A stretch of DNA of 64,000 bases from positions 1,433,583 through 1,497,582 of the forward strand of contig JYIP02000002.1 of assembly GCA_001051155.2 (NCBI GenBank), in the 5' to 3' direction. This stretch comes from Chrysoporthe austroafricana. Taxonomy: Eukaryota; Ascomycota; Sordariomycetes; Diaporthales; Cryphonectriaceae. The translations under genes and the position numbers were made by a program. Each line of letters starts with the position of its first letter. Within the stretch, counting starts at the first letter, position 1. Below the pieces are notes generated by a model that was not told the origin of the DNA, did no database searches, and worked only from the letters and a program-made list of their open reading frames with translations. Below, one piece after another: positions 1 to 64,000 of this stretch.

Positions 1-397
1 GAATACGCACAGGTACTGCAGCCACTCATACTTCCCCAAGCGCTATTGCCATAAAGCCCAGGCGTACTCCGTATTAAGTAGCAACCTTAGGCGCGGAAGT
101 CTCTGACAGGTGCGCTTCTTCGGCGGCGAACGGCAAATTAACTTTAGTATGCGGGGTTCACTTCCAAGGCCACTGGATACAACCCCGGACGGAAATAACC
201 TCCAAAGGGGAATGTGGACTGGGTGTCATGGGATTCTTCTGAACTGCAGGTGATGAATGAGTTTACGCAATTAGACATAAATTCAACAAGCCCATCCAGA
301 GAGAGGCGCTGGAGATGCCTCGCTTTGCACCTGTTCCGGCGCTACAGCTCAGTGCAATTTCGAGTTGCACCGTTGGGGGACCAACCGCACCGTGAGA
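1..397. other. Upstream region of the alpha-galactosidase gene
   Basis: I see no gene here. The short open frames have no recognisable protein. The stretch is the likely promoter and 5' leader of the alpha-galactosidase that starts at 398. An earlier in-frame TTG at 365 exists, but the ATG at 398 directly gives a signal peptide. Confidence 0.6.
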
Positions 398-2316
398 ATG
401 TGGCACCTCTTCGCCTTGTGCCTGACAGGCACTATTGTGTCGGCAATTACCGTCCGGACATCGACGCCGGTGATGGGATGGGACAGCTACAACTATTACA
501 GTTGCAGCCCTACCGAAGCAATCATCCAGGACAATGCGGCCGCGCTGGTCAGCCTGGGCCTGGACACCCTGGGCTACACCTATGTCACAACGGACTGCGG
601 CTGGGGGACCGACTATCGTGACTCGTCCGGCCAGCTGGTTTGGAACCCTGACACGTTCCCGTCAGGCGGCGCAGCACTCGGCGAGTACATCCACAACCTG
701 AGTCTGCACTTCGGCGTGTACTCCGGGGCCGGCTACTATCAGTGTGGCTCAACGGACCAGCCTGCTTCACTGGGTGAGTCGTCTGGGCTTCTATTATCTG
801 GACGAATTATCATGTGCATGCGTACCCGGCCTGGCGGAAGCTGAAGCTGAACCTTGTCCCCGCAGGCCACGAGACAACCGATGCGGACTCATTTGCAGAA
901 TGGGGTGCGGATTCACTGAAGTGAGTATGCTTGCGCGTTGTCTATCTCGCAGCCCCGGTGCCTTGAGCGGCCTGTGGGATGGGCTGGGCCTTGAAAGCCT
1001 CAGCTAACGCTTCCGTAAGGTATGACAACTGCTACGCGAACTCTACCACCACAGAGGCAGACTATACAGGCACTGTCTCGGGTTCTCCCACGCGTTTCGA
1101 TGTCATGGCCAGCGCGCTCTCGGCGACGTCTCGTGACATAGTGTACCAGGTGTGCCAATGGGGCGTGGGCGAGGACATCGGAGTCTGGTATGGCCTTTCC
1201 CACCGTTGTCTTTACTCCCGAAAGTAATAATTTGCTGAATGGAATAGGGCCCCCGAAATCGCAAACTCCTGGCGGATTTCCAACGACATCTACGATGCCT
1301 GGAGGAGCATCTGGCGGATTACCAACCAGGTCGTGCCGTATTACAAGCACACCGGCGTCGGTGCCTACGCGGACATGGACATGCTGATTGTCGGCCTCAA
1401 CGCCCTGTCCAACGAGGAGGAGAAGTTCCACTTCGGGATGTGGGCGATCAACAAGTCGCCGCTCATCATCGGCTCGGCCCTCGCCGACTCCCTGACGCCG
1501 TCGTCCTCCCTCGAGGTCCTCTCCAACACGAACGTCATCGCCATCAACCAGGACAGCCTGGGCAAGCAGGCGCAGCTGGTCCGCCGCTACACGGAGGCGC
1601 AGTGGGACGTCTGGCAGGGCGAGCTCTCGGGCGGCCGCCAGGTGGTCGGCCTGGCGAACTGGTACAACGGCAGCCAGACGGTGACGGTCAGCCTGCCCGC
1701 GGACCTGGGCATCGCGTCGGCGACGGCCGAGGACGCCTGGACGGGCGCGAGCGCCGGCGCCCTCAGCGGCACGTACACGACGACGCTCGCGGGCCACGAG
1801 CTGCGCCTCCTCGTGCTCTCGGACGTCGTCAACGCCACGTCGGGCGTGCAGACGCCCGTCGCCTACTACACCGCCGCCTCCGACGCCACGCTCGCCGGCA
1901 ACGCCGCCGTCGTGGACTGCGCGTCGGGCGAGTGCCTGCCCGCCGGCACCAAGGTCGGGGACATCGGCGAGGGCCAGTCCGCGGCGTCCGTGACCTTCTC
2001 GGGCGTCGAGGCGACCACCGCCGGGACCAAGCTGCTGGGCGTCGACTTCTGCAACTACGACGTGGCGCTCGAGACCGCCTGGGGCTACGGGGACAACACG
2101 CGCAACATGACGATCGCGGTCAACCAGGCGGCTGGGAACGGGACGCGGTTTGCGTTCCCTATTAGCGGCGGGGACTGGTATGATTCTGGGCGCCTGTATG
2201 TATATCTTGAAGGATTTGTTGCCGGTGCGGAGAATGAGGTGATCTTCACGTCCTACGGGGATGCGGTAACATGGGCTCCCGACCTGGTGGGCTTTGAGGT
2301 CTATGAGGTTGTATAA
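398..2316 (+). CDS. Secreted alpha-galactosidase, GH27 family
   Basis: Four exons (398-773, 866-920, 1020-1187, 1248-2316) join in frame to a 555-residue protein. It begins with a hydrophobic signal peptide (MWHLFALCLTGTIVSA), so it should be secreted. The mature N-terminus has the GH27 start TPVMGWDSYNYYSC, followed by TTDCGW. The catalytic nucleophile is expected at Asp146 in KYDNCY, which is completed across intron 2; the acid/base Asp is near 244 in YADMDML. The family hydrolyses terminal alpha-1,6-galactose from melibiose, raffinose or galactomannan. After the catalytic barrel and beta-sandwich there are about 140 extra residues, ending with YLEGFVAGAENEVIF, that look like a carbohydrate-binding module (CBM35-like; inference). 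Introns are 92, 100 (921-1019) and 60 nt with normal GT-AG ends; intron 2 has a GCTAAC branch site. Exons 1 to 3 fit only after splicing. Confidence 0.93.
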
Positions 2317-3111
2317 ACGAGGTGTCAGATAATTAGCACAAGTAAGAATGCAACTTCATGTGTTCTTCTGATATTCAAGGACGACCTCTTCCGGTGTGAA
2401 TAAGGCATTCTGCTCCCCCAGCGAGGAACTGCCAGGGATGTCCAGGACGATAGGTTCGTATCTACATCGCATCCTCAGGACGTAGGTGCCCTAACTTGGT
2501 TCCAGGCGCACACCGCATACATGAATACAGATGACATATGTCGGGAAGATCGGACATGCTCACATCAGTACTGTTAGCGTTGTATTGAGTACTGAAGTAC
2601 CTAGCAACGTATGAAGACGCGCACGTGTACGTGCGCATGATAATGACGGGTGGTGATGTATGGCGAGTTTCCACTCGCGGCGAACTGGGTTCGCTCACCA
2701 CCATAAACGACCCAGAACGCCTTGACCAGACTGTTTCTGGTAAGCAGCATGACCCCGTAGCTCCGCATATGATGAAATCCAAAACTGATTGTAGTACATG
2801 AATGCAAGAATCGGCAGAGCCGGATCAAAAATGCCCCCTTCGATTGGTGGGAGCATCTTCCATAACATTAAGAGCAAAGCAGTAGAGTTGGTCCAACAAT
2901 ATCAGCCACTGAGATTATTCTGAGGGATCCCCGGCCCCCGAGAATATCTGTGGTCAACCCATGGGCCAAGGAGCAGCAAAGTAGCGCTGGGTGCGAACTG
3001 TCCAACCGGGTAGCATGAAGTAGCATTTGGTGAAGTCGTCTCTCACGGGATGATAAGAGACTCTCTGTTGTTCCTGAGAAGGAACTAGCCGACCAGGGCT
3101 TCGCCGCCCCA
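2317..3111. other. Intergenic region between convergent genes
   Basis: The 3' ends of the alpha-galactosidase (+) and the Whi5-like gene (-) face each other. Nothing coding is recognisable in the 0.8 kb between them; it should hold both 3' UTRs. Confidence 0.6.
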
Positions 3112-4760
3112 TCATGACTTCATGCCAGCTCCTTCTCGGCGCGCAGGTAGCTCAATCTCGGCCTCGGACTCTGAAGATGGGTCCTCCGCAGCTACCTGGT
3201 CTAGGACCTTGTCCAGATCATCGTATGAGAACCTCGGTTTGAGCGGTGGAGGCTTGCTGAATCCCATCGAGGTCGGCCTCGGATACTTCCCGTGAGCCGC
3301 GGTGCCGTTGGTCTTCTGGGTGGTGTGCGGTGCGGAGCGCCCGTTGGCGGCGTGGCGGCGAGGGCTCGCCGGTTCGTCTATGTCCATCTCGCTAAAAGTG
3401 GACGGGGATCGCCCGAAACCAACGCGTTTCTTGGGTGAGTGAGCCACCGGAAGGGGTTGTGAGCTATGCGTCGGGCGGCCGTTTGGCAGGCTCTTGCGCT
3501 TCGGCGCAGATGTTGGCAACGCCGTTCTCTGCGAGCTGGACACGGGCAGGCCGCCATTGCGAAGGCGGCTGACCGGCTGAGAGCCTGGGTAGTAGTTCTT
3601 CAGGTTTGCGGAGTTTCCTGGACTGCTCATAAAGAGCAGCGCTTCCATCGCATCCTTCTCGCGGTTGTTGTGGGTGGGCGAGATGACAACCGGATCCGCT
3701 GCCGCGCGCAAGGCGCGAGGGTCTCGTGAGATATTGAGAGATGGCAAAGTTGGGGTATGTGGGCTGTTTTGATGGGATCTAGGAGAGAGAAAGTTGGGAG
3801 TGTGCTTCGGGTTGGAGTTCCTTCGAGGATTAGCCTCGTTGCGATGAGGCTGGATAGAAACCGGAGGGGCTAGCGACGGAACATCCTGCGGTCGAGTGCT
3901 CGCCGAAGAACCCTTCCAAGCGTCGTCCTTGGTCTGCGGCTGATGCGCCTGGGGATTGGCGTTCGGGCCCAGCAGATCTTGTGCGGTCTGGATCTGGGGG
4001 CTGATAGAAGATGCGGCGGCCCCAGGGAGCGTAGAGTTACTAGAGGCAGGGGAAGCAGCCGCGGAAGCCAGGTTCTCAACCTCATCAATAGTTCGTGACT
4101 GCCAGCCGTGGTTGACCTTGAGCATGGCATAGGACAGGCGAGCCTTCAGCTCGGAAGACAGCTGCGGGTTAGACGCGTCAGCCTCAGGCCCACCATCGCG
4201 GATCACGAGCGGAGACTGGTCCTGCTCAAGAGGGAACGCACCTCGGTGACACGGCTGGTCGTCGTAGAGGCGACGCTGACGCCGCTTACGTTCCTGGAGT
4301 GCCAGCCCGGGCGGGGCGGCGAGGCGCTCGGAGACGCTCTGGACTCCTTGACCGCGCCGTCGGCGGTCCTCTTCACGGAGGGGCGGGGTCCCAGGTCGGG
4401 CATCTTCTCCTGCGCGGCGGCGAGCTGCGACAGCTGGAGCAGCTGCGACTCCTGGCTGGAGCCCTGGCCGCTGCTGGCGGGGCCGTTGCTCGCGCTCCTC
4501 TCGGTTATGGGCGGCGTAAAGACGCGGTTGGACTCGGTGGAGGCGGACGAGAGGACGGTGGCCTGGGAGTCGCCGTTGGAGCTCTGCTCCTGCGACGGGT
4601 GCGAGCCGCCGCCGGCGGCGGCAGCAGCGGTGGCGACGCGACCCTGCGACGGCGGCGGGTCGTGGGACGCGAGGCGGCTGGCGGTCGCGAGCGAGGCATT
4701 ACCGTCGCTGACACCGCCGCCGGCCTGCTTCGGCGGGGCGTTGACGGGCCGGAACGACAT
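3112..4760 (-). CDS. Whi5/Nrm1-like disordered protein
   Basis: Two exons (4760-4242 and 4161-3112, minus strand) give 522 residues. The 80 nt intron has a GTGCGT donor and an AACCCGCAG acceptor, and both exons are in phase 0. The start is the ATG at 4760 (MSFRPVNAPPK). Almost all of the protein is Ser/Pro-rich low complexity. The only folded-looking piece follows the splice junction: LSSELKARLSYAMLKVNHGW, about residues 174-193. That resembles the short GTB helix by which Whi5/Nrm1-family repressors of G1/S transcription bind SBF/MBF. The C-terminus is acidic (SSESEAEIE). A cell-cycle repressor role is inferred from this single motif; another nuclear regulator is possible. Confidence 0.6.
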
Positions 4761-6607
4761 GGTCGTCTTCCGGAGGAACTGGACCCCTCGAGGGCGCCAC
4801 CCGTATTGATCGAGTCGCGGGTCGTGTTCAACCGCAGCACATGTGCGAGACTGGCGAGCGACCCAGGCGACCCAAAACCACGAGGAGAGGAGGAGGAAGG
4901 GGGGGCTGATCGGTGCGGCGAGGTGCTGTGGACAAGGTTTGGGCCGGACCCCGTGCTCGTCGCGACGCGCTCTTGAAACCCGGCGGGGGGGGATGCGATG
5001 CGCGCAGCAATCGGTGCAGGTGGTGCGTGTTGCGTGTGCGGTGGCGTGCCCAGCAGCGATGGGGGTGGCCGGAAGAGCAGACACTGTGTGGGATGTCGGC
5101 AGCAGACGGCGATGTTGGCGGGCGACGGGGCGGTAGGGGGAGGAGGAGTGGGTTTGGGGGGTGGGAGGAGGAGGATCGAAGCGCCAGGCCAAGGTTGCTT
5201 GGAGGGAGCGTTGATGAGTGCAGGCAAGGTTGGATGGAGGAGGGCACGGGAGTACGCGGTCCAGCGCGACTCGCTCGGCTGCTATAATCACTGTCATCGA
5301 ATTGCTGCTTGCAGGTGACCCCCCCGGCCCCCGGCCCTGGCCCTGGGCATGCCTCGGGAGGCTCCACCCTGCTGCTGGCGTGTCACGCTGCTGGAGATCG
5401 GGCGCTGAGGGCGCTGAGGGGAGGGGACGAGGGGAGGGGGCAGGGCGCCTAGGGGGGCCCTAGGGGGGTGCGCTGAGGGGCTCAGGGCCCGGGCCGTACG
5501 CTAAAACCGCCTGTGCCACAGGGGAGGGGTTGGGGGGCAGAGGGCGGAACACAGGGCCATCCATGTAAACTTTTCCTGAGCACTAGGGCAATACCACCGC
5601 GCCCACCGCGTACGGCAGGGCAGGAAGCAACAGAGGCCCCCCCGCCCAGCCTCTCCATTTTCACCGTCAACATCTCCTCCCACGCCGTGCCCAGGCTCGA
5701 GGCCGCCAGAGACAGGCTCCTTACGGGGCCAATGTCCTCGTTGAGGGCGCTCTTGCTCCCCCAGGCGGCGGCTCAAGGACGCGCAGCGACCCTCACTGCA
5801 CCGGGTACTAGCCACAACACAGCCACAGCTCCTCTGCAAGCGGAAACCAGCCCGCCCTGGGCCCAGAACATGTGACACCGCGCGCGGCTTAAAAACCGCA
5901 CCCCCAAGCCGCAGCGGCAGCGCCCCAGCAGAAGCAAAGGCGCATGCACATCCCTCAACGGCCTCGCAGGTGGCCTCCAGCTGGCCTCTCGAGTGCCCGC
6001 CACGAGACTCACGATGGTGACCGCCGCCGCCGGCCCACCAGGGATTGACCGCGTAGACTGCCTGTCGACGGAGAAAACCTGCCAGCAGGGGCCACAATGC
6101 TGGGATGGGCCTTGCCCATCCATGACCAATGCACGTTAGAGATGTCGCCCGCAAAGCTTGCGCCGGCCAGTCAAGGGGCCCCGTGAGCGGGCGGAATCCG
6201 TATAACTCGTGTCGATCACCTGATTCTCTGCCCGCCGAGTACCGGTGTGAAGGTGTGCGCGCGGAGGAAGCCGTCGACACGCGGGATGCCTGCTGGCGGG
6301 ATTCACAATGGCGGTGTCCAACCTGTTGGCTCTGGTTAAGACGAGGCCGCACGGGACAAAATGACGCCGTCCAGTGCAGAGAGGATTCGAGCAGGTATCG
6401 CAATTCTTTTCAAGCATGGGCTGAAAGCCTAAAGTGAGGCTATCTAGCGAATAGATCGCATCGCTCCTCTCGACTCTGCTACAGTGTGGGGCTCTACCAA
6501 GGACCTTGCGCTGTCTGGGATATCAAGGCTCGTATATTTCAGTATGGGTATATGTGTTTAGTTCGGCTTGTATACAAATCTCGGCCGATACGCCGTCTCC
6601 ATCCGGC
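4761..6607. other. Intergenic region, no gene recognised
   Basis: This is 1.8 kb of GC-rich DNA. It includes the 5' leader of the Whi5-like gene (pyrimidine- and CAC-rich on its sense strand) and a G-rich tract near 5400-5490. A 300-codon open frame on the minus strand at 5501-6403 has Cys/Arg/Gly-rich random-looking composition and no domain. Confidence 0.5.
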
Positions 6608-8460
6608 TCAGTACTGGAACCGCCACCGGGGATCATCGTCCCCATCCCAGTCCTTCAGGTGGCCCACCTCCTTCACCTCGGCCGCGACCCCGTCCCGCTT
6701 CCTGTTCTCCCTCTTCAGGATGAAGTAGAGCGCCCCCGACACCGCGACGTTCGCCAGCAGGTACGCCAGCGCGAAGCTGTGGCCCAGGACGTACCGGGGC
6801 CCGTCGTTGGCGCGGTACAGCTGCGTGCCCAGCACCGCGCCGCAGTTCCCGATGGAGATCTGCATCGCGTTCGCGACCGCCCGCTTCGTCTGCCCGCTCA
6901 CGTTGATCGCCGGCCACGACAGCGCCAGCGCCGTCGCCGGGTAGATGCCGCCCGCCGCGAAGAACGTGCCCAGGTACGACACCCCCGGCCGCGCCGTCGG
7001 GTGCGTGTTCGCCAGGAGGATGATGTAGCCCACGGCCCCGAACGCCGACGAGGCGGCCAGGAACGGCGCGCGCTTGTTCAGCCGCTCGGAGAGCGCGGCC
7101 ACCGACAGGGTGGTGGCGAAGGCGAAGGCGTAGGGCGGGATGGTCAGCAGCTGGGCGTCGGCCGCTGTGTAGCCGAGGGACTGGATGATGCTGGGCTGAA
7201 GTCTAGGGTCAGCCACAAAGTTCCATACAACAACAATATGTCAGCTATGTCAGCATCACATAACAACTTACCAAGAAGAGAGACAAGGTGTAAAGCGGCA
7301 GGCTCATGGTGTGAAACGCAAAGCCATAGAGCCAGCACTTGGGGTCCTTGAGGGCCTTCGCGACATTGCCCCAGGTGAACCGCTCTTCATGCGTACAGTC
7401 GCTATCCGCCGCGAGCCGCGCTTGTATCACAGCCCGCTGGCTATTCGTCAGGAAGCCCGCTGTATTCGGGTAATTGTAAATAAACAGATATGACGCAGCC
7501 GCGATGACGATCGTCGCAAGGCCTTCCTGCAGAGAATAAACCAGTGAGTGGATCCAACTCTTCATCCGGCGGGCGATACAACTCACGAGTATGAAAATCC
7601 AGTGCCAGCCGTTGGACCAGACGATGCCTCGCATAAAGCTTATGCCCTAGTGCCGCCGTCAGAAAAACTATAGAGGGTGCAGAGCTCTGCGTGATGGCGC
7701 TCACGTATGCAAGAATACCGCCAAAAGATCCTGCGAGAGCGGCAGCGCTGAAGAAGAGTGAGATGCGGAACTGGCGCTCTCGTCTCTTGTACCACATCGA
7801 GAAGTAGTAGACAACGCCTGGGAAGAGACCGGACTCGGCTGCATCGAGGTCAGCATATACGTCGACGAAGGCGACGGCAGGACCCGACAGAACTTACCAA
7901 CCCCGAGGAAGAATCTAGCAACGAAGAAGCCGGCTAGGTTGTGAACAACGCCCATGAGCGTGGCAACGATGCCCCAGAGGACGGTCAACGTGGGAAGCCA
8001 AAGCTTGGGCGATGTCCGCCTGAGGATAATATTGCACGGGATCTTCGACAGAATCAGCCACGCCCAGACCCGCGCTTCAGAGACCACACCGCGCCACGAA
8101 CCTCGAACAAGACATAGCCGATGAAATAAAGCGTCAAGCCCGTCAGGTACTGGTTGCCCGCTGTCTCTATCATCAGCAGCCGCCTGCATCTCCGCCCGGG
8201 GCCCGGGCTCACTCACTCATGCCAAGGTCGGTCGCCAGCCCTTCGATCTTCGCGTTGCCGACGTTGCTTCGGTCGAGGAAGGACAGCAGGTAGAGGATGC
8301 CGACTGCGGGAAGAAGCCGGGAGTCGATCTTCCGGAGCAGGGCGCCCTCGCTGATGTTCACAGCGCCGGCTTCTTCATTGACGGACCCAGAGCCGCCGGG
8401 GCTCGCGGCCTGCTCGTCCGCTTCTTTGTCATGTTGATATTCGGCCTTCTGCTCCGCCAT
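6608..8460 (-). CDS. Dal5-type MFS anion permease
   Basis: Seven exons (8460-8217, 8160-8102, 8042-7898, 7838-7705, 7646-7587, 7526-7272, 7195-6608) join without a stop to 494 residues, normal for the anion:cation symporter (allantoate/pantothenate/vitamin) branch of the major facilitator superfamily. The N-terminal tail is hydrophilic and starts MAEQKAEYQ. TM1 follows RKIDSRLLPAVGILYLLSFL with the diagnostic DRSNVGNAKIEGL. Further family marks are VLFEIPCNIILRR across intron 2, the GVAESGLFPG motif across intron 3, MWYKRRERQFR, and GWHWIFILEGLATIV across intron 5. The C-terminus is cytosolic and acidic. Introns are 56-76 nt. It is a plasma-membrane uptake carrier; the substrate cannot be assigned from sequence. 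The closest neighbour is the ABC transporter on the same strand. Confidence 0.93.
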
Positions 8461-9089
8461 CGGGATTTCAAGGCCCACTTGACGAGAACTTGCGCTTCGT
8501 CTCACGAGACTTTGGTTTCGGCGGGCTCGAATACGTCCAAGGCCGACGTTGGTGTTGGCAATAAGGGTGGGGGCAGAACCTCCGTGCGAACGAAATACGG
8601 CATGACGAGATTTATTTGAGATATCCTGTGCCTCGCTGCCCGTTGTCCTAAGTTGCTGGGTCTGAATCTAAGTTATCAACCATCGCTAGGGGCGATGGCG
8701 ACATCGCGGATTATGTGCCCATCAGACTCGGCCCCGGGACGTGATTGGAGTAGAGCCTGGGGATGTGCCTCTAGCGACCGGGGTGCGAGCACGACATCTC
8801 ATCAAGCCAGGGAACCGCGCCGTGGGATGCTGAAACACCAGAATCTCGCATCCTTCGGCATATGCGAGCTGAAGAATAGATTATGCTTGAATGGTGCTGC
8901 CTTTTGAATTTGCATAATCGAGGTCCGCTACCCACAGTTGGCCTCGGATGATGGGCCGAACTGACTCGGAGACGACCTTCAGCCTCACGGTCCCGCTCTC
9001 GCTGAGGTTGGATGTATGCTGCCCCCGGGGGTGTCTAGCATACTTAGTAGCCCGGCTCGCAGCGCCTCGCTTCGAGCACTCTGTCATGA
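8461..9089. other. Intergenic region upstream of the permease
   Basis: This 0.63 kb stretch holds the permease promoter and the 3' end of the ABC transporter gene. No further gene is seen. Confidence 0.6.
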
Positions 9090-12000
9090 TCACTTATTCT
9101 GTCTCTCCCTCGCAACCATCAAGGCCGCTTGCAAAGCTCGCTCGCCCTCTGTTCTGACCGCCTTGCGGTAATAGCTACTTTCATTCTCCAGCAGCTCCAA
9201 CGGCGTGCCCTCCTCCACGAGCTTGCCCGCCTCCATCACAATGATTCGATCCAGCCATGCCAGTGATGCAGCCCTGTGCGCGATGATCACCATCGTTGTC
9301 GACTCGGCCAGCACCGCCCGCAGGGCTTTCTGCAGCGCCTCGTCCGTCTCGTAGTCGATGTTCGCGGCCGCTTCGTCGACGAGAAGCACCGGCGGTCGCT
9401 CGAGCAGGACGCGCGCCGCGCACAAGAGCTGCCTCTGGCCCGCGGAGAGGTCCGTGCCGCCCGTTGTGAGGGCCCTGGTGAGGATGTTGGTGGCGGCGCT
9501 GTCGGCCAGTGTTGACTTCAGGCCGCATTGGTCGAGGACATCTAGGATTTCCTCGTCCGTGTGCTGGCCTCTTGGATCCAGATTCTCGCGTACGGTGCCC
9601 TCAAAAATCAGAGGCTCCTGCGGAAGTGTGTGCACGGCCAAGCGGAGTCGCTGCGGTGGGATGGATGCGGTCTCTATCCCGTCGATGGCGATGCTCCCGC
9701 TTGTAGGGTCGACCAGGCGGGCCATGGATGAGACAAGTGTCGACTTTCCAGAGCCTGTCCTTCCCACGATTCCCAGCCTCTCGCCGCTCCGGATGTGAAG
9801 AGTAAAACTGTCCACAGCAGGCGTGGGGCGAGAGGGGTAAAGGAGCGACATGTTTCTGATGTCAATACCGGTCTTCTGGGGCCAGTCTTTCGGTATCGGC
9901 TTGGACTCCACCAAGAGACCTCGGAGCTGGCCCTCCTTGGGCAGATTATTGCAGTATTCTTGGAGCCTCTCGACCGAGTTCATCTGCACCTCGAGGTCGG
10001 TAAAGCCCCATGTCATCAGAAACACATCGTTTGCGAGCCCCGTCGCAAATGTCAGAGCCAAGCCGCCCAGCACATCTGAGATGTAACCTTTGACGGTCAA
10101 CAGGGCCACGACAAGCAGCAAGGCGACGGCGGCCGCTTCAGCGCGAAGCGTGATCCACGTGTCGAGAGACTTGCGCACAAGCTTGGCTGACATGAGACGG
10201 TCGAGAGCGGCACCGTGCTTCGAGACCATGAACATGACGGCGCCATAGGCTTTGATGGATGCGGGTGCATTCAGAGCCTCAGACAAGATGGCCGTGGCAG
10301 GCGACTGGAGGATTGATAAGGAACGCTGGGTCTCTCTGGAGGCAACCCTGAAGCGTGACTGATAGAAAGCGGTTACTAGTATGTAAGGAACGACTGCTGC
10401 CACAACGATGGGCGAGGAGACAGCGATCAGACAGAGAGAAGCGAGCAGACGGGTGCCGGTTCCAGTTACGGCATCTATGGCGTTGATAATCTTGGTGTCC
10501 AAAGCCTCAATATCAGACGAGAGCCGGTTCAGGATCCGCCCGGTCGGTTGACGCTGGAAATAGGAGATGGGTGCGGTGAGAAGGTTTTCAATGATCGTGG
10601 CGTGGATTTCTCTGCTAGCTCGCATGCTGCTCTGGATGAGAATGATCGCCAGGAGGGCTGCAGCGCATGTTAGAATCAAGAGTAACCGGATTGCACGGCT
10701 AGTCGACTCACATATGAAGACAGATGCTGCTAACGTCAGCCCGATATATCCGCCCAGATATTGGTCTTGTGTAAGCCCGATTCGTCCGTCAATCCACCAT
10801 ACAAACCAGTAATTTCCTATTGCCTTGGATGCAGTCAGACAGATTGCAACAATGATGAAATTGACAACCTGAATGACACCGCCGGCGTTTAGCGCGTAGA
10901 AGCCCAGGACGTCCGACTTGACAGCTCCCTTGGCTCGCTCCTCTTCCTCGATCAGCTCGAGTGCCGTGATTGTGCTGTCTTCGGGTTCCACATCGGTTGA
11001 GCTGTTGGCGTCTTGGTCTTTGGCTCCTAGAGCGTCTGCCTGGTCGTTGACTTCCGGAGCATGTGGCTCATGAAGCCATTCCTCGTGGATGACTGCATCA
11101 TGGAGGCCGGGGCTGGCCAGCACGTCCTTGCCAGACGCCACGACCCGGCCTCTCTGGATCATGACAACATTGTCGACCTGTGGTACGAAGGATGTGTGTA
11201 GTGTCACTAGGATCACAGTGATGTCCAGGGATCTTATCGTCTGGAAGAGCATCTGTCTCACCCTCCCGTCAACCGCAGACAGTGGATCGTCCAGAAGCAG
11301 AATCTGCGGCTGGGAGTACAGTGCTCTAGCCAACGCAATCCGGGCCCGCTGACCCCCGCTTAAGTTGTTACCTGACTCTCCAACAGCGAATTGATCGGCT
11401 CCAGGGAATGAGCGGAAGTCTTCGTCCAGACAGCACAGGCTGACCACTATTTGGTATCGTGCCTGGTCGAACTTGCTCATGAAAACAATGTTGTCCCGCA
11501 GCGTACCAGACATTATCCATGGGTCCTGAGAAACATATGCGAGGGCTCCGTGTATCTCGACGGACCCATCGAGGGCCATCTCACCAAGGATAGCTTGAAG
11601 CAGGCTCGACTTGCCACTTCCTGTGGGCCCAATGACCGCGGTCAGCTTATGTTGGGGGATCACGAGGTCGCCAACCTCGAGCTTTCGACTCTCGGCTGGG
11701 TCATCCTTATAGGATGAATAGGTGAAGGACGCATTTTTAAACTCGATCGCCGCTCCAGTGCTGCTGGTAGAGGAGGCCTGTGCGATCGGGTCAGATTCCT
11801 CCGCGGCCATCAGTGCCCTAATGCGCCTGAACGACGGCAGGACGGCAGCCTGCCTGGTCACGGCCAATGTAGCGAAGAAAACAGGCTGGCCGAGGAGATT
11901 GAAGTACGCCAATGCCGGGAAGACCACGGCCGCGGTCAACTGATGTCCGGTCAGGTAGTACACCAGGAAAGCAGCGGCGGCTGTGAAGCTTGGGATGCTC

Positions 12001-13006
12001 TCGTTGATCGCAGAGAAAAGACAGAAGGCCATGGAAAGATACACCCAGAGGGCCTTCAGCTGTTCGTTCCTGACGCCCGACACCCGGTCGCGAAACACGA
12101 ATTCATAGGCCGCGGCCTTGACGCTCTTGATGTTGTTGAGGAGCTCGCGCAGCGGTCCCAGGCGTTGATCATTGAGGTGAACGTACCTGACCACCGCCCC
12201 ACGGGTGATCTGGCTGGCCATGCTCTGGCCGAAGAACATGATCAGCAGGAACAGGAAGCCGATGAATGCCGCCGGGCCCATGATGCTGGCTGCCAGCACG
12301 ACGGTGGCGATGATCTGTAGCGGGGCGACCCAGATGTCGTGAATTTTCAGGACGTAGGTTGACAGAAAGTCCACGTCCACGGCACTCATGTTGATAATCT
12401 GTCCCGCAGGGTGTGCCTTCCTGGCTGCTGGAGACAGACGCAGGCTCTTCTCGAATATGGAGGTACAGAGCATGACCTCGACCCAGGTGCTCTGCGCTCG
12501 GCACACCTGATTTTTTGCCCTGCCTGCCAGAGTTGCGATGATGTTGGCGCCGACCAGCAGCCAGGCCAGTGTCATGTTGTGCGGGTCCAACAGCAACAGC
12601 CGCAAGAGCAGAGGGGCGCCAACCGAGGCGGCGGAGTAGATCAACTGTGATGCCTAGTGAGCAGGTCTACACTTCACGTGCTCCGGAGACAGCTTACCTC
12701 AAGAGTCACACCCAAGCAGAGCATGCCGCCGGTCTCCCACTGGAAGAAGAAGGCGGTTCTAGCCCCGTGCCCTGACCGGATCTTGGCGAAGACAGACCGG
12801 AGGCGCGCACTGGCTGTCGTGAAGACGGGTAGCCACTCATCCTGCATAGTTCCCGTCCTATTGACGGCGGAGACCAGAGGTCCCAGCCATAGCTGCAAGG
12901 GCGAGACGTAGTAGAGCAGCGGGTCGGTAGCTATAGGCCCGTCCTGGTGCTTCTGAGACCAGGACAGCCGCCTGAGGAACCAAAGGGCCCAGGGCGAGGT
13001 GGTCAT
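9090..13006 (-). CDS. ABCC-family (MRP-type) ABC transporter lacking a TMD0
   Basis: Exons 13006-12698, 12644-10712 and 10657-9090 give about 1269 residues. Intron 1 is 53 nt. Intron 2 (10658-10711, 54 nt) has no stop, so the unspliced frame reads through it; GTGAGT, TTCTAAC and TGCAG mark it, and removing it restores a clean helix (SVFISLLAIILI). Order: short N-terminus, TMD1 from about residue 90, NBD1 with Walker A GPTGSGKSS near 440 and signature LSGGQR near 528, TMD2, NBD2 with Walker A GRTGSGKST near 1047 and signature LSAGQR near 1146. NBD1 Walker B ends LLLDDP (Asp in place of the catalytic Glu) while NBD2 has LLVDEA, the usual ABCC asymmetry. Fungal relatives of about 1450 residues carry an N-terminal five-helix TMD0; none is visible upstream of the ATG at 13006. 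Probable export of conjugates or toxic organics. An unseen upstream exon remains possible. Confidence 0.9.
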
Positions 13007-14701
13007 CCTGAACAGATAGATCGCTGCTGGAGAGCGGGGAGGTTTAGTGTCGAGAAGCTAAGAACACAACCACAACGCTGCCTAGGATGGAAAACAGCAA
13101 CATCGTAAGCCTCCCCTATGACACATACTGACAGACTCACTCCTAGCGGCGCAGTACATCATCGGATTAGGCTAATCCATATCATGCATGCGTCCGGCTC
13201 ATGTAAGTCCATCCGAATGTTGAGGCTGGGGAGTCATGATGGAGGACCTCGTTTACTTACGTACTACAGAGTATGTAGGTATGTACCTAGGTAGTCTGGC
13301 CAGCAGTCTAGTGTGGGGTGGCTTTATACTGCAGACAGCGCTGTTCAACAGTCATGGGGAAAGATCGGAAGATGTTCTGGAAGGTCGGCAAGATCCGCAC
13401 CCCGTCTCTGACATGTCCAAGGCATCCTGGGCTTGGCGCCTCCGCCCCATCTGACCCCATCTGAACCCATCTGAACCCGCCAGCGTAGGCGTGTGGCGCC
13501 CTGAGCAAGCTGGTGGGGGAGTCCTCATGTACCGCACTATCCTACAGTGGGTCCCCCATCACTATACCACCGCCCAGGTGCTGTCACGGCGGTACATAGC
13601 AGCGCGCTTGTGGGGGGCGGCAAGACACGCCCAGGCGTGCCAAGGGTCCAGCTCGGGACCGGATCTGGCCCGTGCGGAGTTGTTTTGGACGGGCCTCTCG
13701 CGCCTCTGGGGTCGGTGTCGGTCTAGTTACCGCCTGTTGGACAGCATCTGACGCCGACATAGCCCTTGACACCACCACCACCAACCACCACGGCCTCCTC
13801 TCCCTCCGTGGCCAGCCCGGGCGAGACCCGCCACGACCTCACGACGCGGCCGCCCGTCGCATATCACCAGCAGAAACGCCTCAAAGGTCTTGCGAGCTCA
13901 GGCACCGGTACCTTGAGCCTCGGGACCCCCCTGTCTGTCCGGGTCCAACGCGTCCTCGGGCGGAGAACTACGACGTACGACGTCCAGGCCGACTTGGCCC
14001 CCCCCCCAATCTATCCCTCACATGGTTGCCACGTAGCGACTGAGGGCCCTCGATACTGCATTCTCGACAAGGCACGGCGAGAGTATATAGAGAGAAAGGT
14101 TGGTGTCCGACGAGAAGACCCCAGCCGCTACCTACTCGGCCTGGAAGACCCGCGCCGCACGGCAGACGGCTCCGCAGACGATTTTCCTCGCTCTCCAGAT
14201 CCCCACGTTGCAGGCCGGACTTGCCCCCAGGACTGCCTTGGACCGCCCGTGTTTCCTCGAGGCATGCACATCTTGGCGTCTTGCTGAGGACGTTCCAATC
14301 AGGTTACCCCACTGCCGATCCACGCGACGCTGTAGCGCGACGCGAGGACGACGGCGCTGGTCGATATCGCTCGAACTCGAAAGACGCCATCAGGTCAAAT
14401 GCTTTCCGACTTTACAACATATCTCATCCACATACAGACCCCAGGTTTCCAACTCTTTTGCGCCCCTCCATCCCGCCCAGGGACCTCCCAAAAACACGAA
14501 TGGCCCGCTCGCACACACGCAATATCAACTATTCGAATGATCTGATGGAATTAAGGGCTCAGCTGTGAGCTTCCCTCTCGGCGAAGACTTAGTTCTGGTG
14601 TCGCAGGTCATCGGCCGCTGGGGCCACGCGCCTCGCGTCAAGGCTTGTCTTGGCCGCCCAGAGAACCAGAAAGCGCCTCCGCACCGGGGTCTCTGCCCAA
14701 G
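13007..14701. other. Divergent promoter region of the ABC transporter and sirtuin
   Basis: This is 1.7 kb between two divergently transcribed genes. It is GC-rich in the sirtuin-proximal half, with short random open frames in all phases. I recognise no gene or RNA in it. Confidence 0.55.
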
Positions 14702-17700
14702 ATGCCAACGCTTCACGTTCCAGCCGGGTCGACAGACCAACTCCAGAATATCGCCAACGCGTTATGGAAGGCCAAGAAGGTCGTGGTTATCACGGGAGCT
14801 GGAATCAGTACCAACTCCGGGATTCCTGTCAGTATCTCGTCCTCCCTCTTGTGATGCCGGGGGGTTCTATTTTGCTAACGCTTAAGGTGCAGGACTTTCG
14901 GTCGGAAAACGGGCTGTACTCCATGATCCAGAGTCAATTTGATGCCGCAGCCAGGCTAGGCACGGCCAGGTCGCAACCATGTGGGAGCCACTCTGACGAC
15001 AGCGGGCCGGACGAGCGGCCTCGAAAGCGCAGGAAGATATCACCACCAATACAAGATAGCATCGAGGTAGCCCCTATAATCCCATGCGCAGATGCAGCTT
15101 CCTCGACCGAAGCCAGCAGCACGAAGGGAACAAGCTCTGACGAGGATCAGTCGAGGTCGAACGACAGCGAAGGCGAGGGCCAGACTCGGCCCAGCAGCAC
15201 CGGAGATGCTGCTTCGCCAAAGGATGAGGCAAGACCAGATGTAGACGCGAAGATTCAAGTCGACACTAAAGACGATTGTGACGCACAAGACCCGAGCGAG
15301 GAGGAAGTGGTGCTCTTGAGCGAGCAGTCGATCCTGGCTGGTGATTCTGACCTTCCTGATGGGGATGGGGACGGGGCCAGGGGTGATCATGCTGAGGTGG
15401 AAGCTGCTTCTGATCGCCCAGATGTTCAACAGGAAGACAAGAACCAGAAGGACGAGCCGCATGCTAGCGTACGAGCCACAGTTCAGACCGCATCGTCTCA
15501 GCAGTCGCCCGAGCATAACGCTACATCCGCACAAGCACAGACGCGGGCACAGACAAGAGCGACATCACCCACATTGAAGCCCTCAGATCGGGATGCAGCC
15601 CCTCGTCATCCGAGCAGTATGGAGTCTGCTCAAGCGGATGGAGCGGCTGCATTGTCTTCAGACCCTTCAACTCCGAAACCACCATCATCAAAACCCGCAC
15701 AACAGACGAGTTCCAGTTCTCCTCTGTCCTCGCCTCCATCCCACCTCTCCGACGGGTATGATGAGCAATCTACTGAGCCGCCTCCTTCCAGCAGCAGGCC
15801 CAGTTCGCCAGTGTCTGACGAGGACGAGGACGGCAACGAAGAAGACGAGGACGACGACAGTCAGCAATTCTCGTCGCAAGAACGTTTCAACCGGTCCTCT
15901 ACCTTTAGGCGCTCCCTGTCAACCCTGAAAGGCCGTGAGCTCTTCGATGCCTCCATCTGGTCGGACCCTCTGAAGACCTCCGTCTTCTACACCTTCGCCA
16001 CCAACCTCCGCCAAAAATCTCGAAATGCCTCTCCAACAGGCTGTCATCACTTCATCAGCCACCTCTCGAAAGCCGGAAAGATGGTCCGCTGCTACACGCA
16101 GAACATTGATCTTCTCGAGGACAAGGTCGGTCTCTCGACGCGTCTTCTCCTCGGCCCAGGAAGCCGAGGACGGTTCTCAACACGAGTTTCAAAAGGTCAG
16201 TCTGGATCCGCCACCCCGCGGAATCCCGGCAACAACAACAACAACAACAATCAGCCTGCTCCCGTTTCAGATGTCTCTTGTCCTGTCGCCGCCGGAGATT
16301 CGCCCCAACATACTGCGGATGGACCGGCCTCCCCCCGGGAAAACGTCCTCGCCAACAGTCAAGGAGCGCCGTCGGGCCTCGCGGAGGAAGTCGACATCGA
16401 TCGCCAGCAACCAAGTGGCGGCGACGAAGGAGTGGCCGAAGGCAAGAGTGACCAAAAACAGCAGTGCGGCACGGGGCAGGGTGAAGAGCGTGAGCAGGAC
16501 GGCGCGCCACCGAGCTCGCAGCCAGTCGGTGCGAACTCGACTAAATGCACCACTGACAAACCTCCTGCAAGAGCAGAATCTGGCCCCTCCCCCCCAGAAC
16601 ATAGTAAAGGCGTAGAATGCGTCTTCCTCCACGGCTCGCTCCGCGCCCTGCGCTGCTTCCAGTGTGGATGTGTTGCCGACTGGGACGAGGGAGACCGGGA
16701 ACTGCAGACGATGTCAGGCCAACAACCGCCTTGTCCCCGGTGTGAAGACGCCACCGTTGCAAGACAGGAGCGTGGGAAACGTGCGCTCGGTGTGGGAAAA
16801 CTACGGCCCGATATTGTGCTCTACGGTGAAGAGCACCCCGAGTCCCAACGAATCTCGACTATTATACAACACGATATCTCCCTAGCGCCCGACATGCTCA
16901 TCGTCATGGGAACCAGTTTGAAGGTCCACGGCCTGAAAACTGTCGTCAGAGAATTTGCAAAGACAGTGCATAATAGAAAGGATGGCAAGGTCATCTTCGT
17001 CAATTATACGAAACCAGCCGACAGTGTCTGGGCCGACATCTTCGACTTCTGGATCGAGATGGACTGCGATGCTTGGGTGGAGGACTTGAGAGAGAAGAAG
17101 CCCATCATGTGGCTGCCTCCCGGATCTGTCGAGGAAGAGCCGAAGAGCACGAAGAGACGCCGCCCTGCAAAGGATGAAGCTGAAAAGAAGGACAGCAAGC
17201 GGTCGAAGAAAACCGAGGATGCTGAAAGTACGGAAACGAAGTCATCTGCGATTATAGTGGCGACCCAGCAGGACAAGAAGCTGGACAAGCCTGCGAAGCC
17301 GGAGAAGCTGAAGAAGGAGAAGCCACCTGAAGAGAACAAGCCCGTGCCAAAACGACCAGCAGCATTCCGAGACTGTAAACAAAATGGAGCCTACTGGACA
17401 TCGAGGATCTTGGCGGACCTGGCCAAGATGACTGGACGTGAAGTAAAGCCGCTTGCTCTTCCACCTTCGAAGATCGTGTCAGCTTCCATCACGGCAGCCC
17501 TGCCGGCGGAAAGCGCTCCAGCAAAGCAAGGCTCGGCATCACCGGCTGGGCCTGTCAAGACCAGACGCGGTCCTCGCACTAAAAATACGAAGAGTCGGCT
17601 TACGCTTCTTGGGGCTGCTACCGCGTTGGAATCCACAGCAAAGAAGCCGAAACCTGCCCGCAAGCCTGCCAGAGCCAAGTCCAACGCAAAATTGCAACAG

Positions 17701-18771
17701 TGCCAGCAAGAAGGTTCAGGTTCTACGGACCCTCTCAGAACTGTTGAAGCTCGGTTCAGCCCGCTCGGGGATCACGAGAAACAGGCAGTCCCGTCATTCT
17801 CGGTCAAGCAGGAGGTTGTCAAGGACTCAACCCCACAAGGAACCACAGTACTTGTCGAAGTCCCTGTCCCTAATACCGGCCCCACGACAGTCGGCAAGGG
17901 CAACTCGATCGTCGACGCGGTCAAATCCAATCATAGGATTAGGAAGCCCAAGGCGAAATTCGGGGAGGCCAGGCCTTCCTCGGACCCACCCTCACGATGC
18001 GACACACCCCCTAGCGTTACGAAAGCGAAGAGTAGAGCCGTGATTCAGGCGAGAAAAGCAGACCCCTTTTCTCAATCAGGCCAACCCGCACAGGCGGAGG
18101 ATCTGCATCATGGCCGGAGCCCCGTCGATCTACACATGAACCACAAGCCCATTCTCCCGATACCTCCACCTCGTCCCCAGCCGATTCCTGCGACTGTGGA
18201 CCGCTCACAACCTCAGACACCGCATGAGCCCATCACATTGGCACCCCTGCGAAGGGCTCATTTCGAGCACAGGGAGTCGTTGCTGCACTTGACTCTAGGC
18301 CAAAGTCATTTCCGCAGTCCAAGCACCTTCACCCCTCCCAGTTACCTCGAGCCGAGCGTATCGCCCGGACCACCGCCCGACGTGCCTCCCAGCATGTCGC
18401 CTATCGTTTCCCCGAATCAATGGCGCAGCTGTGCCTTCGGCTACGGAGACCCGGTAGCAAGCCACATGTCACCTCCACGCCGAGGTCTCGATTTCACAGC
18501 ACTACCGCAGAATGGTCCCTTTGGTGTGCCAGCGTCTGACGAGACAACGCGCCCGCCTGCATCAGATCCAGGCCCGCAGCCGCCTCTGGTGGACACTTCT
18601 CCGCCTCAGGTTGGTCGCCCGGCCAGGCTGAGCCTATCGCCGCCGGCGCCAATCGTGCCTGTGCCTGTGCCTGACGACAGTCCCAATCGCCAGCTGCACC
18701 GTGAGAGCGAGGCTGCGGCAACGCTGAGCCAGATGTCTATGTACGACAGCAGACAGTTCGTACGGATCTGA
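14702..18771 (+). CDS. Large sirtuin NAD-dependent deacetylase (Hst3/Hst4-like)
   Basis: Two exons (14702-14827 and 14893-18771) give 1334 residues. Exon 1 carries the start of the Rossmann fold, VVVITGAGISTNSGIP, and exon 2 continues with DFRSENGLYSMIQ, exactly as in sirtuins. Other core marks are CYTQNIDLLEDKVGLS (QNID near 445), the catalytic His in VFLHGSL near 622, a zinc site made of CFQCGC near 629 and CPRC near 656, PDIVLYGEEHP, and MGTSLKVHGL near 715. The QNIDLLE and FLHGSL context fits class I Hst3/Hst4 enzymes, which deacetylate histone H3 Lys56 in the nucleus. Odd features are two long low-complexity inserts inside the catalytic core (about residues 68-378 and 460-615) and a basic/Pro-rich tail of roughly 550 residues. 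The core itself is complete, so activity is likely. Confidence 0.92.
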
Positions 18772-19259
18772 GGCGTATTGACAAGGGCGTGTAGAGGTCA
18801 TGCTGTTCAGTAGTGAGGAGTGAGGTTGGAGGCTACTAAGTGGGGAAGTGCTTGCATGATACATACTCGCGGAGTCTAGCACAACAGAAGGATGTTGGTA
18901 GCTATCGAAGTCATGGGGACTCATTTTAAGCGGGTGGCCTTGTAGCAGTGTAGCTCATAGCACCGTATGACTGCAAACGAAGTACTCAGTATTCAACTAC
19001 ATATGCCCACTGTGGCATGTGTGTGCATTGCCGGTGTGACGCGCTCGATCCAAAGCCCTTTGAAAGTCACCTAGCACGAGCACCACCTCAACACCCACAA
19101 AGAGCTCCACCACCCAACCTTCCTAGTTCGCCTCACTTGCGAAGCCCTGAAAGAAATTGTCCATGTTGAGCGAAGTAAATACGAAATGGCCTTCCTCCCC
19201 CAGGAGTGAGGGCTGCTCCCCGTGCCTCGAAGCCCGCAGCGACGGTGCTTTCTTCACAA
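18772..19259. other. Intergenic region between convergent genes
   Basis: 3' side of the sirtuin (+) and of the coiled-coil gene (-). One short minus-strand frame ends near 19123 with a plausible-looking tail, but it cannot be joined to the coiled-coil gene by a convincing intron. Confidence 0.5.
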
Positions 19260-19736
19260 TCACCACGAGGTCACGGCCGATATCTCCTCTATGAACTGCT
19301 CCATCCTGCCGCGGAGCACCAGCACCTTCTGCAGCGTCTCGCCCGCCTCGCCGCCGCCGGACTGCCGCCACGCGCTCCTCTCCAGCTGCAGCCGCCGGCA
19401 CGCCGCCTCCGCCGCCTCGAGCCGGATCCGGTACGTGTCGCAGTCGACCTCGGCCAGCCTGCGCGCCTCCTCCAGCTCGCGGACGCGCAGCCGCAGCTCC
19501 GTGTTCTTCTGGTAGAGAAAGATGGCGTCTTCTTCGCCCTGCGGTCCCCTTGAGCCCGGCTGCTCGGGAGTCGGGGTTTTTACATTTGGGTTGTCGCCTC
19601 CGCCTGCCTGGCTGTCCGCTGGGGGAACCTGGGCTGTGATGGCTTCGAGTCTCTGCCTGAGCACGGCGATCTGGCCCTCCATGGTGTCGAGGGTCTGCAG
19701 CAGCTGGTCCTCTACATTCATGGTGTCCTGGGTCAT
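19260..19736 (-). CDS. Small coiled-coil protein, function unknown
   Basis: The open frame from the ATG at 19736 gives 158 residues. An N-terminal helix (VEDQLLQTLDTMEGQIAVLR) is followed by a Pro/Gly-rich linker and a long heptad-like helix rich in Leu, Arg and Glu (ELRLRVRELEEARRLAEVDC). I do not recognise the family; short coiled-coil kinetochore, spindle or tethering subunits have this look. The reading frame stays open upstream for about 28 codons of coding-like, helix-compatible sequence (YAFLEQTRTELSSLGNLT) without an ATG, so a 5' exon may be missing and the true protein may be longer. Confidence 0.55.
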   Translation of the reverse strand: MTQDTMNVEDQLLQTLDTMEGQIAVLRQRLEAITAQVPPADSQAGGGDNPNVKTPTPEQPGSRGPQGEEDAIFLYQKNTELRLRVRELEEARRLAEVDCDTYRIRLEAAEAACRRLQLERSAWRQSGGGEAGETLQKVLVLRGRMEQFIEEISAVTSW

Positions 19737-20092
19737 GGTGAGGTTTCCGAGGCTGCTGAGTTCGGTACGGGTCTGCTCCAGAAACGCATAATGCTGTGCT
19801 GGATTCTCATGAGGGCGAAGCAGGATAGAAAGATGTTATAGACAGATCATTATGTCTTTTGGGCCCGGGGGGCGGGCGGCCAGGCGACAAAAGGTCCCGA
19901 TGCCCTCAAGACAAAGAACAAGGAAAGCTGTATATATCTTGCGGGTCAACGGTAAGCCGGAATGTATTTTTGGTAACCCTCTGCTCTTATTGAAAAAGCT
20001 TGATCCCGATATTGACTTCACAGTCTACCCACCCACGAGCTCCTGGTGGCGATACAACAAGGGCGTGGTGTCTCTAGCTATTCAGAGTGCCT
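19737..20092. other. Short intergenic region
   Basis: About 350 nt between two minus-strand genes. It should hold the promoter or 5' exon of the coiled-coil gene and the 3' end of the metallo-hydrolase. No separate gene is seen. Confidence 0.5.
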
Positions 20093-21138
20093 TCACTCGA
20101 AAACCTTGTAGGCTTTGACGTGCTCAAGGTCCGCGACCCTGCTCCTTGTCTCCTTGTGCACCATCTTCGTCGCAGCCCTCGTGTCCATCCTCTTCGGGGT
20201 GACAGGTGCATCGTCGTGCAGACACCAGATGACCTTCTCCGGCTCCCCGAGCCACTGCAGCTGCTTGACAGCGAACTCCGCCGCCGACCCATCGAACGGC
20301 CGCCCGTTCAGGTTCGCCCGGCCGGCGATGGCCAAGATCGCAACGTCCGGCTTCGGCTCGATCGACTGCATGATCCCGTCGTAGAACGAGTACCGGTTCC
20401 TCTCGCGGTCGCCCATGTACGGCAGGAAGGCCCGCATGTCCTCCGGCAGGTGCGGCGGGAGCTCGCCGGGCGGGAGCGTCGTCAGGCGGCCGAAGACGTC
20501 CGTCATGATCCGCGCGATGTCGGTCGTGCACGCGTAGGGGTTGCCCCCGTCGCCGGTGTACACGGCGCCGGTGTCCATGACCTCGGGCAGCGCGGCATGG
20601 TCGCCGGGCGGGAACAGGCAGTGGAGCGCGGGCCAGACGTGGACGTCGACGGCCGCCTCGTCCGGCCGGGCCTTGGTGAAGAGCGGGATGCGCTCGCCGC
20701 CCGCGACGGGCTGCAGCTGCGCCTCGGGCACGCCGGCCGCGCGCATCACGCTGATGGCCTCCCCGTTGGCGACGATGGTCGCACCCGTCTTTCGGGCGAG
20801 GCGGTCGGCGCCGGAAAGATTAGTAACATGGCGGGTTCAGTGAGCCCTTGTGCGCGCGGGAATTAAGGCGGGATGGGCTGGCGAGGCTTACTGGTCAAAG
20901 TGGGCATGGCTGATGAAGATGTAGTCACACTCCTCGACGTCCTCGATCTTGAGGAACGTCGGGATGGACGCAGGCCGCTCCAGCCATGTGTCTAGGAAAA
21001 TGGTGAGGCCTTTCACCTTCAGGCGGAAGGTCGTCGCCCCTTGGGGCTGTCAGCGATGCGTCTCTTCGCGCGGGCGTGTTTCTACATGTATTTACCAGAC
21101 CACTCGATTGTGGCATCTCGTGCCAAGCTGTCGGCCAT
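20093..21138 (-). CDS. Metallo-beta-lactamase-fold hydrolase with a defective-looking splice site
   Basis: Exons 21138-21096, 21039-20892 and 20819-20093 would give 305 residues. The spliced N-terminus reads IEWSGATTFRLKVKGLTIF, then LDTWLERP and the zinc motif ISHAHFDHLSGADRLA (His59, His61, Asp63, His64). This places it in the UlaG-like branch of the metallo-beta-lactamase superfamily; the substrate is unknown. The first intron (21040-21095) is normal. The second starts with a good GTAAGC donor inside the codon for His64, but the exon that must follow (completing HLSGADR) is preceded by TACTAA, not by AG. No other AG nearby keeps the frame. Either a GT-AA intron is used or the gene is inactivated. 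It shares a 315 bp divergent promoter with the DUF3500 gene. Confidence 0.75.
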
Positions 21139-21453
21139 GTCTAGATTCTGTTGTCCCAGCCCGTTGCCTCGATCTGATGTAGAGTCTCAGCATTGTATGC
21201 GCAGGATGACATGCTGATAAGTTCTCGATACCACGGAGAACGGCGACGTCCCAAACCCCGTCATGGTTCGCAGTGGCTTTCCCCGCGTTCTTTCATAGCG
21301 GACCGGCAGTTGTTCTCGGCCTTCAGGGACTCACTGGCGACGACAATTGGATGTCTCGACTAGCCATCTATGACCCGAACATTCCGAAGTCCGGAGCTTA
21401 TATTCGCCGACTTCAGCATCACGGCCTCACGCTCCAGCCCACAGGCCGACGAG
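21139..21453. promoter_or_regulatory. Bidirectional promoter of the hydrolase and DUF3500 genes
   Basis: Only 315 nt separate the two start codons (21138 minus, 21454 plus). Both genes must be driven from this segment, which suggests co-regulation (inference). No specific binding site was identified. Confidence 0.5.
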
Positions 21454-22760
21454 ATGAGTGGTGCGCCGCGGTCCGACTTCCGGCGATGGCTTTCCGCGGA
21501 GGAGCTTGCCGCCAGAGGCATGCGAGAGACGGACACGGCTGTGGCGCATACGGAAAAGGTGCTCAGGGCCAGTCCCTTCTTGGCCGCGAAGCGTGAGCAG
21601 CTCGAGAAGCGGGCCCGGGAGCCGTTTCGGGGGGTGACAAGTGACGGTCCGTTCCTACCCCGTCTCAGGCACGTGTGGACCCTAACAAGGACAACGTCGA
21701 AGGGGAGGTCATTCCGGACCTTTACGGTATAGGGGACGATAGCTTCGACATAGAACGAGCTGTGGCGGCTGGGACCCGCATCCTCCAGCAGTGCAGCGAG
21801 GACGACCGGAGCAAGATCCTGCGGCCGCTGGACTCGCCTGAGAGACGCTCCTGGTTGAACCCAGAACTCTATTTCTTTCGCTATGGCCTCCGGCTCGACG
21901 AGATCCAGGAGCCTCTGCGGGATGCTATACTCGCACTCGTCGAGGCTACTCTATCAGCTGAGGGCTACGACAAGGCCTTGACCGCCATGCGTGTAAACCA
22001 TTTCCTCGGGGAGCTCTGCAATCTACCCCTGGTGCTCAACCAACACTCGTACAACTTTGTCCTGTTCGGAGATCCCTCGGCCCACGATCCCTGGGGCTGG
22101 ATGCTCTCCGGACACCACCTCTGCCTGAGCGCCTTCATGCGCAAGTCGCAGATCATCATCTCGCCGACCTTCACGGGCGCGGAACCAAACATCATCGACG
22201 ACGGCCCCTTTCAAGGCACAACGATAATGACTCCAGAACAGGATCTCGGCTTCGCGTTCATGCGCCGTCTGCCCGCCAGCATGCAAGAGAAGGCCCAGGT
22301 CTTCAAGACAATGGGGCCGCCCGAGGTTCCGGAATCGCGATGGGACCCAGCTGACCAGAGGCACTTGTGCGGGGCCTTCCAGGACAACCGCATCGTCCCG
22401 TACGAGGGCGTATGTCTGGCAGGGCTGTTGGGCGAGGGGGGAGATCCAGCGGCGGTCGACTTATTGATGGAAGTCGTGGGGCAATTCCACTTGTACCTGC
22501 CCGCCACGGCGAGACGGAACCGGCTGGAGCAATCGAGGAGGCATATCAAGGACACGTACTTCTGCTGGATCGGTGGGTTCGAAGAGGGCGATGCGTTCTA
22601 CTACCGCATACAGAGCCCCGTCATCGTGTGCGAGTTTGACCATCACGCCGGGGTCTTCTTGACCAACGAGGAGCCTGCGCGATTCCACATACACACTATC
22701 ACACGCATGCCTAACGGTGGTGACTATGGGTTCGCTATCTTGGATCAGCTTGGAGAATAG
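21454..22760 (+). CDS. DUF3500-family protein
   Basis: Two exons (21454-21633 and 21690-22760) give 416 residues. The 56 nt intron (GTGACA donor, CCCTAACAAG acceptor) joins EPFRG to DNVEGEVIPDLYGIG, matching the PF-x-G-x(4)-G-x-V-x-P-x-LY start of DUF3500 proteins. Later family landmarks are RSWLNPELYFFRYGLRLDE, HSYNFVLFGDPSAHDPWGW, LSGHHLCLS, FTGAEPN, DTYFCWIGG and VIVCEFDHHAGVFL near the C-terminus. DUF3500 proteins occur in bacteria and fungi and have no established reaction; the conserved His-rich segments suggest an enzyme. No signal peptide is visible with this start. An in-frame ATG at 21370 would add 28 residues, but MSGAPRSDFRRWL is the more natural start. Confidence 0.88.
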
Positions 22761-23354
22761 GTGGTCTGTCGGCATCACTCGATGCTGCTGGCAAGGGCTC
22801 TTCGAAAGATATGAGATGGGGTGGGCGCAATGGGTCTGCGATCTCGAGTAATATCGAATCAGACCTCTGACAGCTACAATAGTCACCTCTCAAGACGGTA
22901 TCCCAAGTTTGAACTCTCCAGGTCTTGTTTCGTTGTGAGGCATCGCATATAGTATAACGCATGTAATATATCGTATATCCACACAAAAGCTAAGCTCGAG
23001 CGCCTCGGGCGATGTCGGAGAAGCAGGCCAAGTCATCTCCTCGATCATTCTTGAACGGCGTCCTCGAGAGGCATAGGACATTAGGCCGGCCTTTCTACAT
23101 ATGAATATCATGCATTCAATTTCCGATTATTGGGTTTATAGTAACCTTATGTGCACCAACCCTTAGCAAAGTCTTATCGACCATCCGATTTCTATTTTTC
23201 CTCGCCTAGAAGACGAGCACAAAAAAGCAGACAAGAAAATTGCTACCGCTGGCGACCGCTTGTTTTCCACTCACCGTATATTGACCGACTCGCGATGCCC
23301 CTAGCGGACCCACAACGAACAAAAAGAATGCAATTTTCAACTACATTCGCAGTG
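22761..23354. other. AT-rich intergenic region
   Basis: Downstream of the DUF3500 gene and of the tRNA terminator. No coding sequence is recognisable. This is the start of the gene-poor stretch that runs to about 36.3 kb. Confidence 0.5.
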
Positions 23355-23358
23355 AAAA
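23355..23358 (-). terminator. Pol III terminator of the tRNA-Pro gene
   Basis: A run of four T on the minus strand directly follows the discriminator base. This is the minimal Pol III stop signal. Confidence 0.65.
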
Positions 23359-23502
23359 GGGTCTTGCCGCGGATTGAACGCGGGACCTCTCGCAATGATG
23401 AATAGGGTTGTCCCTAAGCGAGAATCATACCTGGATGTTGTTAGAATTGTTTTACGTTTTCATTGCGAGATGTTCGAGTACCTACCACTAGACCACAAGA
23501 CC
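23359..23502 (-). tRNA. tRNA-Pro(AGG) gene with two interruptions
   Basis: Read on the minus strand, the 5' acceptor strand GGTCTTG (23502-23496) pairs perfectly with CAAGACC (23366-23360), followed by discriminator C at 23359. The T-arm is CCGCG-TTCAATC-CGCGG (B box). The anticodon stem is CTCGC/GCGAG around loop TTAGGGT, anticodon AGG at 23415-23413. A 17 nt intron (23411-23395) sits between positions 37 and 38, and its CCCT can pair with AGGG of the anticodon loop, as in normal fungal pre-tRNAs. The D-arm, however, is split by 55 nt (23485-23431). Without both inserts the sequence is a standard 72 nt tRNA-Pro. Four T residues (23358-23355) follow as a Pol III stop. Whether it is functional depends on how the D-loop insert is handled; a pseudogene is the alternative. 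Confidence 0.85.
23431..23485 (-). other. 55 nt D-loop interruption resembling a spliceosomal intron
   Basis: The element begins GTAGGT and ends CATCCAG, with TTCTAAC placing the branch A about 10 nt from the acceptor. Its size is typical of mRNA introns in this window (53-80 nt). It divides TCTAGTG from GTATGATT; exact joining restores the D-arm of a standard tRNA-Pro. Its ends could be shifted by one G. It also contains an 11 nt stretch (23470-23460) perfectly complementary to the 3' anticodon-stem strand plus the end of the 37/38 intron (23398-23388). Confidence 0.75.
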
Positions 23503-24774
23503 AGTCAACTTTTAATGACGCCCAGCCAAGAAAAATCTTATTATTAGAACCGGGGATAGGCCTGTCGCATCTCCAATTCCTATCAAGCCCAAACTAAAAA
23601 TATGAGGGCTAAAAATAGGCCTATGGAATATACTTTCTAGCAATTAAAGTTGGTTCTCACTAGAAATCTGGCAGGGCTGCTGCCTTGCTCTCTTCTCTTC
23701 AATGCACCAAATTGCAAAGATTTCTCCTCGCCTATAACAACACCCTTACGTATGACATAGTATATTACAGCCATCCGAACTAGATAATGCATTTCCAAAG
23801 CTGTGTGAGAGATTGCGTGTACTATGTGCCATGTTGTGCATCTCGTGGTATCCCTCGGCTGACGTCTTGTGATTGGCGGGTTCAGTGTATTTACTCCCTG
23901 ATAAATACTGCGGAGATCACACCATTAGGCTCGAAGATCAAGCAATTTCAAAGTTGTTGAGATGTCTTCGTGGCATGATGAGCAATTGGCGGTGGACATA
24001 AACCGTTATGCGGGCTTAGGGTACGCGTCAGTGAATCATGAGCCACTTTGTCTGCACAAGCAATTACAAGCATTTTCTTGCAAAGTTACTTGGTACATCT
24101 TCGCACATATTTTCTACAACAGCATTTGATCTGTTATATAAATAGCTCATAGCTTTGGGTGGAAGTGATATTTTATCTAAGCAGTGGAATATCGAATATT
24201 ATGCGCTTATAGAGCAGTTGGTCCAAAGCAGACTACAAGCGAATACACTATTCAACACATGGCTTTATAGCGTAATCTTGATAGCGGAAAATGAATTCCC
24301 TCCCGTATTTATGTGTAGACTATGCTGGCATAATAATATATATCAATGAACCTCGACATGAGTCCTTGGGAAAGGGAGCAGATAAGGGGCCCACCAGCTG
24401 TTCCACATGCCACGGTCTAGAACCTGTGCTTATCATGAGATCAAGGAGGCACAACTGTAAATGATTGCAAGCGAGCGATCTTCATGTCTATCACTTGTCC
24501 CTCCGCACGCCGAAGTACCTGCTGTGCCACCCCGGGGGACTGTTACCGCCCGCTTTAAGACCAAGGCACCTTCTCCTGGTGACGCGGAATTCAGGAACTT
24601 GGCTTGATATATGGAAGATAGGACTTCTAGGTCGATATGTAGGTATGTTGGTATCACAGAAAATATAAGGACTTTAGAACGCCAAGCACTTCGTCAAGTG
24701 CACCTATGCCCAGGTCCCCCAACGCCAAACAGCGAAGACAATTAACAATAGGCCAATCATCAAAGTCTCTAGCA
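23503..24774. other. AT-rich intergenic region
   Basis: About 1.3 kb without a recognisable gene. Short open frames occur but none resembles a known protein. It should contain the upstream region of the tRNA gene and the 3' UTR of the membrane-protein gene. Confidence 0.5.
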
Positions 24775-25494
24775 TCACTTTGAGACGACAGGACAGGAAG
24801 GGAACTTGGCTACAAGCATCACACTTGTCTTTTCCATCTCGCGCTCCCGATCCAGCAGTACCCTCTCGCACTGCTCCGTGTGTCGATAGTCCGAGACGTA
24901 CGAGTCGAGCTCCCTAGAGGTCAGGAGAGACCGGTGCATCTTTCTCCACACTGGGAACAATGTTAGCCGCCACCGGATATGATGCAGTAGAGGGGCTGTG
25001 GGATGTGGCTCACTGTAGGTGCAGTGGGTGTTGTAGTACTTCCACGTCACGTAGACATAGTCGTGCTGCCCCCTCGCGACATCGTTCAAGGCCAGGGGCT
25101 GCGTGCCCTCCTCGTCGGAATACCAGCTCCAGTCGTACTGCCCCAGGAAGTCGTACATGAGCTCCTGGTCGAAGCAATTCGGATGGACCCAGGTGTACGA
25201 CATGACGTCAAACTTGCACCCGGCGGCCGAGGCATCCGCCGTGGAGTTGCCGCAGCTGTAATATCGAATCTGGCTCGGGCGGTCCGCCTGCAGCCACGGG
25301 CGCGGCATGAAGACGAAGAGGAGGAAGAAGACGGCGGCGGCGATGGAGGCGGCCCACGGGATCACGGTCTCGGAGGCTGGTCTCCTGAGGCGCAGGACCC
25401 AGCGCGGCGAGCCGTCCTTCTCGTCGGCTTCGGGATCCGAGTCGCCGGCACTCGTATCGGCGACTGGCCTGTAAGCCCAGTTTCTCCACTGCAT
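24775..25494 (-). CDS. Single-pass membrane protein with paired His/Cys motifs
   Basis: Two exons (25494-25014 and 24950-24775) give 218 residues. The 63 nt intron (GTGAGC, GGCTAACATTG, CCCAG) is free of stops, so unspliced reading is also open; splicing joins THCTY to MWRKMHRSLL, the pattern seen in related fungal proteins. One transmembrane helix (AASIAAAVFFLLFVFM, about residues 49-64) follows an acidic N-terminal tail, so the rest is probably lumenal or extracellular. That part carries YYSCGNSTAD, GCKFDVMSYTWVHPNC, WKYYNTHC and YRHTEQC. The two spaced His/Cys clusters recall, but do not match, the paired HxxHC motifs of UstYa (DUF3328) oxidases in fungal peptide pathways. It belongs to a large unnamed fungal family; function unknown. 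Confidence 0.8.
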   Translation of the reverse strand: MQWRNWAYRPVADTSAGDSDPEADEKDGSPRWVLRLRRPASETVIPWAASIAAAVFFLLFVFMPRPWLQADRPSQIRYYSCGNSTADASAAGCKFDVMSYTWVHPNCFDQELMYDFLGQYDWSWYSDEEGTQPLALNDVARGQHDYVYVTWKYYNTHCTYSEPHPTAPLLHHIRWRLTLFPVWRKMHRSLLTSRELDSYVSDYRHTEQCERVLLDREREMEKTSVMLVAKFPSCPVVSK

Positions 25495-26666
25495 TGTGCA
25501 CAGAGGACCTGGTGTTCAAATAGCGCGGCAGCCGGCAGTCTCGACGGCGTAACTGAGTGCTGACGGGGTAAAGACCTCCGATATGCAGGGTGGTGTTTGG
25601 CAAACAGTTTTTGAGAACTCACACACGAGGTTGCACAGGGAATATTAATTATTGACGGTTCGATGAATGATGGAAATTACAAAACGTCACCTACCCTCCT
25701 CGACACGCGTCCAATCCGGCTGGGGAGCGCTGAAAAGGGGAAGGTCGTTGTCCCGTTTTATCCGATCTCGAGGACCCACCATGCTCCCACGGCCTCGAGC
25801 GTGTGAACCGCCCAAAACCTTGAGAATGAAACTGAGGACTGACACGGCCCGATCCGGACTTGCGATGCATGCGGCCTCTGGGCAGGAATAGGCATGTCTG
25901 CCCGGCGGACGTCTGAAGCTGTCGGGGGCGAGGCGGACCTGGAGGGGGTTTCAGACACAGTCGGTTGTTGAAGATGTGAGACTCAGTATGTGTTCTCCGT
26001 GGGCCCCCCTCCCCCCTCCCACGAGCCACCTAGAACACTGCGACGCGTCAGTATCTCCATGGCGTGCTTGGGTGGACCTCCTAGCCGGGGGACCAAAGCT
26101 CCCCCCTCGGAAGCTTTCTGCGGTGGCCGAACTACCGAGCAAGCGCATGAGCTTTTTTTTGGTTCGAATCTCGCGTGCCGTAGAGCTTCTTCTATTTTTA
26201 ATGGGCACGCGAGCACCCCATGGTGGATATATCATGTCGCCACCAGCTCGGAGATGAGTTGGCGATCTTTCGCTGCCTCTTTTCTCCTATCCACCGTCCG
26301 ATACTAGACTGCGCCGCTTCTCGAGACGACGAATACTTCGGGGACAAAGCTCAGTCGCGATGTAGAATTGGCATGGCGCGAACTCATCGTTCCCCGTCTC
26401 ACTACTCAGTACCCGCACGAGCTCTCGGGTGTCAGGCCACCCGCCTCGAAGTGCGCCCTCGGTACGTCACACTGCATATGGTGCGAGATCTAAGTCGGAT
26501 CACGGCAATGAACAATCTGCCTATCAGATGGACCTACGAGCGCCTTCCCATGACTCAATGAAAGTTTGGACAGAGAGAGAGATCGTAGCAACCGCGGTTC
26601 CCATCAACATCTAAGTTTTACCGTTGAGTGAACACAACTGGACGACTGTTTGTCAGATCCCCCAAA
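25495..26666. other. Intergenic region, divergent promoters
   Basis: 1.2 kb between the membrane-protein gene (-) and the methyltransferase gene (+). An isolated B-box-like sequence near 26160 lacks a matching T-stem or acceptor stem. No gene recognised. Confidence 0.5.
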
Positions 26667-27555
26667 ATGAGCGCAGAAGCGTCGCTAAAACCCGCCCCCT
26701 ATGTGGAGGAATTGCCCCAGGGCGAAAAGTTCGAAAGACTGGTCAGGCTATTGGAGGCTTACAGCGGTCTCTCTGGCGATGCGCTCGAGACGCATCTGCG
26801 TGGAATAGCAAGTGGCCACTTTCACGCACAACATCCTACCATAGCACAAGAAGCCGGCTGCTGACCAAAGAGGTTTCCCGCGCTTAAAGAGGGCCAAAGC
26901 CTGGCGCATCTACCCGTATGGCTGCATCGGAAAGTGGAACTTCCTGGATGTGTATGTGCCCGATGTTCCTCAGTATCTGGAAGTGCTGGAGCGGGTGAAG
27001 TCCGGCGACGTCCTGCTAGACATCGGATGCTGCTTCGGGACCGCACTGCGCCAGCTCGCCTCCGACGGCGCACCGGCTGAGAATCTAAGAGGTATCGACT
27101 TGGAACCTGGGTTCATCGACCTCGGATATGAGCTTTTCAAGGATCGAGGCCGCTTCCAGGCCAAGTTTTATACCGGTGATCTGACGGACACCACCAACAA
27201 GTCCTTCAATGAGCTGGACGGGACCGTCGACATCATCCACACGGCCAGCTTTTTCCACTTATTCACGAAGGACGCCCAACTTCGCCTCGGCGAGAGGATG
27301 GTCAAGTTCTTCAAGCCGGGCGCGAATGCTTTTATATTTGGTCGCCAAAGAGGCCGTCGTGAGACGATGAAGACGGATGAACCCAGCGAACGAGGCAGGA
27401 TGAGGTACTTTCACAACGAGCAGACATGGCAGGCTATGTGGGATGAAATTGGGCAGCGCACAGGGACTCGTTGGAAGACGACTCTGGTTTTCGCTGACTT
27501 TGGCCAATATGCCGTGGAAGAAGGTACTCTTTTTACGGTGCAGAAGGTAGAGTGA
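26667..27555 (+). CDS. SAM-dependent methyltransferase, class I
   Basis: Two exons (26667-26811 and 26873-27555) give 275 residues. The 61 nt intron has donor GTGGCC, branch GCTGACC and acceptor AAAGAG; the spliced junction gives GIASFPRLKRAKAWR. The segment YPYGCIGKWNFLD and motif I VLLDIGCCFGTALRQL (about residues 96-110), with acidic GIDLEPGF after the second strand, identify a Rossmann-fold methyltransferase. This type is common in fungal secondary-metabolite loci; the His-rich HTASFFHLF lies where substrate and cofactor meet. The substrate is unknown. It lies in the gene-poor stretch about 1.6 kb before the MDR reductase on the same strand; no polyketide or peptide synthase is in the window. 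Confidence 0.88.
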
Positions 27556-29124
27556 GTTTAGACGCCTGGTACATCATGGTAGCGATGTGCATAGACATGA
27601 CAGGGTATGTTGATATAGTGTGAACACACTACCCCATTATTCTAACTTCATGCCCCGGCACACTTTAGTTGTGGTGTAGACGATATGAGGATCCCTGGTA
27701 GTGCAGCGTAGCGGCACTACATTCAACACCCCCGCTGGAAGGAGGATTCCAACGGAGTACAGCCTCTGAAATTTAGCAAGGTGGATGATATATTCTATCC
27801 TTCTCCATGTAGACGTAGAGTACTTCACTGAACCGTACAACTTCCCAGGATCAAAACGGTAATTATCACTAATCTTAAATATGGACGGCCAGTCCCCGAT
27901 GATGGCTCGATGACGGTGAAGAAGTAGGTTTTTTCTGTACAACAGGAGATCGGTTGCGAATAGTAATAAAACATCTGAATGGGCAGATAGCAGTGTTTTC
28001 TATAAGTGGTTGTTATGAAAATTAAAGACACTAATAACTAACTATTGCTGAGTTTGGCGAGTTCTCCTTCGAGTACCATCTACTTAGGTACGAACATTCG
28101 TTTACATCCAGATCGGCAACCGCAGCATGCAATCACCGGCCGACGGAGTTCGTATTTCCGATCAGACTTATGTGTCTTCCATCCTCAGCTTCCTATAGCA
28201 GTGCTTAACATTGATCGAAACAGCTGATCCATGCATAATAAGCCAATTAGCTGTAAGCGCCGGTGAACCTCGTGACTCCGTCAAAAGTGAAATAAGCTCT
28301 CTCTATCGCGCTTGGGCAGCTCTTCTAGATCGAGAACGCTGACACACCCATTGTTACCTGCTCGACCATGAGTTCCGAGCTGAGCATGATACGTCAAGTC
28401 AAGGTTTTCAGGGACAAAATTTTATTCGCTCGATGTGAAGGAAGAGGATTATTATCCAATGCGTCTTACAAAATAAGTACGAAAATTAGGATCTCGATTT
28501 GGCCAAGGTCTGGTCTGCATCGCTCCCGCAATCACTTGCGCGGGTCACCCAACTATGGTATCCATGAGAAAATTCCGAGCACTCACGTCTAGACGAATTA
28601 TCCCACCTCTTTCCCTGTAGCTTATTTCCTTTCTACTTATACAACCGATTCAGAATCATAATCGAGGGCATTACAAAGAATTCGCGCCTATATGTCACCG
28701 CCTTTCTTTCCAGCGTCCTCTTCGCTCTATAGTCCAGCTGCCTACAGCACAGACGCACCAATTTATCCATGCTACTAGCCTCAGATATCCACCGTCATCT
28801 GTCTTGTCTCCAAGTCCGAAAAATTTACCATGAATAGTAGTTCTGGGCCCGTTAGGTCCATTAACTCCAGTCGATGACAACATAGACCAACCGCTCTATG
28901 ATCTAGCTTGGCGGACTTTTCGGATGTAAGCAGGACCGGACATAGGTGCCACATCCGGATGACTGCATAAAGACGATGAAGGCCAACAACTGATATATAA
29001 AAGAGACGACATATAATCATCGCTTCCTGCAGATCGTTCGATATATTGAGAGAAACAACATCGGGCTTGCCTATTGCGAAACCTCGCTGTGAAAAGCACA
29101 GAAATCATCATATCTTCATTGAAA
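27556..29124. other. AT-rich intergenic region
   Basis: 1.6 kb between two plus-strand genes. No coding potential or structured RNA was recognised. It should hold the methyltransferase 3' UTR and the reductase promoter. Confidence 0.5.
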
Positions 29125-30580
29125 ATGGCCGCCAACAACGCTGCATATCTCGTTGCAACTAAAGCACCTCTCGAGGTCAAACCAGCTCCGTACCCTGTTC
29201 GGAAGGAGGACGAGGTGGTGATCAAGACCAAGGCCATCGCATTCAACCCAGTCGATGTTGCAATGCAAGAGTTTGGCCCCGAAGTCTTCAAGTGGATAAC
29301 ACTCCCGGCCATCTTGGGCTTCGATGTCACGGGTGAGGTGGAGGCAGTTGGGGCAGGCGTGACCAAATTTAAAGTCGGCGACCGGGTGGCTGGCCTCGCT
29401 AGTAGTGGATGTCAAGAGCACGTCCCGCTCATAGAGCACCTAACGACGTTGGTGCCAGACTCCGTCCCCTGGGCGGAGGCCACTACATTGCCCATGGGCG
29501 TTTCTGTGAGCACAAAGATGCTATTTCACAAGGACTTGTTGGGAATGGACCTCCCGTCCCCGAAGTCCACCTCGAAGGGAGAAACTGTGTTGATTTGGGG
29601 CGGCTCTACAAGCATGGTATGTTCCACTTCTGGACTTGGTTTCCCGGCTCGCTGTTACTAGCCCCCTTCTTCTTCCTAATTCCCCTTTTTACTTCCCTTG
29701 AAGTGATATGAAAATGCTAATAACTTCCAATATTTAGGGCAGCTGCGCAATCCAGCTCGCTGTGGCTGCGGGATACGAGGTGGTAGGTCCCCCAAACAAT
29801 AAGCCTTCCCCTCTGTGCTCTATCTGTGGCATATTCTCTTTTCTCAGTGTAATTTTGGCGTCTAAAGGCCCGCCGAGGTCTTTCGAGACAGGCCCGGGCA
29901 ATCTTTGACCTTTGGAAGCCCTTTGGAAGAAGAGTTCAGTCCTCTGACGGTTCGATAGATCACAACGGCATCTCCGCAGAATTTCGACTATGTGAAGAAG
30001 CTTGGTGCAAGCCAGGCGTTTGATTATAACAGCCCAACTGTCAAGGAGGAGCTGATCGCAGCTTTCAAGGGCAAGAAGATCGCGGGTGCCGTCGCAAATG
30101 GCTCCGGTGCATCCGGTAACGGGCCAGGAATCGTTGAGGCCTGCGCGGAGGTCGTCAAGAGCTGCGAAGGAAAGAGGTTCGTAGCCATGACAATGGTTCC
30201 GACGTGGGGCCCTTCTTTTGAAGGCGTTCAGCTCAAATTGTGAGTCGAACACTTCTTTTAGCCTAAGATTCTCTACCGTACGAGTTTCTTCACTCGGAAG
30301 CGACCACTGAGCAAGGTGTTGAATGAATCTATTGCCTGGGAGATTTTGAAAGAAATAGCCGCTGACATTAGTGACTGGGAATAGTGTTGAGCCTTTGAGA
30401 GGGGACCAGGAGCTGGCCTCAGCTATTTTCCATGACTACTTGCCCGCAGCTATTGAGGACGGCTTGTTCAAACCTCTGCCACCGGTCGAGGTAGTCGGAG
30501 AGGGTCTTGGGGATGCTCAGAAAGCGATGGATGTCCTGAAGAAGGGTGTTTCAGCAAAGAAGATTGTGGTGACAATCTGA
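29125..30580 (+). CDS. MDR-family reductase (trans-enoyl-reductase-like)
   Basis: Four exons (29125-29616, 29738-29782, 29959-30239, 30385-30580) give 337 residues. The N-terminal GroES-like domain contains KAIAFNPVDVAMQ, GFDVTGEVEAVGAGV and KVGDRVAGL. The cofactor domain begins with ETVLIWGGSTSMGSCAIQ, split by intron 1, followed by LAVAAGYEV and ITTASPQNFDYVKKLGA. The C-terminus GVSAKKIVVTI is diagnostic of the fungal NADPH-dependent zinc-independent branch that includes stand-alone enoyl reductases of polyketide pathways and toxin reductases. No zinc-ligand set is apparent. Introns are longer than elsewhere (121, 176 and 145 nt). It probably reduces a double bond or carbonyl of a small molecule; the substrate is unknown. 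Confidence 0.9.
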
Positions 30581-31032
30581 GAAGTGGCTCAGAATGACCA
30601 AGGCCCGTCTCAGTCCTGTATTTCTGCAAATAATGCTCGGTCGATCTTTTTGCTCATCTCACTTAGTTATTTGACATGCATTCCCCGAGGAATTTTGATC
30701 CAAAGGTCCACAAGCATGAGTACTGATTGCGCCCATGCTTCATTGGCTGCATTTAAGGTCTACACTGATCGGCTTAAAAACATCTTGCTTTCTTTTAGGC
30801 ATTGTCTACTTCAGCTCTATCCTCCTTATTTCATCCTCCGGAAGATCGGCTAAGGTCAAAAAGATTCGACTGTTTTATTTGCCGAAGGGCGTAACATGCG
30901 GTGTAAGTAGTGACAGCGAACAGATGCATAGCAATCGAAATGTAACGTGGTAATTCTGCTATCTCTGCAGACCGTGAGACGTCTAAACATTCAAATGAAG
31001 TGAGGGTCGTATGCTCATTGTTGTAAATGTGT
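30581..31032. other. Intergenic region
   Basis: 0.45 kb between converging genes. No feature recognised. Confidence 0.5.
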
Positions 31033-31676
31033 CTAAAGTAAGCGGATTCTGCCTACTCGTTCTAGGTAAAATTGGCCATTGCTGAGGTCCAAACTCCAGT
31101 CCGACGACGTCTTGACTTCGGTTGTCCTGACTTCAAGATCCGCTCCGGCTGTCTGAATATGAGAAACGAAGGCCTCAACCCAGACATTGGGGGTTAATAA
31201 TGTCCGGGCTGTCCAGGTCGAAGGGTCTGCACGCTGCAGGGATGAAAGTCCTGTCATATACTGATTTTCAGCTCAGAGCTCCATCGTCCAACACAGCTTC
31301 CGCTACTTCAGCCTCACTCCACATCCAGTTCCGCGAGTTGTCTACCTAAAATCGGTCGCTTGCATGCAAAGCTTCGCCATTCCTGCGTGCCATTACTCCT
31401 TAGCTGCGGCGCTAAGGATTCAAATCGTCCCACTACAGTAGACGGACTACCCAAGTCCCTGCTGCGCCGCACAAACTGCTGAGTCGCACAAGTTTTGGCA
31501 GAGCCGATGCCTGAACCAACCGCAGGAGCCGCGACAAGCGTGGTCCAATCAGGCCCTCTTCTGGACCTTTTGGGTATCTTCAAGGTGTCTGTTGGTTCAA
31601 TGCGGAGATTTGCTGAAGGCACTGCTGGCACAATAAGCGGATGAGGTGAGCAGTTGGGATCGAAATCCTGGTCGAG
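31033..31676 (-). CDS. Probable unnamed gene, C-terminal part
   Basis: Two minus-strand frames join in phase: an exon open from about 31676 to 31323 and 31260-31033, over a 62 nt intron (GTGGAG donor, GCTGAAAATCAG end). The resulting protein has a coding look: NCSPHPLIVPAVPS, a basic stretch KIPKRSRRGPDWTTL, then GRQLAELDYMTGLSSLQ across the junction and WVEAFVSHIQTAGADLEVRT near the end. I do not recognise the family. No ATG opens the first exon; a stop lies directly upstream of 31676, so a 5' exon is missing from my model or the gene is a relic. Confidence 0.35.
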
Positions 31677-31998
31677 TTATGCAAACTTCAGAAGCGAAGG
31701 GCATCCGAAGACGCCTAGGTCGTCGGGCCCAGTTCTCAGAGGATCAAGGGGAAAAGAGATCTTGATATGCTAAATAGTTCGTATTCATCTGTGACAGCCC
31801 CGTATGAGGTCTTATCTCTTGTGCTTGCGTTTTCTTACATATATAGAGATCTCTTTTCTGTATGAATATTTTGATGTGTCATATCCTTCACTATCGACTA
31901 TTTGGAAGCGCTCAAAATTGTAACTGCTCATCTGATTTCATTCTTATTTCGTCAGGCTTTGAAGCCACGTCGGAGGCCCATCATATCGAGACTGAAGA
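31677..31998. other. Intergenic region upstream of the Ser/Thr-rich protein
   Basis: 0.3 kb, AT-rich; likely divergent promoter for the unnamed minus-strand gene and the membrane protein. Confidence 0.45.
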
Positions 31999-33263
31999 AT
32001 GAGGCTGCCTGGCCCAATTCTTGCCCTGCTGTTGGCGAGATCCCTTGTGGACGCCCAGAGGATCAAATTCAGCCAGAAGGGTTGTCTTCTGGATCTGTCC
32101 GACCAGGTCGCCGGCGATATCAGGTGTGGGAAAAGAAGCACTGTCACATTTGCAGTGGAATGGTACGGAGCAGACGTGGGTGAATTACAGTCATGGCTTA
32201 AAGTTGCTGGATGCAGTGACGACGAAGCGAAGACTCAAGCAGTCCGGGCTGCCAGAATATGCCAGGGTAATACTGTCACCGCGAAGACAGACACCAGCGG
32301 TGGCCACGAACTACGCCGCTTACGTCGAAATGATCGCTAGCTCAAAGTGTTGGAAAGAGAAACCTCACCAGGCGATAAGGCGACGAAGACGACCGAAGAT
32401 GACGAAGAATCCGACGAAACGAAAGATGATGACACAAAAGACGATGATAAACTATCTTCAAGTATAACAAAGACATCAACTTCGACCCCGTCAAGTACCT
32501 CCTCGTCGAAGACCTCCAGCTCATTCAGCTCCTCCACTTTCAGCTCCAGCTCTAGCAGTTCCGCAACTTCGGACTCTTCTTCATCTACGCTCTCGACCTC
32601 CGCTACAAGCAACACCATAACAAGCTTTGCTTCAACCAGCTCTTACAACCCTTGGGTCTCAATCACCACCGCCAACGGCGTGATCACCGAGACCTACGCC
32701 GCTGAGCATAGCTTTTCGACAACTGCCTGCAGCACCTACAACTCCGACGGCGAATGGCACACGCCTTGCGTGACCGAGCCCACGGTCACACCATCCTGTC
32801 TCACCGGGTTCTCCTACAGCTTCACCACAGACACAGGCGACTTCAGCTATTATGCCAAGTGCAAGGTGCCAATACACGGCATCATCATCGGATGTGTCTT
32901 AGGTGGCGTCACATTGTGCATCGGCGCAGTCATCCTGATCCAGTACGGGATGAACCGCGCGCTGGTGCAGAGGGCGAACCGCCAGTGGGAGCCGACAATG
33001 ATGCAAACTATGGGCGGCGACAATGGGCGTTTGGCGTATCGAAGGTTGATGTCACACCCTCGGTGCCTCAACACGTCTCAGACACGCAGCCGTTGATGAC
33101 TCCGGAGTACCCTCCTGGCCCTCAGACGCTGGAACTATACACAGGCACGCCGGAGATTGTGATTCAACCATATACACCTGTCTATGAGCATGACGTCGGC
33201 ATAGAGATGCCTCAGGTGCCTTATGATCCGTATCTTGGCGGAGGCCCTGGCTATCGTCCTTGA
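31999..33263 (+). CDS. Ser/Thr-rich single-pass plasma-membrane protein
   Basis: Three exons (31999-32266, 32348-33028, 33082-33263) give 376 residues. A signal peptide (MRLPGPILALLLARSLVDAQ) leads a short Cys-containing domain (QKGCLLDLSDQVAGDIRC ... VAGCSDDEA ... ARICQ). An acidic stretch and a long Ser/Thr-only region follow, probably heavily O-glycosylated, then a second Cys domain and a transmembrane helix (GIIIGCVLGGVTLCIGAVIL, about 267-289). The cytoplasmic tail is Pro/Tyr-rich and ends YLGGGPGYRP. This architecture resembles cell-wall stress sensors of the Wsc/Mid2 type, but I see no WSC domain, so that role is inference. The tail lies in another frame; a 53 nt intron with a weak GTTTGG donor and CTCAAC branch explains this better than a frameshift. 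Confidence 0.75.
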
Positions 33264-36200
33264 TGGAAAAGCGACATTGGAGAAAATGTACATAGAAGCC
33301 GAAAGAAAATTTCTGTCTCAAGAGCTTGTTCGTAAGAAGGCTCTGCACGTCTTGTATGGTGCAATAAGACCCGTGGTAGAAAGTTGGGTAGTGGTGATTT
33401 ACTTGTAGGGAAGCATAGCGTTGATGATTATATTAGTGTGCCCACTCATGTAAAAATACGTCTTTCCCCTTGCCTTGAAGTTTTCATCTTTTTATTTTAC
33501 TTTTCTTTCTCTTTCTTTCTTTCTTTCTTTTCATTTTTTTTTTTCCGTGAAGGAGGGAGGGGTTAACTTATACCCATCAAGGCCTCCTACCACACGACCC
33601 ATGGGGCATGTAGACTTTAGATCATATTTACGATTTATTACGAACCAAGCCGCTAATACTAAGGCTATCATATCGCCGTTAGATCTATATTTCCCACTGT
33701 ATGAACTCTTTGGTCACTTATTCTGCTCTCCAGACTCAAGTCGACTTTTGCGTACTGATCTGGATCTATCGACAGTCCCGTAAAGCGTCGAGAATGAACA
33801 GAGAGCAAGAGACCGGTCCTTACAAAGTTTTAGAATTCTGCTACAATCTCAAAAGCTAGGTGCGTAACTGGGCTGCGTCATAAGGCCGAGGGATCCCGCA
33901 AGGGGTAATTATGTGAGGCTTGCTGAATTAATTGGCATAGTTCCTGGCTGGCAGCATGTCCACTGTAATACTCGAAAGCCTGGAGAAGGCTTATAATCAA
34001 CCGAGCCAGTACCCTCCCTGCCTGGTTTGCATGTTTCTAATTTTGTGTTCGTGTGGAACGTCGATGAGGCACAACAAGGTGTGCCTTGTGCAAAGCGGCA
34101 GCGGTTCCGTTCCACTTTTGTCTTACACGCCATTGGTCGGTCTTGTTTGAGTGCGTACTCTGCTGGGAATGTTTCATCTGCTTGGGCAGTCAAACCTGTG
34201 ATCAGTTACAAGATGTTTGTCGTAATCTTGAGCGCTCAACTGTTGAGCCTGGCTCCGGTGGTACTTGGATGCTGCATCGAAGACACGCCGCATCTTTCAA
34301 TCCCAGCAGCCTAGCAACCATCCGCAACTGCAATGCGAACTTTTCATATCACGAACTACTATACACACATGTCCCCTCCGTCGCCGTAAGACTGTTGAGA
34401 CTTGCCATAGAAGGCTTAGGCTTTCAGTCACGCGCTGGGCTAATGTATTAAGCCGGATCTAGCCTGCTGAGAGCGTGAGGTATAGATGGGTTGGTTTCAA
34501 TCCGAGACACTTCAGCCCATGGTACAGCGTCGGGATCTTAGCAAGAAGAAGCCGCAATACTCGCTACCAGTATTTCTGCCAGATTATGATCTAGACTACT
34601 ATTCTACACCATTGGAATCCGCGATATATTGTCTGAGACCCCTCCATCAAACGACGGACGGTGTGCAGAATCTACTTAGGTAAACAGCGAAAAGCGATGG
34701 GCCCTCCGGTCTACCTGGGCATCTACCGGTGGGACTCAGGGAAGTAGTCGGCGGCATAGAGCGATGCACCTACACCATAGCGAGGTTCATAAGTGCCAGC
34801 GCCAACAAGTATGGATTCGCTCCTTTGTATAGTTCCATCCTATTCTCGGCTATAGCCTCAGCTTAGTACTTGCAGGCGGCCACCTCGCCACCGTGAGATC
34901 ACAACCTCTCCTAGCCCCTTCGCCAGCGTCCACATGGCCACAGCAGCCAATATCTCAACAGAAGCTGGTCAGGCAGAGCCCGCAGCTGAAACCAACCGCA
35001 CAGCCACCCTCTGCCGACGTCACCGTGCGACGCTCCCCGCAATTAGAAGAACAAACCTTCCGAGGTATTTGAGACACGGCGTTCCCCAGGTGACCGCGGC
35101 TTGGAGTAATGTCGAATTAGCGTAGGCAATATATCGAGCGCATGTGGGCTAAGGATGGAGCGTTGTCCCGGTGGGCCTATGGCGTCGACGACTATCGCCT
35201 TTCGTCTTGTTCAACGCGACGACGCGGCGCTACTTGCACGTTGAGCATCATTCGATTGTGAATCTCTGGGAGGCATCTTAAGGATGCGTACTCTGTCTGA
35301 GACGCCAACACAGCAATGATAGCGCGCGGAGTCATAGATTAGGGGGTGTGATGGTAGGTGTGCTATCTCGTGTCTACCCGAGGGCCGATGCAAGAAATAA
35401 CAGGAGCGGAATGATGCGCTTGTGTCGAGTATGCAATTCTAGCCCGTAAGCTGAAGTTTATGAGGATACTCTTTTAGTTTTTGAGGGAGAGGTGCGAGAG
35501 TCGGGGTTGAGTATTTCCGAAGGACATTTTGTTGAATAGGTCCAACAAGAATAGGACACGTCCAAAGCATAAGTAAGACTGCCTTTATTTTTATTTTCCT
35601 TTTTTGCTGTGGTGGGTCTATTGAAATGCAGTTCTCGACATCTAAACCATCTAGAAGAAATTATCACTTGCTATCCTAATAGTAGGTGGAAATGATGAAC
35701 CCTATCCGGTTGCTGAACCTCGCCATGCTTTGGTGTAGGGCATCTAGTGCTGCAGGTTCCAGCCCATCCTGCGTTGTCACATGTCTAAATTCCTGAATGA
35801 TCTTGGCAGATCCATCATACGACGAAATTGCCTCTCTACTCACCGAAACAGAACCAGATGCCCTCTGCTGATTCTGATTTTCTTCTCTGTTTTAAATTGA
35901 GAGCGGAGAAATGGGACGAGAGCAGATTCTAGACTATTAAGTCGCAGACTTAGAGAGAGGCTACAGGGACTTACCAACGCCTGACCTATCTTCTGGAGAG
36001 GACCGACAAGGCACAGAGGAAACCCGCTAAAATAACGTCTAGCAAGAAGAAAGGGCCCAGACCACCAGGTCGGTTACATTAGAATGCGGGTCAGTGGGCA
36101 GCATCCCATCTCTTACGTCTCATTCACTTCACGTGGCCAGATCCTGGGCACTTTCCCACCGCAATGCAACTCTTTGTCTGCGTGGTTTCTTCGGGTATAT

Positions 36201-36365
36201 CTGGACGCCAGCTACTTAACGTAATGCGGATAAAATTTTCAGAGGGGGAGGGTGGAGAGATTTCAACTATATATCCAGCCGACGGTCCAATGGAAAGTTT
36301 TTTTTTCTTTAAGTAACCCGTCTATTCTTAAGCTCGAGAAAGGAGAACTAGGTGTTGATCTGGAA
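33264..36365. other. 3.1 kb gene-free AT-rich region
   Basis: Downstream of both flanking genes (convergent ends). It contains a T-rich microsatellite near 33500 and several short open frames in every phase, none of which resembles a protein family or transposase. I see no terminal repeats or transposon coding relics strong enough to name. Confidence 0.5.
33501..33544. repeat. T-rich (CTTT)n microsatellite
   Basis: A run of CTTT units grading into a poly-T tract, in the 3' flank of the Ser/Thr-rich protein gene. Confidence 0.8.
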
Positions 36366-37602
36366 TCATTCAGGCCCAGAGCCAGCTCCGCGCCCGGCCC
36401 CGGGAGCGCCACCAGCACCGCCTCCCATCAAGTTTCTTGCCCTGGGGTTTTGTTAGCCATAGCTAGTCCTCTGGGGGCCAGGCGCTTCAGGTACTTACAT
36501 ATCCGCGATGTTGGGGTCCGACATCAGGGCAGACATGTCCGGCATGCCGCCGCCGCTGCCGAACGAGTTGGCCATCTCGCGCAGCCTGGGGTTGCTCATC
36601 AGGTTGTTCATCATCTCGGGGTTGCTCATGAGGTTCTGGGCCATGGAGGCGAACATGGGGTTGTTCATGATGGCGCTCAGGTCGGGCATGCCGCCGCCGC
36701 CGCCCCCAGCACCGCCGGCGCCACCGCCGAACATGCTCGCCAGGCTGCTCAGGTCGGGCAGGCCGCCGCCGGTGGGGGGCGACCCGGCGTCGCGGGAGGT
36801 GACGTTCCCGGCGCCGGCCTCGACCTCGAGGTCGGCGACGCGCCTCTTGGCAGTCTCGTAGCCCTTCTTCATGGCGTCGCTGCCGCCGCTGCCCTCGTAC
36901 TCGATGCCCTTCTTGTAGGCCTCCATGGAGCCCTTAGCGTCGCCGAGGGCGAAGCGCGCGAGGCCCAGGCGGCTCCAGGCCTTGGTGTAGGTGGGCTCGA
37001 CGGCGACGGCGGCCTCGGCGTCGGCGCGGGCGCTCTCGTGGTCCTTGTCGGCGCTGTAGGCGGCGGCGCGGTTGGACAGGTAGATGGCGTTGCCGGGGTT
37101 CAGGGCGAGGGCCTGGGTGTACAGGTCGATGGCCTTCTTGTAGTCCTTCTGGGCCATGGCGGCGTTGCCCTTGGACTTGAGGGACTCGGCCTCCTTCTTG
37201 GCCTCCTCGGTGACGGCGGCGGGCGGGGACGAAGACGACGCGGCGGCGGCAGCAGCAGGGGCCGAGGCGGGCTTGGCTGTGGCGGCCTGGAGCTTCTCGA
37301 AGGCGCCGTAGATCTTCTGGAGGTTCTGGGTGCCGATGGCGTCGGTCATGGCGGCCTTGTCGGTGGGGTCGACCTTGAAGGCCTCGGCGATGCAGTTGAC
37401 GGCGACATCGATGGAGTCCTGGTCGTCGGCGGCGAGGGTGCCGTCGGCGACGGAGGTGGTCAGGAAGTCGCAGATGGCCAGCGCGAGGCGCTGCTTGGAA
37501 GAGTTGGCCTGTAGAAGGGAGGGGAGAGGGAATATCAGCAGGGCGCTTCTCATATGCTTCCCCGGGGGGCGAGACGAGACAACCGCGGCGCAGACTCACC
37601 AT
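36366..37602 (-). CDS. SGT2: SGT2-type TPR co-chaperone
   Basis: Three exons (37602-37600, 37508-36499, 36441-36366) give 362 residues. The first coding exon is the start codon alone, followed by a 91 nt intron (GTGAGT ... CTACAG) and then ANSSKQRLALAICDFL, the usual SGT2 N-terminal dimerisation helix. A linker rich in Ala and Pro leads to three TPR units (about 107-215: AESLKSKGNAAMAQKDY, NPGNAIYLSNRAAAYS, AVEPTYTKAWSRLGLARF). The C-terminal third is Gly/Asn/Met-rich (NNPMFASMAQNLMSNPEMM), the substrate-binding region. Intron 2 lies in the last Met codon, joining NIADM to ARNLMGGGAGG. SGT2 receives tail-anchored proteins in the cytosol, binds Get4/Get5 through its N-terminus and Hsp70/Hsp90 through the TPRs, and hands clients to Get3. 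Confidence 0.95.
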
Positions 37603-38656
37603 TTCAAGGTACCGGCTGGCGTGGCAGGGCGAGAGGAGATCTTCTTCAGCAGGTCCTGTGGCTGGATGGTTCGGCTCCTGGAGGGAAACGTGCAAGGCGA
37701 GGAGGTGAGGGGGGAGGGCGGCGTTCTCGAGGGACGGGGTATATGAAAAAGTGAGTGAGGGTCAGGACAGATGGGCGCCGGGACAAGCTGTCGGCGCTGG
37801 GAGAAGTTTGGATGCCCGAGGAGGACCCCGTCGGCCGCGTCCCGCCTCGCATGAGGGGTTCCTTCTAGAACCTCCGTGCCACCCTAGGAGGGCATGGGTG
37901 GCACAGGCCAGACCTCTCTGCTGTGGCGGATAGGTGCTAGTAGTATGTGCTACTGCGTTCCAGGCGCTCCGTACAGACCGTACTAGGTAGGCTACAGCAT
38001 GTGAGCATGTGCCCGGGGGGCCCTGCAGGCGCCAGGGCCCCGGCTCTAGGCCCTGGCTCTGCTGACAGTGGGCAACGGGTAGCTGGCAGTCTGTCTGGTA
38101 GCGGGTACCCAGCAGCTGGTAGGCCCCCAGCCCAGGCACGCCGGGGTAGGTATGTACAGTAGCATCCATGGGCCCTTGAGGGCTGATGTCACTCCCCTGC
38201 GCGAGCACGGCACGAACACCCGCGCGCGCCGCCGCCGAGGCCAGGAAGGGCGACAAAAGACGCCATTTAAATAACGAATGGCCACTTCACGGCCCATTGG
38301 GGCAATGCCGCTCGATCCTTCTTCCCACGGCCGACCTCGCCCAGCTCGACATCCTCTCCTCTCCTCGCCTCTCCCTCCCCTCCTCACCGCCACCCTCTGC
38401 CAGCAGCCCTGAGCCCGCCTCACGATGGCAGCATAGGCCCTGCCTGACGCACAGCCCGCTGCCGTGACCATCTGCCGTCCTCCCCAGCCGAACCGTTTCG
38501 CTCGGGACTTCCGATCACCCGCTCGCTGACGCAGCAGCCCGCGCCGACCTCCAGGGTCCTGCGTCACGGCGACGATCGAGAGGGCTTCAGCACGCACACA
38601 CGCACACGCACACGCACACGCACGCACGCACTGTCGTGTCCAGTAGCCCAGCCGCC
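37603..38656. promoter_or_regulatory. Divergent promoter region, SGT2 and RING-CH gene
   Basis: 1.05 kb separates the two divergent start codons. It is GC-rich and has a CA/CG repeat just before the RING-CH start. No discrete regulatory site was identified with confidence. Confidence 0.5.
38591..38631. repeat. (CACG)n/(CA)n microsatellite in a 5' leader
   Basis: Alternating CACA and CACG units ending 25 nt before the start codon of the RING-CH gene. Confidence 0.85.
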
Positions 38657-40401
38657 ATGTCGTCCGAACCAGACGCGGCGCCAGCAGCCGCCGCAGCAGC
38701 CGTAACGACCTCGTCGCCGCCCCCCGACGCCGTCGCCCCTCCTCCTCCTGCGCCGCCGCTCCAGCGCACCCCGACCGATCCCAACCTGCGGAGCTGCTTC
38801 ATCTGCCTGCAGACCGCCAGCGAGACCCCCAAGACCGTCTGGGTCAACGCCTGCCCCTGCACCCTCGAGGCGCACGAGGACTGCATGCTGCGGTGGATCG
38901 CCGAGCACGAGCGCGAGAGCACAAAGTCGCTGCGCTGTCCCGCCTGCAAGGGCAAGATCAAGACCGTCGAGCCGCGCGACCGCTTCATCGGCCTCCGCGA
39001 CCGCCTCCACAAGATGTACAGCCGCATGACCCCCGCCATCCTGCTCGGCATCCTGACCGGCTGCTCCATGGCCGGGTCTAGCTACTACGGCATGCTGAGC
39101 CTGTGCGTCTTCGCCGGGCCCGCCCCGGCCATGGGCTGGCTCGGCCTGGGCAAGGCCCTCGCGGACAGGAGGCTGAACCCCGGCGTGCCCTGGTACCGCT
39201 GGAGGGCCGGCTGGGACTTCTGCTTCAGGTTCTGGCTGCTGCACTTCATCGCCCCGGCCCTCATGATCCAGAAGGCCTTGCCCCCCCAGCTCATCGACTT
39301 CCTGGCCGTGCCCGCGTCGGTACTTGTGAGCCCCCACCCTCCCAAAGCCCCACGAGGCTGCAGGTTCCGGTTTGCTGACAATATGCACAGTACGGCGCCT
39401 CTCTCGTCCTGAGGGACGACATGCCCCAGTGGCCCCCCTCCCCCGCCTGGGTCATGACGGTGCTGCCGTGGGTCAGCTTCTCCTACAACCGCCTCTACTA
39501 CGACCTCTTCGGCGCCTACGAGCGGCGCCTGAACCAGGCCCTTCGGGGCCATGGGCTGCCCAATGACGGGCCTCCCGCCGCCGAGGGTGACGGCAACCAG
39601 CAGGTCGACGTCGCGGCCGACAACGGTGTGGCCGTTGAGGACGCAGACGACGGCTACTTCGCCCAGGCGCTCAGGGTCGGAACCGCCGTCCTCAACATGA
39701 TCGGCGACGACAACAACGACGAGGAGGTCGTGGCCGAGATCGAGCTCCACATCGGGCCCGGCGAGGACGAGCAGGCCGCCATCCAGGAGCTGCAGGAGGA
39801 GCTGAACGAGATCGCCGGCAATGACAGCGACGACGTTGTCGTGATCGAGGAAGAAGCCGCGGCTGCAGGGCTGCCGGCCGAGCAGCCGAACGGCGGCGAC
39901 GACGACGCAGCCGAACCCCCACCAGCCGTCCGTGTCGAGCCTCGCGCAGGCGACCGGCGGGCACTAAACAACAATAACAATAACGCCGCGGCGGCGGCAG
40001 CTGCTAACAACAATAACAACAACAACCTGGCCCCCGAAGAGCCGATCCGCGAGGCCCGCGGGACCTCCACCACGCTGACCGACCTCGTCAACGGCGTCGT
40101 CAGCGCCCTCACCTTCCCGCTCGTGTGCTGGGGCGCCGGCGAGGTCCTCCGGTACACCCTACCCACCCCGTGGGTGACGCGGACCTACACGCGCGCGGCG
40201 ACGGGCCTCCTCCAGGAGCAGTGGGGCCGGAGCCTCGTGGGTGGCGCCCTGTTCATCGTCGCGAGGGACATGGTGAACCTCTACACCAAGCACAGGCGCG
40301 TCAAGGTCCGCAAGCACAGGCGGGTCCGGAACGTGCCGCGGCGCAAGTCCCGGCAGGTGTCGAGGCAGGGCAGCAGCTCGGCGACCCCGGCGCCCTTATA
40401 G
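38657..40401 (+). CDS. RING-CH (MARCH-type) membrane E3 ubiquitin ligase
   Basis: Two exons (38657-39325 and 39391-40401) give 559 residues. An N-terminal Ala/Pro-rich tail precedes a RING-variant domain, about residues 47-98: CFIC, NACPCTLEAHEDC, MLRWI and CPAC, with the C4HC3 order that defines RING-CH ligases. Hydrophobic segments follow (ILLGILTGCSMAGSSYYG, WLLHFIAPALMIQKAL, and near the C-terminus LVNGVVSALTFPLVCWGAG and SLVGGALFIVARDMVNLY), so it is a multi-pass membrane protein whose RING faces the cytosol. The middle is acidic and contains Asn, Ala and Asn homopolymers encoded by AAC/AAT and GCG runs. The tail is very basic (HRRVKVRKHRRVRNV). The family transfers ubiquitin to membrane proteins; substrate and organelle are unknown. 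Confidence 0.9.
39967..40027 (+). repeat. Trinucleotide runs encoding poly-Asn, poly-Ala, poly-Asn
   Basis: AAC/AAT runs flank a GCG/GCA run inside the RING-CH reading frame, giving about 6 Asn, 7 Ala and 7 Asn. Confidence 0.85.
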
Positions 40402-40824
40402 GCGCGCACGCCTGCGCGTGTGGGAGAACCTTTACGCGAGGAGGGTTCGATCTTTCTTCTTTTGGCGTTCGTGGGCGAGGATCTAAAAACATATACATGA
40501 TATGGCTCTCCAGGCGCGGCAAAGCATGGTTGGATGGGGCAAATCGGTCATTAGCTTTTTTTTGTACCAATAGAGGGACGTCACCAGGCCTTGGGTCAGC
40601 CAGGATTGACTTCTGGTTTGCATAGTGAAAAGACTGCTTTCACCTACGCCACTCAGTGAATTAGCAAGTAGCGTTCTTGAGATTGACGGTCTTCAGATTG
40701 TGAGCGCCAGCGGTAATCTAAGGTAGGATCTAATGCCGCGACTAATGCCCCCCTCCCGCCCCCCACGTCTATATGAACATATATACTATACACACACACA
40801 ACATTGCCCACGCTCCAAGCCCCG
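40402..40824. other. Intergenic region between convergent genes
   Basis: 0.42 kb between the 3' ends of the RING-CH gene and galactokinase. No gene. Confidence 0.6.
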
Positions 40825-42417
40825 TCACAGCGTCCCCTCGGCCACCACATACACGGCGCTCCCGCCGCCGGGCCGGCTCTCGACGATGGCCGCCGCCCTC
40901 TGCTCCTCGGTCAGGTCCCGCTTGGCGTAGTACTCGCGCTCCCAGGCGGCGCGCACGGCCTGCACCTTGTCGGCCGGCACGAGGTGCACGCTGCAGCCGC
41001 CCCAGCCGGCGCCCGTCAGCCGGGACCCGTAGCTGCCGGCGGCGCGCGCGATGCGGCAGAGCTCGTCGATCTCGGGGCACGAGCACTCGTAGTCGTCGCG
41101 GCAGCTATCCTGCGTCTCGTTCAGCAGCGCGCCCAGCCGCTCGTTGTACGCAGTGGTGTCCTCCGCTGCCCCGGCCGCCCCCGGCGCCGGGTGGTGCGCC
41201 GGGTCCTCGAGCAGCGCCATGAAGCGCAGCACGCGCAGCGCCTCGCGGAACACGTGCAGGGCGCGCTGGCGCAGCTTGAAGCGGTCGGCGCGCACGGGGA
41301 ACTTGGAGGTGAAGCGGGCGTCGAGCTCGGCGACGGTGACGCCGAGGGCCGAGGCGATCTCGTCGCGCGTGTAGCCGTCCTCCCGGGCCAGCGTCGACTC
41401 GGCGAGGGCGATGAGCGCCGCGAGCTGGTCCTCGGCGGCGGGGGCCCGGGCGGCGGCCTCCGGGTGCGAGGCGAAGTAGGCGTCGTGGAAGCCGCGCAGG
41501 GAGACGCCCAGCGGCGCGGCGTCCGCGGGGAGCTGGGTGCCGGCGGGGTTCAGCACGGCGTTCAGGTAGGCGGCGGCGAGGCTGCACTCGACGACGCGCA
41601 GGTTGTAGTGGATAGGCCCCGTGACGTACTTGTCGGCCGCGACGAAGCTCTGGGCGATGAGGAAGCACAGCTCGGGGCTGGTCCGGGGGAAGGAGACGGT
41701 GCGGGCGGTCAGGGCGGGCGCGAAGGACACGAAGAGGGCGGAGCCGCGCTCCGAGAAGACCGAGGCGGACTGGTCCATGCCGCCGCTGTTGACGCCAACG
41801 GCGCGCTCCGAGACGATGGCCAGCTCGGTGAGCTCGGTCTTGTCGATGGTCTTCTCGCCGTTGGCGACCATGACGGCCAGGGCGGAGGTGCTGGTGAAGG
41901 CGGCGGAGGAGGACAGGCCGCCGCCGGCGGGGACGGTGCCGTCCATGAGGACCTGCATGGAAACGGGCCGGTACGCGGCGCCGTGCTTCCTGCGCAGGAG
42001 CTCGAGGGCGCCGCGCAGGCCGGACTTGAAGTAGTTGGTCCACTCGTGGACGCTGGCGTCGATGTCGACGGCGTCGAAGGGGATGTCGAACTCGTGGGCG
42101 GGGAACCGGGCGCCGTCGACGTTGGCGATCTGGATCTTGTACGTGCCGGGGGCCACGGCGGCTGGGTCGACTTTGGTAGAGACAGCGAGCAGGGCGTCGG
42201 CGGTGATAGCCATGGGCAGCACCGAGTACAGCGAATAGTCGATGTGCTCGCCGATGATGTTGACGCGGCCCGGGGAGCGGGCAACGAACTCGGCGGGCTG
42301 GTGGTAGGTGGACTCGAACTGGGCCAGGAGGCTGTTCCAGCGCTTGGCCTGGGCGCCGAGAGCGTCGGCGGTGTAGATCTGGTCCAGCGACCGCGCGAAG
42401 GGGACGGGACCGGCCAT
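40825..42417 (-). CDS. GAL1: Galactokinase
   Basis: A single exon of 530 residues from the ATG at 42417 (MAGPVPFARSLDQIY). Upstream in-frame codons at the 5' end lack an ATG, so this start is preferred. It phosphorylates galactose at C1 with ATP, the first step of the Leloir pathway in the cytosol. The galactokinase signature is present as GRVNIIGEHIDYSLYSVLP (Ile where Thr is usual in EHTDY), the GHMP kinase motif as PAGGGLSSSAAFTSTS, the catalytic-Asp region as GVNSGGMDQSASVF, and the C-terminal GHMP motif as LTGAGWGGCSVHLVP. Length fits fungal GAL1 proteins. No intron is needed. An alpha-galactosidase that could supply galactose lies at the other end of the window, too far away to call a cluster. 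Confidence 0.95.
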   Translation of the reverse strand: MAGPVPFARSLDQIYTADALGAQAKRWNSLLAQFESTYHQPAEFVARSPGRVNIIGEHIDYSLYSVLPMAITADALLAVSTKVDPAAVAPGTYKIQIANVDGARFPAHEFDIPFDAVDIDASVHEWTNYFKSGLRGALELLRRKHGAAYRPVSMQVLMDGTVPAGGGLSSSAAFTSTSALAVMVANGEKTIDKTELTELAIVSERAVGVNSGGMDQSASVFSERGSALFVSFAPALTARTVSFPRTSPELCFLIAQSFVAADKYVTGPIHYNLRVVECSLAAAYLNAVLNPAGTQLPADAAPLGVSLRGFHDAYFASHPEAAARAPAAEDQLAALIALAESTLAREDGYTRDEIASALGVTVAELDARFTSKFPVRADRFKLRQRALHVFREALRVLRFMALLEDPAHHPAPGAAGAAEDTTAYNERLGALLNETQDSCRDDYECSCPEIDELCRIARAAGSYGSRLTGAGWGGCSVHLVPADKVQAVRAAWEREYYAKRDLTEEQRAAAIVESRPGGGSAVYVVAEGTL

Positions 42418-43540
42418 GGTGAAGCTGTCGTGGGGCGCAGGAGGACACACGGAGCAGAGCTGGTGTGGAGGGGGTCGATATGGCCTCAGCCCGGACGGCC
42501 CAGCGCGGCAGGCAGAGCAGTCACGATATATACTGAGCACAGGCAGCTAGGAAATCTCTGAGGGCGCAGGAGAGCACAGGAGAAGGTGATATGTGGAGGA
42601 GGATGGGGTGACGATGCTCTCGTGACACGGCGCCGAGAGAAGAGCCGCGGCCCAGGTCAAGCCGTGCTATGTAAGTCAACCAACCTACTGCGGCTGCTAC
42701 AGTACCTAGTACTGCTACCCAGCGCTGCTACTACCCAGTACTACCACTAACACCACCACCACCACCACTACGACTACTACTACTACTATGCTACTAAGTA
42801 CCGTGTAGGAAGGTAGCCCCGGCGGCTGCCCCGCACTGCCCCAGCTCCCCCAGCTCCAGGTACGCGCTGGTATTACATCATCCTGGAGCTACTGTGGGCC
42901 CTGGCCGGCCTCACGACAGCGGCTGCGGGGGGTAGCTATGCACCATGTAAGCAAGCCCTCCAGGCCTCCACTCCAGGGGCTCCAGGGCCCGCTACCACCT
43001 GCTGCGCGCGCTGTGCCTGCTGAGGCGTACCTAACCATGTACATCCGTACCTATATAAGTACTGTAGCAGTAGTGTTATCTCTCTGCCTGGACTATGCGC
43101 TGCAGGATGTTAACCTTAAAGTCTATCTCTGTCTTGGCGTCTCGTCTCGATCTCCACTAGCGGATGGGTCCCCCTAACGCGCATCTCCGTCCTGCCGGGC
43201 CAGAGATCATCACACGGCTTACTTAACGAGGAAGTTGTCTGGGGCGGCGAGGAAGCACAGCGGCTGTAGAGAGGTGGCGGTGGGTGGCCAACGATCACCA
43301 GCGGGCGGGTCTGGGGAAGCGCAGGTCCTCCTCGGTCGACGTCCGAGCATGTAAGCCCACCAAGGCCTTTTCGTCACGAGACGACGTCGAAACGCCTCGT
43401 CGACCGAGGAGGACCCCCGGCACGGATCTACAGACGTCACTCACGACGGCCTCTGTTACGGCAGCAGAGCAATGGCTCGCGAGCCAGCGTACGGTCGAGT
43501 TCAGGCCAAGATAAGACATCCATTCAGGCGCTCTGCATGT
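42418..43540. other. Intergenic region upstream of galactokinase
   Basis: 1.1 kb containing the galactokinase promoter and the 3' flank of the PhyH gene. It has CAC/CTA repeats near 42750. No gene recognised. Confidence 0.5.
42750..42788. repeat. (CAC)n/(CTA)n trinucleotide repeat
   Basis: Consecutive CAC units pass into ACT/CTA units, about 330 nt upstream of the galactokinase start. Confidence 0.8.
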
Positions 43541-44736
43541 CTACACGCCATCACCAAACTCAAAGTGCTTGTTCCACCTTGTGTCCCAAGGCCGTGACGA
43601 GTCCACGAAGCGCAGGTCCGTCCCCAGCCTGATCCGGCCCTCCGGGTCGTGGTTGACGGTGGACGCGTGGATCTGGGCACAGACGAGACCAGAGGTCAGC
43701 CGGGAACGATTCAGCGCACGGCGGCGCACGAAAGGAGGGCTCACCATGTGTGGCGTGTGCAGCACGACGTCGCCAGCCTCGTACGCGGTCACCAGCCACC
43801 TCCTGCCGTGCTTCTGGCCGAACCCCTTCGGCCCGTCGCAGAGCATGCCCGTCTCGAGCATGTTCTTGTTGAAGGCGTACTTCATCTCCTCCTCCGTCAT
43901 GCCCGCCTCTCTCGCCTTCCTGGAGAAGTCCTCCTCGATCTCGGCGCCTAGCGCCTCACCTGTCACGCTAGCAGGTTAGCAATCCGTGGCCGTCTTAGGG
44001 GGGGAGGGGGAGGAGGAGGAGGAGGAGGAAGAGAGATCTGCCACCCACCGTCCTCAAGGTAGATCAGCCCGCCCCCCTCGAGACGAACATCCCCGATCGG
44101 CACCCAGGCCGTGACGCTCGTCGGCTCGCCGTGCCGCATGAACGTCTGGTCATAGTGCACCCCGATGGCCTTGTTCCCTGGCGTGTTATTCCGCAGCAGC
44201 GACCGCTGCACCGGCAGTGTCCGCCCGGCGCCCCAGCCCGAGAACCTCTCCACGAACTCGCGTAGCACCGGATGCTGCGCGAACCCCGTCCCGTCCTCGC
44301 TCCAGTACCACGACGCCGTGTGCTGCCGGAGCGCCGCGTCCACGAACCTCGCCGCCGTGTCGCCGCCGTCGCCGGGCCGCCCGTTCGACCCGCCCGTGTC
44401 CTGGCCCGCCCCGATCCCCGGGTAGTCGGCCGCGCGCCGGGACGAGTCGAACCGGCCCTCGACGGGCGCCGAGCCCGGCGCGAGGACCCCGGTGTCCGCC
44501 ATGGACCGGAAGTACGCCTCCCGCGCCCGCAGCACGTCGCCGCGCGGGAGCAGCCCCTTGACGAAGAGGTAGCCGTGCTCGGCGTACCGCGCGCGGAGGA
44601 CCTCGAGGGGCTCGTCCGGTCGGGACGGGATGAGCGGGCCGACCTCGTCCGGGGCGAGGGGCCCGTCGTTCACGTGGAGGGGCACGCCGGCCATCGTGGG
44701 CGCGACGGACGGCGGTGGGGACTCGGCATGGGGCAT
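43541..44736 (-). CDS. PhyH-family Fe(II)/2-oxoglutarate dioxygenase
   Basis: Three exons (44736-44045, 43967-43745, 43672-43541) give 348 residues. The fold marks are YAEHGYLFVKGLLPRGDVL near the N-terminus, the iron ligands HYDQTF (His and Asp), WVPIGDVRLEGGGLIYLEDG, then HTPHMIHASTVNHDPEGR carrying the distal His, and RIRLGTDLRF, whose Arg binds 2-oxoglutarate. The family hydroxylates small molecules; the substrate is unknown. Intron 1 contains a GGA/CCT-rich tract. Its best-looking donor (GTGGGT) gives the wrong frame, so GTGGCA three bases further on must be used. Intron 2 is ordinary. The C-terminus is complete (HFEFGDGV). Confidence 0.9.
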
Positions 44737-44755
44737 TGTGGTGGGCGGGTGCTGT

Positions 44756-44793
<38 letters not shown>
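44756..44793. repeat. (TA)n(TG)n microsatellite
   Basis: About eight TA units followed directly by about eleven TG units, 20 nt upstream of the PhyH start codon, i.e. in its leader or promoter. Confidence 0.9.
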
Positions 44794-45903
44794 AGAATAG
44801 TATCATCACAGTATATAGAAGATAGACCCGGTCGAGGTGTGTTCAAATCCGGGTAGATATCTTGCCAGGGACGACCGTGAACTACGACAAGCTAGGTCAT
44901 CAAAGCTGGCCACTCTTTATACCTACCGCCAGACACACAGACATACAGGTCGTACGACGGCGGCGAGCAACCGTCCCCACGGCCCCAGCTATCGTGGCGG
45001 CAATCTTTCCCCAACATGTCACGTCAGGCTCGTTTCGGCGTGGTTGACCCCCCAAAGCTGTGTGGGGAAAGCCCACAGGTTGTCTGGGGTAAATTTATGG
45101 GAATGCTGAGCTGCGTTCAGTCCCTGCTAACAAGGCACGTCTCGGCGTGTATCAACAGAATCGCCAACGCCTAGAGGTAGCTGGCGGGCGGCGTGGCTAT
45201 AGGGAGATCACGGGATGCCTATGTGGATGACTATCTCGGGCGCCGAGACTTGGTTTCGTTGGCAACAACGCCAGGGAAGACACGGGCGGCTGGCAAGTAG
45301 GCCAGCACAAGCCGCGCACAGGCGCACAAGCCGCATGCATACAGGCAGGAACAGCTGATATTGCCCGGCCGTTGATCCCCTTTCCCGGTGATGCCTCGCG
45401 ACGGCGCGGCGGGACTTGCTCTGTTCGAGAAGGCAGGTCTGAATCTCCGTAGTCAGGAGGAAGCAGTCGGGCTCTCATTCCAATTGTTAGCTGGTTGATG
45501 TGGGTTAACGAATTTATACTAACCCCTCGGCGTCTGTGGCGGACCTTGATGGGCCAACTCGCCGTGTCCTCGCAGCTGAATGGCACCCCTCAGACCTCTC
45601 TCTATCTCTCTCTCTGTATCTATCTGGCAAGCTCAACTTTCGATCCGCGCAGAGGCACGATCCAAATTCGCGGAGCCACGCATCCGCCCATCAGCGAGCT
45701 CCCGGTATCCATCTCAGCACCATAGATTCGAGACCTGTTTCTACGAGGACGACAACAGTGGTGTGCTCCGCGGGACTTTTCTCAAAGCACGGAGACGGAG
45801 AGCCTCTCTCATCCTACTCGTCGCTTTCACGAGCTCGCGGTCCTCCCAATGTAGGCCGTATGTCCGAGGCTTCATCGCTTGGGAAGACTGATCCGCTGGA
45901 CAG

Positions 45904-45936
45904 ACAGGCAGGCAGGCAGGCAGGCAGGCAGGTAGG
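45904..45936. repeat. (GGCA)n microsatellite
   Basis: Seven consecutive GGCA units in intergenic DNA. Confidence 0.85.
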
Positions 45937-46759
45937 CTATCACGCTTGGGCGGAGGAGGCTAGACAAACTTTCTGGATTCCTGACGTCTATCGATAGATT
46001 AGAAATTCATATATCTAAGAAGACTAAGAAGCACTGCAAATCAAATCCTTGGCTCGGCAGATGCGCTGTCTTACGACAGACCGCATTAGAAGTAAAAGGT
46101 TTTGATCATGGTCTTTAAAAAAACGTCGAAGCAGTCGGCCAACCCTTTCCCATCCCGGCGCCTCGAGGGCTACCTTCCCCCGTATCTATCCGCACCTCCC
46201 TGAAAACAAAGCACAAAGCACATAGGAGACACTCGCTTGTTGGTAGATCTGGTCTCAATATTCCTGAAAAATATAAAAATAGAAGAGAGAGAAAAAAATG
46301 AATAAAGGAAACAAATACACAGTGAGTGACAAAAGTGCCCAAGTTGGCAACAGCTACTGAACGAGGATCAACACGCTCCACAAGAATCCACCAACAGACA
46401 ATGGTTCAACAATCGAAATGACGCAAGAACATTACCTCCTCGTCTGAGCGACCCGAACAGTAGCAATGAAGAACAAGAAGAATAACGCGAAGGACTGGGG
46501 CAGGCAGGGGTATCTCGGTATCTTTCTCTCGCATACGAAACGTAGTTGCATCATCCATCCCGAAGAAACGCTCAAAAACTTAGCAGACCGACCAGCAGAA
46601 GAAAGTAATGACAGGCTATGAGATGACGGGGTAGAGATCGTGCAATGTAGATTTCGTATCACTGGTGGGTGAACAAAAAAGTTGGTTCGGTATCGGCGGT
46701 GATATGATTAGCCGGTCGGGTCGAAGAATTTATGGTAATGATCGTCAGAGAGACATGTC

Positions 46760-48850
46760 TTATGATCCGCCAAAGTGGAAAACGCTGGACATAATGGAGC
46801 CTGGTCGTGAATCGGTGGTCGAGTTTGCGGACGTCATCGTCGAATCCCGTATCGAGTTCTGCATCGAGTCCCTCATCGAACTCTGCATGGAGTCTCTCAT
46901 CGAGTTTTGCATAGAATCCCGCATCGAGTCCCTCATCGAATCGCGCATCGAATCCCGCGCCGGCACTACCGTTCGGCCGGAGCTCGTCGTCCGCATGCTC
47001 CATCGCCTCTTCTGCGCGGCTGCGTTCATTCCTGCCTGCTGCATGTTCGGGCCGATTGGAGGATCCGGAGCGCGCGAGGTTGTGTAATGGGTGGGTTGCG
47101 GATACTGAGGGTGACCCTGCTGTGGGTATGGTTGCGATTCATCGGGGACACCCATGGTCGCGGTTATGTTGGCATAATTGGTGCCGTTTGATAAGAGGTC
47201 GGTCCAGTAGCCAAACGAGTGCGTCGGCGTGCGCAACGGGAGATTGGGCATATGCGGTGTTGTGATGATAGTGTCGTCCGGGTCAAGACTAGGTTTACGG
47301 TTAGCAATACATTCCAAGGATTGAGGGGCTTTGGCTCCGTGAAGTCCGATTCGCAGAATCTTATGTGGACGAGGAGGGACATAGTCAGGGCATGACGACG
47401 TACAATAAGAATGATGTGTTGGAGAGATCCTGAGATGTGGACAGCGCAGACTGAGGATCCTGCTGAGTAGTCCACGCCCCAGCGTCCGGTGGCATGCTCT
47501 GCGGCGTGTAGTTCATAGGTGGCGGTACCATACTAATCTTTGACAGACTCGCGGCATCCTCTTCCACCTTGGGGAATGTGGGCAAAGGCGTCTCGAATGG
47601 ACTAAAGTCGGGTATGTCCATGTGCGACTGCTGCTGCTGCTGCTGTTGCTGTTGCTGCAGTTGCTGGTCGATGGCGCCTCGGCTGCGATCCACGCGGTGG
47701 TTGACTGAAGCCATCTGGCACGAGCCGCGGATCGGGATAAAGAAACCGTGCGGAAGCTGCGTTGGCGTGCCTTTCTTCGCATACCCCAGGGCTGATGCGC
47801 ATTGCACGAATGACTGCACGTCTGGGATGTGCCGGCATTCGAGCATCTTTCGTAGGGTGAAGGACGAAAGAGCCTCCCAAGCAGGCGACTCGGAGGACAG
47901 CTTGACCCGGCGCTTCCATGCCTCATCCACCGGAGACTGGCGCATGAGGTTGCGGAATCTCGCCGAGTAGGACCAGTCCCGATGTGTTAGGCCGTCTCCG
48001 TCAAAGTGATCGGCAACGTGTGCGAAGTATTCGTGGGCCTTCTTATCAGCGTCCTCGTCGCTCTGCGCTTCGAAAATGCGCTTGCAGTCTTGGAAGCCAC
48101 ATGCAAAGACAACCTGCGGGCATGTCTTGGCCATGGCGTCGTCGGGCAGTGGGCCCACGCCCTGGTGGCATGACTTGAGGTGGTTAGTATATGCGGACTT
48201 CCATTCGAACGGCAGCCCGCATCCCGCCGCGGTACATGTCCACACGGAATGGTTGGTATGGAACTCGTGAAAATGGCGCTTGAGGTCATTCTTGCGCTTG
48301 ATCTCGACCGTGATGCCTCGTTCTCCGCAAAAGGGACACTCGAATGGCTCCTGCTTCTTGTTCCCCCACGAGCTACCGATGCCTCCGAGGTTGGAGCGCT
48401 TGGAAGCGGCAGCAGCCCGACGGACGACCTTGCGGCCAATAGATCTCGCTGAGGACGTCGGCGCAGCGTTGTGCCCTGGTATGACATTAGCGGACGAGGC
48501 TGCGGGCGAAGGCGCCAGGCTCAGGCTGTGGAACGATGATGTGTCGGAGCATGTCGAGTAGAGGCTGCCGGTTATGGAGCTGGCGTCGGAGAAGGAGATG
48601 GGACTCGGGTTTGCTTCGAAGGCCACAGCTATGTGGCCGCTGCTCGACGTCGCCGGCGGTATCGCGGTTCCCGGCTCTACAGGAGGAGAGGTTAGATCGT
48701 ACGTCGACGTGGAGACGGGCTGGGTGGGACTCGCTCACCACTCGCCGCTGCGGACCGCAGCATAGCTACCAAGTCTGTCAACCCATACTTGCCCAGCAAG
48801 TACCGTATCATAGTAGTGTCGTCCATTGCATTATTGTTGTTGTTGTCCAT
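46760..48850 (-). CDS. C2H2 zinc-finger regulator with poly-Q and Asp-Ser-Met repeats
   Basis: Three exons (48850-48739, 48676-47404, 47288-46760) give 637 residues. Exon 1 (MDNNNNNAMDDTTMIRYLL) is required because the long middle frame has no ATG; the GTGAGC donor and TCTAAC...TGTAG end join AAAS to EPGTAIPP. Fingers: EPFECPFC with KRKNDLKRHFHEFH (Cys151, Cys154, His172, His177) and WTCTAAGCGLPFEW with YTNHLKSCH, then a third Cys/His segment, VFACGFQDCKRIF with HEYFAHVADHF. A run of about ten Gln lies in the middle, and the C-terminus has tandem RDSM/QNSM tetrapeptides. It is probably a nuclear DNA-binding regulator; targets are unknown. Intron 2 is 115 nt. A 7.4 kb gene-free region lies upstream, as is common for developmental regulators. 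Confidence 0.87.
46840..46975 (-). repeat. 12 bp tandem repeat encoding RDSM/QNSM units
   Basis: About ten diverged 12 nt units (consensus on the coding strand CGCGAYTCGATG) in the last exon of the C2H2 gene, encoding RDSM, QNSM, QSSM and related tetrapeptides. Confidence 0.85.
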
Positions 48851-51800
48851 CTTGGCCCGAGTTCAGTCACTGCCCTTCAGGATGTCCGAAAAGGCTCAGG
48901 GGTAAAGATGCGCACGACATGCGTGGGTCGAGAAGGTCGATAAATCTACGCGGCTGCTAATTGAGAGACGTAAGAAATGGGGCCGCAGTGCGCTCGCCTA
49001 GCTTTGATTAGGCGTAAATGTCGGTAAACAGGTGGCCTGCTGACGACCCGGAAGGTTCGTAGCCGGCGGCGTGACGATGCCGTAGTGATCGTGTGCAACG
49101 GAAATCGGAGGCGACGGGAAAGGTAGAGGGTAAAAGAATGTTGATCCTCATCTGCAAGTGGAAGAGGGCGTTTCGCGTCCAGCAAGGCCCGACTCAAGTC
49201 AAGAGCTGGGAGAGAGGAGGAAGTCGGTCAGGTGGGCTGTGCAATCTCATATAGGAATAGGGTAGATCGGTTTGGACGCGGTACTGTCCACGATCCAGTG
49301 TGGGAACAGCCCGGCCTTTGGGAATGTAAGGTTGAGCCGAGCGGTGTCCAGGACAGCGAGGGAGGACAGGCGAGCGGTGATGTTGCGGGGGTTGCAATTT
49401 GCAGGCAGATTGATGGGGAACGTGGTCTGGTCTTTGATTGAAGACACCAGGCTCGATCGAACCCGGTGCGGTCGCGTGCGGGGATGCAGAGCCGTGCGTC
49501 GCTGCGATCCAGGCAAGAAGCAGCAGGGTGAAACCCGTCAGGCTTAGAGGGTCGAGTTCGATCAGGTTGGGACGATGCCTCGTGTGGATTGCAAATCGGC
49601 TGGAATGCGCCTTGTTGTGTCCAGGCCCGTCCTGCTGGGAAGGCGGGAGGAGACGGCGCAGGCACAGGTCTGGTCAAGCGGCCAGCCAGGCGTGCCAGGC
49701 CAGCGAGGCCCGCCAGGCCCGCCAGGCTCTCGCGCCTGTCCGGCTGTCCCATCCCGCCTAACGCACGACGGTCTAACCTCTTTTTGCCCAGAGCAACCTG
49801 GTGGGCCAGAGCCTGAGCGTGTCCAGCGGTCCTCTCCGCTCTAGTGCCAAGGGCGCTTGCGCCACAGGCAAGTTCGGGTTCGATCGCGTGCCAGGGCCAG
49901 GGGACTCGTCCTCGGCTGGAGCACCTATCAGGATTCAGGGGTAGCCACGGCTTCTGGTGGTGTTTCGACTTGCTGAAGAAGGCATTTCGAAAGCCGCTAG
50001 AACCACCTGAAACGGGGATCCGCGAGTTTCGACCAGACGCAATCGCCGCTAGCCAGTCAGATCTCTACTTACCACATACCACGACAGTATGTAGTGATGT
50101 AGTAAGCCGGGTGCCCGCCGCCATGGATCCGAGCTCCGGAGAGATGTGCCAGCCGGCCTGGCCTGGTGATGGCAAGGGTGCATCCTACACAATGCCCATT
50201 TTGTCCACGGGCGCACGGCTCAGATACAAGCTGATGTGGCTTGCAGTGGGAGACGGTTCACGGCAGGGGGGCTCCCCCCTCCATTTCGATTCTGGGAGCC
50301 GGACATGGTTGACTTCCGTCTGCGGCGTAACCCAAGGCGGCAAGCAGCTGAAACCCTGCGCGGCTGCAGAGGCTCTAGCCATGCGGGTGAAGGGCACTCG
50401 GGGCTCAAGCTGCTCTTGCTGAACATGTGTGTCCCCAGATCCTACACATGCCATGCATGTGAGGCATGCGAGGGGATGACTCGAGGGAGCGCTATCGGTG
50501 GGGGGGTTGTTTAAAACCCCGACTCGACGCAAGCCCGGGCTTCGCGCAGTGCGTCAGGTGTGAGGCGATAAGTGAACCGTTGCGTAGCATCGGCAGAACT
50601 GGACCTGCCGGGAGTGACATTTGACAAGGGAAGGGGAGAATAAGGTTGGCCCGCCGCCGAGCCGAGCTGGGAGCTGGGTGATGAGATCGATAGGCTCACG
50701 GCGGGCTCTGGCTTGGCGGCTTGCTGGAAACATACTCTGTACGTACAGTACAGTAGGGCCCGGAACGTGGAGCAGGCGGCTTTGTGTCACTCGAGAAGCC
50801 GTCCACGTCCATTGTATCGTGTGCTCGCAGGACGTAAGCCCAGCCTCGCGAGGCAAGATGCAAGATGCAGGATGCACCACCCTCCATCGACCGCCATATG
50901 CCGATGCAGCGCCCAAGGACCCCTCGTCCTGGGCTTGGCCATCAGCTGCCCGTCATGTTCGCCGTACAGTCCCGTGCCCGTCAGCATGATCTGCCCCAGG
51001 TTGCGTCTCTGCGTGGCCAGCGCGGACGGGAATGCCACTTCATCTGCAGGCACGGCGGGGGAGCCTGCTCAGCTCTGCAGGAGACGCCAGATCCCTAGCC
51101 GGTGCTAGCACCAGAAGGGTAGCATCTTCTGACACCTGTCGACCTGCCGTCGAGCGGGAGGGCTGTCGATCTTGGTGTGATCGCCTGCTCTTCCCACCTC
51201 TGCCGCGGCATCAGCACCACCAGGACTTGCTGGCCGTCCGTCAGGAGGGCTCCCCGGCCCCCGCCAGGTGAGATGGGTCCTGCGAGGCCGCTGGGCGGAC
51301 AGGCCGCAACGGGAAACTGGGTCGTCCAATCTGACATTGATGAACATAGCGTGATGGTGCGAAAATGGGTCATCGTGAAATTACCGGATACGACCGTACG
51401 GGAGTCGCGTGGGTGTGCGTTTTCTGGTCCGAGGCGGTGATCCTAACAATTAGAATGGGACGCCAGCCGCGCCAGTGGGTGTGTGGCTTGAGCTGGTGGG
51501 AGGGGGTCCTCGACTGTCGTTCGTTGAATCCCGATCGCCTGCTGGCCGCTCGCTCAATCAGGGCCTGGGCGGGCTGGGCACGGTGGGGTTGGATTGCATG
51601 GGCTCACGGGCTGCATGGTCGCACGGCCCACACAGCTCATCACGCATGCAAGTCAAATTGCGGTCCCACACGCTCCACAGAAGCTTGTTGAGGACGGCAG
51701 GAGCCACTCAACGCCGGCGTGTGCGCTCATGATGCTGAAAATAGAAACAGCGAAATGCTGTTGCCTGTACCCGAGTACCTGCACGGTCGCACTGGCACTA

Positions 51801-54800
51801 GTACCACACAGTAGTGCCACCCATACTGCCATGGGGGAGGTGGTACATGGCAGGGCGGCGCGCACCCAGTAGCGTGCGACCGGGGCCGACGGTCCCATCT
51901 GTTTCTGGCCGTGTCAGGAAGGTGTGCTAGTAATTGCTCTGGGCCGTGCTTGCCCTCGACCCCCGGGCCCTCGTGCCTTCCCAGGCGTTGCTCGCCGTAC
52001 TGGCCGTACTGGCCCTGCTGGCCCTGCCCTCGGCGGCTTCCCGTCTTCCCCTGACCCTGACCCTGGCCTTGGCCTTCCCTTGACCCTGACGTCGAGCTCA
52101 CTCTCAACATCGACCATGAGCACGATCCCGACCATCTTGTCACCTTATCACCTTGTCACCTCGTCACCAATGTCACCATGACCCCAGGTCCGTGTCCCTG
52201 CCCGTGGTCATGCCTATTCTATCACATCTTTCTCGCTCGTCCTAGCTCCGTCAGCCATGGACGATCTCGACAGGTCCACGTCAGGACGCCCCAGGCCAGC
52301 CCATCCCGCACATCCCCTCCCTCGCGTGCCCTGCCATGCCATGCCATGCCATGCCATGCCATGCCATGCCATGCCATCCCCTCAGCTTCTCCGTCAGGCG
52401 GCTCAAGCCCCGCGGCATATGATTGACGGTCCAAATGGGCCGTCAGTACAAACAGGCTCGGCTGAGAAGCACTCAGGCGACGTGACCAGTCAACGGTGAC
52501 CACATCGCACAGCCGAGATTGCACTCGATACTAGTCCCCTCGCTCACTCCTCGGCCCCCCCCCCTTCTTCTCCTCGGCGGTAAGTACTTATGTCCACTGG
52601 CCAGGGTCCTGCAGCCAAACATACGTCTCTGCGGCTCGCCAGGGTTTCGCCAGGCCCTTCCAGATCGGCACTAATCCTCCTGTCTTGTTGAGCGTTCCTC
52701 TTGGCCATTTTCAGACTGGCGAGCCGCCAGGTACAGACGCTGGATGCCAAATTGGTCTTTGTCAGTGGCCCTCCTTTCCTGAAGCAGGTAGGGGAACAAC
52801 AACACTGCCATTGCTGCGTCTCTCCTCGGGTGTTGGAGGGGATCGCATCCAGATTGGCAAATTCAGCGACGGAGTGCAGCAACACAATAATACACGATCG
52901 CGGCTCTTAGCTGCGCTCCAGAAGAGTTGCCACTTACCGGTGAGAGAGGGACGGTGGTTCCGTGCCCTGCACTGACAAATCCTCCGCATATCACCACACC
53001 CTCCACATCAGGACTCAAGCGTCAATGCTATCTGTTGATATGCACCCCCCAGCCTTTCCCCTCCCCTCCCCTGGTCCCCCTTGCCTCCCGGCACCCCTTA
53101 CCCAGCTTCCACCTCCGTGCTTCCTTCTCCACGTGCTGGGCATCCTCCTCGCCCTGATCTCCCCCCTCCCCTTCTCCCCCCACCCTCCCTTTGGCTTGGG
53201 AGGCACCGCGACCTAGAGGGTTCAGCATGCAAGTCATTGCCTTGTCTGCCCATCTCACCGTTCCTGGCAGCCCGTCGTGCAAGGGCGAGCCGCGCAGGGC
53301 CAGCCTCTGCCCAGGTCGAGCTCATCGCTCACCGGTCAGCTCCCCTCCTTCGAGAGCGCCGACTGCCTCGTACAGAGCGGCAAGCTGATGTGGCCCTACC
53401 TGACCTGGTCCTCCATGGGCTGCCTGGCCTCAGACTGATCTTCCCCCGTCTCGAGATCCCGGGATGGCCGGGGCACGGTCAACAGGGACTCTCCGTCGAG
53501 CCCTGTAGGGGTCCAAGGCCTATGTTGTGTTGGAGACACGCTTGGCACATTGATGCTCTGCGGTCCAGACACCGATATTGAGAGCAAAGCGGTCACCCAG
53601 TTGAGGCTTTGGTTCACACGGCGCCGGCCTTGGCGCCTGATCAAGAGCAGGATCAAGACCCTGGCCTCGTGGTAAGGCTGTCAGCATCCTCGCATACGGC
53701 CCCGACGCCATCGGTTCGTGGTAGAGTCCCCGGGAAGGAGCCCCAACAGCGGTACTTACCTGCACTAGGATTTTGTCCGACGTTCGCAATTCCTTCACAC
53801 GAGCTCGCCTGGTGCCATGGGCCTCATTCCCGTATTTGGTGAGCTCCTGGATAGATGGCAGGGTCCTGGGCGTGTTTACAGCTCCAGACATGTCCTCCGC
53901 CTGAGGCTGCCAAAGTAATTTGCATGTCACAGCTAGCATCCGCAGTACCAACACTAGCGACAGCTACACGGTGCGTATTGCCACCAACAGGTGCTAAAAG
54001 AGCTTACAGGACGCGTTCGGGGGCCGTATCGGGGAGGATGAGGCCTCGCCTGCTCTCACCATCGCGACTCTGCCTCCTCCTTCGCGGTCTGCAGGGTCCC
54101 CTTTGTTCTCCCATTACGGGCCTCCTTCTTTGGGATGGGGAAGGAGGCCCAGATGCTCGGGCCCTTTTCCTTCCAGAATACACATATAGCCCTCTGGACC
54201 CAGTGGCCTGACCATCATGGGTGAGAGATTGGTACTCCTGTCTCAGCCATTGCACGCATGAAAAGTGAGAGGAATATAGCATGGCAAGCCACAGGACGAG
54301 AAATCAGGCATATGTTTCGAGTCCTTTCACTATGTCATGTGCGAGCGCTGCAAGAATAGTAACATATTCAAACTGAGAAGCCTCACGCAGGAGACAACCC
54401 TCTATTTCCGGGAGACTTTTCTCCCTAAGCTTATGGGACGCTCTCAAACTTCTTCCGAGGCCCAATGCCGCATGGCCATGGTTAGCAAAGGTGTCAAAGA
54501 CTGAGCGCTCATCAGCACGACACTTTCAGCCCCCAAGCCTGTCCTCCTACCGTCGCCCAGAACCCAATGCCAGGATCGAGACGCGAAGAGAATTGAAATG
54601 AGCAGAAACGCCGGAGTGGCCTCTCAAGATGGCATGAGCTTACCTCCATAAGCGTCTCAGGGCGATCTTGCCACAATCCGTCCCTCGTCTTTTCCTCGAT
54701 CACTCACCGAGCATATACTTCGTGGTGCCCAAAGGTAGCAGGGCGCTCTATCATGGGCCGCCCCGCCACCGCCCGTCCTCTGTCTTTTTCTCGTGAAACT

Positions 54801-56231
54801 AGCCCCCGAAAGCACATTCTCTCCCTTCGATTTACCTATTGACCTGCTTCCTTTCCAAAAGCACCACTGGCATCTCAGGAATTGACTCCCAGCTATGCTG
54901 TCATCCCCCCGCCCCCCCCAAAAAGAGATAGGCCAACGAAATTGCTCTGCTGGGAACAGGTATCTTGGGGCTGGAGGATGGCGGTCATCGGCGGAGCGGG
55001 CTCGAGCTCTTGCAAAGGATCCTCGCTCTGACGCCCTGATTACTGAACGTTCGGAGCAAGGTAGAGTACAGGAAGCTGTTCGCGAGTCCAAGGGTGAGCG
55101 GAGATGAAAGACGCGGTCGTCTACATGGGCTTCAGCGGTTTGTTGATGGCGGCAAGGGTGAGAACCCTTTATGATTCTTGTTTCTGACGAATTTTGCCGC
55201 CACGAACGCGAGCACCCTGATTGTGGGTATTCGGTTTTGGTATACCAGGCCTGGTGCCGGACGACTTACCGAAGGTGATAGCTAAGAAATCTGCAACAGA
55301 ACATATATATACATGCCCGCAAGTTTGTACACGAGCCATGCGGACCCGAAAGCATAAGGACTGACTGAGTAAGTGACACTCAGGAGAGACAGGTGCGCGA
55401 TCTGTTCGCCTTGCGTACAAGCGCCCCCAAATCTGGCTTCAGAGTGGAGGCGATGGTTGGGCAGCAGCTTTCGGATGGATACCTGGGTAGCTAAGTGCGT
55501 GGTTATGACAGTCGAGCGGGTCCTACAAAGGTTAGGTGCCCGGAAATTGTTGGACGCTCTGGTCGCAACTGTGTACTGGCGCTGAGGCCGATTCGCCACC
55601 GGTCGAGACGCTCTGCCGTCCCCCGGCCGTTCAGACCGGCGAGCTGAGTGTGGGTTTGGTCGCCTCCTCGCGCGGCAACCAGACTCTCGTTCGCTCATGT
55701 CGATGGGCCGTCGTCGAGAGCACCGCAATGGCACAGTGCTGGTAGACAACGCCGCCACCGCTTGGGACTTGGATGCTCCGGGGTTTTGATCTAGGACAGC
55801 GTGCCAGCAGTCTGAGTATGCAAACGACTTTTTGCTTTTTTCCATTCCGCCCCTACTCGTTGGCTCGCGGTGTGCGTATATATTATTTACAAATTTTGGG
55901 CGCATACTGGAGGTATTCCCCGAACACCATCCCCCTCCCTTTTTGTTTTTTTCTCTGTCCATCCCGAGCGGCACCTGAATCGTCCAGCCGTAAAGCGAAA
56001 GACTTAGCATACTCCACTCATGCCATTCTTGCCAGGCCCGTTGACAATACACGTTATGTGACCACACAACACTGGCCAACGCGATCGTCGGCTTTCTTGC
56101 CCATTGGCGAATCGCTCACTTGCGATCCCTTATCAGTCGCGGGCCGGTGTGAACTCTTGTGCGAGAAGTGAAACGTAAATTAGAAACACCCGCCGCTTTG
56201 CTTTTGGTTCAAATGCACAACGTCGAACGCC
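48851..56231. other. 7.4 kb region without recognisable genes
   Basis: No reading frame here resembles a known protein, in a window where genes otherwise average one per 3 kb. The minus strand carries several strong donor-like sequences (GTAAGT or GTAAGC near 55269, 54651, 53757 and 52933), some after open frames such as MSGAVNTPRTLPSIQELTKY ending at a GCAG|GTAAGT boundary near 53757. This would fit a long spliced 5' leader of the C2H2 regulator or a noncoding transcript (inference). It also contains a CATGC repeat and Gly/Pro-coding-like GC runs. Confidence 0.5.
52333..52377. repeat. (CCATG)n pentanucleotide repeat
   Basis: About eight perfect CCATG units in the long gene-free region. Confidence 0.9.
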
Positions 56232-58594
56232 TTAGTTGCCATGCAGACCCTTCGTTCTCTCGCGCATGGTCTCTCTCCGCTGCCTGTCCTTCTCTGTATT
56301 TCACACGTCAAGTCAGTAGCCGTTCACCATTTTGAACAGTGCTTAGGTAGATTAAAACTCACCTGCATCCCACGTGATAAACTCGTGTAGAGCATGACCC
56401 GCTGGCACCATAGGCAGGACCGGGACCTTCTTGTCGGTCATGACCTCCAGCAGGGCCGGGCCGTCCGAGTTGATCAGCCACTTCAGGGCATCAACAACCT
56501 CCTCAGGCTTCGACACGCGTCTGGACTGGATACCCATGGCATCCGACAGCTTCTGGAAGTCGGGGTTTGTCTGGTGCGTATGGCTGTAGCGATCCTGGTA
56601 GAACAGGTTCTGCCACTGCGTCACCATGCCCTGCTCCTCGTTGTTCAGGACAATCACCTTCACGCCGATGTTGAACTGTGCCGCCGTGCCAAGCTCGGTC
56701 AGCGTCATGCACATGGACGCATCACCGTCGATGTCGATGACCAGAGAGTCGGGCTTCGCAACCTTGGCGCCGATGGCGGCGGGCAGACCGAAGCCCATGG
56801 TGCCGAGACCACCAGAGGTGATCATGGTGCGGGGATGCCTCCAGCGGAAGTGCTGCGCCGTCCACATCTGGTGCTGGCCGACACCCGTGGTGATGTAGGT
56901 GTCGTTCTTGCGGTCCTTGCACAGGTCGGACAGCTGCTCGATCATCTCCTGCGGCTTGATTCTGCCCGAGTCCCCGGCGCGCTCGAAGGCATTCAGGGGC
57001 CACTTCTGCTTCCAGCCGTTGATCTTGTCGAACCACTCCTTGCGGTCCTCCATCGACTTGGTCTCGACCAGGGGAATCAGGTGCTTCAGGTTGGCACTGA
57101 CGTCACCCTCGACGGCCTCCGTGGCCTGGACAACCTTGTTGATGTTCTTGGGCATGATCTCAAACTGGACGATACCGCCACGGCCCTCCGCCGCAGCCGC
57201 CTTGGCCGCCGGCGCGAAGCCTCCCACGCGCAGGGTCACGCGGTCATCAAACCGCCCGCCCAGAGCAATGATCAGATCCGCCTCCTGTATAGCCATGTTT
57301 GCGTAGGCTGCGCCGTGCATTCCGAGCATGTGCAGGGACTTCTCGTCCAGCTCATCGAAAGCACCCAGGCCCTGCAGGGTGGTCGTCACGGGGATGGAGC
57401 ACTTGTCAGCCAGAGCTCTCAGCAGCGCGGGGCCCTCCTCCGAGCAGATGACTCCGTTTCCAGCGTAGATGACAGGCTTCTTGGCGATGTTAATCAGGCC
57501 GGCCACGCGGTTGATCGAGTCGTGCAGCTGCTTCCTGGTCAGGTCTGCCATGGCACGAGAAGCAGCGCTGGGCAGCCCCGGCAGGGCAGACACAGTGGGA
57601 ATAGCCTTCCTCAGGACACCAGCCGTGATATCCTTCGGGAGGTCGACGAGGACAGGTCCCGGCCTCCCACTGGTCGCGATCTCAAAGGCCTCATTGATCC
57701 TCCTGGGCAGCTCCGCCACGCTCTTGACCATGACGTTCCACTTGGTGCAAGCTCTTGAGATGCCGATCACATCTGCCTCTTGGAAGGCATCGCTGCCAAT
57801 GGCGCTCGTGACGACCTGGCCGGTGAAGACAACGAGGGGGATACCATCAGACATGGCATCGGCAATAGGTGTTATAACGTTGGTGGCGCCAGGGCCGGAG
57901 GTGACCAGAACGACACCAGGCTTGCCCGAGGCACGAGCATAGCCCTCGGCCATGTGTCCGGCTCCCTGCTCGTGTCTAGGCAGGACAAAGTCGAAATGTG
58001 GCGAGTTGTAGATCGCATCGAAGACGGGCAGGATAGCCCCACCGGGGTAACCGACTGTGCTTGGAGTTAGTCACACACAAGCACCGACACAAAGATGGGC
58101 CCCTCGCTGCACCCGACATACAAATGTGCTTCACGTCATGCCTCAGCATCATCTCGTGGAAAATCTCGCCTCCGGTCTTGCCAATGAACCTATACAGGGC
58201 GGTCAATATACGTGATCATCTGTCGTCCGAGGACGGCGGAGTTTGCGGACGAGGACGTACGATTCGTCCATGTCGGGCGAGCGGCTGGCGAGTGGCTGGA
58301 CATGTTGCTTGGTCTCAGCCTGGAACGAGGGGCTGGGTTTCGCGCGGACATCACTGCGGCTCGACTGACATGTTAGCAAGACTGGGTGTGCTGTGCCGGG
58401 CTGTTGAGTCACCATAGGGGAGGGAGGGAAACTGACGGGGCGGGCGTGGCTATCGCTGGTCTCCTTGCCGTGGAGTGCACCTTTCTTGTCGTTGTGGAGG
58501 CAGCAGCGACAGTATTTGAGGTCGCAAAGCCTCGTCGAGGCTGGGCCAGAGCCCTCACGGCCTTGCTGGCCTGTTGGCTGCCGGAACGGAGCAT
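56232..58594 (-). CDS. ILV2: Acetolactate synthase, catalytic subunit (mitochondrial)
   Basis: Five exons (58594-58433, 58364-58261, 58189-58122, 58054-56363, 56293-56232) give 695 residues. It condenses two pyruvates, or pyruvate with 2-oxobutyrate, in the first common step of valine, leucine and isoleucine synthesis, using thiamine diphosphate, Mg and FAD. The N-terminus (MLRSGSQQASKAVRALAQPR, no acidic residues) is a mitochondrial presequence. Then come DESFIGKTGGEIFHEMML, FGYPGGAILPVFDAIY and RHEQGAGHMAEGYARASGKP with the catalytic Glu140. The ThDP motif is DIDGDASMCMTLTELGT ending VIVLNNEEQG. The tail DAEKDRQRRETMRERTKGLH needs the last intron, after which HGN and a stop follow. Intron 1 uses a GTTTCC donor in phase 0, the weakest junction in the model. 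Confidence 0.96.
58405..58411. promoter_or_regulatory. TGAGTCA site in ILV2 intron 1
   Basis: A perfect Gcn4/CPC1-type heptamer inside the first intron of ILV2. It may be chance; the upstream copy is better placed. Confidence 0.35.
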
Positions 58595-58877
58595 GTTTGC
58601 GGCCGGGTCTCGAGGGTGAAGAGTGGCGAGGAGGGGGTATCAAAAACGAAAAAAGAAAAATGGCCTCTTGCACAGGCTGATGCTGCACCTTGGTCAGGAA
58701 GAGAGTGGCCGCTCTGCCCTCGAGAGCACTGGAGGAGGTCGACAGCAGTGGTGATGGTGACAGCACCGAGGTTGTGGGAATTTTGTGATGCGTTGAAGAA
58801 TCGGGCCAAGAGTCAATCGGCCATGGCCGGCGAGTCTAGTTCTTCTCTCACTAAATCTTGAGGGTGGAATTGAGTCC

Positions 58878-58884
58878 TGAGTCA
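58878..58884. promoter_or_regulatory. Gcn4/CPC1-type site upstream of ILV2
   Basis: A perfect TGAGTCA lies 284 nt upstream of the ILV2 start codon, and TGACTC half-matches occur at 59039 and 59089. Genes of branched-chain amino acid synthesis are classic targets of general amino acid control in fungi, so a functional site is likely. Confidence 0.6.
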
Positions 58885-59104
58885 ACTCCGAATCGGAGCC
58901 AATTGTGCGCCTCCTGTTTGGCAGAGCTTGGAATGTGGGGTAAAGCCTCGAGCGGTAAAAGCACCCCAGAAAACACGGCCCGGTGGCGGCGAACTCGGAT
59001 TGTCGGATTGCCCGCAGGGACCGGACCAGGCGCGCTCATGACTCTTCAGCGCAGCGCCCGCACGCACCACCACGTTAGGTAATCCTGATGACTCCTCCAA
59101 CCAC

Positions 59105-59138
59105 TTTTTTTTTTTTTCTTTCTTGAAAGGGGGGGGGG
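59105..59138. repeat. Poly-T and poly-G homopolymer tract
   Basis: Thirteen T, a short CTTTCTTGAAA spacer and ten G in a row. Confidence 0.85.
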
Positions 59139-62100
59139 ATCCGAATAAATCTCTACCATAGTACTCAGTACGGCGGCGTACTGGACCGATACTTTAAACA
59201 GTTACACTGCCGAACTACTTGGCAGGTCGAGGCTGGCTGGTTGGGCTACGCTCTGCATTTCAGCCTCAACTCTGAGGACCCTGATCATCAGCCTGCTGCC
59301 GCTTTAGCGTCTGCGCTTGCCGGCCTCTCTCCCAGGCAAGAATTTTTCCCCAAGATGGATCGGCCACATGGATACTTGAGAGCACTTCGCTGCCCACCAT
59401 CATCTCACCTCACCATAAATCAGGGTCAATGCGGTTTGTACCCGTCCTGACCTCGCAGGGAAAAGGCCTGGGTGTGCTCTGTCCTTCTTGGCTCCACCTT
59501 TGAATGCAGAGTCAGCTTGGCGCATTACCACCATCATCAAGATGCTCGGTGCCCGAGGCGACCGTAGCAGGTACACGATTGAGCCTTGGGAGGCAGCATC
59601 TGGTGTTTCTTTGTTCCTGCGCAGGCGCATGAAACCCAGCGCTCGCCATCGCCAGGGCACCCCTCAGGTTGGCATGCCGACGATGGTGGCAGGAAACAAG
59701 ATGATCTCATTCAGGGTCCCCGCCACGACGCCTAGTCAAGATATAAGGTTTCGCGTATTGCAACAAGAGGAAGCCGTGAGGCTCTCGCTCGCCAATAGCC
59801 GCCCTCCTCCAGCTCGCCCGTCCAAGCTTTGGGCCTTATGTGATGCTGCTATCGTCAGGGGTCTCCTTCCGCCCACCGCTGTCAACGTCCAACTTATCCA
59901 GGGTCGTCTCAAGACTCAACCCCCATAAACTACGGTAGCGAGGAATACGAATGGCGAATTTTCCGCGATTGCCACCCGTCGTACGAGTTTCCAAGGCCCG
60001 GGACAGGAGCCGTCGGCCTCAAGTCGGTCAATGTCCCGGTCAACGTCCTGTGTTATAGGGGCCGATGACGACTGGTTCAAGCGGATCGCTCGACCGGAAA
60101 CTTGGATATATCATCAGTCGCTCCGTTGGTTTCCGTCTTATCTCAGGTCCAAGGCCCATTTTGCCCTCCTGTGAATGATTCCATTTCGTTTGACTCTGTC
60201 GAGCAGTCCTCGGCAGTTCTTCTGTATCTCACTCTAGCCTCGAGGTTCTATGCTGTTGCCCTTTTTCTTTCATGTGATGGGATTCTCTAGTGGAGTTCTC
60301 GAAACTTTTTGGGCAGTCCGCCATTTCCTTTTATCCGAGGTTTACCCCGCGAAGTCGACGAAGAACTCCTCTCCTCGAGAACTCCCACGACCAACGAGTT
60401 CCCGACGTCTCAAGAAAAGGGACGATCGGTAGCTGGGCTTACAAACGCGAGTCTCCGTGCACTCCAACTGTCGAGTTGTCCTCAGCCTCTTGTCTGTGCA
60501 ACCCGCCCTTTGCTATTCGACACTTGACACCAGCGAGGCGTGGCGAAACTTGGCTTGTGAACTGGACGACTGGACTCGACCGATCTGGTGGGCAGCACAA
60601 GTTGCCCTAGCCTGCTCTCACTCTTTCTCAGGGTGATTGGACCCTCGCGAAGTGGATAGGACCCGGAGCGACACGTCTTTAGAGCATAGGAGACGGCCTA
60701 CTGACCGCGGCCGCACGTGTGATCTGACTGCTTTCTTGGCTTCGTTCACAAGCGAGAGCCATCGCATTTCATTCAAGCAATGACAGCCCTGTGGCATGTA
60801 CGCTTGAAGGGTCGTAGGAAAAGGAGACACTCGGTCAAGACGTCTTGGAGATGCTGAGTCGACGACAAGATGAGGTGACGATCCATCTACCAGTCTTCCG
60901 ACTCGCCAGCTCGCCGCAGGCTCGTATCCGTCGATCGAAGCAAAGGACGGGATGGTTCTACAGACTGGAAGTTAGAGCGCGAGGCGCGGCATGAACCGAT
61001 TTGGCGACTTGTATGAAGGTCCAGGGTGGACGGGACCTGATCATATACGTCAACGGCATTTTCTGACGATGCCGTGCTACGGCGTGATGACACGGGCGTC
61101 TCACTCGATAGCTCGACGTACCTTGGGTTTGCTTGATGCGCGATGTTGCGGAGGACTGACCGTTGACGACAGATGTTTCGAGGACGAGGTACGGATTGGG
61201 TAGCAGACCTTGGCGATTTGCACAGGGACGCTATGTGGAGAGATCACGGACCAGGTGCATACACACGACTGATGGGCCTTCCTGAATGGGCTCGATCCAA
61301 CGACTCTGCTCGATAACCATCGATACCACCATCTGCCATGCTGCCATGTGGTCACACAGACGAGTCGCGCAAGGAGCGTGCACGATTCCTGCGACACCCC
61401 TAGTGGGATGCCCGGCTTGCTCTACAAGCCGACGCAGGCGACGACCAGATCGGTGTATCTCGAATGTCCTACCGCGACGAAACAGCCCCAGCCTGTCACC
61501 GTCGGGCTGGCGGGGGAGGACAAGAGCAAGAGCCGCGCGGCGGCCCAGTGCCACGAGAAACCGGTTGGCGCCAGATCGCACGACCCTCCCAACGTGCGAC
61601 TATCACGATCTCACAACGCGGCGCGCAGCGGATCGTGCCGTGGCGCGACGGCTGCCGTGTTGCGGAGCACCCGATGTCCCACGAGGAGGGGGCCCGTGAC
61701 ATTGAGGCTGAAGAACACGGGCCCACCATGAGGCTCTGCGCTTGTGTGGAAACGTGACGACATCCCGACTATTCGGACCGCCGCGCGAGAGGGGGCCCGC
61801 GAGGTGCGAATGTGTGGCGCACAGACGTGGGTGAGCGCTGCGTAGTTGAGACCCACCTGCACTGCAATTAGGTTAGGTGATATTCAACACCCAGTATCAC
61901 CTTAAACGTGGACATGGCGAGGTATAGGATGAGCACCTCTCTAGCACGGCATAGAAAAGATCTCACAACGGAAGCACGCACTCGCTGGACCCGCGCCACT
62001 GTTTCGGGACATCGGCCCTTTCATAAATCTGCAGAAACACTCATCTAAGTCATCAACTAAACGCTAACCGTCGTTCAAGAGTCATTTTGAGACATTCGAC

Positions 62101-62482
62101 AAAGGGGAAGTTGTTACAAGATATTGGAAATTATTGGGTTGGGAGCAAGTTCAGCCGTGGGGGAGGCCGACGTTTCCGCCACCATTTCTCGTCACTTCGT
62201 CTTAAGGACCCGACAAATTGCCCACCGACCCGGAAATGAACGCCGCTGACCGTCAACATAGAAGAGAACGACGATGTCCGAAATACACCCATTAACCGTC
62301 ACTGTTCACATCGTACTTCAGTTAGCACTCGATATTAGCCGGGGACCTTTGGACGTTGATGTAGCGGCGGACCAAAGCGCGACATGTTCGACGACACAAC
62401 ATGATATGATGCCGACGGCGTGGCGGGTTCGGACCGTCGGCGAAGGGGGAATAGCAGAACACGAACGAGACGGGGCCGAAAC

Positions 62483-63306
62483 TTACAGCAAAGCCAGCTC
62501 CAGATCACCGTGGATCCTCGCCTTCAACTCGATCTCGATCTCGAGGTTCAGGTCCAGCCTCAGCTTCAGCGGGTTCTTCTTGTCCCCGCCGCCGCCCTGC
62601 TGCTGCTGCATCATCTGTTGCTGCTGCATCTGCTGCTGCTGCCACTGCTGCTGCTGCTGCTGCTGGTAGTCATAGTCGCCGTCCTCCTCGTCCTCGTCGT
62701 CGTACTGCGGCTGCTGGCGGCGCCGCGACTTGCGGCCCTTCTTCTTCTTGGGCGCCGCGACCTGCTGCTCCTGCTCGCGGGACGCCTGCTCATTACCTTG
62801 CTGCCAGTACGGAGTTTCCTCGTTGTCTTTAGGCGTCGCGGGCTGGTGGTCAGATGTGGGCGTCGACGCGTCGCGCTGCATCTCTGGCTCGGGCTCGGGC
62901 TCCGCCTCCTCGGCGTCGTAGTTCTCTTCCTCCCCTTCCTGTTCCTCTGGTTCCTCCTGCTGCTCCTCCTCCTCCCCCTCCCCCTCGTCCTCGTCGTCGT
63001 AGTAGCTTGGTTCAGGCTCCTCGTTGTCGGACTCGGCATGCGCGTTGTGGTCTACCGCCTCTGGCTCCTCATGGTCCTGGTCCTGGTTGAAGGATGAGGC
63101 AGTCCGGCTTGCCTCTGGCTTCTCTTGTTGCGGCGCCTGGGAGGCCTGGCGCTCTGGCTGTTCCGGACGCGAGGCCGAGGGGGACTCCTCGGTCCGGGGC
63201 GTTCCTTGCTGCTGCGAGTGCGGCAGTCAATACATCGAGTCGCGGCTAGTCGGCGGCGTGAGGTCGTCACCGAGTGGTGACAGGCACAACTTACAGATGA
63301 GGACAT
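62483..63306 (-). CDS. Acidic, Gln-rich protein with conserved C-terminal beta segment
   Basis: Exon 1 is only four codons (63306-63295, MSSS), followed by an 83 nt intron (GTAAGT ... CTCGCAG) and exon 2 from 63211. The product is about 246 residues: a Glu-rich half (EEEEQQEEPEEQEGEEE), a basic KKKKGRKSRRR stretch, a Gln/Met run, and a conserved-looking end, KLRLDLNLEIEIELKARIHG. Similar C-termini occur in a widespread ascomycete family without assigned function (recalled, not checked). The stop codon overlaps a perfect GTAAGT donor: splicing 62486-62302 to a CAG at 62302 would replace the stop by Leu-Asp-Gly and a stop at 62292. I cannot decide between the two ends. Confidence 0.75.
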
Positions 63307-64000
63307 GGTTGCTGGTCCTGTTGTCTTGTCACTGGTCGTCTCTTGTTATCGTCGTCACGTTACTCAAGTGAGATGACTGCCTTCAGCTGTCGGATGACGA
63401 GTGGGTATCGAGAGAGTTTCTTTAGTTTTGGTAAACCTTTCTTCAGGGTCCAGGTGAGAGCAAAGTTGCCCTTGCAGGTGTGTCTATTGTTTAAATTCGA
63501 TCAAAAAGTTACGAACAGGACCCTGCGCCGTCCAGAAACTTGGCAGGTTGACGCAATGCCTAACCTGCAGTACCGAAAGGAACGGGCGACCTGTGTGTGG
63601 TGTGTACGATCTGGGAGTGAGAGAACGAGATTACCCCGAAGAACCTGATCTCGATGCGATGCCCCCCCCTATCGCCCCGTCGAATACAAACATCATGCGC
63701 ATGCACGCCCTCTCGACTTGTCGCCAACCTGCCCAGCCTGGACGAGGCGTCATGTCGCACCTCTTGCGTCAGAGGGGGTAGGCATTGCGGGTGACAGGCT
63801 GGGGTGGAATCTTGATTCTCCCATCACGAGTGGTCTAGAACTCGGCCTGTGGATGTGACGGAAGGGGAGAGCAGCAGGCGGGGCCCGTGAGATGAGGCCC
63901 GGATGACGTCGGGGAGGCTGAGGGCAGAGAGTGTGAGCAGCGCGGCGTGCAGCGAGGTGCGCACGGCGCTGGAGGAACAACTGCATGTACTCGCAGGTAC
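63307..64000. other. Upstream region of the acidic Gln-rich gene
   Basis: 0.7 kb to the window edge; likely promoter. No gene recognised. Confidence 0.5.

Follow-up and report, generated by a model that had tools for sequence, protein, structure and literature searches.

A putative spliceosomal-type intron in the D-loop of a nuclear tRNA-Pro(AGG) gene of Chrysoporthe austroafricana

We identified a tRNA-Pro(AGG) gene of Chrysoporthe austroafricana whose D-loop is interrupted by a 55-nt insert in addition to an ordinary 37/38 tRNA intron; judging from its letters, this nuclear tRNA gene very probably harbours a genuine spliceosomal-type intron. The whole gene, insert included, occupies positions 23502–23359 on the minus strand of the window (the complete 64,000-nt stretch of contig JYIP02000002.1 that was analysed). 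The best overall explanation, to which we give an even chance, is that a tRNA gene was hit by an intron and that its transcripts are spliced by the spliceosome and then by the tRNA endonuclease.

Read along the minus strand, the locus consists of GGTCTTGTGGTCTAGTG, the insert (GTAGGT...TTCTAACAACATCCAG), GTATGATTCTCGCTTAGGG, the 17-nt 37/38 intron, TGCGAGAGGTCCCGCGTTCAATCCGCGGCAAGACCC and TTTT. Exon 1 (23486–23502) comprises the 5′ strands of the acceptor stem and D-stem and the D-loop up to G18, with the same letters as the paralogues on contigs C1 and C17. The insert (23431–23485; GTAGGT...CTAAC...CAG) lies between G18 and G19 and is missing in all three paralogues described below. Exon 2 (23412–23430; G19–G37) carries the remaining D-arm, the 5′ strand of the anticodon stem and the anticodon AGG, and is followed by the 37/38 intron (23395–23411) and by exon 3 (23359–23394), which runs from T38 through the 3′ strand of the anticodon stem, the variable loop, the T-arm and the 3′ strand of the acceptor stem to the discriminator C. 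The parts read by the original prediction (acceptor stem, T-arm, AGG, 37/38 intron, discriminator C, TTTT) were thus present on the minus strand, and exact excision of the 55 nt, which it had claimed to restore a standard 72-nt tRNA, indeed leaves a tRNA-Pro gene of 89 nt, built like the three paralogues and with a mature part of 72 nt. Five excision registers, each shifted by one base, give this same product because a 4-nt GGTA overlap is present at both junctions; one of the five has GT...AG ends. G18 and G19 (the numbering of the cut site is our own assignment) are the D-loop bases that touch the T-loop, and an insert cutting between them means that an unspliced product could not be a normal tRNA.

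All features of a Pol III tRNA gene were present: A box, B box, acceptor stem, T-arm and, immediately 3′ of the gene, a terminator-like TTTT (23355–23358, minus strand). The A box TGGTCTAGTGG (23485–23495, minus strand) takes its final G from the first base of the insert, and the B box (23371–23379, minus strand) reads GTTCAATCC, against GTTCGATCC in the paralogues. The insert widens the A–B box spacing to 116, versus 61–62 without it; TFIIIC tolerates such spacing. Within the gene, we found no sense-strand run of three or more T that could end Pol III transcription early. ARAGORN reported no tRNA over the window, Rfam gave no match over the window at gathering thresholds, and at E ≤ 10 over positions 23300–23560 Rfam returned no tRNA match and a single chance snoRNA match; this silence is expected because the D-arm is split. 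The intergenic surroundings are AT-rich (45% GC). The neighbouring gene, at window positions 21675–22760, encodes a DUF3500 protein with its best match in Cryphonectria parasitica (79% identity), which probably puts the host within that species' family or close to it.

We then scored the insert against a model built from 31 non-overlapping candidate host introns found in 264 kb (the window and 20 adjoining stretches). Candidates were required to join open frames and to carry GTRNGT, CTRAC and YAG, with a length of 42–126 nt and a branch distance of 6–35 allowed in the scan; the set is small, was picked by the same signals that were later scored, and is partly chance, a control scan with the reversed branch motif giving 12 candidates versus 49 (before overlaps were merged). 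The insert, which lies outside the training set, scored 23.8, at least as high as 20 of the 31 leave-one-out scores of the host candidates. Its 5′ splice site GTAGGT fits GTRNGT (partial score 8.5), its branch motif TTCTAAC fits CTRAC and its 3′ splice site CAG fits YAG, and its length of 55 nt falls within the 50–117 nt of the 31 candidates. The predicted branch-point A (23441, minus strand) lies 10 from the 3′ end of the insert, a distance that compares with 6–35 among the host candidates (22/31 at 10–18) and with the 6–36 nt from the intron 3′ end given for fungal branch motifs in the available text of a fungal U3 survey (PMC5832005). At intron lengths of 45–100 nt, 26 of 3514 GTRNG sites, the insert included, scored 23.7 or higher. 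Open frames were joined at 15 of these 26 versus 519 of the 3378 sites scoring 0 or higher, a comparison that is not independent since the training introns are included; the insert is among the 11 of 26 that have no joined-frame support. The lack of TTTT in the insert is uninformative, as TTTT occurs in one of the 14 host candidate introns of 70 nt or less. Taken together, the host-intron score upholds the original prediction that the 55 nt carry spliceosomal-type signals, and we regard it as highly likely that the insert is a spliceosomal-type intron sequence.

The same genome contains a U6 snRNA gene that appears to be split in a comparable manner. The best U6 match (60.7 bits) lies on contig C17 at about 1874398–1874567 (G000:C17; L099 about 1436–1605), and the 5′ part of this profile match is aligned to letters that are not U6. 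The layout of the locus is a 5′ part ending GAAACGATAC, a 64-nt segment GTGAGT...CACTAACAGTTGTCACAG, and then AGAGAAGATTAGCATGGCCCC with a T-run. The U6 intron scored 24.5 in the same model that gave 23.8 for the tRNA insert; both are GT–AG introns with a CTAAC branch motif (distance 12 in U6), whereas they differ in length (64 nt versus 55 nt), and the U6 intron contains a B-box-like GTTCGAGTC as a feature of its own. The split U6 locus was absent from the genome matches of the tRNA locus query. The C17 locus was the only complete U6 among the matches listed (the best 47 of 2770 first-look candidates scored), and the contiguous U6 junction (25 nt) had 0 matches at ≤ 3 mismatches in the genome, the assembly of which may be incomplete. 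Two further U6-like sequences are probably pseudogenes: one (L100 1501–1598) has diverged and is without part of the conserved block, and the other (L101 1501–1557) is missing its 5′ end. The cell cannot do without U6, which Pol III normally makes, and the split gene therefore indicates that at least one Pol III transcript is very probably spliced in this host. We consider U6 to be, probably, one Pol III transcript that the host already splices, which makes splicing of Pol III transcripts plausible in this organism. Intron insertion into U6 in fungi is reportedly the subject of an earlier paper. Among other structured RNA genes, the sole SRP RNA match aligned over its full length and showed no long insert, the one U3 match spanned 273 nt for 274 model positions, and 24 5S matches spanned 113–137 nt; the U3 and 5S results are spans, and the U6 case shows that an intron may be present despite a normal one.

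These observations are consistent with the following pathway. A U2-type spliceosomal intron would have landed in the D-loop of a Pol III tRNA-Pro(AGG) gene; Pol III would transcribe it from the intact A and B boxes to TTTT, and the spliceosome would take out the 55-nt intron in the usual way, through the branch point. Loss of this intron would free the anticodon arm, the tRNA endonuclease would then cut out the 37/38 intron, and ligation and trimming would yield a normal tRNA-Pro for use in translation. Chances seem about equal either way that at least some transcripts are spliced to a usable tRNA; that the two machines act in turn on one nuclear tRNA precursor, spliceosome before tRNA endonuclease, we propose more tentatively, at somewhat under an even chance.

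Predicted folding bears on the order of these steps. The unspliced precursor had a minimum free energy of −40.3, versus −32.7 for the forced cloverleaf, so that a non-cloverleaf fold is favoured by a predicted 7.6 kcal/mol; without the insert, the corresponding values were −31.4 and −28.9. Within the insert, TCTCGCAATGA (23460–23470, minus strand) is predicted to pair in the precursor with TCATTGCGAGA (23388–23398, minus strand), to which it is perfectly complementary and which runs from the end of the 37/38 intron into the 3′ strand of the anticodon stem, thereby covering the 37/38 3′ splice site; as a match, the segment is statistically weak. When the ensemble was computed for the precursor including leader and TTTT, the branch region came out mostly unpaired (0.88) and the 5′ splice site less so (0.67), while the 37/38 3′ splice site was fully paired (0.0). 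If the RNA folds in this way, the D-loop intron would need to leave first, and its pairing with the 37/38 3′ splice region may thus fix the order of removal.

We searched the genome (48.15 Mb, 22 contigs) for paralogues and found three intact tRNA-Pro(AGG) genes (contigs C1, C17 and C19), each with a 37/38 intron of 17–18 nt and without a D-loop insert. The exons of the split gene differ from those of C1 and C17 at 1 of 72 positions (position 57, A for G) and from those of C19 at five, four of which make up a paired change in the acceptor stem. At tRNA position 57, A and G are both usual. The 37/38 intron of the split gene is closest to that of C19 (16/17 identical), and a comparison of up to 200 nt of flank at E ≤ 0.1 revealed no similarity between loci except a single match of 10 nt, downstream of both the C17 gene and the window copy. 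The dissimilar flanks and differing 37/38 introns indicate that the split locus has not been copied recently from any one of the three paralogues, and its exons have been conserved. The genome-wide tRNA count scored 63 of 1207 candidates and listed 55, with the tRNA-Pro(AGG) genes outside that listing, and ARAGORN, run on the fetched tRNA loci, is blind to D-loop introns of this size and silent on further cases. A weak, end-truncated tRNA-like sequence (37.3 bits) was also seen on contig C3 at 632636–632701 (G000:C3; L085 about 237–302); it is possibly a tRNA-derived element or a foreign tRNA.

Two other origins of the gene were rejected. A retrocopied tRNA is contradicted by the 3′ side, where no encoded CCA or A-tail follows the gene but CCC and then TTTT. 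A chimera of two tRNA genes does not fit the 5′ side: the original prediction had warned that a 5′ half from a different tRNA gene would turn the intron reading into an artefact, and this was not borne out among the host tRNAs fetched, where the best match of exon 1 together with the opening 25 nt of the insert was to tRNA-Pro. The composite index of repeat-induced mutation was negative in 400-nt windows across the gene.

The strongest competing reading, which we consider a serious possibility at roughly one chance in three, is that the locus is a dead or dying copy: a spliceosomal-type intron entered the gene, its Pol III transcripts are left unspliced or degraded, and the three intact genes suffice. 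With three intact synonymous genes, the split copy would be dispensable, and this redundancy, one mark of a pseudogene, also supplies half of what the original prediction had named as making the locus a pseudogene, namely several intact genes elsewhere together with no spliced or mature product. The predicted misfolding of the precursor points the same way, as does a general expectation in the available part of a review (PMC4090602), according to which such insertions lie mostly in one of many synonymous genes and are supposed to mark pseudogenes. Against this, no decay of exons or promoter boxes, a second pseudogene mark, was seen: exons, boxes and terminator are almost unchanged, and the sole exon change in 72 positions versus C1 and C17 falls where A and G are both tolerated. 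Furthermore, the host seems capable of splicing a Pol III transcript. The intact exons nevertheless weigh little, because a very recent insertion would also leave them intact; a fresh insertion into a good gene looks identical to a maintained, spliced one. Unchanged exons may be kept by selection or by gene conversion, and the age of the insert is not given by them.

We judged it improbable that the insert is filler DNA, left by a repair event with GGTA microhomology and carrying splice-like signals by chance. The 4-nt junction overlap would agree with such an event, as would the A-rich composition (42% A, where the host candidates averaged 22% and reached at most 39%, n = 31), which is unlike these candidate introns and also counts against the spliced reading, but lies in intergenic surroundings that are themselves AT-rich. 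No related genome copy was found either: a 146-nt query at E ≤ 10, in a search that skips very common words, gave 6 matches, which were the locus itself and pieces of the three tRNA-Pro genes. The 11-nt inverted match of the insert to its own gene, equalled in 18 of 50,000 shuffles (33 of 20,000 with gaps allowed, against the four tRNA-Pro genes), could hint at a template switch; however, against 60 host tRNAs on both strands, it was equalled in 29 of 400 shuffles, and because of this unremarkable result we rejected the match as a signal of origin and kept the pairing as a hint only. For the same reason, chance was judged to explain a gapped alignment (score 22) between the 5′ part of the insert and the intron regions of two host tRNAs (L072, L078). 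Against filler DNA stands the intron score itself, which was reached by 0 of 200,000 mononucleotide shuffles (one register) and by two of the 527,670 genomic 55-mers taken from both strands, of which the insert is one. With respect to the three options of the original prediction, its view of the insert as intron-like therefore stood on the host-intron score, whereas a mobile intron-like element is left without support, since no related family was seen at E ≤ 10.

It appears very unlikely that the insert is a tRNA-type intron at an ectopic site, excised by the tRNA endonuclease at a bulge-helix-bulge in the manner of archaea and Cyanidioschyzon merolae. D-loop examples are reported in the portions available of PMC4090602 and PMC3978253; here, a canonical 4-bp helix with 3-nt bulges reached at most 2 of 4 pairs in the five registers (a test that is uninformative, as the host's own 37/38 intron fails it too and relaxed scans score alike), and the full set of spliceosomal signals would be left unexplained. 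Least likely of all is an assembly or sequencing artefact, which the single-copy state of the locus would allow but which is opposed by the complete host-like intron grammar and by the finding of no other genomic source for the insert.

The reading of a spliceosomal-type intron in a tRNA gene can be compared with several known systems. Bhattacharya et al. (2000) reportedly described spliceosomal introns in ascomycete rDNA, which would likewise be mRNA-type introns in a structural RNA gene, there rRNA and here tRNA. As far as the available text of the 2017 fungal U3 survey goes, introns are known to be frequent in just two small structured RNAs, U3 and U6, and U3 copies with and without an intron stand side by side in eight genomes (PMC5832005). 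The introns in fungal U6 and U3 share with the tRNA-Pro insert a short GT–AG form, a branch motif, YAG and a location in small structured RNA genes (PMC5832005, same portion); unlike those cases, the gene concerned encodes a tRNA, has an endonuclease intron as well and belongs to a set of four synonymous genes. Ectopic introns in the tRNAs of C. merolae, nucleomorphs and archaea likewise occupy non-canonical positions, including the D-loop, beside 37/38. The same excerpts of PMC4090602 and PMC3978253 ascribe the C. merolae and archaeal introns to the tRNA endonuclease and BHB motifs, and describe those of the Guillardia theta nucleomorph as 3–24 nt long with an unknown mechanism; in contrast to all of these, the signals of the tRNA-Pro insert are spliceosomal. 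No spliceosomal intron in a nuclear tRNA gene was announced in open-access titles and abstract beginnings (preprints excluded), and none was described in the available parts of PMC2586383, PMC11782384, PMC4494063 and PMC8393795.

Spliceosomal introns are already known in fungal U6, U3 and rRNA genes, and the tRNA case would add to these. If the intron is spliced, the spliceosome can handle a tRNA precursor whose first exon measures 17 nt and is preceded by a leader that is presumably short and uncapped, and the locus would offer a natural example of the ordered action of two nuclear splicing systems. If it is unspliced, it would still record the landing of introns in untranslated Pol III genes and would bear on intron gain.
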